From Acidobacteriota bacterium (GTDB lineage: Bacteria > Acidobacteriota > Blastocatellia > UBA7656): a stretch of 64,000 nt of DNA. The translations under genes were made by a program, and so were the position numbers. The notes beneath the pieces are model-generated. The model did not search any database, had not been told where the DNA came from, and saw only the letters and a list, made by a program, of their open reading frames with translations. The stretch covers positions 73,410-137,409 of the forward strand of contig JBFMDH010000008.1 of assembly GCA_040754075.1 (NCBI GenBank), given 5' to 3'. Below, piece by piece: positions 1 through 64,000 of the stretch; the first letter of the stretch is position 1, and every line of letters begins with the position of its first letter.

Positions 1-409
1 AATCCGTCGTGCCAATGCGATAAACCGACTGCCCGCTGGCATTGACGCTGCCGGAAAACTGCACGAAATAGGAATCATTATAAGGCGAATTATTTTCCGC
101 TTTACTGCGCACCCATAACCGATAAGCAACACCCGACTGGGCATTAAAACTCATCTCGAAATAGTGTGCGGGACTGGCGAGCGCGGTTGTCAATTTCGGC
201 GCGCCGAAATCAGCGTTTTTCAGGCATGCGCCACCAGCGGCTGTAGAGTCTGAAACATTAGTAAAATTGCCAATTTTGGTGCTGGCTGTCGATGCATATA
301 AAACGATTTCACTGGCACTTGCTTGAGCGGTTGTTGGCATTTCTCGCCATACAACCATCAGGGACAGAACGATAAACACAAAACTTGTCTGTCTGAAAAC
401 TTTTTTCAT
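1..409 (-). CDS. Secreted protein, N-terminal part (cut by window edge)
   Basis: Read from the reverse complement: an ATG at 409 follows GGAGA/AAGGA ribosome-binding sequence, and the frame stays open to the window edge (about 136 residues). A signal peptide of about 30 residues (Lys-rich start, hydrophobic core, TAQA end) is followed by a stretch resembling a beta-rich carbohydrate-binding or discoidin-like domain, with AAGGACLKNADFGAPKL and later aromatic residues spaced as in sugar-binding modules. From memory, such domains recur in large secreted Acidobacteria proteins; that family link is not checked. The C-terminal part and any catalytic domain lie outside the window, so the function is unknown. 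Confidence 0.7.
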   Translation of the reverse strand, partial: MKKVFRQTSFVFIVLSLMVVWREMPTTAQASASEIVLYASTASTKIGNFTNVSDSTAAGGACLKNADFGAPKLTTALASPAHYFEMSFNAQSGVAYRLWVRSKAENNSPYNDSYFVQFSGSVNASGQSVYRIGTTD

Positions 410-1406
410 TCCTTCAAAATCTCCCTAGAAAAAATTGCCTGTTTAAACAGGCTTCGTGAGTTCACTTAAAACAATTTTCAATTGGCTGCGACCGGTTTAC
501 GTTTAATTGCACCTGAACCGGCAGGCAGGCATTTACTGCCTTGTAATAAGTCGCGCCAAATATGAAACACACATGATTTTCGTGAGAATATCTTTAGTTC
601 GGATTGGGTATTGCCTTTAACAAAAGGTCATGGCGCACGTAGCCAAACCTGTATCTTTCAGGCAACCACTTATGCGAAGTTGAATAATCAGGGGTATGAA
701 AGCCCAGACTATACATTTAGCAATTATGAATATGCCTGCAAAACCCAACCGATTTTTTTTTCATTTACATTCAAAATAAGAAATTGCAAGGGGCATATGC
801 TTGAGAAAGGGGGGTATCTCTTTAACCTTTCCACCGGCAAGAAGCGAGTGAGTCGGATTTTGAATAAACCAATATCCGCTATGGTCAAACAAATTGCTCA
901 TCTTACCTTGATTAATCAATTTTATTTACAGGAGCGAGAGATGCAAATTGAGATTGCGCTCAATCAAAAATAAAATCCAGTGTGAGGTTCGGTTCATTTT
1001 CCCCATTGAACCGATGGTTTTTTATTGCTTTGCTTTTTGTTTTGAGAATCGGATTATACTGAGTGACTCCCACCCAATCAATAATAACCGACACCCCCGA
1101 CGCAGATTATGAAATCATCATAGATTTTTGAAAAGCTCACCTGAATTCGGTATGGAAGCATCCGGGATATAAAAGCGTGGCATCGCGATTAAAAAACGCT
1201 GCTGACATTTTGCAGTTTTAATGGAATTAGAAGTATTTAACCGATGAGTGAAGCAGATTGCCGAAAAAAGGCAAATTCAGGTTTGGACAGTTGAACGAAA
1301 TCTGAAAGGCGTTCGCTAAACCTGCATTCGCTTCCAAAGACAGTCGCTGTCCTGCAAAAAGCTGGCGGATGGCAATCAAGGATGAGTCGTGGCACAGGCT
1401 TGAGAA
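410..1406. other. Gene-poor gap of about 1 kb
   Basis: No convincing gene is seen. A 120-codon frame at 611-973 starts at TTG, has no ribosome-binding site and no recognisable motif. It ends just before a hairpin at 990-1013 followed by a T-rich run, which is the only hint that it could be transcribed. The minus-strand frame at 1227-1412 overlaps the start of the glycosyltransferase gene and is not credible. The promoter of the glycosyltransferase operon probably lies in the right half. Confidence 0.5.
990..1024 (+). terminator. Possible rho-independent terminator
   Basis: A perfect 7-bp stem CGGTTCA/TGAACCG (990-996 with 1007-1013) encloses a 10-base loop and is followed by ATGGTTTTTTATT. 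The stem is short, so strength is uncertain. No sure gene lies upstream on this strand. Confidence 0.35.
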
Positions 1407-2393
1407 ATGCAATTAGACGTAATTATCCCAACCTTTAATCGTCAGGATTTACTCCCACGCACCTTAAAAAGCTTGCTCGAAGCAGACCTGCCACAAGAGT
1501 TGACGGTTCACGTCAATGTTGTCGATAACAATTCCAAAGACCGCACGCGACAGATTGTTGATGAATGGATGAACCGGTTTGATGGGCGATTGCATTATCT
1601 CTTTGAACCCATTCAAGGGCGTTCAGCGGCGTTAAACAAAGGCATTTTATCCACCACCGGAGAACTGGTCGGCATGATTGACGATGACGAAGAAATCCAT
1701 CGTCAGTGGTATGAGACTGTGCAGAAGGCGTTCACTCATAACCATATAGATTTTATTGGTGGTCCCTATTACCCCTGCTGGGGCGCCGAGTGTCCGGATT
1801 GGTTGCCGAGAAAATATGCCGGCGTCATCGGTTGGATTGATGGCGGAAGTCAGGTTTGTCCGTTTAACCGAAGTTACCCGGGCATTTTAATGGGCGGAAA
1901 CGCGGTGATTCGTCGCGCCATTTTAACTAAAGTCGGATTGTATTCAACTGCGCTTGGACGCACCGATACACATCTGCTGGCGGGTGAAGATGAAGAGATG
2001 TATGAGCGGTTGTTGAATGCCGGGGCGCGCGGTTTATATCTGCCCGATTTGATTATCTATCATTACATCCCGCCGCAACGATTAACCAAAAGTTATTTTC
2101 GCAAATGGTGTTTCTGGCGCGGCGTATCAATGGGATTGCTTCACCGGGTACATCAACGACAATCCGCCATTAAACAACTTTGGGGCATTCCGCGATACCT
2201 TTATGGCGAAGCCCTGAGAGGCTTTAAAAGAAAATTGCAGGATGCACTGCGGTTGAAAATAGATTCCGAACAGGGCTTTGCAGGGGAATTAGCTGCCTGG
2301 GATTTAGCCGGTTACCTATACGGCAGGCATTTCTATAAACCTGTCGCCACGAATAAATCCACAAAAGGTTTGGCAGTTATCTCTTCGGTGTAA
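1407..2393 (+). CDS. Family 2 glycosyltransferase
   Basis: A 328-residue GT-A fold enzyme that would transfer a sugar from a nucleotide donor to a growing surface polysaccharide in the cytoplasm. The N-terminus VIIPTFNRQDLLPRTL is the classic GT2 nucleotide-binding start, and the metal-binding DxD region appears as IDDDEE at residues 91-96. A later EDEEMYERL segment (about residue 193) fits the catalytic-base region. The C-terminal part (PPQRLTKSYFRKW) closely resembles that of the glycosyltransferase at 5685-6716, so the two look like paralogues flanking one exporter. It is the first gene of an operon with an ABC-2 exporter. Donor and acceptor cannot be read from sequence. Confidence 0.88.
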   Translation: MQLDVIIPTFNRQDLLPRTLKSLLEADLPQELTVHVNVVDNNSKDRTRQIVDEWMNRFDGRLHYLFEPIQGRSAALNKGILSTTGELVGMIDDDEEIHRQWYETVQKAFTHNHIDFIGGPYYPCWGAECPDWLPRKYAGVIGWIDGGSQVCPFNRSYPGILMGGNAVIRRAILTKVGLYSTALGRTDTHLLAGEDEEMYERLLNAGARGLYLPDLIIYHYIPPQRLTKSYFRKWCFWRGVSMGLLHRVHQRQSAIKQLWGIPRYLYGEALRGFKRKLQDALRLKIDSEQGFAGELAAWDLAGYLYGRHFYKPVATNKSTKGLAVISSV

Positions 2394-2471
2394 CCGAAAT
2401 CATTTTGAATTCACACCATAAAATTTTGATTGAAACGAAGCAATTGAATTCACCGGAAACTGGAATCGCAC

Positions 2472-3359
2472 ATGGCAACATCTGATTTAATCAACGCAGG
2501 AATCAACCGAGAGTTATCTGATGCCACACCTCGGCGGGTGTCGGTGATTCGTCCACCTTCGCTCACCCGACTAAATTTCATCGCTAACCTGACCAAACTT
2601 TTCCACTACCGGGATTTGCTCTATACCCTGACGCTGCACCGCATCAAGGTGCGTTACAAGCAATCTTTATTAGGGATTTCGTGGGCGATTTTACAACCGC
2701 TGTCGATGATGTTGATCTTCACCATCATCTTTTCGATTTTTGCCAGAATGCCAAGCGAAGGTTCGCCCTATGCGTTGTTTGCTTATGCCGCTTTGCTCCC
2801 CTGGACATTTTTTTCTACTGCCCTTGCGAATGCGACGAACGCCCTGGTCAGTCATACGCAACTGGTAACCAAAGTCTATTTCCCGCGAGAGATTCTCCCG
2901 ATGACTTATGTTTTCGCTTCGTTATTCGATTTTTTAATTGCCTCGACGGTGCTCGCCGGGTTAATGGTGTATTACCGCCTTTCACCCACCTGGAATGCGC
3001 TTTATGCGGTGCCCATTCTATTCATCCTGACCTGTTTTGCCACGGCGATGGGATTGCTGTTTTCTGCAACCCAGGTGCGCTTGCGTGATATAGGGGTCGC
3101 GGTGCCGTTGCTTTTGCAACTGTGGATGTTTGCCACGCCGGTGATTTATCCGTTGAGCGCGGTTCCCGGACGTTTGCGAATGATCTATGTGCTCAATCCG
3201 ATGGTTGGGATTGTCGAAAATTTTCGCCAAACCATTTTGAATGGCGCATCTCCCGATTTCTACACGCTGGGGATATCGGGTTTGATGGCGCTGGTCTTGC
3301 TGATTATTTCTTATCTCTATTTCAAACATACGGAAGCCACAATGGCGGATGTGATTTAA
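2472..3359 (+). CDS. ABC-2 type polysaccharide export permease (Wzm-like)
   Basis: A 295-residue integral membrane protein with about six hydrophobic segments, beginning after a cytoplasmic N-terminus of about 60 residues. The motif RYKQSLLGISWAILQPL followed by FARMPSEGSPYALFAY is typical of the permease of capsule, O-antigen or teichoic acid exporters (ABC2_membrane family). It ends 19 bases before the ATPase gene, and the two form one transporter that flips lipid-linked glycans across the inner membrane. Glycosyltransferases on both sides support a polysaccharide cargo. Confidence 0.9.
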   Translation: MATSDLINAGINRELSDATPRRVSVIRPPSLTRLNFIANLTKLFHYRDLLYTLTLHRIKVRYKQSLLGISWAILQPLSMMLIFTIIFSIFARMPSEGSPYALFAYAALLPWTFFSTALANATNALVSHTQLVTKVYFPREILPMTYVFASLFDFLIASTVLAGLMVYYRLSPTWNALYAVPILFILTCFATAMGLLFSATQVRLRDIGVAVPLLLQLWMFATPVIYPLSAVPGRLRMIYVLNPMVGIVENFRQTILNGASPDFYTLGISGLMALVLLIISYLYFKHTEATMADVI

Positions 3360-3378
3360 GCAGTGGAGCAGGTTGACG

Positions 3379-4626
3379 ATGGCTGATTTGTTATTCAATG
3401 GTGTCTCAAAAAAATATCGGATTCGTGAAGACCACGAGACCAATGGTGAGCGCCGCCCACTAATTTCCAAAATGCAAAAATTATGGCACCGCAAGCGCGA
3501 TTTCTGGGCGCTTCGCGAAGTCAGTTTTGAAGTGGAACGCGGTGAATCTCTCGGCATCATCGGGCATAACGGCGCGGGTAAAAGCACGATTTTAAAATTG
3601 CTCTCCAATATCACCACCCCGAGTAAAGGAGAGATAAAAATCAACGGCAGCCTTTCGGCGCTCATCGAGGTCGGTTCCGGATTTCACCCGGAACTGACTG
3701 GTCGTGAGAATATTTATTTGAATGGTTCGATTCTGGGTATGCGACGACGCGAGATTGCCCGCAAGCTTGAAAGCATTGTCGAATTCGCCGGCATCAAACC
3801 ATTTCTCGATTTACCTGTAAAACGTTACTCATCGGGAATGTACGTTCGATTGGGCTTTTCAATTGCCGCGCATCTCGAACCGGATATTTTGTTGCTTGAT
3901 GAAGTGCTCGCGGTTGGCGATTTGGCATTTCAGGCAAAATGCATGCAACGCATTGATGATTTGCGACAGGCGGGGACGACGATTGTGTTTATTTCGCATG
4001 ACCTGGCAGCCGTTCAACGCCTGTGTAAACGTGTATTACTTATGCAAAAAGGCGGAATCATCGCCAGAGGGTCGGCAATGGATGTCGTGAATAGGTATCG
4101 CCAGACGGCATCCGATTTTTCGCCGCCCGATGGTCATGGACTACTCATTACCAAATCGGCGGAGGTCACAGCTTTAAATTTTTATGATGCGCAGGGCAGA
4201 GAAGTAAAGGTGATGAAAACCGGAGCCGAAATGCGCGTCAAGCTCGATTATTTTGCCCGCGAACGCATTGAAGATTGCGTTTTCGACATCTGCTTTTATT
4301 CAGCCAATCGGGAATTGACCTGTCAATTTACCACCGAATTAAAAGAAGACCGGATTGATATTGAACCGGGTCAAGGAACGGTTGAATATCATTGTCCCGA
4401 AATCGGATTGCTACCCGGTATCTATTATGTCGACGTGACCATCAAACATCGCGCCTCTCCAAAGGGAAGTCACATTGATTGGCAATATCAACGGGCGATG
4501 TTAAGGGTTGACCCCGGAAATTTGGTTAAAGGGAAATTTTATATGCCGCACGAATGGCGACATGAGCGACCGGATGTTGCGACGAGTCTCAGAGCGGAAC
4601 AATTTCTCAATCAAACGGTTTCCTGA
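3379..4626 (+). CDS. ABC polysaccharide exporter ATPase with C-terminal cargo domain (Wzt-like)
   Basis: The ATPase partner of the preceding permease, 415 residues from the ATG at 3379, which has GGAG 10 bases upstream; a TTG two codons earlier is less likely. Walker A is GHNGAGKST at residues 62-70, the signature is YSSGMYVRLGF, and Walker B is ILLLDEVLAVGD. The last 150 or so residues form an extra beta-rich domain like the Wzt C-terminal domain that, in O8/O9a antigen exporters, binds the capped non-reducing end of the glycan. Its presence suggests that chain length is fixed by end modification before export, although no capping methyltransferase or kinase is seen in this operon. Confidence 0.9.
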   Translation: MADLLFNGVSKKYRIREDHETNGERRPLISKMQKLWHRKRDFWALREVSFEVERGESLGIIGHNGAGKSTILKLLSNITTPSKGEIKINGSLSALIEVGSGFHPELTGRENIYLNGSILGMRRREIARKLESIVEFAGIKPFLDLPVKRYSSGMYVRLGFSIAAHLEPDILLLDEVLAVGDLAFQAKCMQRIDDLRQAGTTIVFISHDLAAVQRLCKRVLLMQKGGIIARGSAMDVVNRYRQTASDFSPPDGHGLLITKSAEVTALNFYDAQGREVKVMKTGAEMRVKLDYFARERIEDCVFDICFYSANRELTCQFTTELKEDRIDIEPGQGTVEYHCPEIGLLPGIYYVDVTIKHRASPKGSHIDWQYQRAMLRVDPGNLVKGKFYMPHEWRHERPDVATSLRAEQFLNQTVS

Positions 4627-4690
4627 TGGGCAATCGTTCAAGCCAAAAGTGGCTTTACGTTCGACATCGGAAACCTGAATGGAATAAAAA

Positions 4691-5662
4691 ATGCCGCGCC
4701 CCGTGAAGAAGTCAAATCTGAAATATCGCAAACCGAAAGTGGTTTCCGTCATCATTCCCTGCTATAACCACGCCGGTTTTTTGCAAGAAGCGATTGACAG
4801 TGTCTTACAACAAACCTACAAGGATTTTGAAATCCTCGTCATTGATGATGGGTCAACCGATAAAACTTCAGCAATTGCCGCGAGCTTTTCTGCGGTTCGT
4901 TATGTCTACCAAAATAATCAGGGGTTATCAGCGGCGCGCAATCGCGGCATCAGCGAAAGTCTGGGAGAGTTTCTGGTGTTTCTGGATGCCGATGATCGCC
5001 TGCTTCCCAAAGCTCTTGAAATCGGCGTGAAGGCATTAAGCCTCAGACCGGATTGCGCCTTTGTGTATGGGCGCAGCCAATACATCAATGATAAAGGCAA
5101 GCATATTCCGGTCAACTACCCTGAGCCGGTTTTAACCGATCACTACCTGGCGTTGCTGCACTCTAACCATATTTGGATGCCTGCGCAGGTGATGTATCGC
5201 AGCAAGGTTTTCGACGAGGTCAGAGGGTTTAATCCCTCAATCAGCGCCGCCGCTGATTATGAACTGTACCTGCGAATTACCAGGCGTTTCCCGGTTTATA
5301 ACCACTTGGAGATTGTTGCCGAGTATCGCCAGCAACTTACCAGCATGTCGCGCAATTACCGGTTGATGCTCACAACCACCATGCGGGCGCTCAATTCTCA
5401 GAAGCCAGCTATTCGAGATGAACCCGATTATCTCAATGCCTACCGTGCAGGAAAAAAACTCTGGCAGTCTTACTACGGCGAAGGTTGCGTTGACCAGTTT
5501 CGTAAAGACCTGCGAAAGCCGGGACGAAAAGCCGAATTATTCAAAGCGATGATAATCCTGCTTCGATATTATCCGCAGGGTGTGGTCAAGCATTTAAGGA
5601 AGAAATTGACATTGATGTTGAAACGCCCACCCGAAATTCGCTCGACTCCCTCATTGAAATAA
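4691..5662 (+). CDS. Family 2 glycosyltransferase
   Basis: A 323-residue GT2 enzyme. VVSVIIPCYNHAGFLQEAI is the nucleotide-binding start, IDDGSTDKT follows at about 51, and the DxD region is FLDADDR at about 97-103. The later SAAADYELYLRI segment matches the EDxE-like acceptor region of WbnJ/SpsA-type enzymes. It belongs to the same operon as the ABC exporter. The C-terminal 100 residues are basic and helical, consistent with membrane association. Sugar specificity is unknown. Confidence 0.88.
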   Translation: MPRPVKKSNLKYRKPKVVSVIIPCYNHAGFLQEAIDSVLQQTYKDFEILVIDDGSTDKTSAIAASFSAVRYVYQNNQGLSAARNRGISESLGEFLVFLDADDRLLPKALEIGVKALSLRPDCAFVYGRSQYINDKGKHIPVNYPEPVLTDHYLALLHSNHIWMPAQVMYRSKVFDEVRGFNPSISAAADYELYLRITRRFPVYNHLEIVAEYRQQLTSMSRNYRLMLTTTMRALNSQKPAIRDEPDYLNAYRAGKKLWQSYYGEGCVDQFRKDLRKPGRKAELFKAMIILLRYYPQGVVKHLRKKLTLMLKRPPEIRSTPSLK

Positions 5663-5684
5663 CAGCCGGAGGAGTAATCATCCG

Positions 5685-6716
5685 ATGGATGAAGCGTTTG
5701 ATATATCGGTCATTCTTTGTACCTATAATCGCGCCGCGCAACTGCGACAGGCGATTGCCAGCATTATGGCGCAGGATTGTCCGCACCTGCGATTTGAACT
5801 GATTATCGTGGATAATCATTCAACCGACCAAACGCGCCAGGTTTGTCAATCCATGATGGCGCAAAGCCCCATTCCGATTCGTTACTTTTTTGAAGCGAGG
5901 CAAGGGGTTTCTTATGCGCGCAATTCAGCTATCAACCTGGCTAAATCGGAAATTCTCGCCTTCTTTGATGATGATGTTTGGGTGACGCCGGATTGGTTAG
6001 CCACTATTAAACGACGATTCGATGAGCATCAGGATGTCGATGGCATTGGCGGCAAAGTTTTGCCGGTCTGGAACTGTGTAACGCCCGGTTGGTTGAACCC
6101 TGCGCAATATGCGCCGCTCGCGCTTCAGGATTATGGCGATAAAAGTATACAGATAAACGCCAGTCAGCCCTTATGTCTGGTTGCTGCCAATCTGGCAATT
6201 CGCCGCCAAGTTTTTACGCGAATCGGTCTTTTTTCTCCCACCCTGCAACGTGTCGAAAATGGTATCGGTTCGATGGAAGACCATGAATTGCATTTGCGAA
6301 TCTGGGATGCCGGATTTCAAGAAATGTATTGTCCGGAGATGATTGTCAAAACCGAAGTGCCGGGCGAACGTTTGACAAAAAATTATTACCGGCGGTGGCA
6401 TCAAGGTCACGGCCATTTTTATGGGTTGTTGCGGGATCGGGAATTTGAACGCTCGATTATGCGCCTGTTCGATGTGCCAATGCATTTATACAAACAGACA
6501 CTGGTTGATTTATGGGGTTGGGGAAAAAATCGGTTGTTTGGAAAAGCTGATAAGGCATTTGCCAGTGAAATACAACTCTGGTTTTTCATGGGCTTTTTTA
6601 AACAACGCTTAATGACCAGCAGAGCCGGCGTGACCCTGAAAAAAATGCGTGAGGTTTTTACCTCGCTTTATGCTTCACCAAAGCCGCAAAGAGAAAACCC
6701 ATCAATTGACGAATAA
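5685..6716 (+). CDS. Family 2 glycosyltransferase
   Basis: A 343-residue GT2 enzyme with a strong GGAGGAG ribosome-binding sequence before the ATG. ISVILCTYNRAAQLRQAI opens the fold, VDNHSTDQT follows, and the metal site is FFDDDV at about 94-98. MEDHELHLRIWDAG is the probable catalytic region. The segment GERLTKNYYRRW near residue 227 parallels GT 1407-2393, so these two are probably paralogues. This is the last gene of the polysaccharide operon; a terminator-like hairpin follows about 105 bases downstream. Confidence 0.88.
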   Translation: MDEAFDISVILCTYNRAAQLRQAIASIMAQDCPHLRFELIIVDNHSTDQTRQVCQSMMAQSPIPIRYFFEARQGVSYARNSAINLAKSEILAFFDDDVWVTPDWLATIKRRFDEHQDVDGIGGKVLPVWNCVTPGWLNPAQYAPLALQDYGDKSIQINASQPLCLVAANLAIRRQVFTRIGLFSPTLQRVENGIGSMEDHELHLRIWDAGFQEMYCPEMIVKTEVPGERLTKNYYRRWHQGHGHFYGLLRDREFERSIMRLFDVPMHLYKQTLVDLWGWGKNRLFGKADKAFASEIQLWFFMGFFKQRLMTSRAGVTLKKMREVFTSLYASPKPQRENPSIDE

Positions 6717-6820
6717 ATACGACCCTCTTACCAATCCTTTAAAGCAAAAGCAAAACGATTCAATGGTTTTCTTGCACTGATGCTGTGAATCAAAAAGCTT
6801 ACCGGCTTGATTGCCGCAAA

Positions 6821-6868
6821 GTTGGTGGGTGTCGATAAGTTTAAGGAATTTCCCGCCAACGGGTTTTT
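6821..6868 (+). terminator. Rho-independent terminator of the polysaccharide operon
   Basis: A 9-bp stem GTTGGTGGG/CCCGCCAAC (6821-6829 with 6852-6860, one wobble pair) has a 22-base loop and is followed by GGGTTTTTC. It lies downstream of the last glycosyltransferase on the same strand. The rest of the 6717-7053 gap shows no gene and probably holds the promoter of the esterase gene. Confidence 0.5.
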
Positions 6869-7053
6869 CATTTGCCCATAGTGAATAAAAATTAATTACA
6901 CTTCGTTCATCCTATTAGGTGTCACTCGCCAAAATAAAAAAATAGCGGTAAACTCTTGAGCACCAGGAGACCAGAAGCTTTCACGCATGAATCTGTCTTT
7001 GCGCGTGTTTTTCTATATCGCGCCAATTATTTCATTGAAGTAAAGGTCAGGTT

Positions 7054-7935
7054 ATGAAATTTAAAATCACATTTCTCTTAGGACTGTTTTTTGTTCTGTT
7101 GAGTTCGGCACACGCGCAAAAAGTTATTCGCTTATATGAAGGCGCTGCGCCCGGCTCCGAAACCTGGACACACAAAGAGAAAGAATATTTCTCGCCTATC
7201 TGGAATACCCAAGTCGTTACCAACGTTGTGCATCCTACGCTTACGGTCTATCTGCCTGATGCCAAAACGGCTACGCAAACCGGTGTGATTATCTGTCCGG
7301 GAGGCGGTTTTCACGCGCTTTCCATCAACAGCGAAGGCATCGATGTTGCCAGGTGGTTAAGCAGCAGAGGCATTGCCGCCTTTGTCTTGAAATATCGTCT
7401 GGTGCCAACCGGCGAAGATGGCGTCAAAGAGTTCATGGAAAAGATGAATAAAGGACAACGGTTTGATACCGACCCGGCAATTTCCATGGGAATCGCTGAT
7501 GGCATTGCGGCAGTCGCTTATGTGCGAAAACACGCGGAGGAATTCGGTATCGCTGCGAATCGCATTGGCATCATGGGATTTTCAGCAGGCGGCACGGTGA
7601 CCGCAGCCGTTGCCTTTCAATATTCAAAAGACAGCCGCCCGGATTTCGTCGCGCCGATTTATCCGTATATGGGCGCGGTCAAACCCGCAGAAGTTCCCGC
7701 AGACGCGCCGCCGCTTTTTGTGTTAGCGGCAACCGATGATCAACTCGGTCTTGCGCCCCATAGCGTTCAACTTTATGGCAAATGGACTGCCGCAAAAAAA
7801 ACTGCCGAAATTCACCTCTATTCAAAAGGCGGTCACGGGTTTGGCATGCGCAAACAAAATATCCCTTCTGACCGGTGGATTGAACGGTTCGGTGAATGGT
7901 TACAGGTGCAAGGCTTGATGAAACCGCTTCATTGA
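7054..7935 (+). CDS. Secreted alpha/beta-hydrolase esterase (BD-FAE / acetyl-xylan esterase type)
   Basis: A 293-residue protein with a signal peptide (MKFKITFLLG..., cleavage after AHA near residue 21). The oxyanion-hole motif CPGGGFH lies at 81-87, the nucleophile serine is S177 in GFSAGG, the probable acid is in ATDDQLG, and the catalytic histidine is in KGGHGFGM near the C-terminus. This order matches secreted carbohydrate esterases that remove acetyl or similar acyl groups from plant polysaccharides. It lies 26 bases upstream of the alpha-L-rhamnosidase, so it probably de-esterifies rhamnose-containing glycans such as pectin side chains. Substrate is inferred from context only. Confidence 0.82.
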   Translation: MKFKITFLLGLFFVLLSSAHAQKVIRLYEGAAPGSETWTHKEKEYFSPIWNTQVVTNVVHPTLTVYLPDAKTATQTGVIICPGGGFHALSINSEGIDVARWLSSRGIAAFVLKYRLVPTGEDGVKEFMEKMNKGQRFDTDPAISMGIADGIAAVAYVRKHAEEFGIAANRIGIMGFSAGGTVTAAVAFQYSKDSRPDFVAPIYPYMGAVKPAEVPADAPPLFVLAATDDQLGLAPHSVQLYGKWTAAKKTAEIHLYSKGGHGFGMRKQNIPSDRWIERFGEWLQVQGLMKPLH

Positions 7936-7961
7936 TTTTTCGATTAACAAGGAATTTGACG

Positions 7962-10760
7962 ATGACCAAAAAAATGCTGCGCTCAAGGTATTCGCTTTTA
8001 ATTGCCTGGTGTTTGATTTTTTCTACTGTCGCGAACGGTTTACTGTTGGCGAATCAAGGAAGTAGTGCTGCGCAAATCAAAGTTGTTCATTTACGAACCG
8101 AGTATAAAGAAAATCCGATAGGCATTGATGCGCGCAACCCGCGTTTAAGTTGGCAACTGCAAACGGCAGGTCGCGGCGTCACGCAATCGGCGTATCAACT
8201 TCGCGTGGCGCGCAGTGAGCGCGATTTGCGAAGCGGCAATAATCTGGTTTGGGATTCCGGGAAAGTCAACTCCGACGAATCCATTCATCGCGTCTATGAA
8301 GGCACGCCCTTGAAATCCGGTGAGCGTTATTTGTGGCAAGTGCGCATCTGGGACGGAAGCGGAAAAGCATCGGACTGGAGCGAAGTCGGATTCTGGGAAA
8401 TGGGATTGCTCAGTCCTACGGATTGGTTGGCGAATTGGATAGAGCCTGACATTGCAGAAGAAGCGAAAAAATCGCAACCCGCACCGATGCTTCGCCGCGA
8501 GTTTAAAGTCGGTGGCGCGATTGACCGGGCGCGGGTTTATGTGACGAGTCGCGGACTTTATGAAATGCAGTTGAACGGTCAGCGCGTCGGCGATGAAGTG
8601 TTTACGCCCGGTTGGACAAGTTATAAAAAACGCCTGCAATATCAGACCTATGATGTGACCGCGCTTTTAAAAAACGGAGACAATGCCGTAGGCGTCATGC
8701 TTGGCGATGGGTGGTATCGCGGCTTCATAGGTTTTTCCGGGCAACGCAATGTTTACGGCGATAAACTCGCGCTGCTTTGTCAGATTAAAATCACTTACAA
8801 AGATGGGCGCGAAGAAATCATTGCAAGCGACGACAAATGGAAAGCGACGACCGGCGCTATCTTGCTTTCGGAAATCTATCACGGCGAAACCTATGATGCG
8901 CGACTCGAAAAAGGCAATTGGACGAATGCTCAATTTGATGACCAGCAATGGGCAAAGGTCAAAATTGCCAGTTACCAGAAAGATAATCTCATCGCGCCTG
9001 CGGGACCTCCCGTAAGAAAAGTTCTGGAAATCAAACCTGTCAAAATTATCAAAACCCCTGCGGGCGATTCCGTCGTTGATATGGGACAAAATATGGTCGG
9101 CTGGGTACGTTTGAAAGTTCAAGGCGCTGCGGGTTCGACCGTCACCCTTCGCCATTCCGAAGTGCTCGATAAACAGGGGAATTTTTATACCGAAAATCTT
9201 CGCCCCGCAAAACAGTTGATTCAATACACCCTCAAAGGCGGCGGCGTGGAAACCTTCGAGCCACATTTCACCTTTCAAGGTTTTCGTTATGTCGCGGTCG
9301 GTGGTTTTCCCGGAGAACTGACGCTTGATAACGTAACCGGCATCGTCATTCATTCGGATATGAAACCGACGAGCGAATTTGAAACCTCAAGCCAACTCAT
9401 CAATCAATTGCAACACAACATCATCTGGGGACAGAAAGGCAATTTCCTGGATGTGCCCACCGATTGTCCGCAACGCGATGAGCGATTGGGATGGACGGGC
9501 GATGCGCAAGTCTTTTCTCGCACAGCCGCTTTCAACATGGATGTCGCGGGATTTTTCACCAAGTGGTTGAAAGATGTCGCCGCAGACCAATTCGATAATG
9601 GCAGTGTTCCTTATGTTATCCCCGATGTGTTGAGCAATCCAAACAGGCAAGCCGCAGGGTCAGCGGCGTGGGCAGATGCGGCGGTGATTATTCCCTTTAC
9701 GGTTTATCTCAGTTATGGCGATAAACGCATTCTTGAAGAACAATACGCCAGTATGACCAAATGGATTGCTTATATGAAAAATCGCGCCGGTGATGATTAC
9801 ATCTGGGATGGCGATTTTCATTTCGGCGATTGGCTCGCTTTTGCATCAACGGCATCGGATTATCCCGGCGCTACCACCGGCAAAGATTTTATCGCAACAG
9901 CTTTCTTTGCCTATTCGACAAGTCTCGTACAACGCGCCGCAGAGATTCTCGGAAAGCGTGATGACGCGGCAAAGTACGCCGAATTATTTAACAACGTCAA
10001 AGCCGCATTCAATCGTGAATTCGTTACTGCAACCGGTAGAGTCGGCGAAAACACCCAGACCGCTTATGCCCTGGCTTTGCAGTTCGATTTATTGCCCGAA
10101 AATTTAAGACCGGTAGCCGCAAAACGACTGGCGCAGGAAATTCGCGCGCGCAAACATCTCACCACAGGTTTTGTCGGTACGCCGTATCTCTGCCATGTGC
10201 TGACGCGCTATGGTTATTTGAACGAAGCCTATATGCTGCTCAATCGCGAACAGTATCCATCCTGGCTTTATCCTGTGAAACAAGGCGCGACGACGATTTG
10301 GGAACGTTGGGACGGCATTAAACCGGATGGGTCATTTCAGGATAAAGGAATGAATTCGTTCAATCATTATGCCTACGGCGCGATTGGCGAATGGATGTAT
10401 CGCGTGATGGCAGGCATTGAAATAGACCCGACAATGCCCGGGTATAAACACACGCTCATTCAACCGCAACCCGGTGGCAATTTCACCAATGTCAAAGCCA
10501 GCCATCAGACGATGTATGGCAAAGTGAGTTCCGCGTGGACATTGAAAGATGGGCAATTTGAACTGGGTGTCGAAGTTCCCGCCAACACTCGCGCCACTGT
10601 GCGTTTGCCGAAAGCCCAACTCGCAAACCTTAAAGAATCCGGTCAGGCTATCGGTAAAGGAAATGGCATAACCGATATTCGACAGGATGGTGAGAGCGTG
10701 GTTATCGAAGTCGGGTCGGGTCAATATCGTTTCGCGTATCCGATGGCAACCGCAAATTGA
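7962..10760 (+). CDS. Secreted alpha-L-rhamnosidase, family GH78
   Basis: 932 residues from the ATG at 7962, preceded by CAAGGAA; an upstream in-frame GTG would overlap the esterase and lacks a ribosome-binding site. A signal peptide/anchor of about 30 residues precedes the domain order of bacterial rhamnosidases: N-terminal beta domains (RLSWQLQ, WQVRIWDGSGKASDWS), a lectin-like domain, an (alpha/alpha)6 barrel and a C-terminal beta domain. The GH78 acidic motif DVPTDCPQRDERLGWTGD is near residue 497, HFGDWLAF near 622, and TTIWERWDG with the catalytic-base glutamate near 776. It hydrolyses terminal alpha-L-rhamnose outside the cytoplasm and feeds the importer and catabolic genes downstream. 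Confidence 0.95.
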   Translation: MTKKMLRSRYSLLIAWCLIFSTVANGLLLANQGSSAAQIKVVHLRTEYKENPIGIDARNPRLSWQLQTAGRGVTQSAYQLRVARSERDLRSGNNLVWDSGKVNSDESIHRVYEGTPLKSGERYLWQVRIWDGSGKASDWSEVGFWEMGLLSPTDWLANWIEPDIAEEAKKSQPAPMLRREFKVGGAIDRARVYVTSRGLYEMQLNGQRVGDEVFTPGWTSYKKRLQYQTYDVTALLKNGDNAVGVMLGDGWYRGFIGFSGQRNVYGDKLALLCQIKITYKDGREEIIASDDKWKATTGAILLSEIYHGETYDARLEKGNWTNAQFDDQQWAKVKIASYQKDNLIAPAGPPVRKVLEIKPVKIIKTPAGDSVVDMGQNMVGWVRLKVQGAAGSTVTLRHSEVLDKQGNFYTENLRPAKQLIQYTLKGGGVETFEPHFTFQGFRYVAVGGFPGELTLDNVTGIVIHSDMKPTSEFETSSQLINQLQHNIIWGQKGNFLDVPTDCPQRDERLGWTGDAQVFSRTAAFNMDVAGFFTKWLKDVAADQFDNGSVPYVIPDVLSNPNRQAAGSAAWADAAVIIPFTVYLSYGDKRILEEQYASMTKWIAYMKNRAGDDYIWDGDFHFGDWLAFASTASDYPGATTGKDFIATAFFAYSTSLVQRAAEILGKRDDAAKYAELFNNVKAAFNREFVTATGRVGENTQTAYALALQFDLLPENLRPVAAKRLAQEIRARKHLTTGFVGTPYLCHVLTRYGYLNEAYMLLNREQYPSWLYPVKQGATTIWERWDGIKPDGSFQDKGMNSFNHYAYGAIGEWMYRVMAGIEIDPTMPGYKHTLIQPQPGGNFTNVKASHQTMYGKVSSAWTLKDGQFELGVEVPANTRATVRLPKAQLANLKESGQAIGKGNGITDIRQDGESVVIEVGSGQYRFAYPMATAN

Positions 10761-11081
10761 TTGAGGTTTAAAAAGGTTGATTAAGCGCATCAAAAAATTG
10801 CTGATGCAATTGCCTGTCATTGGTTACAAGGTGGACGAAATAAATTTACGGGCGCAGATAAATACTTTGTTCAAGATTTTAATTTTCATAAAGTCACTGG
10901 GTTTTCATAAAGTGAAGGGACATTGATTAACGTGTAAGTTTCCCTCTTAGGATTGAGCGGATTTATTCAATGAATTTAATCCGTTGAATCCGTCAAAACC
11001 GAGGACAACTTTTAACTTTTAATCGGGAACCGATTCATTGATTGTTGAAAACTGAATGACCGGCAAATTCAGTGAGGTATT
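10761..11081 (+). promoter_or_regulatory. Intergenic region before the rhamnose catabolic genes, with a direct repeat
   Basis: The 321-base gap holds no gene. A 12-base direct repeat TTTTCATAAAGT occurs at 10883-10894 and 10902-10913, 19 bases apart and so on nearly the same face of the helix. That is the arrangement expected for a dimeric activator or repressor site. A purine-rich sequence GTGAGGT just before the GTG at 11082 serves as ribosome-binding site. No transcription-factor gene of the RhaR, DeoR or LacI type is present in the locus, so the regulator must be encoded elsewhere. Confidence 0.45.
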
Positions 11082-13274
11082 GTGAGTAATCAGGAAAAAC
11101 ATTTTCAATTTGTAAAATATTTATGGCAGGACGAAGTTGCGGAAAAATTATCCGGCATCGAACGCCTGGTCTATCGCTCGAATAAACTGGGCGAAGATTT
11201 GACGCTTACCAATACCGGCGGCGGCAACACCTCAGCGAAACTGATGGAAACCGACCCGCTCACCGGCGAAAGCGTCGAAGTCCTTTGGGTCAAAGGTTCG
11301 GGCGGCGATTTGCGCACTGCAAAAAGCGATGGTTTCGCTTCGCTCTACCTCGACAAAATTCGCGCCATGAAACCGCTCTATCTCAATCACCCTGAGCGCG
11401 GCGCGAAGACTGCAATCGAAGATGCGATGTATCCGATGTACAGCCATTGCGTTTTCAATCTCAACCCACGCGCCTGTTCGATTGACACGCCACTGCATAC
11501 ACTCGTGCCGTTTACGCACGTTGACCATTTACATCCAAACGCGGTGATTGCCATTGCCGCATCAGTAAGTCAAGAGAAGTTGTGTAAAACGATTTATGGC
11601 GACGAAGTGATCTATGTGCCGTGGCAACGACCGGGCTTTGATATTGGTCTGCAAATCGAACAGTTGATTAAAGACAACCCGCAAGCCAAAGGCGTTCTGC
11701 TCGGACATCACGGCATGAGTTCGTGGAGCAACGACGATAAAAACTGTTATGAAACGGCGCTTGAAATCATTGACCGCGCCGCGCGATTTATCGAAGCTCA
11801 CGACCAAGGCGCGCAAACCTTCGGCGGGCAGAAATATCAACCGCTTGATGATGAAACGAGAAGGCAGTTCATCGTCAACATCGTTCCATTTTTGCGCGGA
11901 CAGGTTGCGGTTTATAAACGCTTTGTCGGCACCGTGCAGGACGATGAAAAGATGTTGCGCTTTGTCAACAGCCACGAGGCGCGGCGGCTTGCGGAACTTG
12001 GCACCTCTTGCCCGGATCATTTTTTGCGCACCAAAATCAAACCATTTTTTGTTGATTGGAATCCTGAAAGCGGCGACCTCAATCAATTAAAAAATCAAAT
12101 CAAAGAAGGGCTGATTCAATATCGCAAAGATTATGAAGCTTACTACCATCGTTGCAAACGTCCCGATTCACCGGCGATGCGCGACCCCAATCCAACGGTT
12201 GTATTGATTCCCGGACTTGGCATGATTGCCTGGGGCAAAAATAAAAGTGAATCGCGAGTGACCGCTGAATTTTATAATTGCGCCATCGAAGTGATGCGCG
12301 GTGCAGAAGCCATTGACAGTTACGAAGCGATGGAACAACAAGAGGCTTTCGATATCGAATACTGGTTACTCGAAGAAGCGAAACTCAAACGCCTGCCACC
12401 TGAAAAAGAACTCGACCGGCAAATCATCGTCGTCGTTGGCGCGGGCGCAGGCATCGGCAAAGCCACAGCGCAGCGTTTGGTTAAAGACGGCGCGCATATT
12501 GTCTGTGTTGATTTGGACGAATCGGCAGCCCGACAGACGGCGCAGGAAATCATCGCCAAATACGGCGAAGGCATAGGGGTTGCCGGAACCGGAATCAGCA
12601 ATTGTGGCACGGCGATAGGCTTGACGTGCGACATTACCAATCGCGAGAGCGTGCGACGAATGTTTGAAAATGTACTGCTTGCTTATGGCGGTCTGGACGC
12701 AGTGGTCGTGACCGCAGGGATTTTCGTGCCGCCCGATAAATCGGGTCGCATCGAAGATAATCGTTGGGCACAAACTTTCAATATCAATGTGACCGGAGCT
12801 TACATCGTTGCCGATGAAGCCTACAAAATTTTTCAGCAACAAAATCTTTCAGGCAACATCGTGCTGACGACCAGCGCCAATGCCGTGGTCGCGAAAAAAG
12901 GCAGTCTTGCATATGACGCCAGCAAAGCCGCAGCGAACCATCTGGTAAGAGAACTGGCGATTGAGATGTCGCCACTGGTTCGCGTCAATGCGGTGGCTCC
13001 GGCAACGGTCGTCAAAGGCAGCACCATGTTTCCGCGTGACCGGGTGATTGCTTCGCTTGCAAAATACGCCATCGAGTTTAACGAAGAAGAAAACACCGAA
13101 GCGTTGCGCGAAAAACTGGCAGCCTTTTATGCCAAGCGGTCGCTTACGCAAACCCCCATCGAACCCGAAGACCAGGCTGAAGCGATTTTTCTGCTGGTAT
13201 CAAAACGACTGGCAAAAACCACAGGACACATCATCCCGGTTGATGGCGGGTTGCAGGATGGTTTTTTTCGATAG
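11082..13274 (+). CDS. rhaD: Bifunctional rhamnulose-1-phosphate aldolase / lactaldehyde dehydrogenase
   Basis: 730 residues, GTG start with GTGAGGT upstream. The N-terminal 430 residues are a class II aldolase (TNTGGGNTSAK, VLWVKGSGGDL, LGHHGMSSW with metal-binding histidines) that cleaves L-rhamnulose-1-phosphate to DHAP and L-lactaldehyde. The C-terminal 290 residues are a short-chain dehydrogenase: the NAD-binding glycine motif GAGAGIGKA starts near 451 and the catalytic YDASK is near 610. It oxidises lactaldehyde to lactate. This fusion (also called RhaEW) is known in Chloroflexi, Acidobacteria and other groups. The lactate it makes explains the lutABC genes downstream. Confidence 0.95.
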   Translation: MSNQEKHFQFVKYLWQDEVAEKLSGIERLVYRSNKLGEDLTLTNTGGGNTSAKLMETDPLTGESVEVLWVKGSGGDLRTAKSDGFASLYLDKIRAMKPLYLNHPERGAKTAIEDAMYPMYSHCVFNLNPRACSIDTPLHTLVPFTHVDHLHPNAVIAIAASVSQEKLCKTIYGDEVIYVPWQRPGFDIGLQIEQLIKDNPQAKGVLLGHHGMSSWSNDDKNCYETALEIIDRAARFIEAHDQGAQTFGGQKYQPLDDETRRQFIVNIVPFLRGQVAVYKRFVGTVQDDEKMLRFVNSHEARRLAELGTSCPDHFLRTKIKPFFVDWNPESGDLNQLKNQIKEGLIQYRKDYEAYYHRCKRPDSPAMRDPNPTVVLIPGLGMIAWGKNKSESRVTAEFYNCAIEVMRGAEAIDSYEAMEQQEAFDIEYWLLEEAKLKRLPPEKELDRQIIVVVGAGAGIGKATAQRLVKDGAHIVCVDLDESAARQTAQEIIAKYGEGIGVAGTGISNCGTAIGLTCDITNRESVRRMFENVLLAYGGLDAVVVTAGIFVPPDKSGRIEDNRWAQTFNINVTGAYIVADEAYKIFQQQNLSGNIVLTTSANAVVAKKGSLAYDASKAAANHLVRELAIEMSPLVRVNAVAPATVVKGSTMFPRDRVIASLAKYAIEFNEEENTEALREKLAAFYAKRSLTQTPIEPEDQAEAIFLLVSKRLAKTTGHIIPVDGGLQDGFFR

Positions 13275-13409
13275 TAGGCAGTAGGCAGCAAGATGTTTGA
13301 GCTTTTAGCAACTCGTAGGTTTTTAATGTTTTTATTGATTGACAAACAATCCGGTAAACTCGAATCTGAAAACCAAAAACTGCTTACTGCTTACTGCTTA
13401 CTGCCTACT
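13273..13409. repeat. Inverted pair of period-7 degenerate tandem repeats
   Basis: Between rhaD and rhaI, the left arm (13273-13292) is built of AGTAGGC units. The right arm (13381-13409) is built of ACTGCTT/ACTGCCT units. The 20-base arms 13273-13292 and 13390-13409 pair with only two mismatches across a 97-base loop. In RNA this makes a long hairpin that ends nine bases before the rhaI ribosome-binding site and could affect rhaI expression or message stability. Confidence 0.75.
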
Positions 13410-13428
13410 TTTTCTCAAGGAGGTAACC

Positions 13429-14727
13429 ATGACCAAACATTTTGAAATCGAAGACGGGTTTATTGCCGAAGAAAATCAGAAATTAACAGCGTGGGTTGAA
13501 GAAGATTACGAATACCTTGCGAAAAAACTGGCGCGTGAAAATGTGGATATTGAGCGGCTCACTGAGCGCGCTAAAACTTTTCGTGTAGCTGTGCCTTCGT
13601 GGGGCGTAGGAACCGGCGGGACGCGGTTTGCGCGATTTCCGGGAATTGGCGAGCCGCGAAATATTTACGAAAAACTCGAAGATTGCGCGACGATTTTTAA
13701 ACTCGTGCGCGCCACGTCTGCGGTGTCTTTGCATATCCCCTGGGATAAGCCGGATGACCCCGCGCAGTTATTTCAATTTGCCGAAGAACGCGGACTCGGT
13801 TTCGATGCGATGAATTCCAATACCTTTCAAGACCAGGTTGGACAGAAACATTCGTACAAATTCGGAAGTCTCACGCATCCGGAGCGCGCGGTTCGCGAAC
13901 AGGCAATCGCACATAACATCGAATGCATTGAGATTGGCAAAACGCTCGGTTCCAAAGCCCACACCGTGTGGATTGGCGATGGCGGAAATTTTCCCGGTCA
14001 ACAGCATTTTCGCCAGGCATTGGAACGTTACCTCGAAAGTATGCGCGAAATTTATGCGGCTTTGCCTGATGATTGGCGCGTGTTTATCGAACACAAATTT
14101 TATGAACCGGCTTTTTATTCAACGGTCATCAACGATTGGGGAACCAGTTATTACTGCGCCCGCGAACTCGGCGACAAAGCGCAATGTCTGGTTGACCTCG
14201 GTCATCACGCGCCGAATGTCAATATCGAAATGATTGTGTCGCGGTTGATTCAATTCGGCAAACTCGCGGGCTTTCATTTCAATGACAGCAAATATGGCGA
14301 TGATGATTTGGACGCCGGTTCGATTAAACCGTTTCAACTTTTTTTGATTTTTAATGAACTGGTTGATGCCGAGTTGAATCAGGTCGCGGGCTTCAATCCG
14401 GCTTATATGCTTGACCAATCCCATAACCTCACAGACCCGATTGAATCGTTGATGCTGAGCGCCGTCGAATTGCAACGCGCCTATGTGCAAGCCCACCTGG
14501 TTGACCGCGAGGCTTTGAATGCGGCACAGGAAAATTGCGATGCGATTGCCGCGCTGACGATTTTAAAGAAAGCCTTTACCACAGATGTTTCAGCGATTAT
14601 CGCCAGGGCGCGTTTTGCATTGGGCGGCGCTTATGACCCGATGGCGATTTACCGGGCAAGCGGTTATCGCCAACGCAAAGCCGAAGAGCGCCCCGCGCAA
14701 GTCGGCATCGCCGCAGGCATCGTTTAA
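13429..14727 (+). CDS. rhaI: L-rhamnose isomerase
   Basis: 432 residues from the ATG at 13429, which follows a near-perfect AAGGAGG (13418-13424); upstream in-frame codons run through the repeat and are not coding. It converts L-rhamnose to L-rhamnulose in the cytoplasm. It matches the Pseudomonas stutzeri/rhizobial-type isomerase family rather than E. coli RhaA. The metal-binding carboxylates and histidines lie in VFIEHKFYEPAF (about 219-230), LVDLGHHAPNVN (about 254-265) and FHFNDSKYGDDDLD (about 283-296). A TIM barrel is expected. It is the first catabolic step, upstream of RhaB and RhaD. Confidence 0.93.
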   Translation: MTKHFEIEDGFIAEENQKLTAWVEEDYEYLAKKLARENVDIERLTERAKTFRVAVPSWGVGTGGTRFARFPGIGEPRNIYEKLEDCATIFKLVRATSAVSLHIPWDKPDDPAQLFQFAEERGLGFDAMNSNTFQDQVGQKHSYKFGSLTHPERAVREQAIAHNIECIEIGKTLGSKAHTVWIGDGGNFPGQQHFRQALERYLESMREIYAALPDDWRVFIEHKFYEPAFYSTVINDWGTSYYCARELGDKAQCLVDLGHHAPNVNIEMIVSRLIQFGKLAGFHFNDSKYGDDDLDAGSIKPFQLFLIFNELVDAELNQVAGFNPAYMLDQSHNLTDPIESLMLSAVELQRAYVQAHLVDREALNAAQENCDAIAALTILKKAFTTDVSAIIARARFALGGAYDPMAIYRASGYRQRKAEERPAQVGIAAGIV

Positions 14728-14728
14728 C

Positions 14729-14761
14729 CATTGCGGATTGCGGATTGCGAAATGCGGATTG
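14729..14761. repeat. Period-7 degenerate tandem repeat, single arm
   Basis: Directly after the rhaI stop, units of the type ATTGCGG occur about four times in register with few changes (ATTGCGG, ATTGCGG, ATTGCGA, AATGCGG). No complementary arm is seen nearby. It shares the 7-base period, but not the unit sequence, with the repeat before rhaI. Confidence 0.6.
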
Positions 14762-14817
14762 AAAAAAGAAGTTCATTTGCCAATCTATTTTTGCCTTCTA
14801 TAAATGAGCGGAAAATC

Positions 14818-15069
14818 ATGAGCGAACAATCGTTAAAATTTCTTCATTCTGAGAAGGACATAGCTCCGCTTAAACTTGAGATGTTTCGCAAGCTCTCAAC
14901 TCAAGAACTCATAGAGTCTTTGCGTCCGGGAGAAGAAGGCTCGCTCAAAACCAGACCGGATGGCACTGTGCTTGATGGACACCATCGGCTTATCATACTT
15001 AGGGAGCGAGAGATTGACATTCATGCTTTACCGCGCGAAATCCTTGAGAAGGATTCGCCGATGACATAA
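14818..15069 (+). CDS. Small ParB-like domain protein, partner of the phosphatase-nuclease gene
   Basis: 83 residues from the ATG at 14818. The C-terminal half contains RPDGTVLDGHHRLIILRERE; LDGHHR (residues 52-57) resembles the conserved turn of ParB/Srx-fold domains (LIDGHRR-type), and LPREI follows. In ParB proteins this region binds CTP or forms a nuclease-like site; what it does in an 83-residue protein is unknown. The stop codon is immediately followed by the ribosome-binding site of the next gene, so the two are translated together. It is not related to rhamnose use and appears inserted in that operon. It could act as an antitoxin, sensor or regulator of the neighbour; the fold call is from motif only. 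Confidence 0.6.
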   Translation: MSEQSLKFLHSEKDIAPLKLEMFRKLSTQELIESLRPGEEGSLKTRPDGTVLDGHHRLIILREREIDIHALPREILEKDSPMT

Positions 15070-15080
15070 GGAGGATACCG

Positions 15081-16259
15081 ATGGCAGCACGGATATACTG
15101 GATTGAAGCCCCTTGGAAAGGGAAATTGGCAATCATTCCGCGCCCGCCCGGAGGAGATTGGCTGAAAGATGAAGTCGCCGGTTGGCACGATGTTGGTATC
15201 AATGTCGTGGTCTCTTTTCTCACTCCAGACGAGATTGCCGAATTTGCTCTCGAAGCTGAAAAAGAATTATGTGAAGAGCAAGGTATCAGCTTTATTTCGT
15301 TTGCGATTTCCGACCGCCAGGTTCCCGCGTCAAAGAGCGAGACGTTAGCTCTTGTACAAAGATTAAAGCAATTGCTGGTCAAGGGAGAGAAGGTCGGTTT
15401 GCATTGCCGACAAAGCGTTGGCAGGTCGGCGTTGATTGCGGCTTGTTTACTGGTATCAGTAGGCGTAGAGCCGGACGAGGCTTTCAAACGCATCGGTTCG
15501 GCGCGTGGCGGCAAAGTGCCTGATACTGCCGAACAGCAGCAATGGGTAGCCGGTTTGGAAAAAGATATGTCAACGAAAGGCGAAAGGCTTTTCGAGGCGT
15601 ATTTGCTTTCGCAAGGCATTACTGATTATGAGTTTGAGAAAACCCATCAAGGCAAAAGCACAAGACCCGACTTCAGCGTTACGCTTGATAGGGAATATCT
15701 TTTTGAAGTGAAGGATTTTGAGCCGAGAGATATATTCCCTTCGGGGGCTTATGACCCTTTTCAACCGATCCGGTGGCAAATAGTGGAAAGCGATAAGAAA
15801 TTCAAAGACTATGAAGAGCAACCGTGTTGTCTGGCGCTTTATAACCACAACGCAAGTCTCATTCATTTGGAAGAGCCAGAAATTATATGTGGGGCAATGC
15901 CGCAAGTTACCACTATCAGTGCCATCATAACTTTGCGTGAGGTTGAAGTAGGGACACGAAAGCTTGGTGTGTATTTGAAGAAGTTGATGGCAAAGACGCC
16001 CGATATTACTCCCATCGAGGCTTATCGGGAAACCTTTTCCCCGGAAATAGATTTCGATAAGCATGAAAGACAGTTAGGCGTGATCATATGGGAGAATGCC
16101 TTTGCGCGTATCCCGTTTCCGCGAAATATTTTTTGTGGGAAGTTTGATGAGCGATACATTTTGGATAAAGGTCATCCAAGACGCATTTTTGTCGGCTCGG
16201 GACTGGCTGCCCTTGAAGAGATTGAGGAATCGGAATCGCTATTATTGAATGTTCCATAG
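15081..16259 (+). CDS. Tyrosine/dual-specificity phosphatase fused to a PD-(D/E)XK nuclease-like domain
   Basis: 392 residues with an AAGGAGG ribosome-binding site. Residues 1-160 are a cysteine phosphatase of the dual-specificity type: the P-loop CX5R is HCRQSVGRS with C109 and R115, and the general acid is D78 in ISDRQVP. Residues 165-260 look like a PD-(D/E)XK fold: a helix with E168/E172 (ERLFEAYL), D197 in RPDF, and E209-V-K211 in LFEVKDF. The end carries WENAFARIPFPRNIFCGKFDERY, a segment also seen, from memory, in restriction-type nucleases. Cytoplasmic. It is paired with the ParB-like gene and sits between rhaI and rhaB on the same strand. A defence or DNA-damage role is inference; the phosphatase half could act on a protein, a nucleotide or a nucleic-acid end. 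Confidence 0.72.
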   Translation: MAARIYWIEAPWKGKLAIIPRPPGGDWLKDEVAGWHDVGINVVVSFLTPDEIAEFALEAEKELCEEQGISFISFAISDRQVPASKSETLALVQRLKQLLVKGEKVGLHCRQSVGRSALIAACLLVSVGVEPDEAFKRIGSARGGKVPDTAEQQQWVAGLEKDMSTKGERLFEAYLLSQGITDYEFEKTHQGKSTRPDFSVTLDREYLFEVKDFEPRDIFPSGAYDPFQPIRWQIVESDKKFKDYEEQPCCLALYNHNASLIHLEEPEIICGAMPQVTTISAIITLREVEVGTRKLGVYLKKLMAKTPDITPIEAYRETFSPEIDFDKHERQLGVIIWENAFARIPFPRNIFCGKFDERYILDKGHPRRIFVGSGLAALEEIEESESLLLNVP

Positions 16260-16357
16260 CGTTATCGGTTTGAACCTATTTATATCGAATCACAAAGTTT
16301 CACCGGTGTTGATTGCTGTTTTTATCAACAGTTGTCTGAGTCACTTTCAGAATATCA

Positions 16358-17848
16358 ATGACCGAAGGTCTCTACATCGCAATTGATTTAGGCGCAGGCA
16401 GCGGGCGTGTCTTTTTGGCAGACTTCGCGCCTGATGCCTTTCGACTCGATGAAATCAGGCGATTTCATTACCCACCACGCCACCTTGACGGGCATCTGCG
16501 TTGGAATTTCGCGCATATTTTTTCGGAGATAAAAATCGGATTACAGGAAGCAAGTCAGCGCGCGCAAACTTTGCGACGACCTGTTGAAAGTATCGGCGTC
16601 GATAGCTGGGCAGTTGATTATGGATTGATTGATGACGCGGGAAATTTAATCGAAGACCCTGTGGGTTATCGTGACGGGCGAACCGAAGGGATGATGTCGC
16701 GGGTTTTTGAACGAATGCCCCAAGAAGAAATTTTTGCCCGAACCGGTATCCAATTTTTAAATCTCAATACTCTCTATCAACTGTTCGCCCACACGCAATC
16801 AGGAATTTCCGACCGCGCGCAACATCTGTTATTGATTCCCGACCTCATCAATTTTTTGCTGACCGGAAAAATCATCAACGAATATACCAACGCGACCACC
16901 ACGCAACTCGTGAATGCTGAAACCGGAAAGTGGGATGAGGAAATTATTGACCGCCTGAATCTGCCTGAGCAGTTGTTTAATGAAATCATTCCGGCTGGAA
17001 AAGTGATTGCGCCGCTGCCAGCGGATATTGCCAAAGAGACCAACCTGGAAGGTGTAAAAGTGGTTGCGCCTGCCACGCACGATACCGGAAGCGCAGTTGC
17101 CGGAACGCCGCTTGAAAACGATTGGGCGTATATTTCATCGGGAACCTGGTCGCTGGTTGGTGTCGAACTTGCAAAGCCATTAATTAATGATGAAATTGTC
17201 CGACACAATTTCACCAATGAAGGCGGCGCTTTTGATACCACGCGGTTTTTAAAAAATGTGATGGGGCTGTGGATTCTGGAATCCTGTCGCCAGGAATGGT
17301 TGAGTCGCGGTCTCGATGTCGAGTATGCAAATTTACTGGCTCAGGTCGAATCGCTTGATGAAGATTGCGGATTGATATTTCCCGATGATGCGCGCTTTTT
17401 TAATCCGCCAAGTATGCTCGAAGCGATTGGCGACCAGTTGCAGGAAACCGGACAAGCGATACCCGACGAGCCGCATAAAATTGCTAAAGTGATTTTAGAT
17501 TCGCTGGCTTTTCGTTATGCCTCGGTGCTGCGTACCATCGAACTGCTGACCAAAAAGAAAATCACAGGCGTCCACGTCATCGGCGGCGGCAGCCTCAATG
17601 ACTATTTGAATCAGATGACTGCCGACACGACCGGCTTGCCGGTTTTAGCGGGACCGGTCGAGGCAACCGTAATTGGCAATGTTTTGGTGCAGGCGATTGC
17701 CGCCGGACGTTTTGTCTCACTCGCAGACGGACGAAAATATTTAACCGATAAGTTGCAATTGAAAAAATTCTTGCCACGACGGTTGCCGGATTTGTCTGAG
17801 CGAACGAAAAAATACGCGACAATCGAGGCGCGTTACATTCAGCAATAA
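16358..17848 (+). CDS. rhaB: Rhamnulokinase
   Basis: 496 residues of the FGGY carbohydrate kinase family. The N-terminal ATPase motif IDLGAGSGRVFLADF and the rhamnulokinase-type GVDSWAVDYGLID and PVGYRDGRT lie in the first 110 residues. PATHDTGSAVAGTP (about 231-244) and YISSGTWSLVGVE follow, and the second phosphate-binding motif is VIGGGSLNDYLNQ (about 408-420). It phosphorylates L-rhamnulose with ATP to rhamnulose-1-phosphate, the substrate of RhaD. The 98-base gap before it separates it from the phosphatase-nuclease gene. Confidence 0.95.
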   Translation: MTEGLYIAIDLGAGSGRVFLADFAPDAFRLDEIRRFHYPPRHLDGHLRWNFAHIFSEIKIGLQEASQRAQTLRRPVESIGVDSWAVDYGLIDDAGNLIEDPVGYRDGRTEGMMSRVFERMPQEEIFARTGIQFLNLNTLYQLFAHTQSGISDRAQHLLLIPDLINFLLTGKIINEYTNATTTQLVNAETGKWDEEIIDRLNLPEQLFNEIIPAGKVIAPLPADIAKETNLEGVKVVAPATHDTGSAVAGTPLENDWAYISSGTWSLVGVELAKPLINDEIVRHNFTNEGGAFDTTRFLKNVMGLWILESCRQEWLSRGLDVEYANLLAQVESLDEDCGLIFPDDARFFNPPSMLEAIGDQLQETGQAIPDEPHKIAKVILDSLAFRYASVLRTIELLTKKKITGVHVIGGGSLNDYLNQMTADTTGLPVLAGPVEATVIGNVLVQAIAAGRFVSLADGRKYLTDKLQLKKFLPRRLPDLSERTKKYATIEARYIQQ

Positions 17849-17873
17849 AACGAAGTCGAAACCTATAAAAACG

Positions 17874-18599
17874 ATGCGAGTTTCTTTATTTGTCACCTGT
17901 TTGATTGACCAATTGTGGCCCTCCATTGGCACGAGTACGGTTGAAGTATTGCGTCGCGCCGGATGCGAAGTGGTTTTTGATGAACGGCAAACCTGTTGCG
18001 GACAACCGGCATTCAATACCGGCTATCGAAGTGAAGCGCAACGATTGGCAAAGCGTTTCATCGAAATTTTTGAAGAAACCGACAGCGAAGCGATTGTCAG
18101 CCCTTCGGGGTCCTGCACGGCGATGGTGCATCATTTTCAAGAGCTTTTCCCCGATGATGAAAATTGGCGAAATCGCGCGCGGGCGATTGCCGAGCGCACT
18201 TTTGAATTCGGGAGTTTTCTGGTCAAAGTTTTAAATGTCGATAATGTCGGTGCCAGTTTTCGCGGGCGCGTCACCTGGCACGACGCCTGTCACGGACTAA
18301 GGGATTTGCAAATTCACAGCGAGCCGCGCCGGTTAATTCAAAACGTCAAAGGCGCAGAGTTTGTCGAGTTGGCAAACGCCGATGCCTGTTGCGGGTTTGG
18401 CGGCACGTTTTCGGTGAAGTACCCGGAAATTTCCGTTGCCATTCTCGACCATAAAATCGCGGCAATCGAACAGGCAGAGGTGCGCGCCGTGGTATCAGGT
18501 GACGCGAGTTGTCTGATGCAAATCGGCGGGCGATTATCGCGCCTGGGTTCAAAGGTTCAAGTGCTGCATTTAGCTGAACTCCTGGCATCGAATGAATAA
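17874..18599 (+). CDS. lutA: Lactate utilisation protein A (CCG-domain subunit)
   Basis: 241 residues with two cysteine-rich CCG domains: CCGQPAFNTGY near residue 41 and CCGFGGTFSVKYPEIS near 168. Further conserved cysteines are in PSGSCTAM and WHDACHG. This matches LutA/LldE, the subunit that carries iron-sulfur or heterodisulfide-reductase-like sites in the LutABC L-lactate dehydrogenase of Bacillus. It lies 25 bases after rhaB and is followed by lutB and lutC. In this setting it oxidises the L-lactate released by RhaD. Confidence 0.92.
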   Translation: MRVSLFVTCLIDQLWPSIGTSTVEVLRRAGCEVVFDERQTCCGQPAFNTGYRSEAQRLAKRFIEIFEETDSEAIVSPSGSCTAMVHHFQELFPDDENWRNRARAIAERTFEFGSFLVKVLNVDNVGASFRGRVTWHDACHGLRDLQIHSEPRRLIQNVKGAEFVELANADACCGFGGTFSVKYPEISVAILDHKIAAIEQAEVRAVVSGDASCLMQIGGRLSRLGSKVQVLHLAELLASNE

Positions 18600-18686
18600 C
18601 CCTGAAATTGAGCAGGCGTATTATAAATTTGTGAAGCGGAAACTCCATAAGAAGCAGACTCTGCATCTTGAAAGCATTCACCAACT

Positions 18687-20159
18687 ATGAATCAATCACC
18701 GGAAACTTTTGATACCAATGCCATTCAGGCATTAAATGACCGGCAACTGCGGGCGGCGTTACTCAACCTCGCCAGTACCTTTGGCGAGCGGCGCAAACTG
18801 GCAATTCTTAGTGTGAATGATTGGGAAGGTTTACGCGCCCAGGCTCGCAGCATAAAAGATGAAACGCTTGCCAACCTCGATCAATACCTTGAACAATTCG
18901 TTTTGAAGGCTGAAAACAACGGCGCGCAGATTCATTGGGCGCTTAATGGCGAAGCCGCGCAACGCCTCATTCTCGATTTGCTTAAAGAAAAAAATGTCCG
19001 GCGCATCGTGAAATCCAAAAGCATGACCACTGAAGAGATTCATTTGAATGAGGCGCTCGAACGCGCCGGTTATGCGCCGGTTGAAACCGATTTGGGCGAA
19101 TGGATTATTCAACTGGCGCACGAAACCCCTTCGCACATTGTGGTTCCCGCTATTCATAAATCGAAACGGCAAATCGCCGAACTCTTTGTTGAAAAAGTAG
19201 GCATTGAACCGACGGATAATGTCGATGAATTAACCAAGACCGCGCGGCGCGTCTTGCGTGAGCGGTTTGCCGAAGCCGATGTCGGCATCAGTGGTGTCAA
19301 TTTCGCGGTAGCTGAAACCGGGACTTTTTTGATTCTTGAAAACGAAGGCAACGCGCGGCTCACCACCAGCCTGCCGAAAATTCACATTGCGGTGATGGGC
19401 ATCGAAAAAGTGATTCCACGCCTTGCCGATTTGGATGTGTTTTTGAAACTGCTGCCACGTTCAGGCACCGGGCAGCAACTGACCGCTTACCAATCGCTCA
19501 TCACCGGAGCGAAACGCCAACCCGATGATGAAGGACCCGAAGAAGTTCACCTCGTGATTTTGGATAACGGTCGTTCGCGAATGCTGGCGCACCCTGTGAC
19601 CCGACAATCGCTTGCCTGCATACGTTGTGGCGCGTGTTTAAATGCCTGTCCGGTTTACCAGCAAATCGGTGGGCACGCTTACGGGTCGGTTTATCCGGGT
19701 CCAATCGGCGCGGTGATTACCCCGCAACTGAGTGGCATTGAAAAAGCCCGGCAATTGCCCTTCGCTTCGAGTTTATGCGGGGCGTGTCGCGAAGTCTGTC
19801 CGGTTAAAATCGACATTCCCGAATTGCTTTTGCATTTACGCGCCGAAGTGAAGCAGGGAGCCGCAAGTCGCGCAGCATCGCAAACCGGCAAGGTGAGTAA
19901 GCATCGGATTGAGCGGTTGGCGTTTCGATTTTACGCTTTTGCGTGGTCAAAAAAACTGACCTACGAATGGGGAATGAAAATCGCGCGGGTTTTCCAACGC
20001 AGCATTGCCCGCAAAGGGCGAATCGGAAAAGTGAGCGGATTGTTTGCCGGTCTTGCTCCGGCATTGGAAGCCTGGACAGATTGGCGGGATGCGCCGACGA
20101 TTGCTGAGCGGTCATTTAGAGAAGTGTGGCGCGAGGCTGAGAAAACCAAAGGTAAATGA
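18687..20159 (+). CDS. lutB: Lactate utilisation protein B (ferredoxin-type subunit)
   Basis: 490 residues. The N-terminal half carries the LUD domain (VVPAIHKSKRQIAELF, GVNFAVAETGTF, ALPEN-like ILENEGNARL). The C-terminal third holds two [4Fe-4S] motifs, CIRCGACLNACPVY near 311-324 and CGACREVCPVKIDIPEL near 364-380. This is the layout of LutB/LldF. It passes electrons from lactate oxidation toward the respiratory chain. It lies between lutA and lutC, with a 3-base gap to lutC, so it is translated in the same operon. Confidence 0.93.
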   Translation: MNQSPETFDTNAIQALNDRQLRAALLNLASTFGERRKLAILSVNDWEGLRAQARSIKDETLANLDQYLEQFVLKAENNGAQIHWALNGEAAQRLILDLLKEKNVRRIVKSKSMTTEEIHLNEALERAGYAPVETDLGEWIIQLAHETPSHIVVPAIHKSKRQIAELFVEKVGIEPTDNVDELTKTARRVLRERFAEADVGISGVNFAVAETGTFLILENEGNARLTTSLPKIHIAVMGIEKVIPRLADLDVFLKLLPRSGTGQQLTAYQSLITGAKRQPDDEGPEEVHLVILDNGRSRMLAHPVTRQSLACIRCGACLNACPVYQQIGGHAYGSVYPGPIGAVITPQLSGIEKARQLPFASSLCGACREVCPVKIDIPELLLHLRAEVKQGAASRAASQTGKVSKHRIERLAFRFYAFAWSKKLTYEWGMKIARVFQRSIARKGRIGKVSGLFAGLAPALEAWTDWRDAPTIAERSFREVWREAEKTKGK

Positions 20160-20162
20160 AAT

Positions 20163-20855
20163 TTGATTAATCCGAAACCCCAAAATACTTCACGCGAAGC
20201 GATGCTTGCAGAAATTCGCAAGCACCTAAATCAAAGCTTGCCTTTCGATGCGTTGTATCAATCGCAACACGCCCTGCAAAGACCGGCGAAAGTTCAAATC
20301 GATGCTGCGCCTAACGTTGATTTATTCGACCGCTTTAAACAATCGCTTGAAGCGGTGATGGGAAATTGTGTGCGGGTCGTGAGCGAAAAACATGCCGCTG
20401 AGGTTTTGCAAGCAATCATTGATAAGCTGAACGCGCGACGCATCGCGGTTTCCGATTCCCCGTTAATTCATCGCGTATTGAGAGAAATTAAATTGAACGG
20501 CGAATTGATTGAAAACCCCGGTAAATCGCGGCTTTTTGAATGCGATATGGGCATTTCATCGGCGCAATGGGCGATAGCCGAAACCGGTACGCTGGTTATC
20601 GAATCCGATAGCGAACGCCATCGTCTGGTTTCGCTGGTGCCTCCGGTTCACGTCGCGATTTTTGAAGTTGAAAAAATTGTGCAGACGATGAGCGAGGTTT
20701 TGGCATCAATTGGTCAAGAGCGTGAATTGAGTCGCACCATCACTTTCATTACCGGGCCATCACGCACATCGGATATTGAACTGACTCTGGCAATCGGCGT
20801 CCACGGTCCCGCCAAATTATTTGTCATTGTTATTGATGGAGCGACGAATGGCTGA
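20163..20855 (+). CDS. lutC: Lactate utilisation protein C (LUD domain)
   Basis: 230 residues if the TTG at 20163 is used (AAAGG lies about 10 bases upstream). An ATG at 20202 would give a protein 13 residues shorter and starts at the conserved MLAEIRKHLN, so the start is uncertain. The LUD domain includes ECDMGISSAQWAIAETGTLV (about 122-141) and the C-terminal ITFITGPSRTSDIELTL, both typical of LutC/LldG. It completes the LutABC complex. Its last eight bases overlap the ABC ATPase gene, tying lactate oxidation to sugar import in one transcript. Confidence 0.92.
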   Translation: MINPKPQNTSREAMLAEIRKHLNQSLPFDALYQSQHALQRPAKVQIDAAPNVDLFDRFKQSLEAVMGNCVRVVSEKHAAEVLQAIIDKLNARRIAVSDSPLIHRVLREIKLNGELIENPGKSRLFECDMGISSAQWAIAETGTLVIESDSERHRLVSLVPPVHVAIFEVEKIVQTMSEVLASIGQERELSRTITFITGPSRTSDIELTLAIGVHGPAKLFVIVIDGATNG

Positions 20856-22347
20856 AGCGGTTTTGCTGCGGGCTACGAACATCAATAAATCTTACGCAGG
20901 CGTTCAAGCTTTATCTCAGGCTGCATTTGAACTGAGAAAAGGTGAGGTTCACGCGCTCATCGGTGAAAACGGCGCTGGTAAAACGACGCTCATCAAAATC
21001 ATCACCGGAGCGATTTTGCCCGATAGTGGTGAGCTTGAAGTTGATGGACAAATCATCACTCACCATTCTCCGGGTCACGCGAAAACCATCGGCATTGCGG
21101 CGATTTATCAACAACCTGCGCTGTTTCCTGAACTCACCGTAACGGAAAACATCGCGCTCGGTTTGGAAGCGACAAAATTATGGCAACCGGTGAATTGGTC
21201 AGAACGCCAGCGGCTAGCCGAAAATTTGCTTGCTGAGGTCGGCGCAAAATTTGATACGCAAATGACCGCGGGTGAACTTTCAATGCCGCAACAGCAACTG
21301 GTTGAAATTGCCCGCGCCATCGGCGCTAACGCCAGGGTGTTGATTCTCGATGAACCGACGGCTTCGCTTTCCGAAGCGGATACACAAAATTTATTTCAGG
21401 TCATTCGCAAACTTCGCGAGCAGGGTGTGGGAATGATTTACATCTCGCACCGGCTCGAAGAATTGCCGTTGATTGCTGACCGCGTCACGGTTTTAAGGGA
21501 TGGGCGAACCATTGATACACGGGTGATGGCGGAGGTTAATCGTCAAGCGTTGATTCAATTGATGGTCGGTCGTGAATTGACCGTGGTGTTTCCAAAACAA
21601 CCGGTTGAATTGGGTGAAACGGTTTTGGAACTTCGAGGTTTAGGTTGCAAGTCATCGGGAATTGCAAATATCAATCTCTCGATTCGTGCCGGTGAAATCG
21701 TTGGTCTTGCGGGCTTGGTTGGCGCAGGGCGAACCGAACTGGCGCGCGCCATTTTCGGATTAACCCCGAATCCTGCGGGTGAAATATTACTGAAAGGTGA
21801 ATCGGTAAAAATCACCAGTCCTGCTGAGGCAATCAAGGCAGGCATCGCTTACCTTCCTGAAGACCGCCGTCAACACGGGGTTATTTTGGATATGCCGGTT
21901 GCGGCAAACGTTACGCTGGCATCGCTCAATAAATTTTCTCGTTTGCGTGGGTTTGATTTTCAACGAGAAAAACAATTGGCTACGGAATACACCCATCGAT
22001 TGAATATTAAAACGCCAAGCGTTTTTTCTCCGGTTGCCAATTTATCGGGCGGCAATCAACAGAAAGTGGCGTTGAGTCGCTGGCTGGCAATCAAACCTGC
22101 GGTGTTGATTTTGGATGAACCGACGCAAGGGATTGATATTGGCGCGAAATCTGAAATTCATAAATTGATGGGGGAACTTGCCGGACAGGGGGTTGCGATT
22201 TTGATGATTTCATCGGAGTTGCCGGAGATTTTAGGAATGAGCGACCGCATCGCAGTCATGCACGCGGGGACGATTGTCGAGGTGCTCAGTCGCACGGATG
22301 CTACACAGGAAAAAATTCTGGCGCTGGCTTTGGGGCATAAAACATAA
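20848..22347 (+). CDS. rhaT: Rhamnose ABC importer ATPase (two ABC domains)
   Basis: 499 residues from the ATG at 20848, which overlaps lutC by 8 bases with GGAGCG just upstream. Two fused ABC modules of the RbsA/MglA/XylG type are present. The first has GENGAGKTTLIK, LSMPQQQLVEIARA and ILDEPTASLS. The second has a degenerate Walker A, GLVGAGRTELAR, then LSGGNQQKVALSRWL and LILDEPTQGIDIGAK. The degenerate second site is normal in this family. The rhamnose assignment rests on the surrounding catabolic genes, as in the Rhizobium RhaSTPQ system. Confidence 0.9.
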   Translation: MAEAVLLRATNINKSYAGVQALSQAAFELRKGEVHALIGENGAGKTTLIKIITGAILPDSGELEVDGQIITHHSPGHAKTIGIAAIYQQPALFPELTVTENIALGLEATKLWQPVNWSERQRLAENLLAEVGAKFDTQMTAGELSMPQQQLVEIARAIGANARVLILDEPTASLSEADTQNLFQVIRKLREQGVGMIYISHRLEELPLIADRVTVLRDGRTIDTRVMAEVNRQALIQLMVGRELTVVFPKQPVELGETVLELRGLGCKSSGIANINLSIRAGEIVGLAGLVGAGRTELARAIFGLTPNPAGEILLKGESVKITSPAEAIKAGIAYLPEDRRQHGVILDMPVAANVTLASLNKFSRLRGFDFQREKQLATEYTHRLNIKTPSVFSPVANLSGGNQQKVALSRWLAIKPAVLILDEPTQGIDIGAKSEIHKLMGELAGQGVAILMISSELPEILGMSDRIAVMHAGTIVEVLSRTDATQEKILALALGHKT

Positions 22348-22371
22348 CCCATGATTTTAAGGCGATTTTGA

Positions 22372-23349
22372 ATGAATTTTAAAAATTACAAAAGAGAACT
22401 GTCGGCGGCGATTGCCTTGGCTATTTTGTTAGGTGTAGTGACGATGTTCGCCCCGGCGTTTTTCAGCGCCGCGAATTTGCGCGACCTCGCTTTAAATAAC
22501 CTGGCGGTGTTGATGATTGCCATTGGCATGACCTTGGTGATTCTCGTCGGTGAAATCGATATTTCCGTAGGCTCTCAATTTGCGGTCGCCAGTGTAGCCG
22601 TCGGGTGGTTAGCCAAATCCGGGGTGCCGGTTTTATTTCTCTTGCCCTGTGCCTTGTTAATTGGCGCATTGATGGGCGCATTAAACGGATACTTAATCGG
22701 ACGACTGAGCTTGCCTTCGATTATTGTGACGCTTGCCATGCTGGTTATGTGGCGCGATGGATTGCGCTGGATAACCGAAGGCGCATGGGTGCAAAGCTTG
22801 CCGGAAAATTTTCAGTGGTTCGGATTGGGACAAACGGTTGGACAGGTCGCGCTGGTGATAGTGGCGTTAATGATCTTCGCGGGATTCAATTGGGGCTTGC
22901 GAAATCTGCGAGCCGGGCGCGTGGTTTATGCGGTTGGCTCGCATAAAGAAGCCGCGCGTCTCGCAGGGATTGAACCATCTGGCATTGTGTTCAGTGTATT
23001 TGCGGTGATGGGCGCACTGGTTGGGCTTGCCGCATTACTCAATGGCGTGCGGTTTTCCAGTATTCCGCCAAACACGGGTGTTGGGCTTGAACTAAAGGCG
23101 GTTGCGGCAGTTGTGGTTGGAGGCACGGAAATCACCGGCGGGCGCGGCAGGTTATGGGGAACCTTTATCGGGGTTGCGTTGCTTGGAACCATCGGAACGG
23201 CGTTGACTTTTCTTGGTATCAATCCGTTTTGGGAGAAAGCCATTCAAGGCGCGATTATTTTAGCGGCGTTGATTGCTGATGTCGGACTCGAACGATTCGA
23301 CCGCTCAAGTATTGCGAATTTTAAATTGCGGAGTGAAAACGCCAAATGA
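22372..23349 (+). CDS. rhaP: Rhamnose ABC importer permease, first subunit
   Basis: 325 residues with about eight to ten hydrophobic segments of the RbsC/BPD_transp_2 family. Typical segments are ALNNLAVLMIAIGMTLVIL, GEIDISVGSQFAVAS, LIGRLSLPSIIVTLAML and the C-terminal VVGGTEITGGRGRLWGTFIGV. It forms the translocation pore with the second permease, encoded next. The stop overlaps the next start by four bases (ATGA). Confidence 0.9.
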   Translation: MNFKNYKRELSAAIALAILLGVVTMFAPAFFSAANLRDLALNNLAVLMIAIGMTLVILVGEIDISVGSQFAVASVAVGWLAKSGVPVLFLLPCALLIGALMGALNGYLIGRLSLPSIIVTLAMLVMWRDGLRWITEGAWVQSLPENFQWFGLGQTVGQVALVIVALMIFAGFNWGLRNLRAGRVVYAVGSHKEAARLAGIEPSGIVFSVFAVMGALVGLAALLNGVRFSSIPPNTGVGLELKAVAAVVVGGTEITGGRGRLWGTFIGVALLGTIGTALTFLGINPFWEKAIQGAIILAALIADVGLERFDRSSIANFKLRSENAK

Positions 23350-25409
23350 ACGAAGCCAATCCGCATTTGATGGAACGTTGGTTTCCCAATAACGAGTGGG
23401 TACTGATAGGGGTCCTCATTTTTGAATGCGCTATTTTCGGTTTTGCCGGAGAAAATTTTTTAACTGCGACAAACGGTTTTGAAATCACTCGACTCGCGGT
23501 AGAAATCGGACTCATCGCGCTGGCGCTCACGCCAATTATCATTACCGGCGGCATCGATCTTTCCGTTGGTTCGATGATGGGACTTTCAGCCGTTATGTTC
23601 GGGAGCTTATGGCGGGATGCGCAACTGCCTATCGGTTTAGCGATAGTCCTTACCTTAATGATTGGCATTGCGGGCGGGGCGCTCAATGGTTTTATCATCA
23701 CGCGATTAAAATTTCCGCCTTTGATTGTGACGCTTGGAACCTTCTCATTGTTTCGCGGCATTGCCGAAGGCATCACGCGCGGTGTGGATAATTATTCGGG
23801 ATTCTCTCAAGGATTTTTATTTTTAGGGCAAGGGTACGTCTTCGGCATTATCCCGACACAACTATTTATTTTGATTCTGGCATTCGCGGCATTCGGGTGG
23901 ATTTTACATCGCGCGGCTTTTGGTCGCAGTTTATATGCTATCGGTTTTTCAGCAGACGGGGCGCGTTTTGCGGGCATTCCCGATGCCCAACGCCTGATGA
24001 TGATTTATGTTTTATCGGGATTATGCGCAAGCCTTGCGGCGATTATTTATGTGGCGCATCTGGGACAAGCGAAATCCGATGCCGGAACCGGATATGAGTT
24101 GATGGCAATTACCGCTGTGGTGCTTGGCGGCGCATCGATTTTCGGTGGGCGCGGAACTGTACTGGGAACCGGGCTTGGACTGTTTGCGATTGTCATTTTG
24201 CAAAATGGCTTGCGGCTCGCCGGATTGCCTGCGGAACTTGCGGGCATCCTGACTGGCATATTGCTGGTCACGACAATTATTTTTGACAGATTATCAAAAA
24301 GGCGAAAAGCCACTCCGACTGAACCAACGATTGATGAGGAGATTGATGTGAAAAATTCACAGGTTGCAATTTTATGCGCGGTGATTATGGCGGCTGCGTT
24401 GCTTGTAGTAGGCAGCAATTTTTATCTGGTGCGTTCATTGCGAGAGGATTTAAACCGACCATCGGGCGCGCCAAATGCAACCACCGCGACAACTGCTCCC
24501 AGTAGAAAAAAGGTGATTGCCATGATGCCGAAAGCCAAAGGCGATCCGTATTTCATCAGTTGTCGTCAGGGCGCAGAAGAAGCGGCAAAGGAACTGGGAA
24601 TCGAATTATTATGGGATGGTCCCACCGACCTTGACCCCGCAAAACAGAATGAAGTCGTCGAAGCCTGGATTACCAGAGGGGTTGATGCAATTGCTGTCAG
24701 CGTTGAAAACGAGGTGGCGATTTCAACTGTGCTTCGCAAAGCGCGTGAACGCGGCATCAAAGTCATCACCTGGGATGCCGATGCGCAAAAAGATGCGCGT
24801 GATTTTTTCATCAATCAGGCGACGCCGCAGGGAATCGGTTATACGCTCACTGATGAGGCTGCAAGAATCCTCAATAACAAAGGGGAATTTGCGATTATTA
24901 CGGCATCGCTGAGCGCCGCCAATCAAAACGAATGGATTAAACACATCAAAGCGCGCCTGGCGGAAAAATATCCTGATTTGAAACTGGTTGCCACGCAACC
25001 GAGCGATGGCGACCGCGACCGCGCGTTTTCCGAAACTCAGAATGTTTTGAAAGTTTACCCGAATGTGAAATTGATTATGGCGATTGCGGCTCCGGCAGTT
25101 CCCGGCGCCGCCGAAGCGGTCAAACAATCGGGGCGTAAAGATGTCAAGGTCACGGGACTCTCGCTTCCCAATATGTGCAAGCCGTATATCAAAGAAGGCG
25201 TTGCCGAAAGCATCGTGCTCTGGAATACCCTCGACCTCGGTTATCTCACGGTCTATGCGGCGAACGCTTTGATAAGTGGGGAATTGAAAAAAGCGAACAC
25301 CCAGATTCAAACCGGAAAACTGGGCAAGATTGAAGTGGTAAATGATGAAGTGCGATTAGGTTTGCCATTCATTTTTAATAAGGAAAACATCGACCGGTTT
25401 GATTTCTGA
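23346..25409 (+). CDS. Rhamnose importer second permease fused to its periplasmic binding protein (RhaQ-RhaS)
   Basis: 687 residues, one uninterrupted frame. Residues 1-320 are a full RbsC-type permease (GGIDLSVGSMMGLSAVM, LGGASIFGGRGTVLGTGLG). A short basic/acidic linker leads to a hydrophobic segment at about 339-360 (VAILCAVIMAAALLVVG). Residues 375-687 are a complete type I sugar-binding protein (VIAMMPKAKGDPYFISC, TWDADAQKDARDFFIN, IAAPAVPGAAEAVK) of the RhaS/LsrB kind. In most systems these are two genes. The segment at 339-360 has the look of a signal peptide or membrane anchor, so the binding domain would be tethered outside the membrane beside the pore. An internal ribosome-binding site with GTG at 24348 may also yield the binding part alone. 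Confidence 0.88.
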   Translation: MNEANPHLMERWFPNNEWVLIGVLIFECAIFGFAGENFLTATNGFEITRLAVEIGLIALALTPIIITGGIDLSVGSMMGLSAVMFGSLWRDAQLPIGLAIVLTLMIGIAGGALNGFIITRLKFPPLIVTLGTFSLFRGIAEGITRGVDNYSGFSQGFLFLGQGYVFGIIPTQLFILILAFAAFGWILHRAAFGRSLYAIGFSADGARFAGIPDAQRLMMIYVLSGLCASLAAIIYVAHLGQAKSDAGTGYELMAITAVVLGGASIFGGRGTVLGTGLGLFAIVILQNGLRLAGLPAELAGILTGILLVTTIIFDRLSKRRKATPTEPTIDEEIDVKNSQVAILCAVIMAAALLVVGSNFYLVRSLREDLNRPSGAPNATTATTAPSRKKVIAMMPKAKGDPYFISCRQGAEEAAKELGIELLWDGPTDLDPAKQNEVVEAWITRGVDAIAVSVENEVAISTVLRKARERGIKVITWDADAQKDARDFFINQATPQGIGYTLTDEAARILNNKGEFAIITASLSAANQNEWIKHIKARLAEKYPDLKLVATQPSDGDRDRAFSETQNVLKVYPNVKLIMAIAAPAVPGAAEAVKQSGRKDVKVTGLSLPNMCKPYIKEGVAESIVLWNTLDLGYLTVYAANALISGELKKANTQIQTGKLGKIEVVNDEVRLGLPFIFNKENIDRFDF
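24336..24350 (+). promoter_or_regulatory. Internal ribosome-binding site and in-frame GTG inside the permease-binding protein fusion
   Basis: GAGGAG at 24336-24341 is followed six bases later by GTG (24348), in frame at codon 335, right before the hydrophobic segment that begins the binding-protein part. The first residues from this GTG (VKNSQVAILCAVIMAAALLVVG) would form a normal signal or anchor peptide. This looks like a former rhaS start kept after loss of the rhaQ stop, or a functional restart producing extra binding protein. Confidence 0.5.
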
Positions 25410-25441
25410 GCGATGGCATTGGAACTGCGGAATGACAACGA

Positions 25442-25506
25442 TAATGGGTTCAACCCGTTAATTTAAATTTACAAAAATTGATTCGTAGACGATTAATCAT
25501 TTATCT
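25442..25506 (+). promoter_or_regulatory. Operon-end hairpin and possible promoter before the RNA-binding protein gene
   Basis: A short hairpin AATGGGTT/AACCCGTT at 25442-25458 follows the rhamnose operon; it has only weak T-richness after it. Just downstream TTGATT (25478-25483) and TTATCT (25501-25506) are 17 bases apart and could be a promoter. This would give the RNA-binding protein message a 5' leader of about 145 bases, as is usual for cold-induced genes. Both calls are weak. Confidence 0.3.
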
Positions 25507-25655
25507 GGTATGGTATTCATGTTGGTTTGGCAGTTCGAGTGCTGCTGATGATTGTAAGTTCAGGTCCTTCCGCTACTGTTTGGAGAGCGTTTGATTCGTT
25601 CATTCCTTTTCCCACCAAGTTACAGAAGTTCCTCATAACCAGTTTAGGAGAACAA

Positions 25656-25982
25656 ATGAGTAAAAAAATTTATGTTGGCAATTTGTCTTATCACACAACC
25701 GAAAATGATTTGACCACGCTTTTTGAACAAGCCGGTCAGGTTGAATCCGTCAGTATCATTACCGACCGTGATACCGGTCGTTCCAAAGGTTTCGCCTTTG
25801 TAGAAATGAATAGTGAGGACGCGGACAAGGCGATTGCCCAGTTCAACGGAACCGAAGTCGATGGACGTTCGTTGACGGTCAACGAAGCGCGACCGCGTGA
25901 AGAGCGTTCCGGCGGACGTGGTGGATTCGGACGTAATAACGGTGGGCGTGGAGGACGCGGCGGCTACGGCAACCGCTACTAA
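25656..25982 (+). CDS. RRM RNA-binding protein with glycine-arginine tail
   Basis: 108 residues from the ATG at 25656 (AGGAG 5 bases upstream). An upstream in-frame extension exists but has no ribosome-binding site and is not RRM-like. One RNA-recognition motif: RNP2 is IYVGNL (residues 4-9) and RNP1 is KGFAFVEM (about 44-51). The last 25 residues are an RGG-type tail (GGRGGFGRNNGGRGG). Such proteins in cyanobacteria and other bacteria are RNA chaperones, often cold-induced. The DEAD-box helicase downstream fits a role in RNA remodelling. Confidence 0.93.
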   Translation: MSKKIYVGNLSYHTTENDLTTLFEQAGQVESVSIITDRDTGRSKGFAFVEMNSEDADKAIAQFNGTEVDGRSLTVNEARPREERSGGRGGFGRNNGGRGGRGGYGNRY

Positions 25983-26004
25983 TTTTCGGATTAACTAAAG
26001 GATG

Positions 26005-26037
26005 GTCGGGGTAAAAGCGATTCGCTTTTACCCTGAC
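26005..26037 (+). terminator. Strong hairpin after the RRM gene
   Basis: GGGTAAAAGCG pairs perfectly with CGCTTTTACCC (26009-26019 with 26023-26033) around a three-base loop, and flanking GTC/GAC extend the stem. There is no long T run directly after it, only TGACACTTTAAAACTTTT. It probably ends the rbp message or stabilises its 3' end. Confidence 0.6.
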
Positions 26038-26201
26038 ACTTTAAAACTTTTCAAAGCTGTTCGCGAACCATGGACTGGAAAATAAAGACAGATTCTGAAT
26101 GGTCATTAACCTACAGCAAACGGATACAATTCAATCACCGCTTTAATCTCCAATTCAAAATTTAAATATTGGCAAAGCGTGGTGTATCCAAAGTGAGATT
26201 C

Positions 26202-27410
26202 ATGAGTATTAAAACATTTCAAGAGTTGGGACTCGGAGCGCCGATTGTTAAGGCGCTCAGTAAACTCAACATAACGAATCCGACAGAGATTCAAAGTAAA
26301 ACCCTCCCGCTGGCGATGGCGGGGAATAACATTGTGGCTACGGCGCAAACCGGGTCAGGAAAAACCGCAGCATTTTTGCTGCCGATAATCGCCAGATTGA
26401 AGCCAACCGGAAAACTTCGAGCTGTGATTCTGGCTCCGACGCGTGAGCTTGCCAAACAGATTGAAACGAATGCGAAAAGTTTTGCTGCGGGGAGCGGACT
26501 TCGTTGCCTTTCGATTGTCGGCGGCGAAAGTTTTTCCAAACAATTTCAGGCTTTACGCGCAGGTGTCGATATTTTGATTGCCACGCCCGGACGATTGAAC
26601 GATTTAATCAATCGTAACGCCATTTCATTTAAGTTGATCGAAGTTTTTGTTCTTGATGAAGCCGACCGTATGCTGGATATGGGCTTTTTACCGCAGGTCA
26701 GACAACTCATCAAACATCTGCCGGTTAAACGACAAACGATGTTGATGACCGCGACGCTATCAAAGGCAGTTGAAAAGCTGGTATTTGAATTGATGCGCGA
26801 TTATGTGCGGGTTGACGCGAATCCTTTGACAACTACGGTTGAAACGCTCACCCAGAAAGCCTATCCGGTTCTGGCGCATGCCAAGACCCCGTTTTTACTG
26901 GCGTTGTTAAAAGAACAACCCAACAAAACCTTTTTGGTATTTACCCAGACGCGACATGGTGCAGATAAACTGGTGCGAATCCTGACTGCCAATAATCACC
27001 AGGCTGTCACATTGCATTCCAGCCGCAGTCAATCACAGCGCAATGCGGCGCTGGCGAAATTTCGTTCGGGTCGTGCCAGAGTCCTCGTGGCAACCGATAT
27101 TGCGGCGCGTGGCATTGATGTCGATGACATTGCCTTCGTCGTCAATTATGAAGTGCCCGCCACTGCGGAAGACTATATTCATCGCGTCGGGCGAACCGCA
27201 CGCGCCGGACGCGATGGGGCGGCAGTAACTTTGGTTAGCCCTGAAGAAGAGTTCACCCTGGAATCGATTGAACGGTCAACCGGCATCAAACTTGAACGAT
27301 TGCGCTTAAAGGGGTTTTCCGACGGGCGCTCTGAAAAGCAAATTCTGCTTGCAAATGAAATCAACCGCTTGCGGGCAATGCAGGCGCGTTCTTACAGACC
27401 ACGCGCCTAG
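26202..27410 (+). CDS. DEAD-box RNA helicase (RhlE type)
   Basis: 402 residues from the ATG at 26202 (a TTG at 26169 is an alternative). All helicase motifs are visible: Q motif region TFQELGLG, motif I AQTGSGKT, Ia PTRELAKQ, Ib TPGRL, II VLDEADRMLDMGF, III TATLS (variant of SAT), IV VFTQTRH, V ATDIAARGIDV and VI HRVGRTARAG. It unwinds short RNA duplexes with ATP. The C-terminal tail is short, so specificity for ribosome assembly or mRNA decay is unclear. It precedes infA by about 57 bases. Confidence 0.93.
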   Translation: MSIKTFQELGLGAPIVKALSKLNITNPTEIQSKTLPLAMAGNNIVATAQTGSGKTAAFLLPIIARLKPTGKLRAVILAPTRELAKQIETNAKSFAAGSGLRCLSIVGGESFSKQFQALRAGVDILIATPGRLNDLINRNAISFKLIEVFVLDEADRMLDMGFLPQVRQLIKHLPVKRQTMLMTATLSKAVEKLVFELMRDYVRVDANPLTTTVETLTQKAYPVLAHAKTPFLLALLKEQPNKTFLVFTQTRHGADKLVRILTANNHQAVTLHSSRSQSQRNAALAKFRSGRARVLVATDIAARGIDVDDIAFVVNYEVPATAEDYIHRVGRTARAGRDGAAVTLVSPEEEFTLESIERSTGIKLERLRLKGFSDGRSEKQILLANEINRLRAMQARSYRPRA

Positions 27411-27467
27411 GGTTAATTGGTCGATAACCATTTTGATGTTTATCAAAAAAGAAAGGAAAGGTGAGTT

Positions 27468-27686
27468 ATTAAAGAAGATATGATTTCCGCAGAAGGCGTT
27501 ATCCTCGAATGTGTTGGCAACACCAATTTCAAAGTGAAAATCGGTGAAGGTCATGAAATTCTCGCGCATTTGTCGGGGAAAATGCGCAAAAACTTTATCA
27601 AGGTTTTAGCCGGTGATCGGGTGGCGATTGAGTTGTCCCCTTATGATTTAACCAAGGGGCGAATCACGTACCGATATCGTAGTTAA
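27468..27686 (+). CDS. infA: Translation initiation factor IF-1, probable AUU start
   Basis: The family is clear: [45 protein letters not shown] spans the S1-like OB fold that sits in the ribosomal A site. The first ATG (27480) gives 68 residues but drops the conserved N-terminal KED. Four codons upstream is an in-frame ATT (27468), giving a start of the form Met-Lys-Glu-Asp-Met-Ile, as in other IF-1 proteins (72 residues). Ribosome-binding sequence AAGGTGAG lies just upstream of the ATT, while the ATG has only a weak one. An in-frame TGA at 27462 rules out a start further up. The ATT start is inferred. Confidence 0.85.
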
Positions 27687-27740
27687 TAGCGGGTTGTTTA
27701 AATGGTCGCGAATCCCTTACGATAAATTGTTGTATAACGG

Positions 27741-28280
27741 GTGAATACTGAACCGCGCCGGGATGCGCTGGCTAACGAAAGTTATGCTTCCATGAAATTG
27801 TTGATTGGGAAAAAAGTCAATTATCCAAGTCAAGGTCCGTGCCTGATTGACGCTATCGAGGAAAAACTGATTGGCGGAAAACGGGTTACCTTTTATCAAT
27901 TGCAGGTTCTCAACGAGGGTGGGGGGAAATTGTTGGTTCCCGCAAACAAGGTTGAAAATGTTGGCATACGCCCTTTGCTCAAGAAAACCGAAATTCCCGG
28001 TTTGCTGGAACGATTGAGGCGAACTTCAAAATCAGATTTAAATTGTCGGGATCGCATTCGCCTGAATATGCAATTGCTCGCCACCGGTTCGGCATTTGAC
28101 CTTGCCGAAGTGGTCGAATCCTTGACGGATTTACGCGAGAAAAAAAGCCTGTCGTTTGGGGAACGAAAAACTTTGGAAAAAGCCAGGTGCCTGTTGATTT
28201 GTGAAATCTCGGAAGTCTTGGGAGAAACCAGAACCGAAGCGGAAGTTCGCATTAACCAGGCACTTGAAAAAGCTTGTTAA
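27741..28280 (+). CDS. CarD/CdnL-like RNA polymerase-binding regulator
   Basis: 179 residues from a GTG at 27741; an ATG 17 codons later (MKLLIGKKV) is a possible alternative. The N-terminal part, IGKKVNYPSQGPCLIDAIEE and LQVLNEGGGKLLVPANKVENVGIRPLL, is the Tudor-like RNA-polymerase-beta-interacting domain of CarD. The C-terminal helical part (SLSFGERKTLEKARCLLICEISEVLG) is the DNA-binding helical bundle. Such proteins stabilise open complexes at rRNA and other promoters. It follows infA by 54 bases. The family has members in Acidobacteria, Deltaproteobacteria and Actinobacteria. Confidence 0.85.
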   Translation: MNTEPRRDALANESYASMKLLIGKKVNYPSQGPCLIDAIEEKLIGGKRVTFYQLQVLNEGGGKLLVPANKVENVGIRPLLKKTEIPGLLERLRRTSKSDLNCRDRIRLNMQLLATGSAFDLAEVVESLTDLREKKSLSFGERKTLEKARCLLICEISEVLGETRTEAEVRINQALEKAC

Positions 28281-28284
28281 TCTA

Positions 28285-28593
28285 TCAACCCGCAAATGGC
28301 ACTCTAAAGCAGCCTGCAAAATAATTTACCGGGGTTGAGAAAGGGTTCTTTGGCTGCACCTTTATGTGGTCAAAGAGCGTTTCTTCGAGCAGTTTTACAG
28401 TAAGTTTTTTTCCACTGTTTAACCCTGGCTCAGTAAAATCAAGCGCCAACCGATAGGGATTAAACGCCAACTCGGTTTCACAAAAAACACACTTAACTAT
28501 CCGACCTCGACCCCCAACTTCATCGAATTGAGTCAATGATAAAGAGAAGCTGACTTTAATCGAACGGTTCGGGATGGTACAGTTAGTTTTCAT
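28285..28593 (-). CDS. Doubtful small PilZ-like protein
   Basis: A 102-residue frame from the ATG at 28593, with no clear ribosome-binding site. The middle, GGRGRIVKCVFCETELAFNPYRLALDFTEPG, has the feel of the C-terminal half of a PilZ (cyclic-di-GMP-binding) domain, but the RxxxR and (D/N)xSxxG binding motifs are not present. It may be a degenerate gene or chance. It occupies the otherwise empty 28281-28836 gap, which must also contain the promoter of the S9 peptidase gene. Confidence 0.28.
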   Translation of the reverse strand: MKTNCTIPNRSIKVSFSLSLTQFDEVGGRGRIVKCVFCETELAFNPYRLALDFTEPGLNSGKKLTVKLLEETLFDHIKVQPKNPFSTPVNYFAGCFRVPFAG

Positions 28594-28836
28594 TTTGCAT
28601 AAATCAGTGGAACAGTGGAAAATCAAATCGCCGACAGAAAATGGGCATCGGTTTGCCAAACGAAAAACCCAGCTTAATCAAAGCAGCTCATCAATCAATC
28701 CATTCCTTGATACGACGATCACGATTTTGCGATCACTTTTCCAGGAATCTTCGATTGATTCAAGGTCATTGCCGATGCAACAGTTACTCTCATCAGTGAT
28801 ATATAAGGTTTCAATGATTAAAAGGAGAATGACGCG

Positions 28837-30954
28837 ATGAAAAAAATAATCGCTAACATTTTGAGTGTGAAATTAGTTTTGAGTTTACTGCTGGCATTCA
28901 TCATTCAGTCACCTGCAACCCCTGCACAGGATCGACTGAAATTGATGCCGGGTTATGACCAATATCAGAAATTAAGCCGCGAAATTCCCGGATCGGTGAA
29001 AACCGGCGCGTTGCAAGTTGCCTGGAAAGACGGCGGCAAAGCTTTTGAATACCGCAAAGATGGCAAGCTTTTCCGCTATGACATCGCCACCAAACAGGCT
29101 ACGGAAGCCACTTCCACGTCAGGCGACGCCGCCAATGATGATATGATGGGGCGACGCCGCAGAGGCGGGCCCGAGCGTGGCAGACAATTCGATTCAGCTA
29201 CTTCACTGGATGGCAAACTCAAAGCTTTTCATCGCAACCGTAATCTCTTTTTAAGCAATGCCGATGGCTCGAATGAAATCGCCATCACCACCGATGGCGA
29301 CGAAAAGAAACGCATCAAATACGGAACCGCAAGCTGGGTATATGGCGAAGAACTCAATCAGACCACAGCGATGTGGTGGTCGCCGAATGGCAAAAAAATC
29401 GCCTACTATCGTTTTGATGAAAGCCCGGTTCCCGATTTCTTCCTGCAACTCGATCAGACCAAACTGCAAAGCCGCATGGACATCGAAGCCTACCCCAAAG
29501 CCGGGGTCAATAACCCCATCGTTGAACTGTTTGTCTATGACATCGACAGCAAAAAATCGACTCAGGTGGATGTTCGCGATGGCAAGCCGTTTGAAAATTC
29601 GGCAGTCGGGCATTATGTCTATGGCGTCACCTGGTCGCCCGACGGCACAGAACTTTTATTCAATCGCAGCAATCGACGACAGAACATTATGGAATTTACC
29701 GCGGCTAATCCGGAAACCGGCAAATGCCGCGTCGTGGTTCACGAAGAATGGTTGCCGAGTTGGGTTGATAATTCGCCCGAAATACGATTTTTAAAGGATG
29801 GCAAACGCTTCATCTGGGAATCGGAACGCACCGGCTGGAAAAATTATTATCTCTATGATTTGAGCGGCAAGTTGATTACCCCGCTTACCCAACATCAATT
29901 TGAAACCGCAAGCATCGTCCGCATTGATGAAGACACCAATACGTTTTATTACCTGGCGCGAAGCGGCGACAATCACATGAAAATGCAATTGCACCGCGTG
30001 GGACTCGATGGCAAAGGCGATAAACGGTTGACCGACCCGACCTTGAATCATGCGGTCAATCTTGCGCCTGATGGACAGTATTTTGTTGATGTCGCGCAAA
30101 CCCATGACACGCCACCGAGCACGCGGTTGGTTGATGCGACCGGTAAAGTCGTCGAAGAACTGGCGAAAAGCGACCTCACGAAATTTGAGGAATTGAAACT
30201 TAAAAAGATGGAACTCATCAAATATAAAGCCGCCGATGGGGTCACCGAACTTCACGGTTTGCTGAGTTTCCCATCCAATTTCGATCCCTCGAAAAAATAT
30301 CCATTGCTTGTGAGCGTCTATGCGGGACCGGCAACCAACGGGGCGCGCGAAACTTTTTCACCGCCAAGCCCGCTTACCGAATATGGGTTCCTGGTGGCTT
30401 CGCTCGATTCGCGTAGCGCCGCCGGACGCGGCAAGCGTTTCCTTGACGCTATCTATCAAAAACTCGGCGTCGTGGAAATTGATGACCAGGCGGCGGGCGT
30501 GAAATCGCTCTGGTCGCGATCTTATGTGGATAAAAATCGTGTAGGCATTTTCGGAACGTCTTACGGCGGATATTCTTCGGCGCTCGCGATTTTGCGTCAT
30601 CCAGATGTTTTCCAGGCGGCGTCGGCATCGTCGGCGGTGACGTCGTGGCATCACTATGACTCGATTTATACAGAGCGTTATATGTGGATTCCCCAGGAAA
30701 ATAAAGACGGATACGAAGCGGGCAACGCCATGAATTATGCGGACAAGCTGAAAGGTCGGTTGATGATTTATTATGGCACCGCCGATAACAACGTTCACCC
30801 GAACAATTCCATGCAATTGATTCGCGCTTTGCAAAATGCCGGAAAGAGTTTTGAAGTGCAGGTCGGTCCCGATGCCGGTCATTCAGGTTTGAATATGAAT
30901 CGCATGATGGAATTTTTTATTGAAAACCTGATGATGAAATCGGCGCAACAGTAA
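28837..30954 (+). CDS. Secreted dipeptidyl-peptidase IV-like serine peptidase (family S9)
   Basis: 705 residues with an AAAGGAG ribosome-binding site and an N-terminal signal peptide (about 30 residues ending near TPAQD). The first two thirds form the DPP-IV beta-propeller (SWVYGEELNQTTAMWWSPNGKKIAYYRFDE includes the double-Glu motif EE that binds the substrate amino-terminus). The C-terminal alpha/beta-hydrolase holds the triad: S575 in GTSYGGYSS, D650 in TADNNVHP and H682 in AGHSGLN. It removes dipeptides from the N-terminus of peptides outside the cytoplasm. An internal GRRRRGGPERGR insert at about residues 105-116 is unusual for the family. Confidence 0.92.
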   Translation: MKKIIANILSVKLVLSLLLAFIIQSPATPAQDRLKLMPGYDQYQKLSREIPGSVKTGALQVAWKDGGKAFEYRKDGKLFRYDIATKQATEATSTSGDAANDDMMGRRRRGGPERGRQFDSATSLDGKLKAFHRNRNLFLSNADGSNEIAITTDGDEKKRIKYGTASWVYGEELNQTTAMWWSPNGKKIAYYRFDESPVPDFFLQLDQTKLQSRMDIEAYPKAGVNNPIVELFVYDIDSKKSTQVDVRDGKPFENSAVGHYVYGVTWSPDGTELLFNRSNRRQNIMEFTAANPETGKCRVVVHEEWLPSWVDNSPEIRFLKDGKRFIWESERTGWKNYYLYDLSGKLITPLTQHQFETASIVRIDEDTNTFYYLARSGDNHMKMQLHRVGLDGKGDKRLTDPTLNHAVNLAPDGQYFVDVAQTHDTPPSTRLVDATGKVVEELAKSDLTKFEELKLKKMELIKYKAADGVTELHGLLSFPSNFDPSKKYPLLVSVYAGPATNGARETFSPPSPLTEYGFLVASLDSRSAAGRGKRFLDAIYQKLGVVEIDDQAAGVKSLWSRSYVDKNRVGIFGTSYGGYSSALAILRHPDVFQAASASSAVTSWHHYDSIYTERYMWIPQENKDGYEAGNAMNYADKLKGRLMIYYGTADNNVHPNNSMQLIRALQNAGKSFEVQVGPDAGHSGLNMNRMMEFFIENLMMKSAQQ

Positions 30955-31010
30955 AAATTTTTTCGCGCTTTCGGAAGCCTTCGATGCTTTGCATCAAGGC
31001 AGCAGCAGAG

Positions 31011-31100
31011 TACGGAACAAACGAAAATAACGAAACAAGCGGAACCGGCGAAACCAGCGATTTCCGTTTGTTCTGTTTATTCCGTCTGTTCCGTATTTTT
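31011..31100. repeat. Inverted pair of period-9 degenerate tandem repeats acting as convergent terminator
   Basis: Left arm units such as ACGGAACAA, ACGAAAATA, ACGAAACAA and GCGGAACCG run in register every nine bases (31012-31047). The right arm (31062-31095) is the complementary series GTTCTGTTT, ATTCCGTCT, GTTCCGTAT. The ends TACGGAACA/TGTTCCGTA pair perfectly and the whole forms an imperfect 33-bp stem, followed by TTTTT. It sits between the convergent S9 peptidase gene and the minus-strand gene at 31126, so it can end transcription from the plus strand. A second small hairpin (30978-31001) precedes it. Confidence 0.75.
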
Positions 31101-31125
31101 CTTAACACCTTTCGAGGGACTTCCC

Positions 31126-31680
31126 TCAATATCCGAGAGCTTTCAATTTTGCCCGAACCGCTTTTGCGGTGGTCAATCCTTCCAGATGAGTTTCAACGTC
31201 GGTCATTGAAACAAATTGTTTGCCATCCCAATCATAAACCAGTGAACCTTTAAACGGTTCTTCGCCGCTGCCGTTGCGATACTGTTCAAAAAGCAGAATC
31301 AGTTCAAACTGCGGGTCTTTATCGGCGTTGGCAAACATCACGGCATTTACGGAAAATTCAAATTGACCGGGAATGGCGTTGATGGCGGGCAATGAAAATT
31401 TTTTGTAGGAACCATCAGCATTGAGCGCCAACACCCAGCCTGAAAACCCTGCGCTTAATTCATCTGTCTTATCGAAAAGAATAACCACAGCTTTGGCGAA
31501 TGCGCCGAACTTGCCTTCAACAACCGTGTGTACCAGTTCGGTTTTCGCAGGAATAATTCTTTTGGCAAACGCCTCAAGCGATTCGCCTGCCTGGCGTTTC
31601 ATGATTTCCTGAGCATTACTTGAGATGACGAATGAAAATGACAAAAGCATTGGAATAAATTTACGGATTCCTTTTTTCAT
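31126..31680 (-). CDS. Secreted protein of unknown function
   Basis: 184 residues with AAAGGAG before the ATG at 31680 and a signal peptide (FIPMLLSFSFVISSNAQ, cleavage after about residue 23). No catalytic motif is recognised. The body alternates beta-strand-like stretches (VVILFDKTDELSAGFSGWVLAL, FELILLFEQYRNGSGEEPFKG), suggesting a compact secreted or periplasmic beta domain. It is last in a minus-strand run behind chrA, with a 26-base gap, so it is probably co-transcribed with it. Confidence 0.7.
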   Translation of the reverse strand: MKKGIRKFIPMLLSFSFVISSNAQEIMKRQAGESLEAFAKRIIPAKTELVHTVVEGKFGAFAKAVVILFDKTDELSAGFSGWVLALNADGSYKKFSLPAINAIPGQFEFSVNAVMFANADKDPQFELILLFEQYRNGSGEEPFKGSLVYDWDGKQFVSMTDVETHLEGLTTAKAVRAKLKALGY

Positions 31681-31706
31681 TCAGCCACTCCTTTACTCGC
31701 TTTGAG

Positions 31707-33032
31707 CTATCGCAATAGCGAGAATAAAAGACCAATTGCGCCGCCTGCAAGGACGACCCACAAGACATCTATTTTGAATCGGTAAAGCGCGATGAATGCT
31801 GCGATGCTCATGATCGCCGCAAACCAATTTATATCGGATAACCTGCCACTTGGAAAAATCACCGCAAGCCCGAATACCAGCGCAAGGTTTAAAATCACGC
31901 CGACCACTGCCGCGGTGACGCCTGAGAGCGCCGAAGTGAGCGAATGATTCTCGCGCAGTTTTTCAATGTAAGGCGCGCCTAACAAAATAAACATAAAAGA
32001 GGGTAGAAATGTCGTGTAGGTAGTAATCAACGCGCTTATCACACCTGCGGTGGTTTGCGATAAACCGTCAGGATTATTCCATCCCGACATAAAGCCGATA
32101 AATTGCAAAACCATAATCAGAGGCCCAGGTGTGGTTTCAGCAAGCGCCAGCCCATCAACCGCCTGCGACTGAGTAAGCCAGCCGTAGGAATCGACTGCCG
32201 CCTGCGTAACGTAAGCCAAAACTGCATAAGCTCCGCCAAAGGTCACAAATGCCGCCTGAGTAAAGAAGCGATAAAGTTTTGCAAGCGGGCTTTCCCAACC
32301 TCGCCACCAAATCAAAATGACAAATGGAATTGCCCAAAGTACGACAAAAACCGAAAAAGTTTTAATGCTGTGTAACAGGGGTTTTTGCGAGACGGTTTTG
32401 GCTGTTTGGGTTAATGATTGTTCAATAGTTGAAGCTGTTTTTGGCAGATTGAACCGTTTCAATAACAATCCCAAAATTGCCGCCGTAAAAACGATAAGCG
32501 GAAAGGGAACGTGCAGAAAATAGATAGCCATAAAAGCGAGACCAGCGATGATAAAGTGTTCCATTCGTTTCAAAGCCCGTTTGCCGATTTTCATAATGGC
32601 TTCGACGACAATGGCCACGACGACGGGTTTGAAACCGGAAAGGATGGCAATCACAAAAGGCACATTACCGAATCGCGCATAAATGTATGAGAGCGCAAGC
32701 AAGACCGCGATGGATGGCAAGACAAAAAATGAACCGGCGATGATGCCACCGCGTGTGCCGTGCAGCAACCAGCCGATATAGACCGCCAATTGTTGCGCTT
32801 CGGGGCCGGGCAGCAACATACAGAAGTTCAAGGCATGAAGAAAACGCTCTTCGGATATCCATTTCCGCCGATCAACCAGATCATTGTGCATCAGCGCAAT
32901 TTGACCGGCAGGACCGCCGAAATTGATAAACCCAAGTTTCAACCAATAGCGAAACGCTACCCGGAAATTGACTTCCTGCGATTGCGAATCATTCAGGTCA
33001 GACGCTTTGTCAGATTGCGGCGGTTTATTCAT
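31707..33032 (-). CDS. chrA: Chromate transporter, long-chain type
   Basis: 441 residues with two homologous CHR halves. The N-terminal half starts with [20 protein letters not shown], followed by [18 protein letters not shown]; the C-terminal half repeats the pattern with [20 protein letters not shown] and [17 protein letters not shown]. About ten transmembrane segments. Family members export chromate across the inner membrane with proton or sulfate coupling, giving resistance, though some have other anion substrates. The start is six bases from the stop of the amidohydrolase gene. No ChrB-type regulator is present. Confidence 0.9.
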
Positions 33033-33038
33033 GAATAC

Positions 33039-33875
33039 CTATAACTTAAATACCCGTTTGGCATTTTCGCTTAAAAATTTTGCTTGTATATCATCCGGTA
33101 AATTGAGTTCGTAAACCTGCGCCACACATTTTTCCAATGCGAGTTGCGGAAAATTGGTTCCGAATAAGACTTTGTCTTTGCCATAGGTTTTCAGGTAATG
33201 AATCAATTGCGGGGGATAATAGCGCGGCAGATAAGCCGAGGTGTCGATAAAAACATTGGCGTGTTTCCAGGCGAGTCCAATCATCTCATCTGTCCACGGG
33301 TAGCCGATATGACCGCCAACGATTTTGAGTTCGGGAAAAGTGAGTGCCACTTCATCAAGGTATGGCACCGGGCGTCCGGTTTCCGAGGGCATCAATGGGC
33401 CAGTGTGTCCGACCTGTGTGCAAAACGGGATGTCCAATTCAATGCACTTTACATATAGCGGGTAATAGAGTTTATCGTTGGGCGGCAATTTCCAAAGCCA
33501 GGGCACTACGCGCAGGGCTTTAAATCCCCATTCTTTTACGGCGCGTTCGAGTTCCCGCACTGCTTCAACCGGTTTTTCGAGATTTACGGCGGCGATGCCT
33601 GCGAAGCGGTCAGGATAAGCGCGAATCATTTCGGCAATTTCATCATTCGAGAAAATCCAACTGCCCGGTCGATGCCACGCCGAAAGCATCAATTGATCAA
33701 CTCCGGCTTTGTCCATTTCCGCGATGATTTGTTCGCCTGAGAGTCCTTGTTCAACCAGGTGAGCCGAACCGGATTGTTGAAAAAGCCGAACAATTTCGGG
33801 CATTTTGGCAAACCCTTTAGCGTTTGCCGGTTGTGCCCAGGCATCAATGATGAATGGTTTTTGAGTTGTAGTCAT
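33039..33875 (-). CDS. Amidohydrolase family 2 (TIM-barrel metal-dependent hydrolase)
   Basis: 278 residues. The family is recognised from CTQVGHTGPLMPSETGRP, FPELKIVGGHIGYPWTDEM, NVFIDTSAYLPRYYPP and DKVLFGTNFPQLALEKC, which match the ACMSD/dicarboxylate-hydrolase group (Amidohydro_2). The N-terminal metal-binding HxH is not intact: the expected place reads IIDAWAQP, so metal binding may rest on the later histidines. The substrate is unknown; relatives act as decarboxylases or hydrolases of aromatic breakdown products. It lies 22 bases downstream of the TPR membrane protein gene. Confidence 0.8.
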   Translation of the reverse strand: MTTTQKPFIIDAWAQPANAKGFAKMPEIVRLFQQSGSAHLVEQGLSGEQIIAEMDKAGVDQLMLSAWHRPGSWIFSNDEIAEMIRAYPDRFAGIAAVNLEKPVEAVRELERAVKEWGFKALRVVPWLWKLPPNDKLYYPLYVKCIELDIPFCTQVGHTGPLMPSETGRPVPYLDEVALTFPELKIVGGHIGYPWTDEMIGLAWKHANVFIDTSAYLPRYYPPQLIHYLKTYGKDKVLFGTNFPQLALEKCVAQVYELNLPDDIQAKFLSENAKRVFKL

Positions 33876-33897
33876 AGGTTATCGAATCGTAATTGAT

Positions 33898-36027
33898 TTA
33901 TAGTTTCGCCAGGTGGTCGCGGGCGGTTGCGGTGTATGGGTCTTGCGGCGCAACCTCTATGGCTTTTTGAAAATTAGCGCGCGCCTGCTCTTTATTACCG
34001 GCGGCTTCATATGCCAGCCCCAGGCTCGTATACGCCAGACGATGTTGCGGTTCGCGACGAATTAATTTGTTGAAACTATCAATCGCCTGTTGTGGTTGAT
34101 TCATCTTCAGGTACAAATCGCCAAGCGCAAAAAGCAACACCGAATGATCGGGCGCATAGACTTGTGCGGTTTGCAATTGATTTAAAGCTTCCTGAAACCG
34201 CGATTGTTTGGTTAAAACGATGCCCAGATTGATGCGCGGTTCGGCATACGTTGGCGCGTAGGTCAACGTATTCATATATTCCTGCTCAGCCTGTGGCAAT
34301 TTACCCAGTTGGTCATAAACCCACGCGAGGTTATAGCGCGCAACGGTGTAAGATGGATTCAGATAGACAGCACGAATCAAGTGCGGTTCGGCCTCCGCCA
34401 GACGATTTTGCGCGATATAAACTGCTCCGAGATTGAAAAACACATCCGAATAATTCGCGCCGAGTTCGATGGCTTTCAAATATTGTTGTTCGGCTTCGGC
34501 AAACTTGCCCTGATTTTGCCAGAGATTGCCGAGGTTGGAATAGACATCATAATTGTCCCCATTGTATTTCAATGCTTCCTGATAATTGCGCTCGGCTTCT
34601 GCCGGGTTGCTCTTGCTGTATTGCGCGCCGCGATAGTTATAAAGAAATGACCATTGCGGGCTGACTTTCAAGGCATTATCGACCATTGCGAAATCATTCT
34701 TCCAGGTTTCATTCTGCGAAATCGTCAATCCGAAAAATACCAGACTGATGAGCACAATCGCCGTTCTGAAAACCATCTGTTCGCGCGCTTTGAAAAATTG
34801 ACTGAGCCGGTAAATCGCCAGTGCAAGCAAAATGCAAAAGCCAACCGATGGCGCATAAAGATAACGGTCGTGGATTAGGGATTCCTGCGGATTGAAGGCT
34901 TTCAGATTTAAAACCGGCAACAAAAATAAAATCATCCAGATGAGCGAAAGTTTTCTGAGCATTGAATTTCGCGTGAACCAAATTGCGGCAAGCATTATCC
35001 CGATTGCTCCCAGCAAACATCCCCAAAATTGTATATCAGCGGCGCTCGAAACATATTCCTGACTGTAGATGATGGATAACGGCGACGGTGCAAAAAGTAA
35101 TTTCGCGTAGCGTAATAAAATCACCGGAATCGTAAAAATCACCTGCTCAGTGGTAATGCCGATGGCTTTGGGTTCGGTCTTGCTCAAAAAACCCAGAACC
35201 AGAAAACGCGCGACCAGATAAATCGCCGCCATCGCGAAATAGGGCGCGGCGCTTTTGACAGAACGAATCGCGGCTTCGTAAATATGCTCTTCGGGTTTTT
35301 TATCCAGTAACTCTCTAATCAAAAGAAATGCCGGAAAGACGATGGCAATCTCTTTGCTGAACAGAGCCAGCAAGGCGCAAATCAAACTTAAAATTAATAG
35401 GTGTTTTTGCAGCGCGCGATTTCGCTGGCGTTCATAAAAAATCAGCGAAGCAAGTAGAAAAACGGTCACTAACGGGTCGGGCAGCCCCGAAATCCAGGCG
35501 ACCGATTCGCTATGCACAGGATGCAGCCCGAATAACAAGGCTGCGCCGAGAGCCATTTCATTCGCGAGTTGCCACTCTCTGGCGAGCAGATAAACCAGGT
35601 AGGTTGCCGTCACATGCAAACCCAACGAAACCAGATGCCATCCGAACAAATTGGCACCGAACATCTGATTGGTGATGATGAGCAGGGAATTGAACATCGG
35701 GCGGTAATAGAGACCGACGGCTTCGGGCGAATTGGCATTCATAAATTGCCAGACGCTTTGCACGAACATCTTGGGAATGTTGGTCAATGAGCCAAGTGAA
35801 GGATTATTGATAATCTGAAATTTATCGTCGTAAACGAATTCGCCGCCAAGCGCATTTAAAAATGCCACCGCAGTGATTGCTAAAACGCCAAGTAAAAGCC
35901 ATCGCTCATTCTTGCGAGTTTGCGAGATGGCGATGGCTTTTTCGCGGCGCGTTTGTTGGTTGGTTGTAACGACAGTTTCGGTTTGCGTCTGGGGAATGAT
36001 TTTTTTGCCTTTTCGTCCTCTGCTCAT
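33898..36027 (-). CDS. Polytopic membrane glycosyltransferase-like protein with C-terminal TPR repeats
   Basis: 709 residues. After a basic cytoplasmic N-terminus (about 40 residues) comes a membrane part of about ten segments that resembles the GT-C fold of TMTC/PMT-like mannosyltransferases: FVYDDKFQIINNP carries the Asp-Asp motif in the first loop, and YRPMFNSLL and LFGLHPVHSESVAWISG are typical. From about residue 455, seven or so TPR units follow (YSNLGNLWQNQGKFAEAEQQYLKAI and repeats), predicted to be outside the cytoplasm. It may glycosylate exported proteins or act in envelope assembly. Function is inferred from architecture alone. Confidence 0.75.
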   Translation of the reverse strand: MSRGRKGKKIIPQTQTETVVTTNQQTRREKAIAISQTRKNERWLLLGVLAITAVAFLNALGGEFVYDDKFQIINNPSLGSLTNIPKMFVQSVWQFMNANSPEAVGLYYRPMFNSLLIITNQMFGANLFGWHLVSLGLHVTATYLVYLLAREWQLANEMALGAALLFGLHPVHSESVAWISGLPDPLVTVFLLASLIFYERQRNRALQKHLLILSLICALLALFSKEIAIVFPAFLLIRELLDKKPEEHIYEAAIRSVKSAAPYFAMAAIYLVARFLVLGFLSKTEPKAIGITTEQVIFTIPVILLRYAKLLFAPSPLSIIYSQEYVSSAADIQFWGCLLGAIGIMLAAIWFTRNSMLRKLSLIWMILFLLPVLNLKAFNPQESLIHDRYLYAPSVGFCILLALAIYRLSQFFKAREQMVFRTAIVLISLVFFGLTISQNETWKNDFAMVDNALKVSPQWSFLYNYRGAQYSKSNPAEAERNYQEALKYNGDNYDVYSNLGNLWQNQGKFAEAEQQYLKAIELGANYSDVFFNLGAVYIAQNRLAEAEPHLIRAVYLNPSYTVARYNLAWVYDQLGKLPQAEQEYMNTLTYAPTYAEPRINLGIVLTKQSRFQEALNQLQTAQVYAPDHSVLLFALGDLYLKMNQPQQAIDSFNKLIRREPQHRLAYTSLGLAYEAAGNKEQARANFQKAIEVAPQDPYTATARDHLAKL

Positions 36028-36075
36028 AGCAGAGCTTTAATACCATTCGCCCGCTGTAACTTGCAACCGTTGCGC

Positions 36076-36402
36076 TTATTTTGCAGGCAGAGCAAAAGCC
36101 ATGACCGAATCGCCCATCTTGGTTCCGAGTTTGCCGTGACCGCCCGCGCAGATAATCATCTATTATTTGCCGTTTATTTGATAGGTTATCGGCGTCGCTT
36201 GTGCGACTTGCAATGATTTGACATTTTCGCGGTTGATTTGTGTAAGCGGCGAAAAGCGCGAGCTTCCCTGGTCGCGCCCGTATGCCGCCCATTCATGGTC
36301 TGATGATTTACTGCTATTGAATTTTTCGATGGCAAATGAATTGAAAAAATTTGAAGAAATAAACAGGCACAGAACTGCTACACCGAACCAACGACGATTC
36401 AT
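36076..36402 (-). pseudogene. Remnant of a PQQ-dependent membrane or periplasmic dehydrogenase
   Basis: From the ATG at 36402 (good GGTGGAG upstream) a signal peptide is followed by WAAYGRDQGSSRFSPLTQIN and VKSLQVA, which is the N-terminus of quinoprotein glucose-type dehydrogenases. It joins directly to ATPITYQINGK, then two stop codons (TAA, TAG) where the family has glutamine and an aromatic, then MIICAGGHGKLGTKMGDSV and AFALP, which is the extreme C-terminus of the same family. About 550 internal codons are therefore missing and two nonsense changes followed. The gene is dead. Confidence 0.82.
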
Positions 36403-36500
36403 AAACTCCACCTTTCCTGATTCAAGCAATGATTTAAATACCGAATTGGTTACGGCATTTGATTCCCGTTACGTTAAAGATGCGCGACGGGTTGGTTAAT

Positions 36501-37775
36501 TTAGTGAGGAGGTGAAGAGGTTTCAACGGATTTTACAATGATTTTTTCATCGATTAAATTTTCCTGACGAACGCCGTTTACAAAATACATATCGATTTCG
36601 CCTTTATTTTTCGCAGCGATTTTGCCGCGATATTCACACTCGAAAGCCTCTTTTATCTGTTCATAGGTTGCGCCGGAAATATTGATTCTTCCTGCCACGC
36701 CGGAGGATTCCAGACGACTGGCGGTGTTGACCGTATCGCCCCAGACATCATAAGCGAATTTGTCATGCCCGATGACGCCTGCAACTAATGAACCCGAATG
36801 AATGCCGATGCGGATTTGCCAGAAAGGTTTATTGGCTTTTTGTTTTTGCGCCTTCAACGATTGCATCAAAGCTAAAATTTCCAGAGCGGCGTCGAGGCAA
36901 TCCATCGCGTGGGTGTGATTGATCATTGGAATTCCGCCGACCGCCATATAGGCATCGCCAATGGTCTTGATTTTTTCCAAGCCATGTTTATTGGCGATGC
37001 GGTCAAATTCACGAAAACAATCATCCAGTTCGCGAATCAGTTCCTGCGGCGAAAGCTGTTCGGCGATTTGGGTGAAGCCGACGAAATCGGTGAACATTAT
37101 GGTGACGCTTTCATAATGCTTGGGTTCAACAGCGTCTCTGGCTTTCAACTCGTCGGCAATGCTGGCGGGCAAAATATTGAGCAATAATTTATCCGATTTG
37201 CGCCGTTCCTGATTAAGATTTTTGGTTAAGACTAAAACCAGAATGCCGGTAAAAATCTGTACGAATAATAAATTGATAGCGATGTCAGTAACTCTGGCTT
37301 CATTGTTCAGGTGTGGGGCAATCAGTTCAGGATGTTTGACCTCTATAAAAATTATTGTCAGGGTGAAAAAGCAGGATATAGCAAAAGCCAGAACGATTGA
37401 ACGTTTCGCAGGCGCGAGAATAATGGCAATGACGAGCGCCGGAATGAAGTAATAATGCGCGCCACCGAGGGTTCCTGCATTAATCAGGGTGTTGACGAAA
37501 AGAAAAATTTGAATGCCAATGATAAAAGGCCAGAAAAGTTTCCTGTACGACCCACGCAACCGCGCGAAAAAATAGAACACCAGAAAAACCAGCCCCGAAA
37601 TGACATGCAAAATAAAAAGAAGATTTTGATTATTGAAATCCAGAAACCGGAAAGCGCCGCCGAGATTGGCTACCCCACTTATTAAGCTGAGGGTGTTAAA
37701 CAATCGGTGTTCAAGTGAGAATTGACGCGGTTCGCCAAAGAGTTCTGTGAGGATTTGGTTGAACCGCTTTTGCAC
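36501..37775 (-). CDS. Membrane-bound class III adenylate cyclase
   Basis: 424 residues from a GTG start at 37775 with AAGGAG upstream. Six hydrophobic segments fill residues 35-190. The catalytic domain begins near 225: metal-binding aspartates are in IMFTDFVGFTQ and IKTIGDAYMAVGG (the Lys is the adenine-selecting residue), and the adenine-specific Asp is in YDVWGDTVNTASRLES with transition-state Asn and Arg. These residues point to ATP rather than GTP. It makes cAMP at the inner membrane; the signal sensed by the membrane part is unknown. It stands alone on the minus strand. Confidence 0.9.
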   Translation of the reverse strand: MQKRFNQILTELFGEPRQFSLEHRLFNTLSLISGVANLGGAFRFLDFNNQNLLFILHVISGLVFLVFYFFARLRGSYRKLFWPFIIGIQIFLFVNTLINAGTLGGAHYYFIPALVIAIILAPAKRSIVLAFAISCFFTLTIIFIEVKHPELIAPHLNNEARVTDIAINLLFVQIFTGILVLVLTKNLNQERRKSDKLLLNILPASIADELKARDAVEPKHYESVTIMFTDFVGFTQIAEQLSPQELIRELDDCFREFDRIANKHGLEKIKTIGDAYMAVGGIPMINHTHAMDCLDAALEILALMQSLKAQKQKANKPFWQIRIGIHSGSLVAGVIGHDKFAYDVWGDTVNTASRLESSGVAGRINISGATYEQIKEAFECEYRGKIAAKNKGEIDMYFVNGVRQENLIDEKIIVKSVETSSPPH

Positions 37776-37901
37776 TATTCAGGCTCCTTTTCACTGCTTA
37801 TTCAAGAATGCCAAATTTTCAATTGATTATTCCTGCTTTTCGGAGCAATGGCTGGAAATTAAGACCGGAAGCGCGAACGTCCGCGTTCCCGTAATACGTT
37901 T

Positions 37902-38654
37902 TTAAATCAAGGGAATTTTAATCGCCTGCTCAGCCCGGCGATTCACTTCCTGCCAGTTCACGTTCATCATAAAGGCGTCAACATATTTGGCTGCGGCTGC
38001 GCCGTAATCCATATGATAAGCATGCTCATACATATCCAGCACCAGAAGCGGCCTTCCCATCGGCGCATTGTGCATATGATCCCACGCCCAATAATTATGC
38101 AATTCGCCGTTGTGCAGATTATATGAAAGCACAGCCCAACCGGAGCCGCCTGATAAAGCCATCGCGGTTTTGCGAAACTCCGCTTCCCAGTTTTCAAAAC
38201 TGCCGAAATGGTTTTTGATTAAATTGACTACCGCGCCACCCGCTTTGCCGTCGCCGCCGAGATTTCCGAAATAGTGCTCATGCAAAACCACTGACCCGGT
38301 GCGAACCAATTCTTCGCGTTTTACATCGCCATAAATATACGGCGGCAAATCCTTGTCTTTTAACAATGCGTCCAATCGCTGCTCGACGGCGTTCAACGCC
38401 TTAACCGCTCCGGAGTAGTTGTTTTCCCAGTGCGATTTAATCAGTTTTTCAGAAATGCCTTTCAATTTTGTCGGGTCAAAGGGTAGCGGTTTTATAGGAT
38501 GTTGTCCGCGAAAGGCAAGGGTCGTCGCTTGAGTAGTTGTTGGTTCGCTGTTGCCTGAAGCGGCTTTACTTTCCGTATGGTTTCCAAGGATTGCCATGCC
38601 TGCTCCGGCTGACAGGAGATTGCCGATTGATTCCCGTCTGGAAATTTTTTTCAT
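37902..38654 (-). CDS. Exported Fe/Mn superoxide dismutase
   Basis: 250 residues, with AGAGGT before the ATG. The N-terminus [19 protein letters not shown] has a twin-arginine pattern, so the enzyme is probably folded and exported by Tat; a linker of about 50 residues follows. The Fe/Mn SOD fold has metal ligands His in SHWENNY, His in [12 protein letters not shown], Asp in [15 protein letters not shown] and the adjacent His. It converts superoxide to hydrogen peroxide and oxygen. Location outside the cytoplasm is less common for this family. The upstream gap to 38878 carries divergent promoters. Confidence 0.9.
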
Positions 38655-38737
38655 TGCTTTTACCTCTGATGGATTTTCTTTTTCAATGTACTATCAGACT
38701 AGCACTAGCCAAATCCTCTGTCACCTGAGAGGGCAGA

Positions 38738-38766
38738 TTGTTGATGAATTTTGGCTGTGATAAGAT
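38738..38766 (+). promoter_or_regulatory. Candidate sigma-70-type promoter for the cytochrome b gene
   Basis: TTGTTG (38738-38743) and TAAGAT (38761-38766) are 17 bases apart in the divergent region between the superoxide dismutase and cytochrome b genes. The leader to the ATG at 38879 would be about 105 bases. The -35 match is moderate. Confidence 0.35.
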
Positions 38767-38878
38767 GCGCCCGATTATTGAACAGAGAATTGGAACATTA
38801 AGGTAATGTGAGAACGCGCAAATGACTCACAGCTTTTGAAGCTGATAAATCATCCGCAATTTCAAAGGAGCAGGCGTT

Positions 38879-39676
38879 ATGCAATTTTTCCGTTATGCTC
38901 AAGATTACTATGGCGACTGGCTTCCTGTGCAACTCTTACCCTCTGCGGGTTGGCTGATGCTCTGGCTGGTCGTGTTATTCGTTGGCATTCATCGCTTGCG
39001 ACGCGCTGTCGGGGAACCGCTTGCCAGCGAAGCTGAAAGCCTCGGTTTAAGCGGTGAAAAGTATGAACTCGGCGCGAGGCTCTACCATTGGGGCAATTTC
39101 GTATTTTTAATGATGCTTGCGGTTTCCGGGCTTGCCTTGTTTGTGCCGCGTTCAATTCGCGGGACGATTTTTTCATGGGTACTGATTCACGAAATATTTG
39201 CGGGGCTTTATATTGTCGGGTTATTGGTGCATATCATATCGGCGCTTACCAAAGGCGAACCGCGAACCATGTGGTTTGAAAAACGCGACTGGGCAGATTT
39301 AAAAACCATCATGGGCAATTTTTTCGGACGCACAAAAAACTACCCGCGTTTTGGCAAGTACGACCCCTTGCAGAAAATCTATCACGCCCTGCTCACAGTG
39401 GTTTCTATGGTTTTGATTTTTACAGGAATTTATCTGGTCTTTAGCGTCGAAGTATGGGCGACATTTTCGCACGGGTGGCTGCGCTGGCAGCGACTGTTGC
39501 ATGACCTGTCGGCGTTCATCATCGTCGCCATCATTCTCGGACACATCTATTTCGCGCTGATTCGTGTCAACTGGGCGAATCTGGCAGCGATTATTAACGG
39601 AAAGGTTTCCGCGAAATATTTCCGTTTGCGCCACAGTGCGGCGCGTTGGCGACCGAGAGTTGCAAAGTCTAAATAG
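38879..39676 (+). CDS. Formate-dehydrogenase-gamma-like cytochrome b subunit, orphan
   Basis: 265 residues with AAAGGAG before the ATG. Four transmembrane segments with haem-binding histidines: LYHWGNFVFLMMLAVSG (about 68-84), LIHEIFAGLYIVGLLVHI (about 102-119), IYHALLTVVSMVLIFTG and LHDLSAFIIVAIILGHIYF. This is the FdnI/cytochrome b561-type subunit that passes electrons between a periplasmic dehydrogenase and membrane quinones. No formate dehydrogenase or hydrogenase subunits lie beside it; the molybdenum hydroxylase 1.4 kb downstream or the exported dismutase are the only redox neighbours. Confidence 0.82.
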   Translation: MQFFRYAQDYYGDWLPVQLLPSAGWLMLWLVVLFVGIHRLRRAVGEPLASEAESLGLSGEKYELGARLYHWGNFVFLMMLAVSGLALFVPRSIRGTIFSWVLIHEIFAGLYIVGLLVHIISALTKGEPRTMWFEKRDWADLKTIMGNFFGRTKNYPRFGKYDPLQKIYHALLTVVSMVLIFTGIYLVFSVEVWATFSHGWLRWQRLLHDLSAFIIVAIILGHIYFALIRVNWANLAAIINGKVSAKYFRLRHSAARWRPRVAKSK

Positions 39677-39741
39677 GTTGAGAATTCATACAATCATCAA
39701 ACATTCATCATCATTCATTGGCTATTTTCAGGAGATAAGGA

Positions 39742-40956
39742 TTGATCAACCCTTGGCGCGGACTGAGCGAGTTACCCAGGCAGATGTGGATACTGTTTGC
39801 GGTGACCTTATGCAATCGAATGGGCACAATGGTTTTGCCATTTCTGGTTTTGTATTTAACCAGGAAATTAGCGTATTCGGCAGCCGATGCCGGGTTGGTG
39901 TTAATTGCCTACGGGGCAGGGGCAATCGTCACTTCGCCGTTATCGGGAAAACTCTGTGACCATATTGGTCCTGTGCGTGTGATGAAATGGACGCTGTGGC
40001 TTTCGGGGGTGATGTTGCTCATCATTCCCCTTACTCAAAATATTTTTGTCATCACCTTGCTGGTGTTTATCTGGGCAATATTTGGTGAAGCCTTTCGCCC
40101 GGCGAGTTTGACGATTATCAGCGATGTGGTGGTTGCCGAACAACGAAAGAGCGCCTTTGCGCTCAGCCGGTTGGCAGTAAATTTGGGAATGAGTATTGGC
40201 CCGGTAATCGGCGGATTTTTAACGACGATTTCCTATGTTGCCATTTTTCTGGTCGATGGCATGACTTCAATTATTGCCGGAATCGTGCTGGCAATTTCCG
40301 GTTTGCAAACTTCACATCATCAAAAGGCGTTGCATACGGCGCTTGAAGTCACCCATTCAGTAGCGACCCGGACAAGCGTTTTAAGCGATGTTCGATTGCT
40401 CTATTTTTTAATCGCCATGATTCCGGTTGAGTTGGTGTTATTTCAAACGCAAGCGGCGATGCCGTTATATCTGGTGGGTGATTTGAAATTTTCAGAAGCT
40501 TTGTACGGTGGGCTGATGGCAATCAACACGGTGATGATTATTTTTCTTGAGGTGCCGCTGACGCTTGCCATTGAACAATGGTCGAATCGTCTGGCGCTTG
40601 GACTTGGCGCATTGCTTTTCGCTTTGGGATTTGGCGCGCTCGCCGTGACTTCAAGTATTGGCGGGGTCGCTTTGACAATTGCGATTTGGACATTTGGCGA
40701 GATGGTGTTATTCCCCGGCGCATCGGCTTATATGGCGGAAATCGCGCCGCCGGAAAAACGCGGGGCATATATGGGACTTTATTTGATGACCTTCAGTATT
40801 GCGTTTGCCATCGCGCCGTGGATTGGCACTGCTACGCTTGAGCGTTTTGGAGCCAATACCCTCTGGATTGCAACCTTCGTTGGCGGTTGCGTGTCAGCGT
40901 TTATGATGATGGGGTTGCGACATCGAACCCGGCTGGTCGAACAAAAGGTTAATTGA
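39742..40956 (+). CDS. Major facilitator superfamily transporter
   Basis: 404 residues with a TTG start; AGGAGATAAGG lies just upstream. Twelve hydrophobic segments; MFS motif A between TM2 and TM3 reads GKLCDHIGPVRVMKW, and motif C-like glycine-rich stretches follow (LAVNLGMSIGPVIGGFL). This resembles the drug/metabolite efflux (MdtH/YdeE-like) subgroup. Substrate is unknown. It is followed after about 100 bases by the molybdenum hydroxylase gene, but a functional link is not evident. Confidence 0.85.
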   Translation: MINPWRGLSELPRQMWILFAVTLCNRMGTMVLPFLVLYLTRKLAYSAADAGLVLIAYGAGAIVTSPLSGKLCDHIGPVRVMKWTLWLSGVMLLIIPLTQNIFVITLLVFIWAIFGEAFRPASLTIISDVVVAEQRKSAFALSRLAVNLGMSIGPVIGGFLTTISYVAIFLVDGMTSIIAGIVLAISGLQTSHHQKALHTALEVTHSVATRTSVLSDVRLLYFLIAMIPVELVLFQTQAAMPLYLVGDLKFSEALYGGLMAINTVMIIFLEVPLTLAIEQWSNRLALGLGALLFALGFGALAVTSSIGGVALTIAIWTFGEMVLFPGASAYMAEIAPPEKRGAYMGLYLMTFSIAFAIAPWIGTATLERFGANTLWIATFVGGCVSAFMMMGLRHRTRLVEQKVN

Positions 40957-41059
40957 AAAGGGATAAAGGGAAGCAATAAATCCCCATGATGCGCGGAAGA
41001 AATTGTGCGGTTTTTTCATAGCCGTCGGTTTTCGATGCCATTTAAGTTGTGAGGTGATG

Positions 41060-44000
41060 ATGAGCGAACAAGAGAAAGCAAAAACCGAAGAAACACCCGA
41101 TGACACAACCCGGCGTTCGTTTATTCAAGCGGCAATCGGCGCGGGATTAACCGCTGCGGCAATCGGCGGCACGGGTTATGAAATTGTTCAACTCACCAAA
41201 GCAGAGAATAAGCAGGAACCGATGACGCCTCGTCAAGCGACATCGGCTGACATTGAATTGAAGGTCAATGGTCAATTGCAAAAATTAAACATCCCGCATC
41301 ATCGAACTTTGTTACTCGCTTTGCGCGAAGATTTGGGACTGACCGGAACCAAGAAAGGTTGCAACCTGGGGCAGTGCGGCGCGTGTACAGTGCTGGTTGA
41401 CGGGTTGCCGGTTTATTCATGTTTTATGTTGGCAATGGATGCCGTTGGTCATGAAATCACCACTATCGAAGGTTTGGAAAAAGATGGCACATTGCATCCG
41501 CTTCAACAGGGCTTTATCGAAAAGATGGGCAGTCAATGCGGGCATTGCACGTCGGGAATGATAATGAGCGGGGTTGCCTTGTTAAATGAAAAATCTTCGA
41601 TAACCATTGATGATGTCAAGCAGTCACTCGCGGGCAATCTCTGCCGTTGTGGTAACTATGAAAATGAAATTGCTTCAGTGGTTGCTGCCGCAACCAAACA
41701 GGGAAAATTCCCGCCGCCGCCAGATGGAATTGGCACAACCACTCCGCCCGGTGGAATTCCTTCGCAACTCAATTCCAAAATCCACACGCTTGACAGCGAA
41801 TTGAAAGCCACAGGTCGCGCCCGTTATACAGGCGATTTGGGGTTTCATGCAGATGATGAGTTTTCAAAAACACTGATTGCCAAAGTGCTTCGCAGCCCTT
41901 ACCCGCACGCCACTTTTTCAAGCATTGATGACCGCCTCGCAAAACAATTGCCCGGTTATCGCGGCATGATTTTGTTTCGTGATTTTCCTGAACTCAACCT
42001 TGACCGCCATCCGTTAAATAACAAAGCGCGGTTTGCAGGCGATGCGATATGCGCAATTGTTGCCGACGATCAATACACCGCGCAGGATGCTTTGGATTTG
42101 CTTCGCGTCGATTTTACGCCTCTGGAATTTTATCTCGATGAAGAAACCACGCTAAAAAACAAAGTCAAAGCCATCCACAAAGACACGCTTGCGGGATTTG
42201 GCGGGCAACCCGGTTCAGCGGATACGCCGACGATTGAATTCAAACACGGCGATATGGATGAAGGATTCAAGCAAGCCGACTTGGTTGTCGAAGGTCGTTA
42301 TGTTACGCCGATTCAATGTCACGTGCCGATTGAGATGCATTGTTGTGTGGCTTCGTGGAAAGATGAGCAACTGACGGTTTGGGATACTCAGCAAAGCCCG
42401 CATCGCGCGGCGGCAATTATCGCCGAAGTTTTGAAAATTCCGGAAGCCCAGGTTCGCGTGGTTTCGCAATTTTTAGGCGGCGGATTTGGCGGCAAATGCA
42501 CGGACGACCCGGGCAAGACTTTATATCAAGCCATCGCCGCCTTGCTTGCGAAAAAGACCGGCAAACCCGTAAGACTCGAATACACCCTCAAAGAAGAGGT
42601 GTATGGCGAAGATGTGCGCAATCCGTTTGTGATGTATTTGCGAACCGGCATGAAAAAAGACGGGACGCTTACGGCGCTGGAATGCCGGGCGATTCAACGC
42701 GCAGGCGGATATGCCAGCAGCAGCGCGCCCGTCGCCTCGGTTGCGGGCGAAGGCATACTCGACACCTACCGCTGCACTAATTTTCATTATATCGCTCACT
42801 GCGTTTATACCAACACGCCGGTTGGCGGCGAACTTCGCGGCTTCGGTCATCCACAGGCGGTCTATTGTTTGGATACGCACATGGACAAAGTTGCCGAAGC
42901 CGTGGGGATGAACCCTCTGGATTTTCGCTTGAAAAATTATCTGCGAACCGGTGAAGGCGTCACCACCGTTGAAGGGTCGCTCACGCCGATTATCAGTTCG
43001 GGTTTAGAGGAATGCATTAAACAGGGCGCAAAAGAAATCGGTTGGGACAAATGGGAACCGCCGCAAAATAAAACCGGGCGCATACGGCGCGGTTTAGGCA
43101 TGCGCATCAGTCAGGAGCATTCGGGACGCGATGCCAGCATAGGCTTACTCTGGATTGATAAGCAAGGAAAAATTCATGTGCCGCTTGGCATCGGTAACAT
43201 TGGCACCGAAGCGCACACCGGTATTGCGTTGATTGTTGCCGAAGCGTTACGGGTTCCGGTTTCTGAACTTGTGGTAACGTGGGGCGATTCGGCGACCACT
43301 GCCTGGGATTTTGTGACCGATGCCAGCCGGTCGCTGCATTGTTGCGGCAAAGCGTTTTACAATGCGGCGCAGGATTTATTGAAACAACTTGGGCGGGATG
43401 CCAATCAAGGGCTTGCCGGAGTGAATCTGAAATCACTTGGGACGGGCATCAAACCCCGCGAAGATTTCACGCCGTTTTGCAATGTGAAAATCGATATTTC
43501 GCCAAAGCTCAATGAACAGACCGGCGCAGTGGAAACGCCGCAACCGAAACTTGATGTGAATACCGAAGCGATGGCGAAAAAGTTGGTGAGCGAAGGCGCA
43601 GCAGTCGGTCTCGGTTATTACGTTTACAGTCCAGGGGTAAAGAGTTGGGGCGCAGGGTTCATTGATTGCGAAGTCGATATGACGACCGGGCAGGTAAACA
43701 TTTTGAATTTCGTTTGCGCGCACGATGTCGGCAGAGTCATTCACCGAACGGCTGTTGAAGCGCAGATACACGGCGGCGGCATCTTCGGTTTAGGATACGC
43801 CTGGACGGAAGAATTATTGGTTGACCCGAGCACCGGAATTCCAATGAATCCAACCCTGTATGAATATCGCCCGCTGACGATTTTGGATGTGCCGCCGCTG
43901 GTGCCTGTCATCGTTGAAGCGCCCGCTGAACCGGGACCGTTTGGCGCAAAAGGAATGGGCGAAAACCCGGTGTTTAATGGGGCGGCAGCTTTGGCGAATG

Positions 44001-44098
44001 CGATTTATAACGCCGCCGGTGTGCGTATAGATGAAATTCCTTTGACTCCGAATCGGGTTTATAACGCCTTAAAGAAAGCCGGGAAATTGATGGCTTAG
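41060..44098 (+). CDS. Exported molybdenum hydroxylase: fused 2Fe-2S and Mo-cofactor subunits
   Basis: About 1012 residues from the tandem ATGs at 41057/41060, preceded by GTGAGG. A twin-arginine signal (TRRSFIQAAIGAGLTAAAIGG) starts near residue 16. Next come the two 2Fe-2S domains, GCNLGQCGACTVLVDG and QCGHCTSGMIMS with NLCRCGNYE. From about residue 240 to the end runs the molybdopterin-binding part: QFLGGGFGGKC, GELRGFGHPQAVY and the active-site glutamate in GAKGMGENP. In E. coli PaoABC these are two polypeptides (PaoA and PaoC). An aldehyde or N-heterocycle oxidoreductase of the periplasm is likely; the CO-dehydrogenase active-site loop is absent. Confidence 0.92.
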   Translation: MSEQEKAKTEETPDDTTRRSFIQAAIGAGLTAAAIGGTGYEIVQLTKAENKQEPMTPRQATSADIELKVNGQLQKLNIPHHRTLLLALREDLGLTGTKKGCNLGQCGACTVLVDGLPVYSCFMLAMDAVGHEITTIEGLEKDGTLHPLQQGFIEKMGSQCGHCTSGMIMSGVALLNEKSSITIDDVKQSLAGNLCRCGNYENEIASVVAAATKQGKFPPPPDGIGTTTPPGGIPSQLNSKIHTLDSELKATGRARYTGDLGFHADDEFSKTLIAKVLRSPYPHATFSSIDDRLAKQLPGYRGMILFRDFPELNLDRHPLNNKARFAGDAICAIVADDQYTAQDALDLLRVDFTPLEFYLDEETTLKNKVKAIHKDTLAGFGGQPGSADTPTIEFKHGDMDEGFKQADLVVEGRYVTPIQCHVPIEMHCCVASWKDEQLTVWDTQQSPHRAAAIIAEVLKIPEAQVRVVSQFLGGGFGGKCTDDPGKTLYQAIAALLAKKTGKPVRLEYTLKEEVYGEDVRNPFVMYLRTGMKKDGTLTALECRAIQRAGGYASSSAPVASVAGEGILDTYRCTNFHYIAHCVYTNTPVGGELRGFGHPQAVYCLDTHMDKVAEAVGMNPLDFRLKNYLRTGEGVTTVEGSLTPIISSGLEECIKQGAKEIGWDKWEPPQNKTGRIRRGLGMRISQEHSGRDASIGLLWIDKQGKIHVPLGIGNIGTEAHTGIALIVAEALRVPVSELVVTWGDSATTAWDFVTDASRSLHCCGKAFYNAAQDLLKQLGRDANQGLAGVNLKSLGTGIKPREDFTPFCNVKIDISPKLNEQTGAVETPQPKLDVNTEAMAKKLVSEGAAVGLGYYVYSPGVKSWGAGFIDCEVDMTTGQVNILNFVCAHDVGRVIHRTAVEAQIHGGGIFGLGYAWTEELLVDPSTGIPMNPTLYEYRPLTILDVPPLVPVIVEAPAEPGPFGAKGMGENPVFNGAAALANAIYNAAGVRIDEIPLTPNRVYNALKKAGKLMA

Positions 44099-44243
44099 GA
44101 AAAGGTTTATGTCTCTACCCGTAAAAAAACGTATGGAATCAGTGAAAAGACATCGGGTTTGGCAAACTCAACTTGATAAAGATGAATTTTTTGATTCGGT
44201 ATTCGGTAAATAATTTTCCGGTATTTAGAGGACGAATAAATCA

Positions 44244-45242
44244 ATGAGTTGGCAAATAGCGATTGATGAACCGAAAAGTTTCGAGTTGCTTGCGCCTTCA
44301 AGCGTTGAACAGGCGATTGAATGGGCGCATCGACATGGCGAGGATGCGGCGATACTGGCGGGCGGTTGTGATTTGCTGGATAAACTCAAAAATCAATGGG
44401 CAACGCCGCGCTATGTGATTAATTTGAAAACCGTCGCGGGCTTGAAAAAAATTGAGTCGAATAATTCGATGATAAAGCTTGGGGCGCTGACGACGCTTGG
44501 CGAAATCGAACGCCACAGCCAACTCAAACAACTGGCTCCCGCGTTAGTGCAAGCCGCATCGCGCGTTGCCACACCGCAGATTCGCAACCTTGGCACCATT
44601 GGCGGCAATCTTTTGCAGGATTCGCGTTGTCCTTATTATCGCGGCGCGTGGCAATGCTATCGCAAAGGCGGCATCATCTGTGATGCGGTGCGCGGCATCA
44701 ATACTGAACACGCCTTGTTTGGCGGCGACCGTTGTTTTACCGTGACCCCATCAGACCTTGCGCCGGTGATGGTGGCGCTTGACGGGAAAGCGAAAACCCA
44801 AAGTCCGCGCGGCGAATCGCAAATTGATTTAGTGGATTTCTTTATGCTTCCCAAAGATGACATTCGCCATATGCATCGACTGGCGAAAGATGAAATCCTC
44901 ACCGAAGTTGAACTCCCGCTTCGCCCGAATCAACGCTCGACGTTTATCAAATATGCGATGCGCGAAGCCTGGGATTTTGCCCTGGCAAGTATCGCTGTGA
45001 GCATCACTCAGGAAGGCTCAACGATTCGCAATGCCCGCGTGGTTTTTGGCGCGGTCGCTCCTGTGCCTTGGCGAAGTCATGAAGTGGAACAGGTTATCGA
45101 AGGAAAATCGTTGAACGATTCATTGATTGAAGCGGCGGCTCTGGCAAGTGTCAGAGCTGCCGAACCGCTTTCACATAACGAATACAAAATCGGATTGATG
45201 AAAAAACTGGTGCGCGCGGCACTCACGGAGTTATCGAAATGA
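44244..45242 (+). CDS. Molybdenum hydroxylase FAD subunit with an added Fe-S cluster
   Basis: 332 residues of the CoxM/XdhB FAD-binding family: AAILAGGCDLLDKLKN binds FAD pyrophosphate, TPQIRNLGTIGGNLLQDSRC is the second FAD motif, and the C-terminal CO-dehydrogenase flavoprotein domain follows. Four cysteines at about residues 132-170 (SRCPYYRGAWQCYR, GGIICDA, GGDRCF) match the insertion that holds a [4Fe-4S] cluster in PaoB and 4-hydroxybenzoyl-CoA reductase. It hands electrons on from the Fe-S/Mo subunit encoded upstream. No own signal peptide, so it would be exported together with the Tat-tagged partner, as for PaoABC. Confidence 0.88.
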   Translation: MSWQIAIDEPKSFELLAPSSVEQAIEWAHRHGEDAAILAGGCDLLDKLKNQWATPRYVINLKTVAGLKKIESNNSMIKLGALTTLGEIERHSQLKQLAPALVQAASRVATPQIRNLGTIGGNLLQDSRCPYYRGAWQCYRKGGIICDAVRGINTEHALFGGDRCFTVTPSDLAPVMVALDGKAKTQSPRGESQIDLVDFFMLPKDDIRHMHRLAKDEILTEVELPLRPNQRSTFIKYAMREAWDFALASIAVSITQEGSTIRNARVVFGAVAPVPWRSHEVEQVIEGKSLNDSLIEAAALASVRAAEPLSHNEYKIGLMKKLVRAALTELSK

Positions 45243-45490
45243 GTTTGTTTACTCGCAAAAAGCAGACAGAAAATTCAAAGCCAATTAAAAGAGCGCCGAA
45301 AATTATTGCGCCGCGAAATCTCGACGGGCGCAAAACCGTAGCCGCCGTCGGATTCAGCAAACTGGAACTCGAACGCGCCGGACTCACGGAAAAACAGGCT
45401 GAAGAATTCGGACTGAGGGTTGATGAAAACCGCATTTCCGCGCTCGGTGACAATGTCAATTTATTAAAACGCCTGCTTGAAAAGGCGTAA
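45239..45490 (+). CDS. Small protein with L13e-like motif, tied to the molybdenum hydroxylase
   Basis: 83 residues; its ATG overlaps the FAD-subunit stop (ATGA), so it is translationally coupled. A basic N-terminus (FTRKKQTENSKPIKRAPK) precedes VGFSKLELERAGLTEKQAEEF, GLRVDENR and DNVNLLKRLL, a pattern resembling the ribosomal L13e family found as small bacterial proteins. Nothing suggests a ribosomal role here. It may help assembly or quality control of the enzyme, or be an unrelated rider. No catalytic residues are recognised. Confidence 0.72.
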   Translation: MSLFTRKKQTENSKPIKRAPKIIAPRNLDGRKTVAAVGFSKLELERAGLTEKQAEEFGLRVDENRISALGDNVNLLKRLLEKA

Positions 45491-45562
45491 TCGTTTTGCT
45501 GGTGCAAAAAAAGATGACAATGCTCTCACGGATAAAGACTGAGCTGATTTTTAAGGTGCATT

Positions 45563-45711
45563 TCCCAGCGGATGCGGCGGATTCAGCGGATGAGAACGGA
45601 TAAATTTATTCAGGGTTTATCAAAGTTGACGCGGGTCTATCAACAATGAATCGGGTTTATCAGTTGTCAGAAAATCCGTGTCTATCCGCAGTATCCGCTG
45701 CATCCGCTGGG
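45563..45711. repeat. Inverted pair of period-9 degenerate tandem repeats with a period-20 loop
   Basis: The left arm (45563-45600) has units CAGCGGATG, CGGCGGATT, CAGCGGATG every nine bases. The right arm (45674-45711) has TATCCGCAG, TATCCGCTG, CATCCGCTG. The arms are complementary over about 38 bases with few mismatches. The loop holds three degenerate 20-base copies around GGGTTTATCA (45612-45671). It fills the 45491-45844 gap, where no gene is seen except a weak frame at 45646-45864, which runs through the repeat and is rejected. Confidence 0.75.
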
Positions 45712-45844
45712 AAGCCAGCTTTGAGTAGTAGCGCAATGATTTTTGTTACGAACCTTGATGATAAATTCAGTTTGCGTAACCAATTCAGAATTGCCGAGTA
45801 TTTCTTGAGCTTAATTTTATTCAGTCCCTTAATTGGAGAATGTC

Positions 45845-47155
45845 ATGAATCGTCGCCAATTTAACTTCAATCTGTTTTGCGCTGTGAGTGTTTCAATCTT
45901 GCCTTTTCATCAAGCGAATGCCCTATTGCGCGTCAATGGCTCGCGATTGAACCTGCATCTCAAAGAGCTTTCAGAGTTTGGTAAAAACCCGCAAGGCGGC
46001 GTCAGTCGAGTGGCTTATTCGCAGGCTGATTTGCAGGGGCGCGAATATACTATGCGCTTGATGCGCGAAGCGAAACTGGCGGTCAGCATCGATGCCGCTG
46101 GAAATATCATCGGCAGACGCGAAGGTGAAAACCGCGCAAGGGTTGCTCCGCTGATGATCGGTTCGCACATCGATTCGGTTCCCGAAGGCGGCAATTACGA
46201 TGGTCAGGTCGGCTCGATGTCCGCGATTGAAGTTGCCGCAACGCTTGCCGAAAATAATGTGAGCTTGCGTCATCCGCTCGAAGTCATCATCTTTTCCAAC
46301 GAAGAAGGCGGCACCTATGGCAGCCACGCGATAAGCGAGGGCTTGACTGAAAAACAACTGGGACTTACGAGCACCGGCGGCAAAACCATTCGCGAAGGCA
46401 TTAAACTTATCGGCGGCGACCCGGACAAACTTTCGCAACCGCTTCGCAGACGTGGGAACGCAGCCGCTTATCTTGAATTGCATATCGAACAGGGCGGCAT
46501 TCTTTACAACGAGAAAATCAATATCGGCGTAGTCGAAGGCATTGTCGGCATCAATCAATGGGAAGTGACGATTGAAGGGTTTGCGAATCACGCGGGAACT
46601 ACGCCGATGAATCAACGGCGAGACGCCATGCTTGCGGCGGCGCGCTTTATTGACGCGGTCAATCGCATAGTCACGAGTACGCCCGGTCGGCAGGTGGGAA
46701 CGGTTGGCAAATTGCAGGCGCAACCCGGCGCATTTAATGTGATACCCGGCAAGGTGATTTTAGGATTGGAACTCCGCGATTTAGATGCCGCGAAAATTCA
46801 GATGCTCTTTCAAAAAATTCAAGCCGAAGCGGAACAGATTGGCAAAGCCACGGGAACGACTTTCGCGTATAAAGAAGTCAATTCCATCGTGCCAGCGCCA
46901 ACCGATTTGCGGGTGCGAAAACTGATTGATGAAACCGCGAAATCTTTAGGTTTTTCGACGAAATCGATGCCAAGCGGCGCGGGTCACGATGCGCAGGAGA
47001 TGGCGCGCATCTGTCCGGTCGGCATGATTTTTATTCCCAGCAAAGACGGCATCAGCCATTCGCCCCGCGAATATTCAACTCCCGAAGACATCGTGAACGG
47101 CGCAAATGTTTTGCTACAGACCTTGTTGAAACTCGATGCGATGAGTTTAGGCTGA
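45845..47155 (+). CDS. Exported M20-family amidohydrolase (allantoate/N-carbamoyl amino acid hydrolase type)
   Basis: 436 residues from the ATG at 45845, which has GGAGA five bases upstream; a TTG 12 bases earlier is less likely. An N-terminal signal (MNRRQFNFNLFCAVSVSIL) begins with a twin Arg. Metal-binding and catalytic motifs: GSHIDSVPEGGNYDGQVG (His and Asp), SNEEGG, LELHIEQGGIL, GFANHAGTTPMNQRRDA and GAGHDAQEM. These are features of the hydantoinase/carbamoylase subfamily, which cleaves N-carbamoyl or ureido groups with two metal ions. Export is unusual for these enzymes. The exact substrate is unknown. Confidence 0.88.
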   Translation: MNRRQFNFNLFCAVSVSILPFHQANALLRVNGSRLNLHLKELSEFGKNPQGGVSRVAYSQADLQGREYTMRLMREAKLAVSIDAAGNIIGRREGENRARVAPLMIGSHIDSVPEGGNYDGQVGSMSAIEVAATLAENNVSLRHPLEVIIFSNEEGGTYGSHAISEGLTEKQLGLTSTGGKTIREGIKLIGGDPDKLSQPLRRRGNAAAYLELHIEQGGILYNEKINIGVVEGIVGINQWEVTIEGFANHAGTTPMNQRRDAMLAAARFIDAVNRIVTSTPGRQVGTVGKLQAQPGAFNVIPGKVILGLELRDLDAAKIQMLFQKIQAEAEQIGKATGTTFAYKEVNSIVPAPTDLRVRKLIDETAKSLGFSTKSMPSGAGHDAQEMARICPVGMIFIPSKDGISHSPREYSTPEDIVNGANVLLQTLLKLDAMSLG

Positions 47156-47160
47156 AAATC

Positions 47161-47694
47161 ATGCAAAGAGATATCCGTGATGTAAATGAAGCCTACGCAT
47201 TTTTAAGAGAACTTGGTGCACCGGAAAAATTATTGTTGCCTGTTGCGCTGGTTGGTGAAGCAGCAGAAATCATCATCAAAAAATTAAAGAGCTTTAATTT
47301 GGCTTTTGATGAAAGATTAGTGCGTATTGGTGTGGCTTTGCATGATACCGGAAAAATTTTGCATGCTGATGAGTTTTTTATGCCGGGAGAAAAACATGAA
47401 GGTGATGGAGAGACGTTGCTCTTATCTAAAGGCATTGACCCAAAGTTAGCGCGAATTTGTAAATCCCATGGTCAATGGGAACAGATGGAATGTTCAGTGG
47501 AAGAATTGTTAGTTGCTTTGGTCGATAAATTGTGGAAAGGGAAGCGTGAGGAAGGATTGGAAAGTAAAATCATTGAAAGGCTGGCTAAACAATTAAACCT
47601 TAATCAATGGGACTTGTATATCGAGTTAGATTCCTGTTTTGAAGATATTGCAGTCAAGGGAAATGAACGATTGACCCGTAGCAAAGATAGTTAA
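47161..47694 (+). CDS. HD-domain phosphohydrolase
   Basis: 177 residues, five bases after the preceding stop. An HD metal site is visible: GVALHDTGKI (His-Asp), then EKHEGDGETLLLS and ICKSHGQWE with the further histidines. HD proteins of this size hydrolyse nucleotides or phosphate esters; the substrate is unknown. Codons are visibly AT-richer than in neighbours (many TTA, TTG, GAA, AAA), which hints at later arrival by transfer. It ends convergent with the methyltransferase gene on the other strand. Confidence 0.8.
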   Translation: MQRDIRDVNEAYAFLRELGAPEKLLLPVALVGEAAEIIIKKLKSFNLAFDERLVRIGVALHDTGKILHADEFFMPGEKHEGDGETLLLSKGIDPKLARICKSHGQWEQMECSVEELLVALVDKLWKGKREEGLESKIIERLAKQLNLNQWDLYIELDSCFEDIAVKGNERLTRSKDS

Positions 47695-47728
47695 ATTGAT
47701 CAATGGTGAAAATTTAACACCTACCCAG

Positions 47729-48481
47729 CTATCCCAACTTTTTCGCAAACCCTGCATAACCGGTAAGCGTTGAATTGGTAAATTCAAATTTGAAATCGTC
47801 GCTCACGGTGCGCGTGAGTAACATTCGCCAGAATGCCAGTTGATTCAGTTTTGGCGCGAAGCCTTTCAGAAATTGAATCCTTAAATGATTGGCTTCGCAT
47901 ATTTCGCGAAGTTCAGCGGGTTTAATGAAAAGGTGCAAAACATGCAGATTCTTCGGGGTATTTTTAACGAACCATTCGACGCCTTTAATGACGATGAGCC
48001 ACGATAAAAAATTGCGGTTAAAGGTGTGAAAGAAAAACAGCCCTTCGGGTTTTAACACTCGCGCAATCTCTTGAATGATGCCTCTCGGTTCGACGTGTTC
48101 GAGAAAATCCATCGCGCAAACCACTTCAAAAGACTCATCTGCATAGGGCAACCGATAGGCGTCACCGAGTTCATATTTCACCGAATGGGTAGAATCGTAC
48201 TGGCGGGCGACCGCAAGGCTGCTTTCCGAAGCATCGATGCCGGTGACGTTGAACCCCTGTTTTGCTAATTCATTCGATAAAAACCCTGCGCCGCAACCGA
48301 CATCAAGAATGCGAATGCCTGGATTGGGAAACGCTTTATCAATTTCACCGATTATCCAAGGATTGCGTGAACGCGATTCGGCGCGAAGCAGGGCGACCGG
48401 GTCATCACCTGCCGTGTACCAGCGTTCACCTAATTCGTCGTAGAGGTCGTTATTGACTGCGTTTTTGGATGCGGTTTCCAT
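47729..48481 (-). CDS. SAM-dependent methyltransferase (UbiG-like)
   Basis: 250 residues. Class I methyltransferase with motif I ILDVGCGAGFLSNEL (about 60-74), VTGIDASESSL, a motif resembling VCAMDFLEHVEPR and the UbiG-like FFFHTFNRNFLSWL. Its closest recognisable family is the ubiquinone/menaquinone O-methyltransferases. It is third in the minus-strand operon led by a type III polyketide synthase, so it probably methylates the phenolic lipid that enzyme makes. Its first 52 bases overlap the end of the membrane-protein gene in another frame, giving tight coupling. Confidence 0.86.
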   Translation of the reverse strand: METASKNAVNNDLYDELGERWYTAGDDPVALLRAESRSRNPWIIGEIDKAFPNPGIRILDVGCGAGFLSNELAKQGFNVTGIDASESSLAVARQYDSTHSVKYELGDAYRLPYADESFEVVCAMDFLEHVEPRGIIQEIARVLKPEGLFFFHTFNRNFLSWLIVIKGVEWFVKNTPKNLHVLHLFIKPAELREICEANHLRIQFLKGFAPKLNQLAFWRMLLTRTVSDDFKFEFTNSTLTGYAGFAKKLG

Positions 48482-48960
48482 AACAGATTCCAGTAAACCA
48501 GTTGATACACCCCGAATAACATTGTAAGGCAGGTATTGCCAACAAAAAAACTGCTCTCGAATCCTTCATAGCGAATGAGATTAAAAAGCGAGTAATTGGA
48601 AGTGTCTACATGAAGTTCTCCCCACAACAATGCGGCGCTCAGGAGCATCAACGGATGCAGAATAAATAACACGGCGTGCAGCCAGTTTTCACTCGCCTCG
48701 CAAACTTGTTTGTGTACCCATTCATCTTTGGTGACAAACAGACAAGAGAAAATCGCCAGCCCCGCATAAATTCCAACAGCAGTTGGCGAGGGGCGAACCA
48801 ATAATAAAAAGAGCCAGCAAATTAAAACTGTGAGCGTATCGAGGGGATGACCGAGTCTTTCCCATCGCGGCAATTTTCTCCGCCAATGAAAATAAAATTC
48901 ATCGAAAGCCATCGCCAGCATTTGCAGCGCAAAGGGAATTAACAGGTAACGCGAATTCAT
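48430..48960 (-). CDS. Integral membrane protein between polyketide synthase and methyltransferase
   Basis: 176 residues with about four to five hydrophobic segments (LLIPFALQMLAMAF, LTVLICWLFLLLVRP, YAGLAIFSCLF, LHAVLFILHPLMLLSAALL, MLFGVYQLVYW). No family is recognised for certain. Conserved-looking acidic and histidine residues (DEFYFHWRRKLPRWE near the N-terminus; HPLML) could bind metal or lipid. It starts two bases after the polyketide synthase stop and overlaps the methyltransferase start, so all three are one operon. It may modify or anchor the lipid product in the membrane. Confidence 0.75.
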   Translation of the reverse strand: MNSRYLLIPFALQMLAMAFDEFYFHWRRKLPRWERLGHPLDTLTVLICWLFLLLVRPSPTAVGIYAGLAIFSCLFVTKDEWVHKQVCEASENWLHAVLFILHPLMLLSAALLWGELHVDTSNYSLFNLIRYEGFESSFFVGNTCLTMLFGVYQLVYWNLLWKPHPKTQSITTSTTN

Positions 48961-48962
48961 TG

Positions 48963-50129
48963 CTAACGCTTCCTGAACAATGCGCCTGCCATCGTCAGTC
49001 CCGGTCCGAAACCGATGCTTGCCACAAGCGTTCCCGATTTGACGTTGTCGTCATCCAAAACTTTCGACCAGATATGTGGCAGCGTCGCTGATGACATATT
49101 GCCGCGTTCAAACAGGACGGCGCGGCTTTGGGTAGTTTGTTCATTGCTGACATCAATCAATTCCTGAACCGTATCAATGATTTTCGGTCCGCCCGGATGA
49201 ATGGCAAACACCGCCGTGGGCTTTGACTCGGCATAATTTTCGCCGCCTTGCGCGAATAATCGTTCCAGGAATCCGCTGATGGAATTGGCGATTTTATTCG
49301 GCACATCACGCGAAAGCGTCATGCGAAAACCGAATTCCGAAACCACCCAGGTCATATCTTCCAGCGAATTGGCAACCATCTCTTCACGAACCGAAAGCAC
49401 TTCAAATGCCGGTGTCGGTCTGCCTTTTGCAACATCCTCATCAATTGCCATCGAATAGCGAATGAAACCATCGGCAAACAAACTCTGAACCACCAGTTGT
49501 TCCGGCGAATGATTTTTCGGATTGAAATGCAGCGAGCAAAGTTCCGTGTGAACAACATCAGCGCGTGCCGGTTCAGGGTTCTGCTGGTTGAGCATTAATC
49601 CGGTGGTTACACGCAAAGCAGGAATCGAGGCGTAACACCCCATATGATAAATCTGCGTGGTTCGCGTCTGGCTGTGCCAGGCTTTGCCGTCAACCAATCG
49701 CTGAATGGCGCTCGGTGAAGCGTAGCCCGTGCAGGTCACATGAATTAAATCGGCAGGCGGCGGTTCGTCATTCTCGTAAAATCGTTCGACGGCGCGATTG
49801 ACGGTATTGGCGAAGAATTGATTTCGCGTGTCCAGTCCTTTGCCTTCGGGCGCTTCTTCGATATTGAAGACCTGCATCTGTTGCCATTCGCGATGCGAGA
49901 AATCTTCCAGTTCGGTGCCGCGCCAGCCGATATGTTTGGGCGAACAGCCGAACCGCCGAATCAGCTTTTCAAATCGCGGAGCCATTTCCGATACTTTGGA
50001 CTCATCGTTGGTAACAATCGCTTCAGCTTTCGCATGTGCCGCCGCTAGCCAGGCGATGCACTCTTCCTGTGTGCCGTAATAAGAAGGGAACTGCTTCCTG
50101 AAATCGTATAACAGTGGCAGAGGTTTCAT
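48963..50129 (-). CDS. Type III polyketide synthase (chalcone/alkylresorcinol synthase-like)
   Basis: 388 residues with AAGGAG before the ATG. The Cys-His-Asn triad is present: C165 in HMGCYASIPALR, H311 in AIHPGGPKIID and N344 in ERGNMSSATLPHIW; the C-terminal GFGPGLTMAG loop is also conserved. Type III synthases of bacteria condense an acyl starter with malonyl-CoA to make alkylpyrones, alkylresorcinols or related phenols. With the downstream membrane protein and UbiG-like methyltransferase it probably makes a methylated phenolic or quinone-like lipid. Starter and chain number cannot be read from sequence. Confidence 0.93.
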   Translation of the reverse strand: MKPLPLLYDFRKQFPSYYGTQEECIAWLAAAHAKAEAIVTNDESKVSEMAPRFEKLIRRFGCSPKHIGWRGTELEDFSHREWQQMQVFNIEEAPEGKGLDTRNQFFANTVNRAVERFYENDEPPPADLIHVTCTGYASPSAIQRLVDGKAWHSQTRTTQIYHMGCYASIPALRVTTGLMLNQQNPEPARADVVHTELCSLHFNPKNHSPEQLVVQSLFADGFIRYSMAIDEDVAKGRPTPAFEVLSVREEMVANSLEDMTWVVSEFGFRMTLSRDVPNKIANSISGFLERLFAQGGENYAESKPTAVFAIHPGGPKIIDTVQELIDVSNEQTTQSRAVLFERGNMSSATLPHIWSKVLDDDNVKSGTLVASIGFGPGLTMAGALFRKR

Positions 50130-50266
50130 ACGGTCTCCTTTTTAAGTGTAACGCCGGTATTTGAAAAAAAACCAGGCAAGCAATTTAACCTTTTATGGAA
50201 GAAGTAGCCAATTAAAGCGAATAAAATTGTTTGTAAAAAATAGATATAGCCACAGAGAGCCGAAGA

Positions 50267-50296
50267 TTGATAGTAGATATGGCAAATGTGTATAGT
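50267..50296 (+). promoter_or_regulatory. Candidate promoter of cysE
   Basis: TTGATA (50267-50272) and TATAGT (50291-50296) are 18 bases apart in the divergent gap between the polyketide synthase and cysE genes. Both hexamers are close to the sigma-70 consensus. The leader to the ATG at 50329 would be about 25 bases. Confidence 0.5.
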
Positions 50297-50328
50297 GTGG
50301 ATATTAATCTTTAGCGAATCGGGTGTTT

Positions 50329-51273
50329 ATGAACAAACTCGACATTGCCGCGCGACAAAACAGACTGGCGCAGATTATGGAGCGCGTCGCCGCTTCCTAC
50401 GATGAAGCGATTCCCAAAATTCATCACATCGACCGCATGCCTTTGCCTTCGCGTGAAGATGCTGCTGCGATTATGAACGCTCTGGAAGAAATTATTTTTC
50501 CCGGTTATTACACGACCAGCAATGTCACTCATCAGCGCATCATCTATCGCGTACAGGAGCGCGTCGGTTGGTTGTTTGAACATCTGAGCGACCAGATAAC
50601 CAAAAGCCTTTTTCATATGGATGCGCTCGATGGCGAACGCTGTTTTACATCGGATGCCAAAGCCGAAGAATGCGCTTATCGCTTTCTCGAAGCTTTGCCG
50701 CGCATTCGCTGTTTACTTGCCAAAGATATTCGCGCGGCATTTGATGGCGACCCGGCGGCGCAATGTATTGATGAAATTATTCTCAGTTACCCGGCGGTCT
50801 ATGCGATGATGGCGTACCGCGTGGCGCACGAACTTTATCTTTTAGATGTGCCATTGTTGCCGAGAATGCTTACGGAAATCGCTCATTCAAAAACCGGAAT
50901 CGATATTCATCCGGGCGCAACCATCGGCGAACGATTTTTTATCGACCACGGAACCGGCGTGGTGATTGGCGAAACCACAGTGATTGGCAATAATGTCAAA
51001 CTCTATCAGGGGGTGACGCTTGGCGCGCTCTCTTTTCCCAAAGATGAAAACGGCAGATTGCTGCGCGGCAATAAACGCCATCCGACCATCGAAGATGATG
51101 TAGTGATTTATGCAGGCGCGACGATTTTAGGAGGCGACACCGTCATTGGCAGCGGCAGTATTATTGGCGGCAATGTCTGGTTGACCGAATCGGTTCCGCC
51201 GTTTTCGCGGGTTGTGCTCGGCGACCCCAAGCCCAGATTTTTAGAACCCCAGGAATCCTATCATCAAGTTTAG
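50329..51273 (+). CDS. cysE: Serine O-acetyltransferase
   Basis: 314 residues from the ATG at 50329; a GTG two codons earlier is an alternative. The N-terminal 150 residues are helical (including AVYAMMAYRVAHELYLLDVP), and the C-terminal part is a left-handed beta-helix: IHPGATIGERFFIDHGTGVVIG, KLYQGVTLGALSF, VIYAGATILGG. It transfers acetyl from acetyl-CoA to serine, the first step to cysteine. It has the long N-terminal domain of the EpsC-like/plant-like type. No cysK is beside it. Confidence 0.93.
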   Translation: MNKLDIAARQNRLAQIMERVAASYDEAIPKIHHIDRMPLPSREDAAAIMNALEEIIFPGYYTTSNVTHQRIIYRVQERVGWLFEHLSDQITKSLFHMDALDGERCFTSDAKAEECAYRFLEALPRIRCLLAKDIRAAFDGDPAAQCIDEIILSYPAVYAMMAYRVAHELYLLDVPLLPRMLTEIAHSKTGIDIHPGATIGERFFIDHGTGVVIGETTVIGNNVKLYQGVTLGALSFPKDENGRLLRGNKRHPTIEDDVVIYAGATILGGDTVIGSGSIIGGNVWLTESVPPFSRVVLGDPKPRFLEPQESYHQV

Positions 51274-51435
51274 CTCGGTCAGCGATGGTTTTCGCTCAAA
51301 GCCGGTTGAGGTAGCGGTGGATGTGCGAATAGCAATCAACGACCGCTTGTTCACCCGCTCAAGATTGACTTGTCTTTTTGCATTCCTTGTTGCATCATAA
51401 GCGCCCTTGAGATTCAACGGAAAAGAACCCCTGAA

Positions 51436-53229
51436 ATGTTGCACGTTGAACAACTGCAGTGGCTGGCTGACAACAATGGATTTGAAACTCACCTGAAGTT
51501 TAGCGGCGACGCAATTGATGTGTGCATTGCCTCTGTCGCCTTCAACCCGGAAGACCGCTTCACGCCCGTCAATACCCAGAAAATTAAAAACCATTCGGTT
51601 GCCGAACGAAACCTGAAATTATTACGTGAAGCCGCCGTCAATTTATCCAACGACGGCTTGATGTTTGTTTACGGGTTGCCATCGCAACTGGCGCGTTACG
51701 CAGTGGCGCTAGCGGATTTACTAACCTTTCGCTACTGGGTTGCGGTTCGTACGGCGACGAAAGAAAAAGCGATGGGGTTAAGACCTGAACATACAGGTTT
51801 GTTGCTTCTATCCAAACCGGGCGCGCCTATCAATAAATTGCGAATGTCGCATTCGATGTGCAAAGCCTGTGGGAAAACCTTGAAAGATTGGGGCGGCAAA
51901 TCGCATTTGATGAATCCGCAAGGGGTGATGCTTTCCGATGTCTGGATGGATTTAATCGTTGATGGCAACGACCAGATGCCTGCGGAAATTTTTGAACGTA
52001 TCCTGCAACTTTCACTCAGTGTCAATCGCAAACAGCTATTACTGCTGTCACTCGATGAACGCCCGCTGCAATTTTCGTTGTTTCAGGAAGCTCCGACTGC
52101 TCATCCTTTACACTGGCAAAAACCTAAACCGCAACCATCGCGAGAGATTCCTAAAGCTATTTTAAATACTATGCACAAAGGCAAATGTCTGGAGGTGTTG
52201 AAAAAAATTCCCTCGCAGACTGTTGATCTGGCATTTGCCGACCCGCCCTTTAATTTGACCAAAACCTATAACGGCTATACGGATGCGCTTGAGCAGGATG
52301 ATTACACCGGCTGGTGCAAACGCTGGTTAATCGAATATGAACGGGTGTTAAAACCGGGCGGCGCGCTGGTGGTTTTGAATTTGCCGAAATGGTCATTCTT
52401 TCTTGCCGATTTTTTGTGCCGCTCGAAACATCTGTACTTGCAAAACTGGATCGTCTGGAATGCCTTGCCGGAACCCAAAGGCATATTGATGCCCGCGCAT
52501 TATACGTTGCTCTATTTCACCAAAGGTAAAACGCCATCGCGATTCAATTACTGTTCAATGGAAGAAGGCTGGCAACCGTTTGTTGAAGCGGTTTTTCCGC
52601 CTGACCGCGCAGATGTTTGTAAACGCCGCGTATGTATTCGCAAACGTCGCGCTTCGGCTTCAACCTGGCGAGGTGAACTCACAGACATCTGGTATGACAT
52701 TCCGCGTGACCGTCGCGCCGGTCGTCGTTCATCATCACTTGAAATCCATCCTTGCCCGACCCCTGAAGCGTTGATTGATCGAATTATTCGTTTAACCACC
52801 AATGGCGGTGATGTGGTGTTGGACGCTTTTGCAGGCGTAGGGACAACTGCGTTGGTAGCGCAAAGGCTCGGCAGAAATTTTGTGACGATTGAACAGGATA
52901 CCGGTTACAACATCGTTGCGGAGAAGCGAATCGGCGAACGTCAATTGCCTCTGCCACAAGCAAAACCAAGAAAAACCGGGACGGTCACGAAACGAAAATT
53001 GCAATTGGAACTTAAACGCATTGCCGTGGCGCTCAATCGTGTACCGACGAGAACCGATATTGAAACGTATTCGCAGTATAAAATCGAGCAGTATGAATCG
53101 GTTTTTGCTTCCTGGGGTGAAGCTTTGAAAGCCGCAAAGATTTTCGCGCGTTCGCCGGAGAATTTATATGAACTCTTCGATGTCCAAACCCAGGAAGATT
53201 TATTCGCCTTTCTCGACCTACAGGATTAA
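51436..53229 (+). CDS. Orphan N4/N6 DNA methyltransferase: degenerate first domain, intact second, C-terminal DNA-binding repeat
   Basis: About 597 residues from the ATG at 51436 (GGAAAAG upstream); a TTG at 51370 would add 22 Cys-rich residues that look non-coding. Residues 1-230 resemble a methyltransferase that has lost its catalytic tetrad (DVCIASVAFN in place of DPPY) and carries C142-x2-C145. Residues 245-500 are intact: catalytic DPPF at 269-272 and the SAM site DAFAGVGTT from 463. Residues 530-585 (RIAVALNRVPTRTDIETYS... FASWGEALKAAKI) match the homing-endonuclease-associated DNA-binding repeat. It methylates adenine-N6 or cytosine-N4; no restriction enzyme is next to it. Confidence 0.85.
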   Translation: MLHVEQLQWLADNNGFETHLKFSGDAIDVCIASVAFNPEDRFTPVNTQKIKNHSVAERNLKLLREAAVNLSNDGLMFVYGLPSQLARYAVALADLLTFRYWVAVRTATKEKAMGLRPEHTGLLLLSKPGAPINKLRMSHSMCKACGKTLKDWGGKSHLMNPQGVMLSDVWMDLIVDGNDQMPAEIFERILQLSLSVNRKQLLLLSLDERPLQFSLFQEAPTAHPLHWQKPKPQPSREIPKAILNTMHKGKCLEVLKKIPSQTVDLAFADPPFNLTKTYNGYTDALEQDDYTGWCKRWLIEYERVLKPGGALVVLNLPKWSFFLADFLCRSKHLYLQNWIVWNALPEPKGILMPAHYTLLYFTKGKTPSRFNYCSMEEGWQPFVEAVFPPDRADVCKRRVCIRKRRASASTWRGELTDIWYDIPRDRRAGRRSSSLEIHPCPTPEALIDRIIRLTTNGGDVVLDAFAGVGTTALVAQRLGRNFVTIEQDTGYNIVAEKRIGERQLPLPQAKPRKTGTVTKRKLQLELKRIAVALNRVPTRTDIETYSQYKIEQYESVFASWGEALKAAKIFARSPENLYELFDVQTQEDLFAFLDLQD

Positions 53230-53235
53230 AGGGCA

Positions 53236-53289
53236 TGAAGGTGCCTGTCTAAATGCTACTCATTCCCCCGTAGATTTCAGACACCTTCA
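53236..53289. terminator. Hairpin between convergent methyltransferase and OmpA-like genes
   Basis: TGAAGGTG (53236-53243) pairs with CACCTTCA (53282-53289) across a 38-base loop. There is no clear T run on either side. Its place between convergent stops suggests a role in ending transcription, but it is weak. Confidence 0.35.
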
Positions 53290-53312
53290 CGCTTTACCAG
53301 TGCCGTAATCGG

Positions 53313-54893
53313 TTACTGCCGGCGATTGATGGAAGCCGGAGTTAAAACTTCAGTATCGGCAATAATAATTTCCACACGGCGATTCACCTGTCGGCCTTCG
53401 GGCGTGTCATTGGTTGCAACCGGCTGAGTTTTGCCAAGCCCGCGAACCGCAATGATTTTCGTGCCGGAGATACCCGCCTGCGTGAGATAATCTCTCACTG
53501 ACGCTGCCCGGTCTGCGGAAAGTTTGAGGTTATATTCATCCGAGCCGATGGCATCCGTATGCCCTTCGATTTCCATGCCGTAATCACCCGGATAAGCCAA
53601 TAAAATCCCTGCGAGTTTACTCAATTTTTCGCGCGCTCCGGGTTTTAACGACGCTTTGTCAAAGTCGAATAAAACGTCGGAAAGATTAACAATCAAGCCA
53701 CGCGCTGTGCGTCTGGTTTCGAGAATTTCGGAAATCGAAATATAGAGTCGCTGTTGCAGAGCATCGCGTTCCTGTCGGGCTTTTTCAGCTTCACGTCGAG
53801 CTTCTTCGGTTGCCTGTTGGGCTTGCGCAGCCGTCTGTCGGGCTTGCTCTTTTTCAAGTCGTTGGCGCTCTGCCTCTAATCGCGCAACCTCTGCGCTGGC
53901 TTTGGCGCGGTCGGCTTCGGTCTGTGCATCTTCAAGCCGTTTGCGCGCGGCGAGCAATTCGTTTTCTGAACGCACCAAAGCCGCGCGATAATCCTGGGCT
54001 TCCATTCTGGCGCGTTCAGCTTCGTTTTGTGAACGGGCAATTTCTTGGGAGGCAGCCCGGCGTTCTCCGTCAAGACGTGCTTGTACGGCTCGTTCTACCG
54101 CAAGGCTGCGTGCCAATTCGCCCAACCGGATGACATCGCGGGCTTCGCCGGCATACATTTTTTCGTGACGCCTGTGCCGCACCCAGATGGATTCGAGAGT
54201 AGATAATCTGTTCTCTGCCTGACGCAATTCTTCGGGAGCAAATTCGCCTGCGTCAGCGCGACGGGCGATTTCAACCGAACGACGCGCGCCTAAAATAATC
54301 AGAGGCGTCGCATAATCCGGCGAAAGGCTGCCGTCTTTGGCTACATAGTAAATTCCTGAATCCCCGCGATATTCAATTTGACTTGAAGAGATTGTGCCTT
54401 TGGTATTTTCACGCAAAACATTTTCAGCGACGATGACCGGGCTGGGCAACTTGACCTGCCCATGAGGCTCGGCAGTGACGATGAGTGCGAAATTTTGATA
54501 ACTTGTGGTTACTTCAATTTCACTTTTATTCCCATCAACATACAGTTCACCGAGGTTATCTGCCTGCCCTTCGGGGGCGACCGCCCAAAGCACATAAGTG
54601 GTGTAATAGGCTCCAAGGGTTTGCGGATTATCCAGGCGGTCGAGATCGAGTTTAATTCTGGTTCTGCCTTCTTTGCGTTTGATTTCGGCTTTTCCTCGAA
54701 CCCGGGGTTGAACAGGTGAACCGATTAAATCTACTGAAGTGCCATCACCTTCCGGGTATTTAATGGCAAGCGTCGCGCGTTGGGCAATGACGACTTCGGT
54801 TGTACGGGTTTCAACGCGGATTTGTGGGAGTGCAGGATAACCGGATAATAAAACGATTGAAGCACATAAGAAGATGAAACTTTTGAATTTCAT
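53313..54893 (-). CDS. OmpA-family envelope protein with long coiled coil
   Basis: 526 residues with AAGGAGC before the ATG and a signal peptide of about 24 residues. An N-terminal beta-rich part (about 30-220) is followed by a heptad-rich coiled coil of about 140 residues (Ala/Glu/Arg-rich, about 250-390). The C-terminal peptidoglycan-binding OmpA domain has VLFDFDKASLKPGA, MEIEGHTDAIGSDEYN, LSADRAASVRDYL and RQVNRRVEI. It would tie the envelope to the cell wall. The minus-strand genes upstream (DUF5670-like, ferritin-like, SRPBCC) are separately terminated, so it has its own promoter in the short gap. Confidence 0.88.
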   Translation of the reverse strand: MKFKSFIFLCASIVLLSGYPALPQIRVETRTTEVVIAQRATLAIKYPEGDGTSVDLIGSPVQPRVRGKAEIKRKEGRTRIKLDLDRLDNPQTLGAYYTTYVLWAVAPEGQADNLGELYVDGNKSEIEVTTSYQNFALIVTAEPHGQVKLPSPVIVAENVLRENTKGTISSSQIEYRGDSGIYYVAKDGSLSPDYATPLIILGARRSVEIARRADAGEFAPEELRQAENRLSTLESIWVRHRRHEKMYAGEARDVIRLGELARSLAVERAVQARLDGERRAASQEIARSQNEAERARMEAQDYRAALVRSENELLAARKRLEDAQTEADRAKASAEVARLEAERQRLEKEQARQTAAQAQQATEEARREAEKARQERDALQQRLYISISEILETRRTARGLIVNLSDVLFDFDKASLKPGAREKLSKLAGILLAYPGDYGMEIEGHTDAIGSDEYNLKLSADRAASVRDYLTQAGISGTKIIAVRGLGKTQPVATNDTPEGRQVNRRVEIIIADTEVLTPASINRRQ

Positions 54894-54923
54894 TGTTTGC
54901 TCCTTTCAATAAGGATTTTGAAA

Positions 54924-54969
54924 AATGAAAAAAGGGCAAAGAATTCACTAGAAGCGAGTGACTTTGCCC
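54924..54969 (-). terminator. Rho-independent terminator of the small membrane protein gene
   Basis: On the minus strand GGGCAAAG...TCACT pairs with AGTGA...CTTTGCCC (54962-54969 with 54934-54941, plus the inner stem) and is followed by TTTTTTCATTTTTC. This is a textbook terminator for the gene at 54998-55144. Confidence 0.85.
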
Positions 54970-54997
54970 CCGGTTAATGATGAATTAACGGATACGC

Positions 54998-55144
54998 CTA
55001 GACCGTCGTTCGACGTCCGGTAAGCAACTGAATGATAAATAATACCAACGCCACAACCAGTAAGAGGTGAATCAACCCACCTACATTACCGATCAGTCCA
55101 AGCGCCCATAAAACCAAAAGAATTAAAATTAGTGTCCACAACAC
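54998..55144 (-). CDS. Small membrane protein, lmo0937/DUF5670-like
   Basis: 48 residues, GTG start at 55144 with GAGGAG upstream. It starts MLWTLILILLVLWALGLIG and continues with a second hydrophobic segment (GGLIHLLLVVALVLFIIQLL), then GRRTT and stop. This matches the tiny two-helix lmo0937-type family seen near general-stress genes. It is followed by a strong terminator. Neighbours on both sides are stress or envelope genes, which fits. Confidence 0.85.
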   Translation of the reverse strand: MLWTLILILLVLWALGLIGNVGGLIHLLLVVALVLFIIQLLTGRRTTV

Positions 55145-55186
55145 TGGTTTTCTCCTCTCTGTTTAAAAAAGTGATGAGCCGATTTT

Positions 55187-55816
55187 TTAAGCTTTCTTTT
55201 GTCGCGCCGTCGCCGCCTTGACCGCTGTGCCTTCTGCATTTGTTGGAATCTCATCTTTGAAGTACAAGCGACGGGCTTTATCACTATCCGGTTCAATAGC
55301 GAATAACATATCCGCCAACTCATCAGCGTGCTCTTCTTCAACTGCCAGAATATCTTCCATTAAACGACGCGAGGTCGAATCGTTTTCGCCAAAGAAATTA
55401 ACCATTTCACGATAGGTCTCAATGGCTATTCGTTCGGCAATCAAATCTTCTCTGAGCATTTCCGAAAGCGTATGACCTTCCCGATATTCGCTGTGTGCAT
55501 TCTGTGCGATAATCGCCGGATTCATTTCCGGTTTGCCGCCGAGTTGCTTGATGCGCTGGGCAATCCTGTCTGCGTGTTCTTGTTCCTCATTCGCGTGTTC
55601 GAGAAATTCTTTAGCCACCGCAGCCGAATGAATGCCGGTGGCGGTGTAATAATGAAAACGATAGCGTAAGATGCAGACAATCTCAGTAGCCAATGCTTCA
55701 TTCAAAACATTGATTGCCTGTTGCGGGTCAAGCGCATAATCACTGGTCAACGCGCCCTCCTCGATTTTTTTTCTGGCGCGGGCGCGAATTTCTTCGATAT
55801 TTGATAATAAATTCAT
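55187..55816 (-). CDS. Ferritin-like/bacterioferritin-type iron-binding protein
   Basis: 209 residues from the ATG at 55816, which follows AAGGAG; an upstream extension lacks a ribosome-binding site. Four-helix ferritin-like fold: first Glu in NEALATEIVCILRYRFHYY, ExxH in FLEHANEEQEHADRIAQRI, then DLIAERIAIETYREMV and AVEEEHADELADML. These give the di-iron ligands. It may store iron or protect DNA from peroxide like Dps/Bfr relatives. The C-terminal tail (about 30 residues, Lys/Ala-rich) is extra and could contact DNA or RNA. Confidence 0.87.
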   Translation of the reverse strand: MNLLSNIEEIRARARKKIEEGALTSDYALDPQQAINVLNEALATEIVCILRYRFHYYTATGIHSAAVAKEFLEHANEEQEHADRIAQRIKQLGGKPEMNPAIIAQNAHSEYREGHTLSEMLREDLIAERIAIETYREMVNFFGENDSTSRRLMEDILAVEEEHADELADMLFAIEPDSDKARRLYFKDEIPTNAEGTAVKAATARQKKA

Positions 55817-55875
55817 CTCTCTCTCCTTCTTGCTGTGACTTCCACTGTCCAATTAACCAAACCATCCTGGAAAAA

Positions 55876-56436
55876 TTAATCTGTATAAACCGGCAGTTCT
55901 TGAGTATCTGCCAAACCTTTGCTTTCCAGTTTATCTTTCAAATTGCAGAGCGTTTCTTCGAGAAGTTTTTCAGGATTTTTGCCAAATAGATTGGCAACCC
56001 AGGAGCCGAAATTTCCCAATGGCGGTTTAAAATGAATCCAGACATGAACTTCTGTGCCTCTTCCGTCAAGCATGGGTTCAAATTTGACAAATCCTTCATT
56101 GGGAACCGCCGACGGCTCCAATGAACACCAACTGATTAATTGATTTTCGACTTCTTCGATAATTTCGGCAGTCCATTTAATTTCTCCCAAGGGGGCTTTC
56201 ATTACCCATTGGGAATGGCGATTGTCTGTAACTTTCACCGCTTCCAAATTGCTGGCGATGGTTGGCAGGCTGGATAATCTGCGCCAAAATTGATAAACCT
56301 CATAGACCGGTCTATAGATATAAATGGTCTTTTCAATATTCATCCCATCAGTTACTTCTTGGGGAATATGGACGGTTTTTAAAGTTGTTATGGTTCCAGA
56401 GTCTAGTTGGAAACGGATAATTTTTGCAGTATTCAT
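55876..56436 (-). CDS. SRPBCC (START-like) family protein
   Basis: 186 residues; GAGGCAAGG precedes the ATG at 56436, and an internal Met at 32 begins the conserved domain. The pattern NIEKTIYIYRPVYEVYQFWRRL, LPTIASNLEAVKV, WTAEIIEEVENQLISWCSL, NEGFVKFEP and GRGTEVHVWIHF is that of polyketide-cyclase/dehydrase-like SRPBCC proteins found with general-stress genes. They bind hydrophobic ligands; the ligand is unknown. It is just upstream of the ferritin-like gene on the same strand. Confidence 0.85.
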   Translation of the reverse strand: MNTAKIIRFQLDSGTITTLKTVHIPQEVTDGMNIEKTIYIYRPVYEVYQFWRRLSSLPTIASNLEAVKVTDNRHSQWVMKAPLGEIKWTAEIIEEVENQLISWCSLEPSAVPNEGFVKFEPMLDGRGTEVHVWIHFKPPLGNFGSWVANLFGKNPEKLLEETLCNLKDKLESKGLADTQELPVYTD

Positions 56437-56987
56437 AACCTTGCCTCACCAATCATTTTCTTCGCTACCCAAGCTATTCAGGCAAAAGATATGCCTTGCT
56501 CAAAAAACTCAGGTTAAATGGCTGAAAATTAAGCATAGTCTGCGGTTTGAGCGATTGCAGAACAGGCGTGCTCCCTGCACTTTGAAGGATAGTCATACAA
56601 TCGTAATGAAATTATTCAAGACAGTTTTTTTGAGGAATTTATTTTCGTACAGAAGCATTCAGGGAGTTCCGTTTAAGAAAGAAAGTTGATTATCTATACA
56701 CATTTTTTGTTTGTTGGGGGTACAAAATGGATGAAGTAAAAACATCAGGCAGTCAAAGTCTTCCCACGCCCGCGCCTTTAATTCAGTCAATGATTTTTAA
56801 ATAACGAAAGAATCATCGCTTGTGCCAAATGGCATGGTGATTGCAGTCTTCAACCCTGCTTTGTCTATTGAACAAAGTGCGATTAGGTAAATCTTGAGTT
56901 TACCGAATTGTTTAATCCTGGGCGTTCAGAGTCAAAAGTTCCTGCTTGATTCTGACGCCCGAAATTATCAACAGAGGAGAAATAATT
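56437..56987. other. Divergent gap before csbD-like gene
   Basis: About 550 bases without a firm gene. A 25-codon frame beginning ATGGATGAAGTAAAAACA near 56727 has a possible GGGGG ribosome-binding run but no recognisable family. The gap must hold the promoters for the SRPBCC gene (minus) and the CsbD gene (plus). It is AT-rich. Confidence 0.4.
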
Positions 56988-57182
56988 ATGTGGAATAAAG
57001 ATGAAATTAAAGGGAAGGGGAAAGAAGTAAAAGGAAAATTTAAGGAAGAAGCCGGTGACCTGATGGATAATCCGAATCTTGAAAGCCGAGGCAGGAAGGA
57101 ACAGGCGGAAGGACAAATTCAACAAAACTATGGCGAAGCCAAACGCAAAATCAAAGAAACGGTCGATGATTTAACCGATTAA
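56988..57182 (+). CDS. CsbD-family stress protein
   Basis: 64 residues from the ATG at 56988 with AGAGGAG upstream. It starts MWNKDEIKGKGKEVKGKFKEE, continues AGDLMDNPNLESRGRKEQAEG and ends with an amphipathic, highly charged helix. This is the CsbD family, induced by general stress and abundant in stationary phase; its biochemical role is unknown. It lies 66 bases before the BON-domain lipoprotein gene and is probably co-transcribed. Confidence 0.93.
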   Translation: MWNKDEIKGKGKEVKGKFKEEAGDLMDNPNLESRGRKEQAEGQIQQNYGEAKRKIKETVDDLTD

Positions 57183-57248
57183 TTGAATTTAAGAAGGACG
57201 ATTGCTTGAAAAATCGGTCGTTCTTTTTGGTTTGGAAAGGAGGGCAAA

Positions 57249-57887
57249 ATGAAGAGTTTTAAATCGCTGGTGATTGTGATTTTTTCTGTAATGATTTTTA
57301 CCGGATGTGAAAGATATGAATCCAATACCAATTCAACCAACAGCAATGCAAACAGACAAGCCCAAATAAGCGATGCGGATTTAGAAAGAGCAATTGAAGA
57401 TAAATTCGATGCCGATGCGCAAATTAAAAATACCAATATCGATGTCGATGCCGATGTCGATACCAATTCCGTAACCTTGAGCGGTACGGTTGATTCGCAG
57501 GAGTTGCGACTCAAAGCTGTTGAATTGGCGAAAAGTTCGCATGCGGGTTTAATCATCAATGACAAAATCGATGTCAAACCGCGTGAAGTTTCGCGTGAAG
57601 GCTATACCGATGATATGGCGAAACGAGATCGCGAAAGAGCCAAATCTTCGGGTGATTCGATTGGCGATAATTTGGAAGACGCCTGGTTATACACCAAGGT
57701 CATGGCGAAGTTAATCGGTGACAAAGACACCCCGGGGCGCAAAATTAATGTCGATGTGAAGAATCAAGTCGTCACCTTGCGCGGAACGGTTGATTCAACC
57801 GAGCAAAAACAGGAGGCTGAGCGTATTGCAAAAGCTACGGATGGAGTGAAAAGCGTCAATAATCAATTGAAGGTTGGCAAAGCTTAA
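57249..57887 (+). CDS. Two-BON-domain lipoprotein (OsmY-like)
   Basis: 212 residues; lipobox VMIFTGC gives a lipid-anchored protein after about 20 residues. Two BON domains follow: ISDADLERAIEDKF... VTLSGTVDSQELRLKAVELA (about 41-100) and AWLYTKVMAKLIGD... VVTLRGTVDSTEQKQEAERIA (about 142-200). BON proteins bind phospholipid and help keep the outer membrane intact under osmotic stress. A strong terminator follows the stop. Confidence 0.92.
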   Translation: MKSFKSLVIVIFSVMIFTGCERYESNTNSTNSNANRQAQISDADLERAIEDKFDADAQIKNTNIDVDADVDTNSVTLSGTVDSQELRLKAVELAKSSHAGLIINDKIDVKPREVSREGYTDDMAKRDRERAKSSGDSIGDNLEDAWLYTKVMAKLIGDKDTPGRKINVDVKNQVVTLRGTVDSTEQKQEAERIAKATDGVKSVNNQLKVGKA

Positions 57888-57916
57888 CCTTGGCTTTGAG
57901 CGGACTCTTGCCTCGG

Positions 57917-57953
57917 GCTGGATGAATTGTGTAAGCAATCATCCAGCTTTTTT
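57917..57953 (+). terminator. Rho-independent terminator after the BON-domain gene
   Basis: GCTGGATGA...TCATCCAGC (57917-57947, with an inner ATTG/CAAT pairing) is followed directly by TTTTTT. It ends the csbD-BON transcript. Confidence 0.85.
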
Positions 57954-58044
57954 AGTTTACCCCAATCCTTGCTTTTTAATCCTCAATCGTTCGTGTTAAT
58001 TTAGGCAGGCAAATTACGCATACAATTTTTTTAAGGCTGTGAGC

Positions 58045-59253
58045 ATGCAACCAACCACACGACTCTATTATTCCGATTCTGCTTTACTTGATTTCCAGGC
58101 AACCGTTCTTGAGGTACAAACCGTTAATGGACAGACGAGAATCGTGCTTGACCAGACCGCTTTCTATCCAACAGGAGGCGGTCAACCGTTTGACACCGGC
58201 AGGCTCAGCGGTATTGAAATCATTGAAGTCATCGAAGAGAATGACAAGATTTTTCATATTACGAATGCCTCGGAACAACTTTCCGTGGGGCAAATCGTCG
58301 AATGCCACATTGATGCAGCCCGGCGGTTGGAGCATCTGCAACAACATAGCGGTCAACACCTTCTTTCACAGGCGTTCATTCAAGCCGTAAATGCCGAAAC
58401 CCGTTCGTTTCATCTCGGTTCACAAAGTTCAACCATCGACATTGAACTTGCCACACCGAACGATGAGGCGATGCGCGCCGCCGAAGAGATTGCCAATGCC
58501 ATCGTCTTTGAAAATCGACCGATGCGCGTTCATCTGGTGAATGATGAAGAGGCGACTCAACTCCCGCTTCGCAAAGAGAGTGCGGTGAGCGGCATAATTC
58601 GGGTTATTGAGATTGAAGATTTTGATTGGTCGCCTTGCGGGGGAACCCATGCTAAACAGACAGGGCAAATCGGTTTGATCGTCATCAAATCTTTCGAGCG
58701 GGTGAAAAGCAATCTGACACGGGTTGAATTTGTTTGCGGGCATCGCGCTTTGGAAGATTACCGACTGGCAAATCAAACGGCGGTAACTACAGCGCGATTG
58801 TTCAGCGTCGGAAGAGACGGCGCGCCGCCATTGGTAGAAAAAAACCTTCAGGAAGTTAAAACCCTCAAACGGCGTATCAAAGATTTACTGGAACTGGCGA
58901 TGACCACCGAAGCCCTACAGTTGATAAATGCCACGCCGGAAACCAACGGATTAAAACTGATTAAATTGCTGTTCGACAATCGCGATGTTGATGAACTTCG
59001 CATACTGGTTTCAAAACTCACAACCGAGGATTCGGTAGTTGCGTTGCTGGCGACCAAAGACGACAACGGCGCGCGTTTGATTTTCGCGCGTTCTATGAAT
59101 CTCTCGCAAAATATGGGGCAACTCTTATCCGCAGTTTGTCAGATGACCGGAGGGCGCGGTGGCGGCAAACCGGAGATGGCGCAAGGCGGCGCGACGGATG
59201 TGAGCAAGCTGGCAGCAGCCCTGAACGATGCAGCAGAGCAGGTATTGCGTTAA
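58045..59253 (+). CDS. Alanyl-tRNA editing protein (AlaX-L type, DHHA1 C-terminus)
   Basis: 402 residues from the ATG at 58045 (AAGG 8 bases upstream; a GTG two codons earlier is too close to it). FYPTGGGQPFDTG and EHLQQHSGQHLLSQAF (HxxxH zinc site) form the editing domain with CGGTHAKQTGQIG later. The C-terminal part (SVVALLATKDDNGARLIFARS, MTGGRGGGKPEMAQGG) is the DHHA1 domain of alanyl-tRNA synthetases. It hydrolyses mis-charged Ser- or Gly-tRNA(Ala) in trans. The catalytic synthetase domain is absent, so this is not AlaRS. Confidence 0.9.
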   Translation: MQPTTRLYYSDSALLDFQATVLEVQTVNGQTRIVLDQTAFYPTGGGQPFDTGRLSGIEIIEVIEENDKIFHITNASEQLSVGQIVECHIDAARRLEHLQQHSGQHLLSQAFIQAVNAETRSFHLGSQSSTIDIELATPNDEAMRAAEEIANAIVFENRPMRVHLVNDEEATQLPLRKESAVSGIIRVIEIEDFDWSPCGGTHAKQTGQIGLIVIKSFERVKSNLTRVEFVCGHRALEDYRLANQTAVTTARLFSVGRDGAPPLVEKNLQEVKTLKRRIKDLLELAMTTEALQLINATPETNGLKLIKLLFDNRDVDELRILVSKLTTEDSVVALLATKDDNGARLIFARSMNLSQNMGQLLSAVCQMTGGRGGGKPEMAQGGATDVSKLAAALNDAAEQVLR

Positions 59254-59358
59254 ATGAAGAGTCCATGATCTGAACGGAAATAACTTCGATCATAAGAAGA
59301 ATGAATCGGACAGTAATTGCGGTAACTTGGTTGACCGAAAGCAAGGGACAATTGACCA

Positions 59359-60345
59359 ATGACGAATGACAAAAAACGCATCGCGATTTATTTTACCGGC
59401 GGGACGATTTCGATGAAGATTGATCCAACGCTTGGCGCGGCTGTTCCTGCGCTATCCGGGAAGGAAATTATCGGCAACGTTCCTGAAATCGCGATTGAAG
59501 CCGAAGCCGAGATTATTGATTTCGGCAGATATCCGGGTCCGCATTGGACGTTACCTCTGATGTGGGAATTAGCAAAACAGGTGCAATCCACTTTATCACG
59601 CCCTGAGGTTGATGGAGTCGTGGTCACGCATGGTACGGATTCGCTGGAAGAGACCAGCTTTTTTCTCGATTTAACCATTCATAGCGAAAAACCTGTGGTG
59701 TTTGTCGGGGCGATGCGCAACAGTTCGGAAGCCGCCTGGGACGGACCGCCTAATTTGCTATCAGCGGTGCGCGTCGCATTGTCTGACGCAGCGCGTGGCA
59801 AAGGGGTGATGGTGGTGATGAATGACACGATTGTTGCCGCAAGCGAAGCCACCAAAACGCACACTGAATCGATTGATGCTTTTCAAGGATTGGATTTTGG
59901 TTGTCTTGGAGTTGTCGATAAAGGCGAGGTAATTTTTCGCCGGACGATTTTAAATCGCCAACCCCTGAACGCCGGATTTGTCGTTGAGCCGGTTTTTTTG
60001 ATTAAGGTTGCAGCAGGCGTTGATTCGACGTTGATTCACGCGGCGATTGATGCGGGAGCCAAAGGATTGGTTATCGAAGCGATGGGGCGAGGCAATGTTC
60101 CGCCTGCGTGTGTTGACGGCATTCAGCGCGCGATTGAACAAAATATTCCGGTGGTGTTGACTTCGCGTTGCCCGCGTGGTCGCGTCTATGACAGTTATGG
60201 CTATGAAGGAGCGGGCAAACAACTTCGACGAATGGGCGTCATTTTCGCGGATTTCCTGAATGCTCAAAAAGCGCGAATCAAACTGGCGCTGGCTTTGAGT
60301 ATGACCGGCGAAGTAAATGGGATTCGCAAATTGTTTGAGCAATGA
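59359..60345 (+). CDS. L-asparaginase
   Basis: 328 residues. Active-site motifs: YFTGGTISM (nucleophile Thr), VVTHGTDSLEET (second Thr and Asp) and the Lys in SEATKTHTESI. It hydrolyses L-asparagine to aspartate and ammonia. No signal peptide is visible, so a cytoplasmic enzyme is likely. The order of motifs and length match the bacterial asparaginase family. Confidence 0.93.
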   Translation: MTNDKKRIAIYFTGGTISMKIDPTLGAAVPALSGKEIIGNVPEIAIEAEAEIIDFGRYPGPHWTLPLMWELAKQVQSTLSRPEVDGVVVTHGTDSLEETSFFLDLTIHSEKPVVFVGAMRNSSEAAWDGPPNLLSAVRVALSDAARGKGVMVVMNDTIVAASEATKTHTESIDAFQGLDFGCLGVVDKGEVIFRRTILNRQPLNAGFVVEPVFLIKVAAGVDSTLIHAAIDAGAKGLVIEAMGRGNVPPACVDGIQRAIEQNIPVVLTSRCPRGRVYDSYGYEGAGKQLRRMGVIFADFLNAQKARIKLALALSMTGEVNGIRKLFEQ

Positions 60346-60362
60346 CGGATGTGAAAGCGAAT

Positions 60363-60504
60363 TTAGTTTGGGGTTTTGCGCTCTTCCAGTATCGCCTCTA
60401 ATTCTGCAACCGCTTCAAAATCTTTTGTCAGCCGCGCCGCCTACAATAATAAATTCGACATGGTTGTTTGTAAGAGAATGTAGCAGTTCGCCGAAATTAG
60501 TCAT
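60363..60504 (-). pseudogene. Remnant of a nucleotidyltransferase gene with internal deletion
   Basis: From the ATG at 60504: MTNFGELLHSLTNNHVEF and IIVGGAA, the N-terminus of MNT-type nucleotidyltransferases up to the GG-A motif before the catalytic GS. The sequence then jumps, shifts frame, and ends DFEAVAELEAILEERKTPN and stop (60363), the usual C-terminus of the same family. The catalytic domain (about 120-150 codons) is missing. The small gene just upstream on the same strand remains intact. Confidence 0.75.
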
Positions 60505-60541
60505 TCGTCACCCTTGCCTGTTTGCCTGCGCGTTGCAATTC

Positions 60542-60703
60542 TTAGGCAAATTCCTGCAAGCGCATCAACTCTTCAACTCTTTGCTGAACGGTAAGTTTTA
60601 AATTTTGGCGAATCAACGTTCGATCAATATCTTTTTTATAGGCTTCGATCACCGGGTCAGGTTCTAAAAACATCTGGTCTTTGCTCAAGATTTCTTGACT
60701 CAT
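60542..60703 (-). CDS. Small partner of the lost nucleotidyltransferase
   Basis: 53 residues from the ATG at 60703, with GAGGAAA upstream: MSQEILSKDQMFLEPDPVIE followed by AYKKDIDRTLIRQNLKLTVQQR and VEELMRLQEFA. In other genomes, from memory, a small gene of this form sits directly before a nucleotidyltransferase gene, here decayed (60363-60504). It may be an antitoxin or targeting subunit. No other motif is visible. Confidence 0.65.
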   Translation of the reverse strand: MSQEILSKDQMFLEPDPVIEAYKKDIDRTLIRQNLKLTVQQRVEELMRLQEFA

Positions 60704-60840
60704 GGTTTTTTCCTCAATATCAAAACAAGGGAAATTTTATTCTCTGTGTGCGGCTACGGTTTTGCAAGAAAAACTAATGCTTGCCTTGTTAGCGAAGAAT
60801 GAATGATGTTACCTTCTCGGCTTTATTATTTGGAGGGAAG

Positions 60841-61989
60841 GTGTCGAAAGAACGGGCGTTTCTGGCAATCTACATCAGCATCGCAATCAGTTACCTCGGC
60901 GTTGGGCTGGTCGCGCCATTGATTTCAATCGTTCTGGCTGAACATGGCGCCAACAGCGTCATCGTCGGGCTTGTGGGAACGACGATGTTTACGGCATTCA
61001 CCCTGGCATCGTTTCCCCTCGGACATTGGATAGATCGGCGCGGCGCAAAGTTATTTTTAATCTGGGGACTGGTGGTTTACGGCGTTTCGCTGGCATTTTT
61101 CGCCTTTACCAATTCCATCGCGCTGTTCTTTATTCTGCGGTTTATTGAAGGCGTAGGCGCGGCAGCCATTTCGGTTGCCACGGAAACCATGATCGGACAA
61201 CTCAGCGAACCGCACGAACGCGCCAGACGCATGAGTTATTACGCGCTCTCGGTTGGCGCAGGTTGGGCAGCGGGACCACTGGCAGGCGCTTTATTGTTTA
61301 CCCTGCAACCGGGACTACCGTTTTTTGCCTGTTGTTTACTGAGTGTTCTGGCGGCTATCGCGGTTGCCATATTTGTTCCGCATTCGGGAACCAGAGGGCA
61401 TCACCAGGATGCTTCCATCAAACAGTTTTCCTTTGTCTTAATCATTCCGGTTTCGGCAGGCGCGCTTTATGGTTATCTGATGTCATCGCTGGTGACGCTA
61501 TTCCCGCTTTATCTGAAACGACTCGGCATCAGCGAAACGTTGATGGGAAGCATCATCACGGCAGTCATCATCGGCACCATTCTAAGTCAAGTGCCTATCG
61601 GACACGCGGCGGACAAGTTTGGCAAGATTCGTGTGCTGTTTATTTCAAGCGTCATCGTTGCGGTGGTTTTCCTGCTGATGCCACAGAGTTCAAACTGGCA
61701 GAGCTTTTTAATCTATGGGGCAGTGCTTGGCGCTGCGGCTGGCAGCTTTTATCCTGTCGGACTATCAATTATCGGGGAATTAGTAAGACACGAAAAGTTA
61801 GGCGCAGCCAATGCGCTTTTCTCGTTGATGTTCGGCATCGGCTCTTTGATTGGGCCAACCGTTTCAGGTTACACAATGAATCAATTCGGATACGGCTGGC
61901 TGTTTTATCTGCCTGCGAGTTTAACCATACTGTTCTGTTTTATGGTTATCTTCTCAAAATTAAAAATGGCGGATAGCCGCGTGCCCTGA
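60841..61989 (+). CDS. Major facilitator superfamily transporter
   Basis: 382 residues from the GTG at 60841, which has a strong GGAGG; an ATG at 60799 without a ribosome-binding site would add 14 residues. Twelve hydrophobic segments; motif A reads GHWIDRRGAKLFLIWG and its C-terminal counterpart IGHAADKFGKIRVLF. It resembles drug/sugar efflux carriers of the YcaD/MFS_1 group. Substrate is unknown. The next gene is convergent. Confidence 0.85.
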   Translation: MSKERAFLAIYISIAISYLGVGLVAPLISIVLAEHGANSVIVGLVGTTMFTAFTLASFPLGHWIDRRGAKLFLIWGLVVYGVSLAFFAFTNSIALFFILRFIEGVGAAAISVATETMIGQLSEPHERARRMSYYALSVGAGWAAGPLAGALLFTLQPGLPFFACCLLSVLAAIAVAIFVPHSGTRGHHQDASIKQFSFVLIIPVSAGALYGYLMSSLVTLFPLYLKRLGISETLMGSIITAVIIGTILSQVPIGHAADKFGKIRVLFISSVIVAVVFLLMPQSSNWQSFLIYGAVLGAAAGSFYPVGLSIIGELVRHEKLGAANALFSLMFGIGSLIGPTVSGYTMNQFGYGWLFYLPASLTILFCFMVIFSKLKMADSRVP

Positions 61990-62014
61990 AGCCAACTCTC
62001 ATTCAAAAAAACAA

Positions 62015-62050
62015 AACCACGAAGACTCGAAGGGCGCGAAGTTTCACAAA
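62015..62050. repeat. Period-9 degenerate tandem repeat, single arm
   Basis: Units CCACGAAGA, CTCGAAGGG and CGCGAAGTT follow each other every nine bases in the short gap between the MFS and amidase genes. No complementary arm is seen nearby. Same period as the repeats at 31011 and 45563 but a different unit. Confidence 0.55.
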
Positions 62051-62084
62051 GACGATTGCATGTGGCGCTGCGCTTACCCGACAA

Positions 62085-63716
62085 CTAACGCAGGTCAGCG
62101 GTTGGCAGAAATTTCGGCGGCTTGCGCACCTTTGAAATCTGCTCAAAGGCATAGGCGATTTTGATTAACGTCGGTTCCGTATAGGCTCTACCCGCAAATG
62201 AAATGCCGACCGGCAAACCGAAAATATAGCCGAGCGGCATCGTGATATGCGGATAACCGGCAACCGCCGGAGGACTGGATAATCCGCCCGAAAAATGATC
62301 GCCATTGACTAAATCGGTCGTCCACGGCGGACCACCTGTCGGTGCAATCAAGGCGTCGAGTTTATGTTTCAACATCACCGCATCAATGCCTTCGGTGCGC
62401 GACAGGCGCAAGTTTTTCGCAAGGGCTTTTAAATACGCGGGGCTTTTCAAATCGCCTTTGGCTTCCGACCGCATAAAAATCTCCTGTTCAAAATAGGGCA
62501 TCTCGCGGTCGCGGTGTTTTTGGTTGTAATCAATCAATTCTTTCAGAGATTTTGCCGGAGCTTTTGCGCCAAGTCCGGCAAGGTAAGCATTCAAATCGGC
62601 TTTGAATTCATACAACAGCACTTCAAATTCCGAATCGTCGTATTCGCCGACGTGCGGAATATTCGCCGGGTCAACGATGATTGCGCCGGCGCGTTTCATT
62701 GCAGCAATCGCTTCGTTCATTAAAATATCGACCGCAGGATTAAAGCCAAACGATTTTCTGACGATGCCAAGCCGCGCGCCTTTGAGTCCATTGGCGTCTA
62801 AAAATTTGGTGTAATCGGTTAAAGCTTTTCCGCGACTCTGCAAAGTGGTTTTATCGCGCGGGTCAATGCCGGTCAGCGCCCCCAAAACGATTGCCGCATC
62901 GGTGACGGTTCGGCACATCGGGCCTGCGGTGTCCTGTGTATGCGAAATCGGAATGATGCCGGCGCGACTGACGAGACCGACTGTGGGTTTGATGCCAACC
63001 AGCGAATTCATATTTGAAGGGCAAACGATTGAGCCATCGGTTTCGGTGCCGATGGCGGCGGCGCAGAGGTTTGCTGCTGCGGCAACCCCCGAACCGGAAC
63101 TTGAGCCGCAAGGGTTGCGATCCAGCGCATAAGGATTTTTCGTCAGTCCGCCGCGTCCGCTCCAACCACTGGTCGAATGGGTCGAACGAAAATTTGCCCA
63201 TTCGCTCAAGTTGGTTTTGCCTAAAATAATTGCTCCCGCTTCTCTGAGTTTTTGTGCGACGAAAGCATCTTTTGCCGGAGTGGACTGGTCAAGCGCCAGG
63301 GAACCGGCAGAAGTGCGCATGCGGTCGGCGGTGTCGATGTTGTCTTTGATTAACATGGGGATGCCGTGTAATTGGCTACGGGAGCCGGTTTCACGTTGTT
63401 CTTTATCCAGAGCGTCGGCAATTGCCAGGGCGTCGGGGTTGAGTTCGATGACGGAATTGACGGCGGGACCATTTTTATCAATCGCTTCGATACGCGATAG
63501 GTATGATTCGACCAGTGACCGCGCCGTGTATTTTCCGGTTTTCATCCCCGCTTGCAGTTCCGCGATGGTTATCTCTTCGAGTTCAAAATCTCGAATGATA
63601 AAAGGCGGCTCGGCAGCGGCTTTCACCCTGGAGCCAACGAAGACCACGGCGCTCGCCTGAGCGGTGGTTTTGAGAAAACCTCTGCGACTATTTAGCAATT
63701 CTTTTTTAGGCTTCAT
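62085..63716 (-). CDS. Exported amidase-signature family enzyme
   Basis: 543 residues from the ATG at 63716 with GAAAGTGA upstream. A Tat signal (NSRRGFLKTTAQASAVVFVG) starts the protein. The Ser-cisSer-Lys triad is visible: Lys in IPMLIKDNIDT, the Gly/Ser-rich signature NPCGSSSGSGVAAAANLCA with the cis-Ser, and the nucleophile Ser in IGTETDGSIVCP. It hydrolyses amides such as aryl or fatty acid amides; the substrate is unknown. GatA would be cytoplasmic and lacks the signal, so this is not the tRNA amidotransferase. Confidence 0.92.
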   Translation of the reverse strand: MKPKKELLNSRRGFLKTTAQASAVVFVGSRVKAAAEPPFIIRDFELEEITIAELQAGMKTGKYTARSLVESYLSRIEAIDKNGPAVNSVIELNPDALAIADALDKEQRETGSRSQLHGIPMLIKDNIDTADRMRTSAGSLALDQSTPAKDAFVAQKLREAGAIILGKTNLSEWANFRSTHSTSGWSGRGGLTKNPYALDRNPCGSSSGSGVAAAANLCAAAIGTETDGSIVCPSNMNSLVGIKPTVGLVSRAGIIPISHTQDTAGPMCRTVTDAAIVLGALTGIDPRDKTTLQSRGKALTDYTKFLDANGLKGARLGIVRKSFGFNPAVDILMNEAIAAMKRAGAIIVDPANIPHVGEYDDSEFEVLLYEFKADLNAYLAGLGAKAPAKSLKELIDYNQKHRDREMPYFEQEIFMRSEAKGDLKSPAYLKALAKNLRLSRTEGIDAVMLKHKLDALIAPTGGPPWTTDLVNGDHFSGGLSSPPAVAGYPHITMPLGYIFGLPVGISFAGRAYTEPTLIKIAYAFEQISKVRKPPKFLPTADLR

Positions 63717-63805
63717 GTAAATCACTTTCTGTCGGGTTGTTGATTGAGTGATGCAGAGGAAGGTTATTTTGAAATCCCCGGCTTGGCAAGTCGTGAAAAG
63801 TAAAT

Positions 63806-64000
63806 CTAGAGGTTAGGTTTTTTAGGCGGTTTGCATACTCCGCAGGTTCCGCGCTCTTCATTGCAGTGCTTGCATTTTGAGCAATTCTTACAGGCTGCAC
63901 ATGGCGTTCGACCTACACATTTGGCAAATAAGGGTGTCGCTTCACTGTGAGCATTGAGGTCATGGGGCAGAGCAAAGAGGGCTAGTGAAGTGATGCAAAA
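63806..64000 (-). CDS. Small cysteine-rich secreted protein, C-terminal part (cut by window edge)
   Basis: Read on the minus strand from the window edge: a hydrophobic segment (CITSLALFALP) that looks like the end of a signal peptide, then LFAKCVGRTPCAACKNCSKC and KHCNEERGTCGVCKPPKK before the stop. Eight cysteines in about 30 residues suggest metal binding (zinc-ribbon or metallothionein-like) or disulfide bonding. The start is outside the window. Related short Cys-rich proteins occur, from memory, in Blastocatellia. Confidence 0.7.
   Translation of the reverse strand, partial: FCITSLALFALPHDLNAHSEATPLFAKCVGRTPCAACKNCSKCKHCNEERGTCGVCKPPKKPNL

Follow-up and report, generated by a model that had tools for sequence, protein, structure and literature searches.

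Within the 64,000-nucleotide stretch analysed here (the window), a two-gene cassette is flanked by genes resembling those for L-rhamnose isomerase and rhamnulokinase, which we take to be rhaI and rhaB, respectively (Table 1). Both of its open reading frames are present where a first-pass annotation had placed them, and the residue numbers assigned there to the putative active sites (D78, C109, R115, D197, E209, V210 and K211) are all correct. The mini-ParB gene and the gene of the phosphatase-nuclease fusion are arranged head to tail with 11 bases between them, and the stop of the former does abut the ribosome-binding site of the latter, the TAA running into TAAGGAGG 5' of the fusion ATG. The surrounding sugar operon, likewise recognized at first pass, is presumably of the rhamnose type, going by these gene names.

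Table 1. Features of the cassette and its insertion site (window coordinates).
Feature	Coordinates	Strand	Description
Mini-ParB gene	14818..15069	+	83 aa; predicted single-domain ParB/Srx-fold protein, L-D-G-H-H-R at residues 52-57 of the translation
Phosphatase-nuclease fusion gene	15081..16259	+	392 aa
DSP/PTP phosphatase domain (predicted)	15081..15566	+	Fusion residues 1-162; HC109RQSVGR115, general acid D78
PD-(D/E)XK domain (predicted)	15567..16256	+	Fusion residues 163-392; D197 ... E209-V-K211
Period-7 tandem repeat, unit ATTGCGG	14730..14761		Between rhaI and cassette (Tandem Repeats Finder)
Insert, rhaI stop to rhaB start	14728..16357		1630 bp

Insertion of the cassette into the sugar operon between rhaI and rhaB is supported by related genomes. 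The rhaI gene was found in 21 of the 162 genomes of the class that were searched, among them the window's own genome and a second genome of the same family (G005); 18 of the 19 others were retrieved with flanks, 16 showing rhaI together with rhaB and two stopping at contig edges. All 16 measurable relatives have 0-335 bp between the two genes, compared with 1630 bp in the window. The corresponding gap of G005 measures 2458 bp and contains PIN/toxin-antitoxin-like genes, namely a PIN_3 protein above its cut-off together with PIN-like and CopG-antitoxin-like proteins below theirs, from which it follows that the slot accepts toxin-antitoxin-like cassettes. The two PIN-type genes and the antitoxin-like genes span positions 1740-3633 of the G005 locus (L065), and the slot may take small cassettes repeatedly.

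The cassette had at first been described as if inserted, flanked by a period-7 repeat. The short rhaI-rhaB distances of the relatives bear out the insertion but not the repeat as its mark, because the element is found genome-wide: a single 17-mer of it has 42 exact, partly overlapping matches in the same genome. It was therefore rejected as an insertion scar and is probably not part of the module; some of its matches form clusters that oppose each other at distances of a few hundred bases. Foreign base composition was also dropped as an argument, given that the GC contents of the mini gene (0.46) and of the C-terminal part of the fusion (0.441) deviate too mildly from the 0.448-0.523 seen in 30 window ORFs of at least 300 aa.

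Modelling gives the 83-residue mini-protein a predicted ParB/sulfiredoxin fold, in agreement with the ParB-like LDGHHR turn noted at first pass. A VIA-align 2 comparison of an AF2 model built from 28 sequences (pLDDT 84.3) listed 16 rows, of which the top 14 belong to sulfiredoxin, ParB, Noc, PadC or Spo0J; their Z values fall from 6.0 (6ky4, sulfiredoxin; rmsd 2.8 over 69 aligned positions) to 3.2, against 2.9 for row 15; VIA-align also gave a Z of 5.2 to the ParB-N structure 5k5d. Z values under 8 are middling when taken alone, and it is the uniformity of the list that led us to accept the fold. Foldseek likewise, if weakly, placed sulfiredoxins and one ParB-N domain on top (best E 0.69). 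At the sequence level, none of the models in Pfam, NCBIfam, PADLOC and PHROGs matches the mini-protein at E<=1, ParBc is matched by none of the 28 aligned rows (28/28) at the same threshold, and a three-row profile searched against solved structures returned chance-level matches only. Residues G54, H55, H56 and R57 are invariant in the 28-row alignment; the constancy of DGHHR is partly a product of selection, since the search patterns were exact peptides partly including this motif, and most rows were found with patterns holding GHHR or a neighbouring motif. The protein differs from the chromosome-partition ParB CTPases in that it has no ParBc match, ends after the minimal fold and has no recurring parA neighbour.

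The N-terminal part of the fusion is predicted from its sequence to be a DSP-type phosphatase with the CX5R site (C109, R115, acid D78) that had been pointed out before. It matches PF22785 (6.4e-7, 30.3 bits against a cut-off of 27; residues 30-128) and CDKN3 (2.5e-6, above cut-off; residues 36-127), phmmer relates the domain to solved PTPs, and H108, C109, R115 and D78 are invariant in 37/37 aligned phosphatases. With bacterial DSP/CDKN3-like phosphatases (PF22785, PF05706) it shares the HCX5R motif and general acid, above the Pfam cut-offs; the family described here differs in forming a subgroup with RPRGGDWL and VPET consensus stretches, often paired with a mini-ParB, and its member in the window in being fused to a nuclease-type domain. 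Profile comparison of the phosphatase with the mini-protein gave no match, and the earlier suggestion that the phosphatase processes nucleic-acid ends found no support. DSP phosphatases were also encountered in other arrangements: fused to an apparent ABC-type ATPase in the window's own genome (contig C12; L015, 1513-2631), directly behind an apparent ABC-type ATPase in G054 (L011, 621-1812), and fused to an ADP-ribosylglycohydrolase on a Fuscovulum plasmid (L096, 3022-4455), where the annotated neighbours are AAA ATPase, WYL, HEPN and PD-(D/E)XK genes.

The association of these two proteins extends well beyond the window. A contig scan with the mini profile alone, leaving the phosphatase unused, yielded 62 stretches matching a pattern, and 31 loci encode a mini relative, a lower bound since the patterns are exact peptides. 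These loci are named as Acidobacteria, Rokubacteria, Planctomycetes, Chloroflexi (Litorilinea), Myxococcota, Binatia, and Beta- and Deltaproteobacteria. A phosphatase-family match adjoins the mini gene in 29 of these 31 further loci, or in 28 if counted by ORFs with standard starts, L055 with its broken mini beside an intact phosphatase then dropping out as well; the two remaining loci hold a shortened mini with no phosphatase match in 8.15 kb (L051) and mini remnants with no phosphatase match (L058). The distance between the two genes, measured in 23 of these loci, ranges from -11 to 22 bp, and the order is mini-first in 19 and phosphatase-first in four (L039, L044, L051, L052 and L055-L058 are left out of this measurement), and in L056 the C-terminal half of a mini is fused behind the phosphatase. 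Among 297 sampled genomes of the phylum, the mini gene occurs in three, each time with an adjacent phosphatase, and the phosphatase at 17 places in 15 genomes (E<=1e-12), a rarity that puts the 29/31 adjacency far beyond chance. Other neighbour families recur in at most three of 34 loci, in which neighbour ORFs were picked by length, so that wrong-frame ORFs may hide some families.

The conserved system is hence the mini gene and the phosphatase, without the nuclease. The first-pass annotation had treated mini and fusion as one cassette and suggested looking for their co-occurrence in relatives: the pairing of mini and phosphatase stands, whereas the fused nuclease, found in this genome only, is not a conserved part of it. 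The earlier interpretation is partly borne out, and of the two findings that it had named as speaking against it, a missing PD-(D/E)XK fold and a pair absent from relatives, neither was made. Such a conserved adjacent pair (29/31) of sporadic spread (mini in 3/297 genomes) is what is looked for in a toxin-antitoxin module. We recognized no description of a ParB-like/CX5R-phosphatase pair in the open-licence literature, and the word "phosphatase" does not occur in the main text of a ParB-fold survey (PMC12704722). As far as literature searches reach, the two-gene module is real and undescribed.

The partners differ in how often they occur alone: the mini gene is rarely seen without the phosphatase, which is itself often found without the mini. 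Three of the 17 phosphatase places in the phylum sample have a full mini (window included), one has a remnant (L102) and 13 have no mini match; 15 of the 48 non-window rows of a phosphatase tree are phosphatases without a mini. Broken or partial mini genes adjoin a phosphatase in five loci (L052, L055, L056, L057 and L102); the phosphatase is intact in L055 and its end is affected too in L052. Some of the frame breaks may stem from faulty assembly, many of the loci coming from metagenome bins. No intact mini was seen beside a clearly broken phosphatase, but in L039 the phosphatase frame next to an intact mini has no standard start codon.

The tree comprises 49 rows, omitting eight duplicates of loci that it includes and four distant matches below 130 bits (L010, L011, L015 and L016). 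Rooted at the midpoint, it unites the 29 paired and five decayed rows in one 37-row group with a support of 83/93, below the starred level; the solo rows L004, L005 and L006 fall inside this group and the other 12 outside. The pair label changes nine times on the tree, compared with 15.8 times in shuffles. L003, with a mini, and L004, without one, are sisters (99/97) in the same neighbourhood. At positions 1025-1504, L004 has a 159-aa ORF without family assignment just 5' of the phosphatase, where L002 and L003 carry the mini-ParB, and the end of this ORF overlaps the phosphatase start. L054, whose record is named as a betaproteobacterium, falls among the Rokubacteria, perhaps through misbinning.

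An asymmetry of this kind would be shown by a toxin and its antitoxin, and equally by a phosphatase with an optional regulator. The latter possibility amounts to a nucleotide-regulated switch: the mini-ParB would be a non-toxic, NTP-binding regulatory subunit gating a housekeeping or signalling phosphatase, and loss of the regulator would leave a working solo phosphatase. Solo phosphatases are indeed common (the 13 of 17 places above), housekeeping families are found among the neighbours of the pair, and the ParB fold has been described as a versatile NTP-binding module of which short single-domain versions exist (PMC12704722). Three points fit such a switch less well: the mini-protein is homologous to the tip of a polymorphic toxin (see below), its spread is sporadic, and the cassette is inserted between operon genes in the window. 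We regard it as a serious possibility, nearly as likely as the toxin-antitoxin reading developed below.

The C-terminal part of the fusion appears to be a PD-(D/E)XK domain, as had been proposed for the same chain as the phosphatase, and both a structural model and comparison with the PDB support this. An AF2 model of residues 161-392 from six sequences (pLDDT 84.4, pTM 0.81) places helix 6-17, strands 23-25, 38-41 and 45-53, helix 68-81 and strand 89-95, model numbering, in an alpha-beta-beta-beta-alpha-beta core with the D...(E/D)xK signature, in which D197 would lie just ahead of the second core strand and E209 and K211 within the third. VIA matches in the PDB are headed by two XisH proteins (Z 8.6), BsmI (8.1), AF2093 (7.9) and Cdn1 (7.2), with further rows for PaqCI, Vsr, PspGI, NucC (6.1), Can2, McrC and TnsA; most of the listed matches we take to be PD-(D/E)XK proteins, and unrelated rows such as acetyl-CoA carboxylase (6.3) are interspersed. 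The best Foldseek match is SfsA (E 0.0022), every other match being above 0.1. The domain thus shares its predicted fold and D/E/K signature with XisH, BsmI, Can2/Cdn1 and NucC, but it is matched at E<=1 by none of the models in Pfam, NCBIfam, PADLOC and PHROGs, and its free-standing relatives are few.

Such relatives were found in G019, G031, G147, G253 and G309. The junction is clean: the phosphatase ends at about residue 160, and residue 163 (15567) is encoded by an in-frame ATG close to the point where the free-standing proteins start; the K is invariant in the alignment with all five, and the window's domain is without a stretch after GAM that is present in the longer ones. A profile of the relatives and the window's domain, run against 396 genomes of the phylum, returned four known relatives, the window's own genome and weak matches in G421 and G062, and the phage and plasmid collections contained no relatives. 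The fusion itself was seen in the window's genome only, being absent from the other 36 aligned phosphatases and from those of L039, L052, L056 and L057. Ten proteins chosen from the 59 in the five free-standing neighbourhoods were scanned with PADLOC. In G147 (L116, positions 116-9632), a short free-standing relative lies near SngA, SngB and PDC-S06 matches; a type II-like methyltransferase is present in L113 and a PDC-S03 match in L117, and the scan gave weak matches in L114 and none in L115. On these few examples, the free-standing nuclease family leans toward defence contexts.

The neighbourhoods of the pair were scanned in a similar manner, with PADLOC and Pfam applied to 103 proteins from the 31 mini loci. 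On each flank, one or two of the closest ORFs with at least 90 aa were taken where present; as length was the criterion, wrong-frame ORFs may be among them. PADLOC returned 87 models at E<=1e-5, none in more than three proteins, and Pfam 148 families, none in more than two, as judged from the best 25 of each; the named Pfam families include many housekeeping ones. Single matches to SspA/DndA, BrxH, DpdF, DrmD, SngC and PDC-S01 models, among those listed, are presumably cross-hits, produced by general ATPases and helicases and by a cysteine desulfurase. The idea of a defence island around the pair, which had been put forward for checking, was rejected because no defence family recurs, and neither the mini-protein nor the whole fusion has a PADLOC match at E<=1. 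A viral origin was also set aside: scans for it gave two weak ParB-like loci (L059 and L060) with the mini alignment and none with the phosphatase alignment, and the phage collection held no match to the mini-protein.

These results weigh on the possibility of an anti-phage system, in which the phosphatase would sense or remove a phosphoryl signal and so release the fused PD-(D/E)XK nuclease, with the mini-ParB as sensor. Such a system could draw on the D197/E209/K211 domain and on the defence-type matches near the free-standing relatives (L116, L113 and L117, of five neighbourhoods), but the restriction of the fusion to one genome and its absence from the phosphatases of the 31 mini loci, the lack of nuclease relatives in phage and plasmid collections and the absence of any defence model from more than three of the 103 neighbours make it unlikely.

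The mini-protein is related to polymorphic toxins. In the plasmid collection, the window's mini (P0001) has a single match at E<=0.1, to the C-terminal tip of a HINT protein of the polymorphic toxin type from Streptomyces sp. NBC_01727 (L092; 38% identity over 78 aa, 78.6 bits), to which the mini of L040 is 57% identical over 70 aa; the PT-HINT domain ends directly before this tip. Three plasmid matches of the L043 mini are weaker (E 0.2-0.4); the gene that carries one of them is annotated SpvB/TcaC N-terminal. Tox-ParB domains have been described with a strongly conserved DGHHR motif, and the immunity families given for them are Imm20, Imm27 and Imm-SuFu (Zhang et al., PMC3482391). The mini-protein shares the motif and predicted fold of these domains and aligns over most of its length with the HINT-toxin tip. 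It differs from the Tox-ParB described there in being encoded by free-standing genes of about 80 aa in the aligned loci, not as the last part of a secreted toxin with several domains, with no secretion parts and with a phosphatase as partner in place of those immunity families. Its one clear toxin relative, moreover, carries NGNTR at the DGHHR position, and the downstream neighbour of that toxin gene encodes no phosphatase but a 117-aa protein that Pfam does not match. The homology nevertheless strengthens the toxin-antitoxin or conflict half of the role suggested at first pass, while its defence half lacks a recurring family.

Comparison with other members of the fold suggests what the mini-protein might do. 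The GmrS motif DGQQR, which resembles DGHHR, has been proposed to bind an NTP as the sulfiredoxin signature does (PMC4619093), and the mini-protein would have in common with sulfiredoxin and GmrS the minimal ParB/Srx fold and a GxHR-type turn proposed there to bind phosphates. Judging from the motif, it would carry His55 where sulfiredoxin has its catalytic Cys, and it differs from GmrSD in having no HNH partner. A logic similar to the one proposed here, a phosphorylating toxin with a phosphatase antitoxin, is known from KKP, in which kinase toxins are described as restrained by a phosphatase (PMC11341870). The toxins of KKP, as described there, are two Ser/Thr kinases on prophages, whereas the present module has two genes only and no kinase family match, its proposed toxin has a predicted ParB/Srx fold and its phosphatase is of the CX5R class. 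Phosphoryl transfer could also serve metabolism, the pair then being a kinase and a phosphatase acting on a small molecule in the manner of the free serine kinase SerK, an archaeal ADP-dependent enzyme annotated as ParB (PMC5120207). We consider this very improbable, as SerK homologs are treated as a distinct group in that source, and the pair has no common metabolic neighbourhood and a sporadic distribution.

Altogether, we tentatively favour a phosphotransfer-type toxin-antitoxin module, with the mini-ParB as toxin and the phosphatase as antitoxin, to which a nuclease arm would have been added here. This reading rests on the adjacency in 29/31 loci and the partial mini fused behind a phosphatase (L056); on the occurrence of the phosphatase without the mini, the reverse being rare; on the homology to the HINT toxin tip and the DGHHR of Tox-ParB (PMC3482391); on the rhaI-rhaB insertion and the PIN/antitoxin-like genes in the G005 slot; and on the precedent of KKP (PMC11341870) together with the NTP role proposed for DGQQR (PMC4619093). 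Against it speak the NGNTR tip of L092 and its non-phosphatase neighbour, the lack of a catalogue model for either the mini-protein or the nuclease domain, the many housekeeping families nearby, the two loci without a phosphatase match (L051 and L058), the missing standard start in L039, and an asymmetry that fits an optional regulator.

In this toxin-antitoxin module, which would be self-contained with its two genes, the mini-protein would be the active, potentially toxic partner. Its GHHR turn may hold an NTP, from which a phosphoryl group would be transferred to a host molecule; alternatively, the protein may cleave a phosphodiester in one. The phosphatase would act as antitoxin by dephosphorylating the target or the mini-protein, or by holding the latter inactive. 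In this genome the antitoxin would have gained a nuclease arm through C-terminal fusion to the PD-(D/E)XK domain, and the cassette would have entered between rhaI and rhaB, a slot filled by toxin-antitoxin-like genes in a relative. We speculate further, as an outside chance, that the pair represents a new toxin-antitoxin or defence class, in which a minimal ParB/Srx-fold phosphotransferase toxin, a free-living cousin of the Tox-ParB tips, is neutralized by a CX5R phosphatase; the antitoxin's PD-(D/E)XK domain would here be a second effector, set free once something, for instance a phage, binds or blocks the phosphatase.

The size of about 80 aa makes the mini-protein easy to test. The phosphatase of the pair is a further candidate for an enzymatic antitoxin, here from the CX5R class, and for Tox-ParB domains and single-domain ParB-fold proteins, for which nuclease, NTPase and phosphotransferase activities are the candidates, a conserved phosphatase partner hints at phosphoryl transfer.
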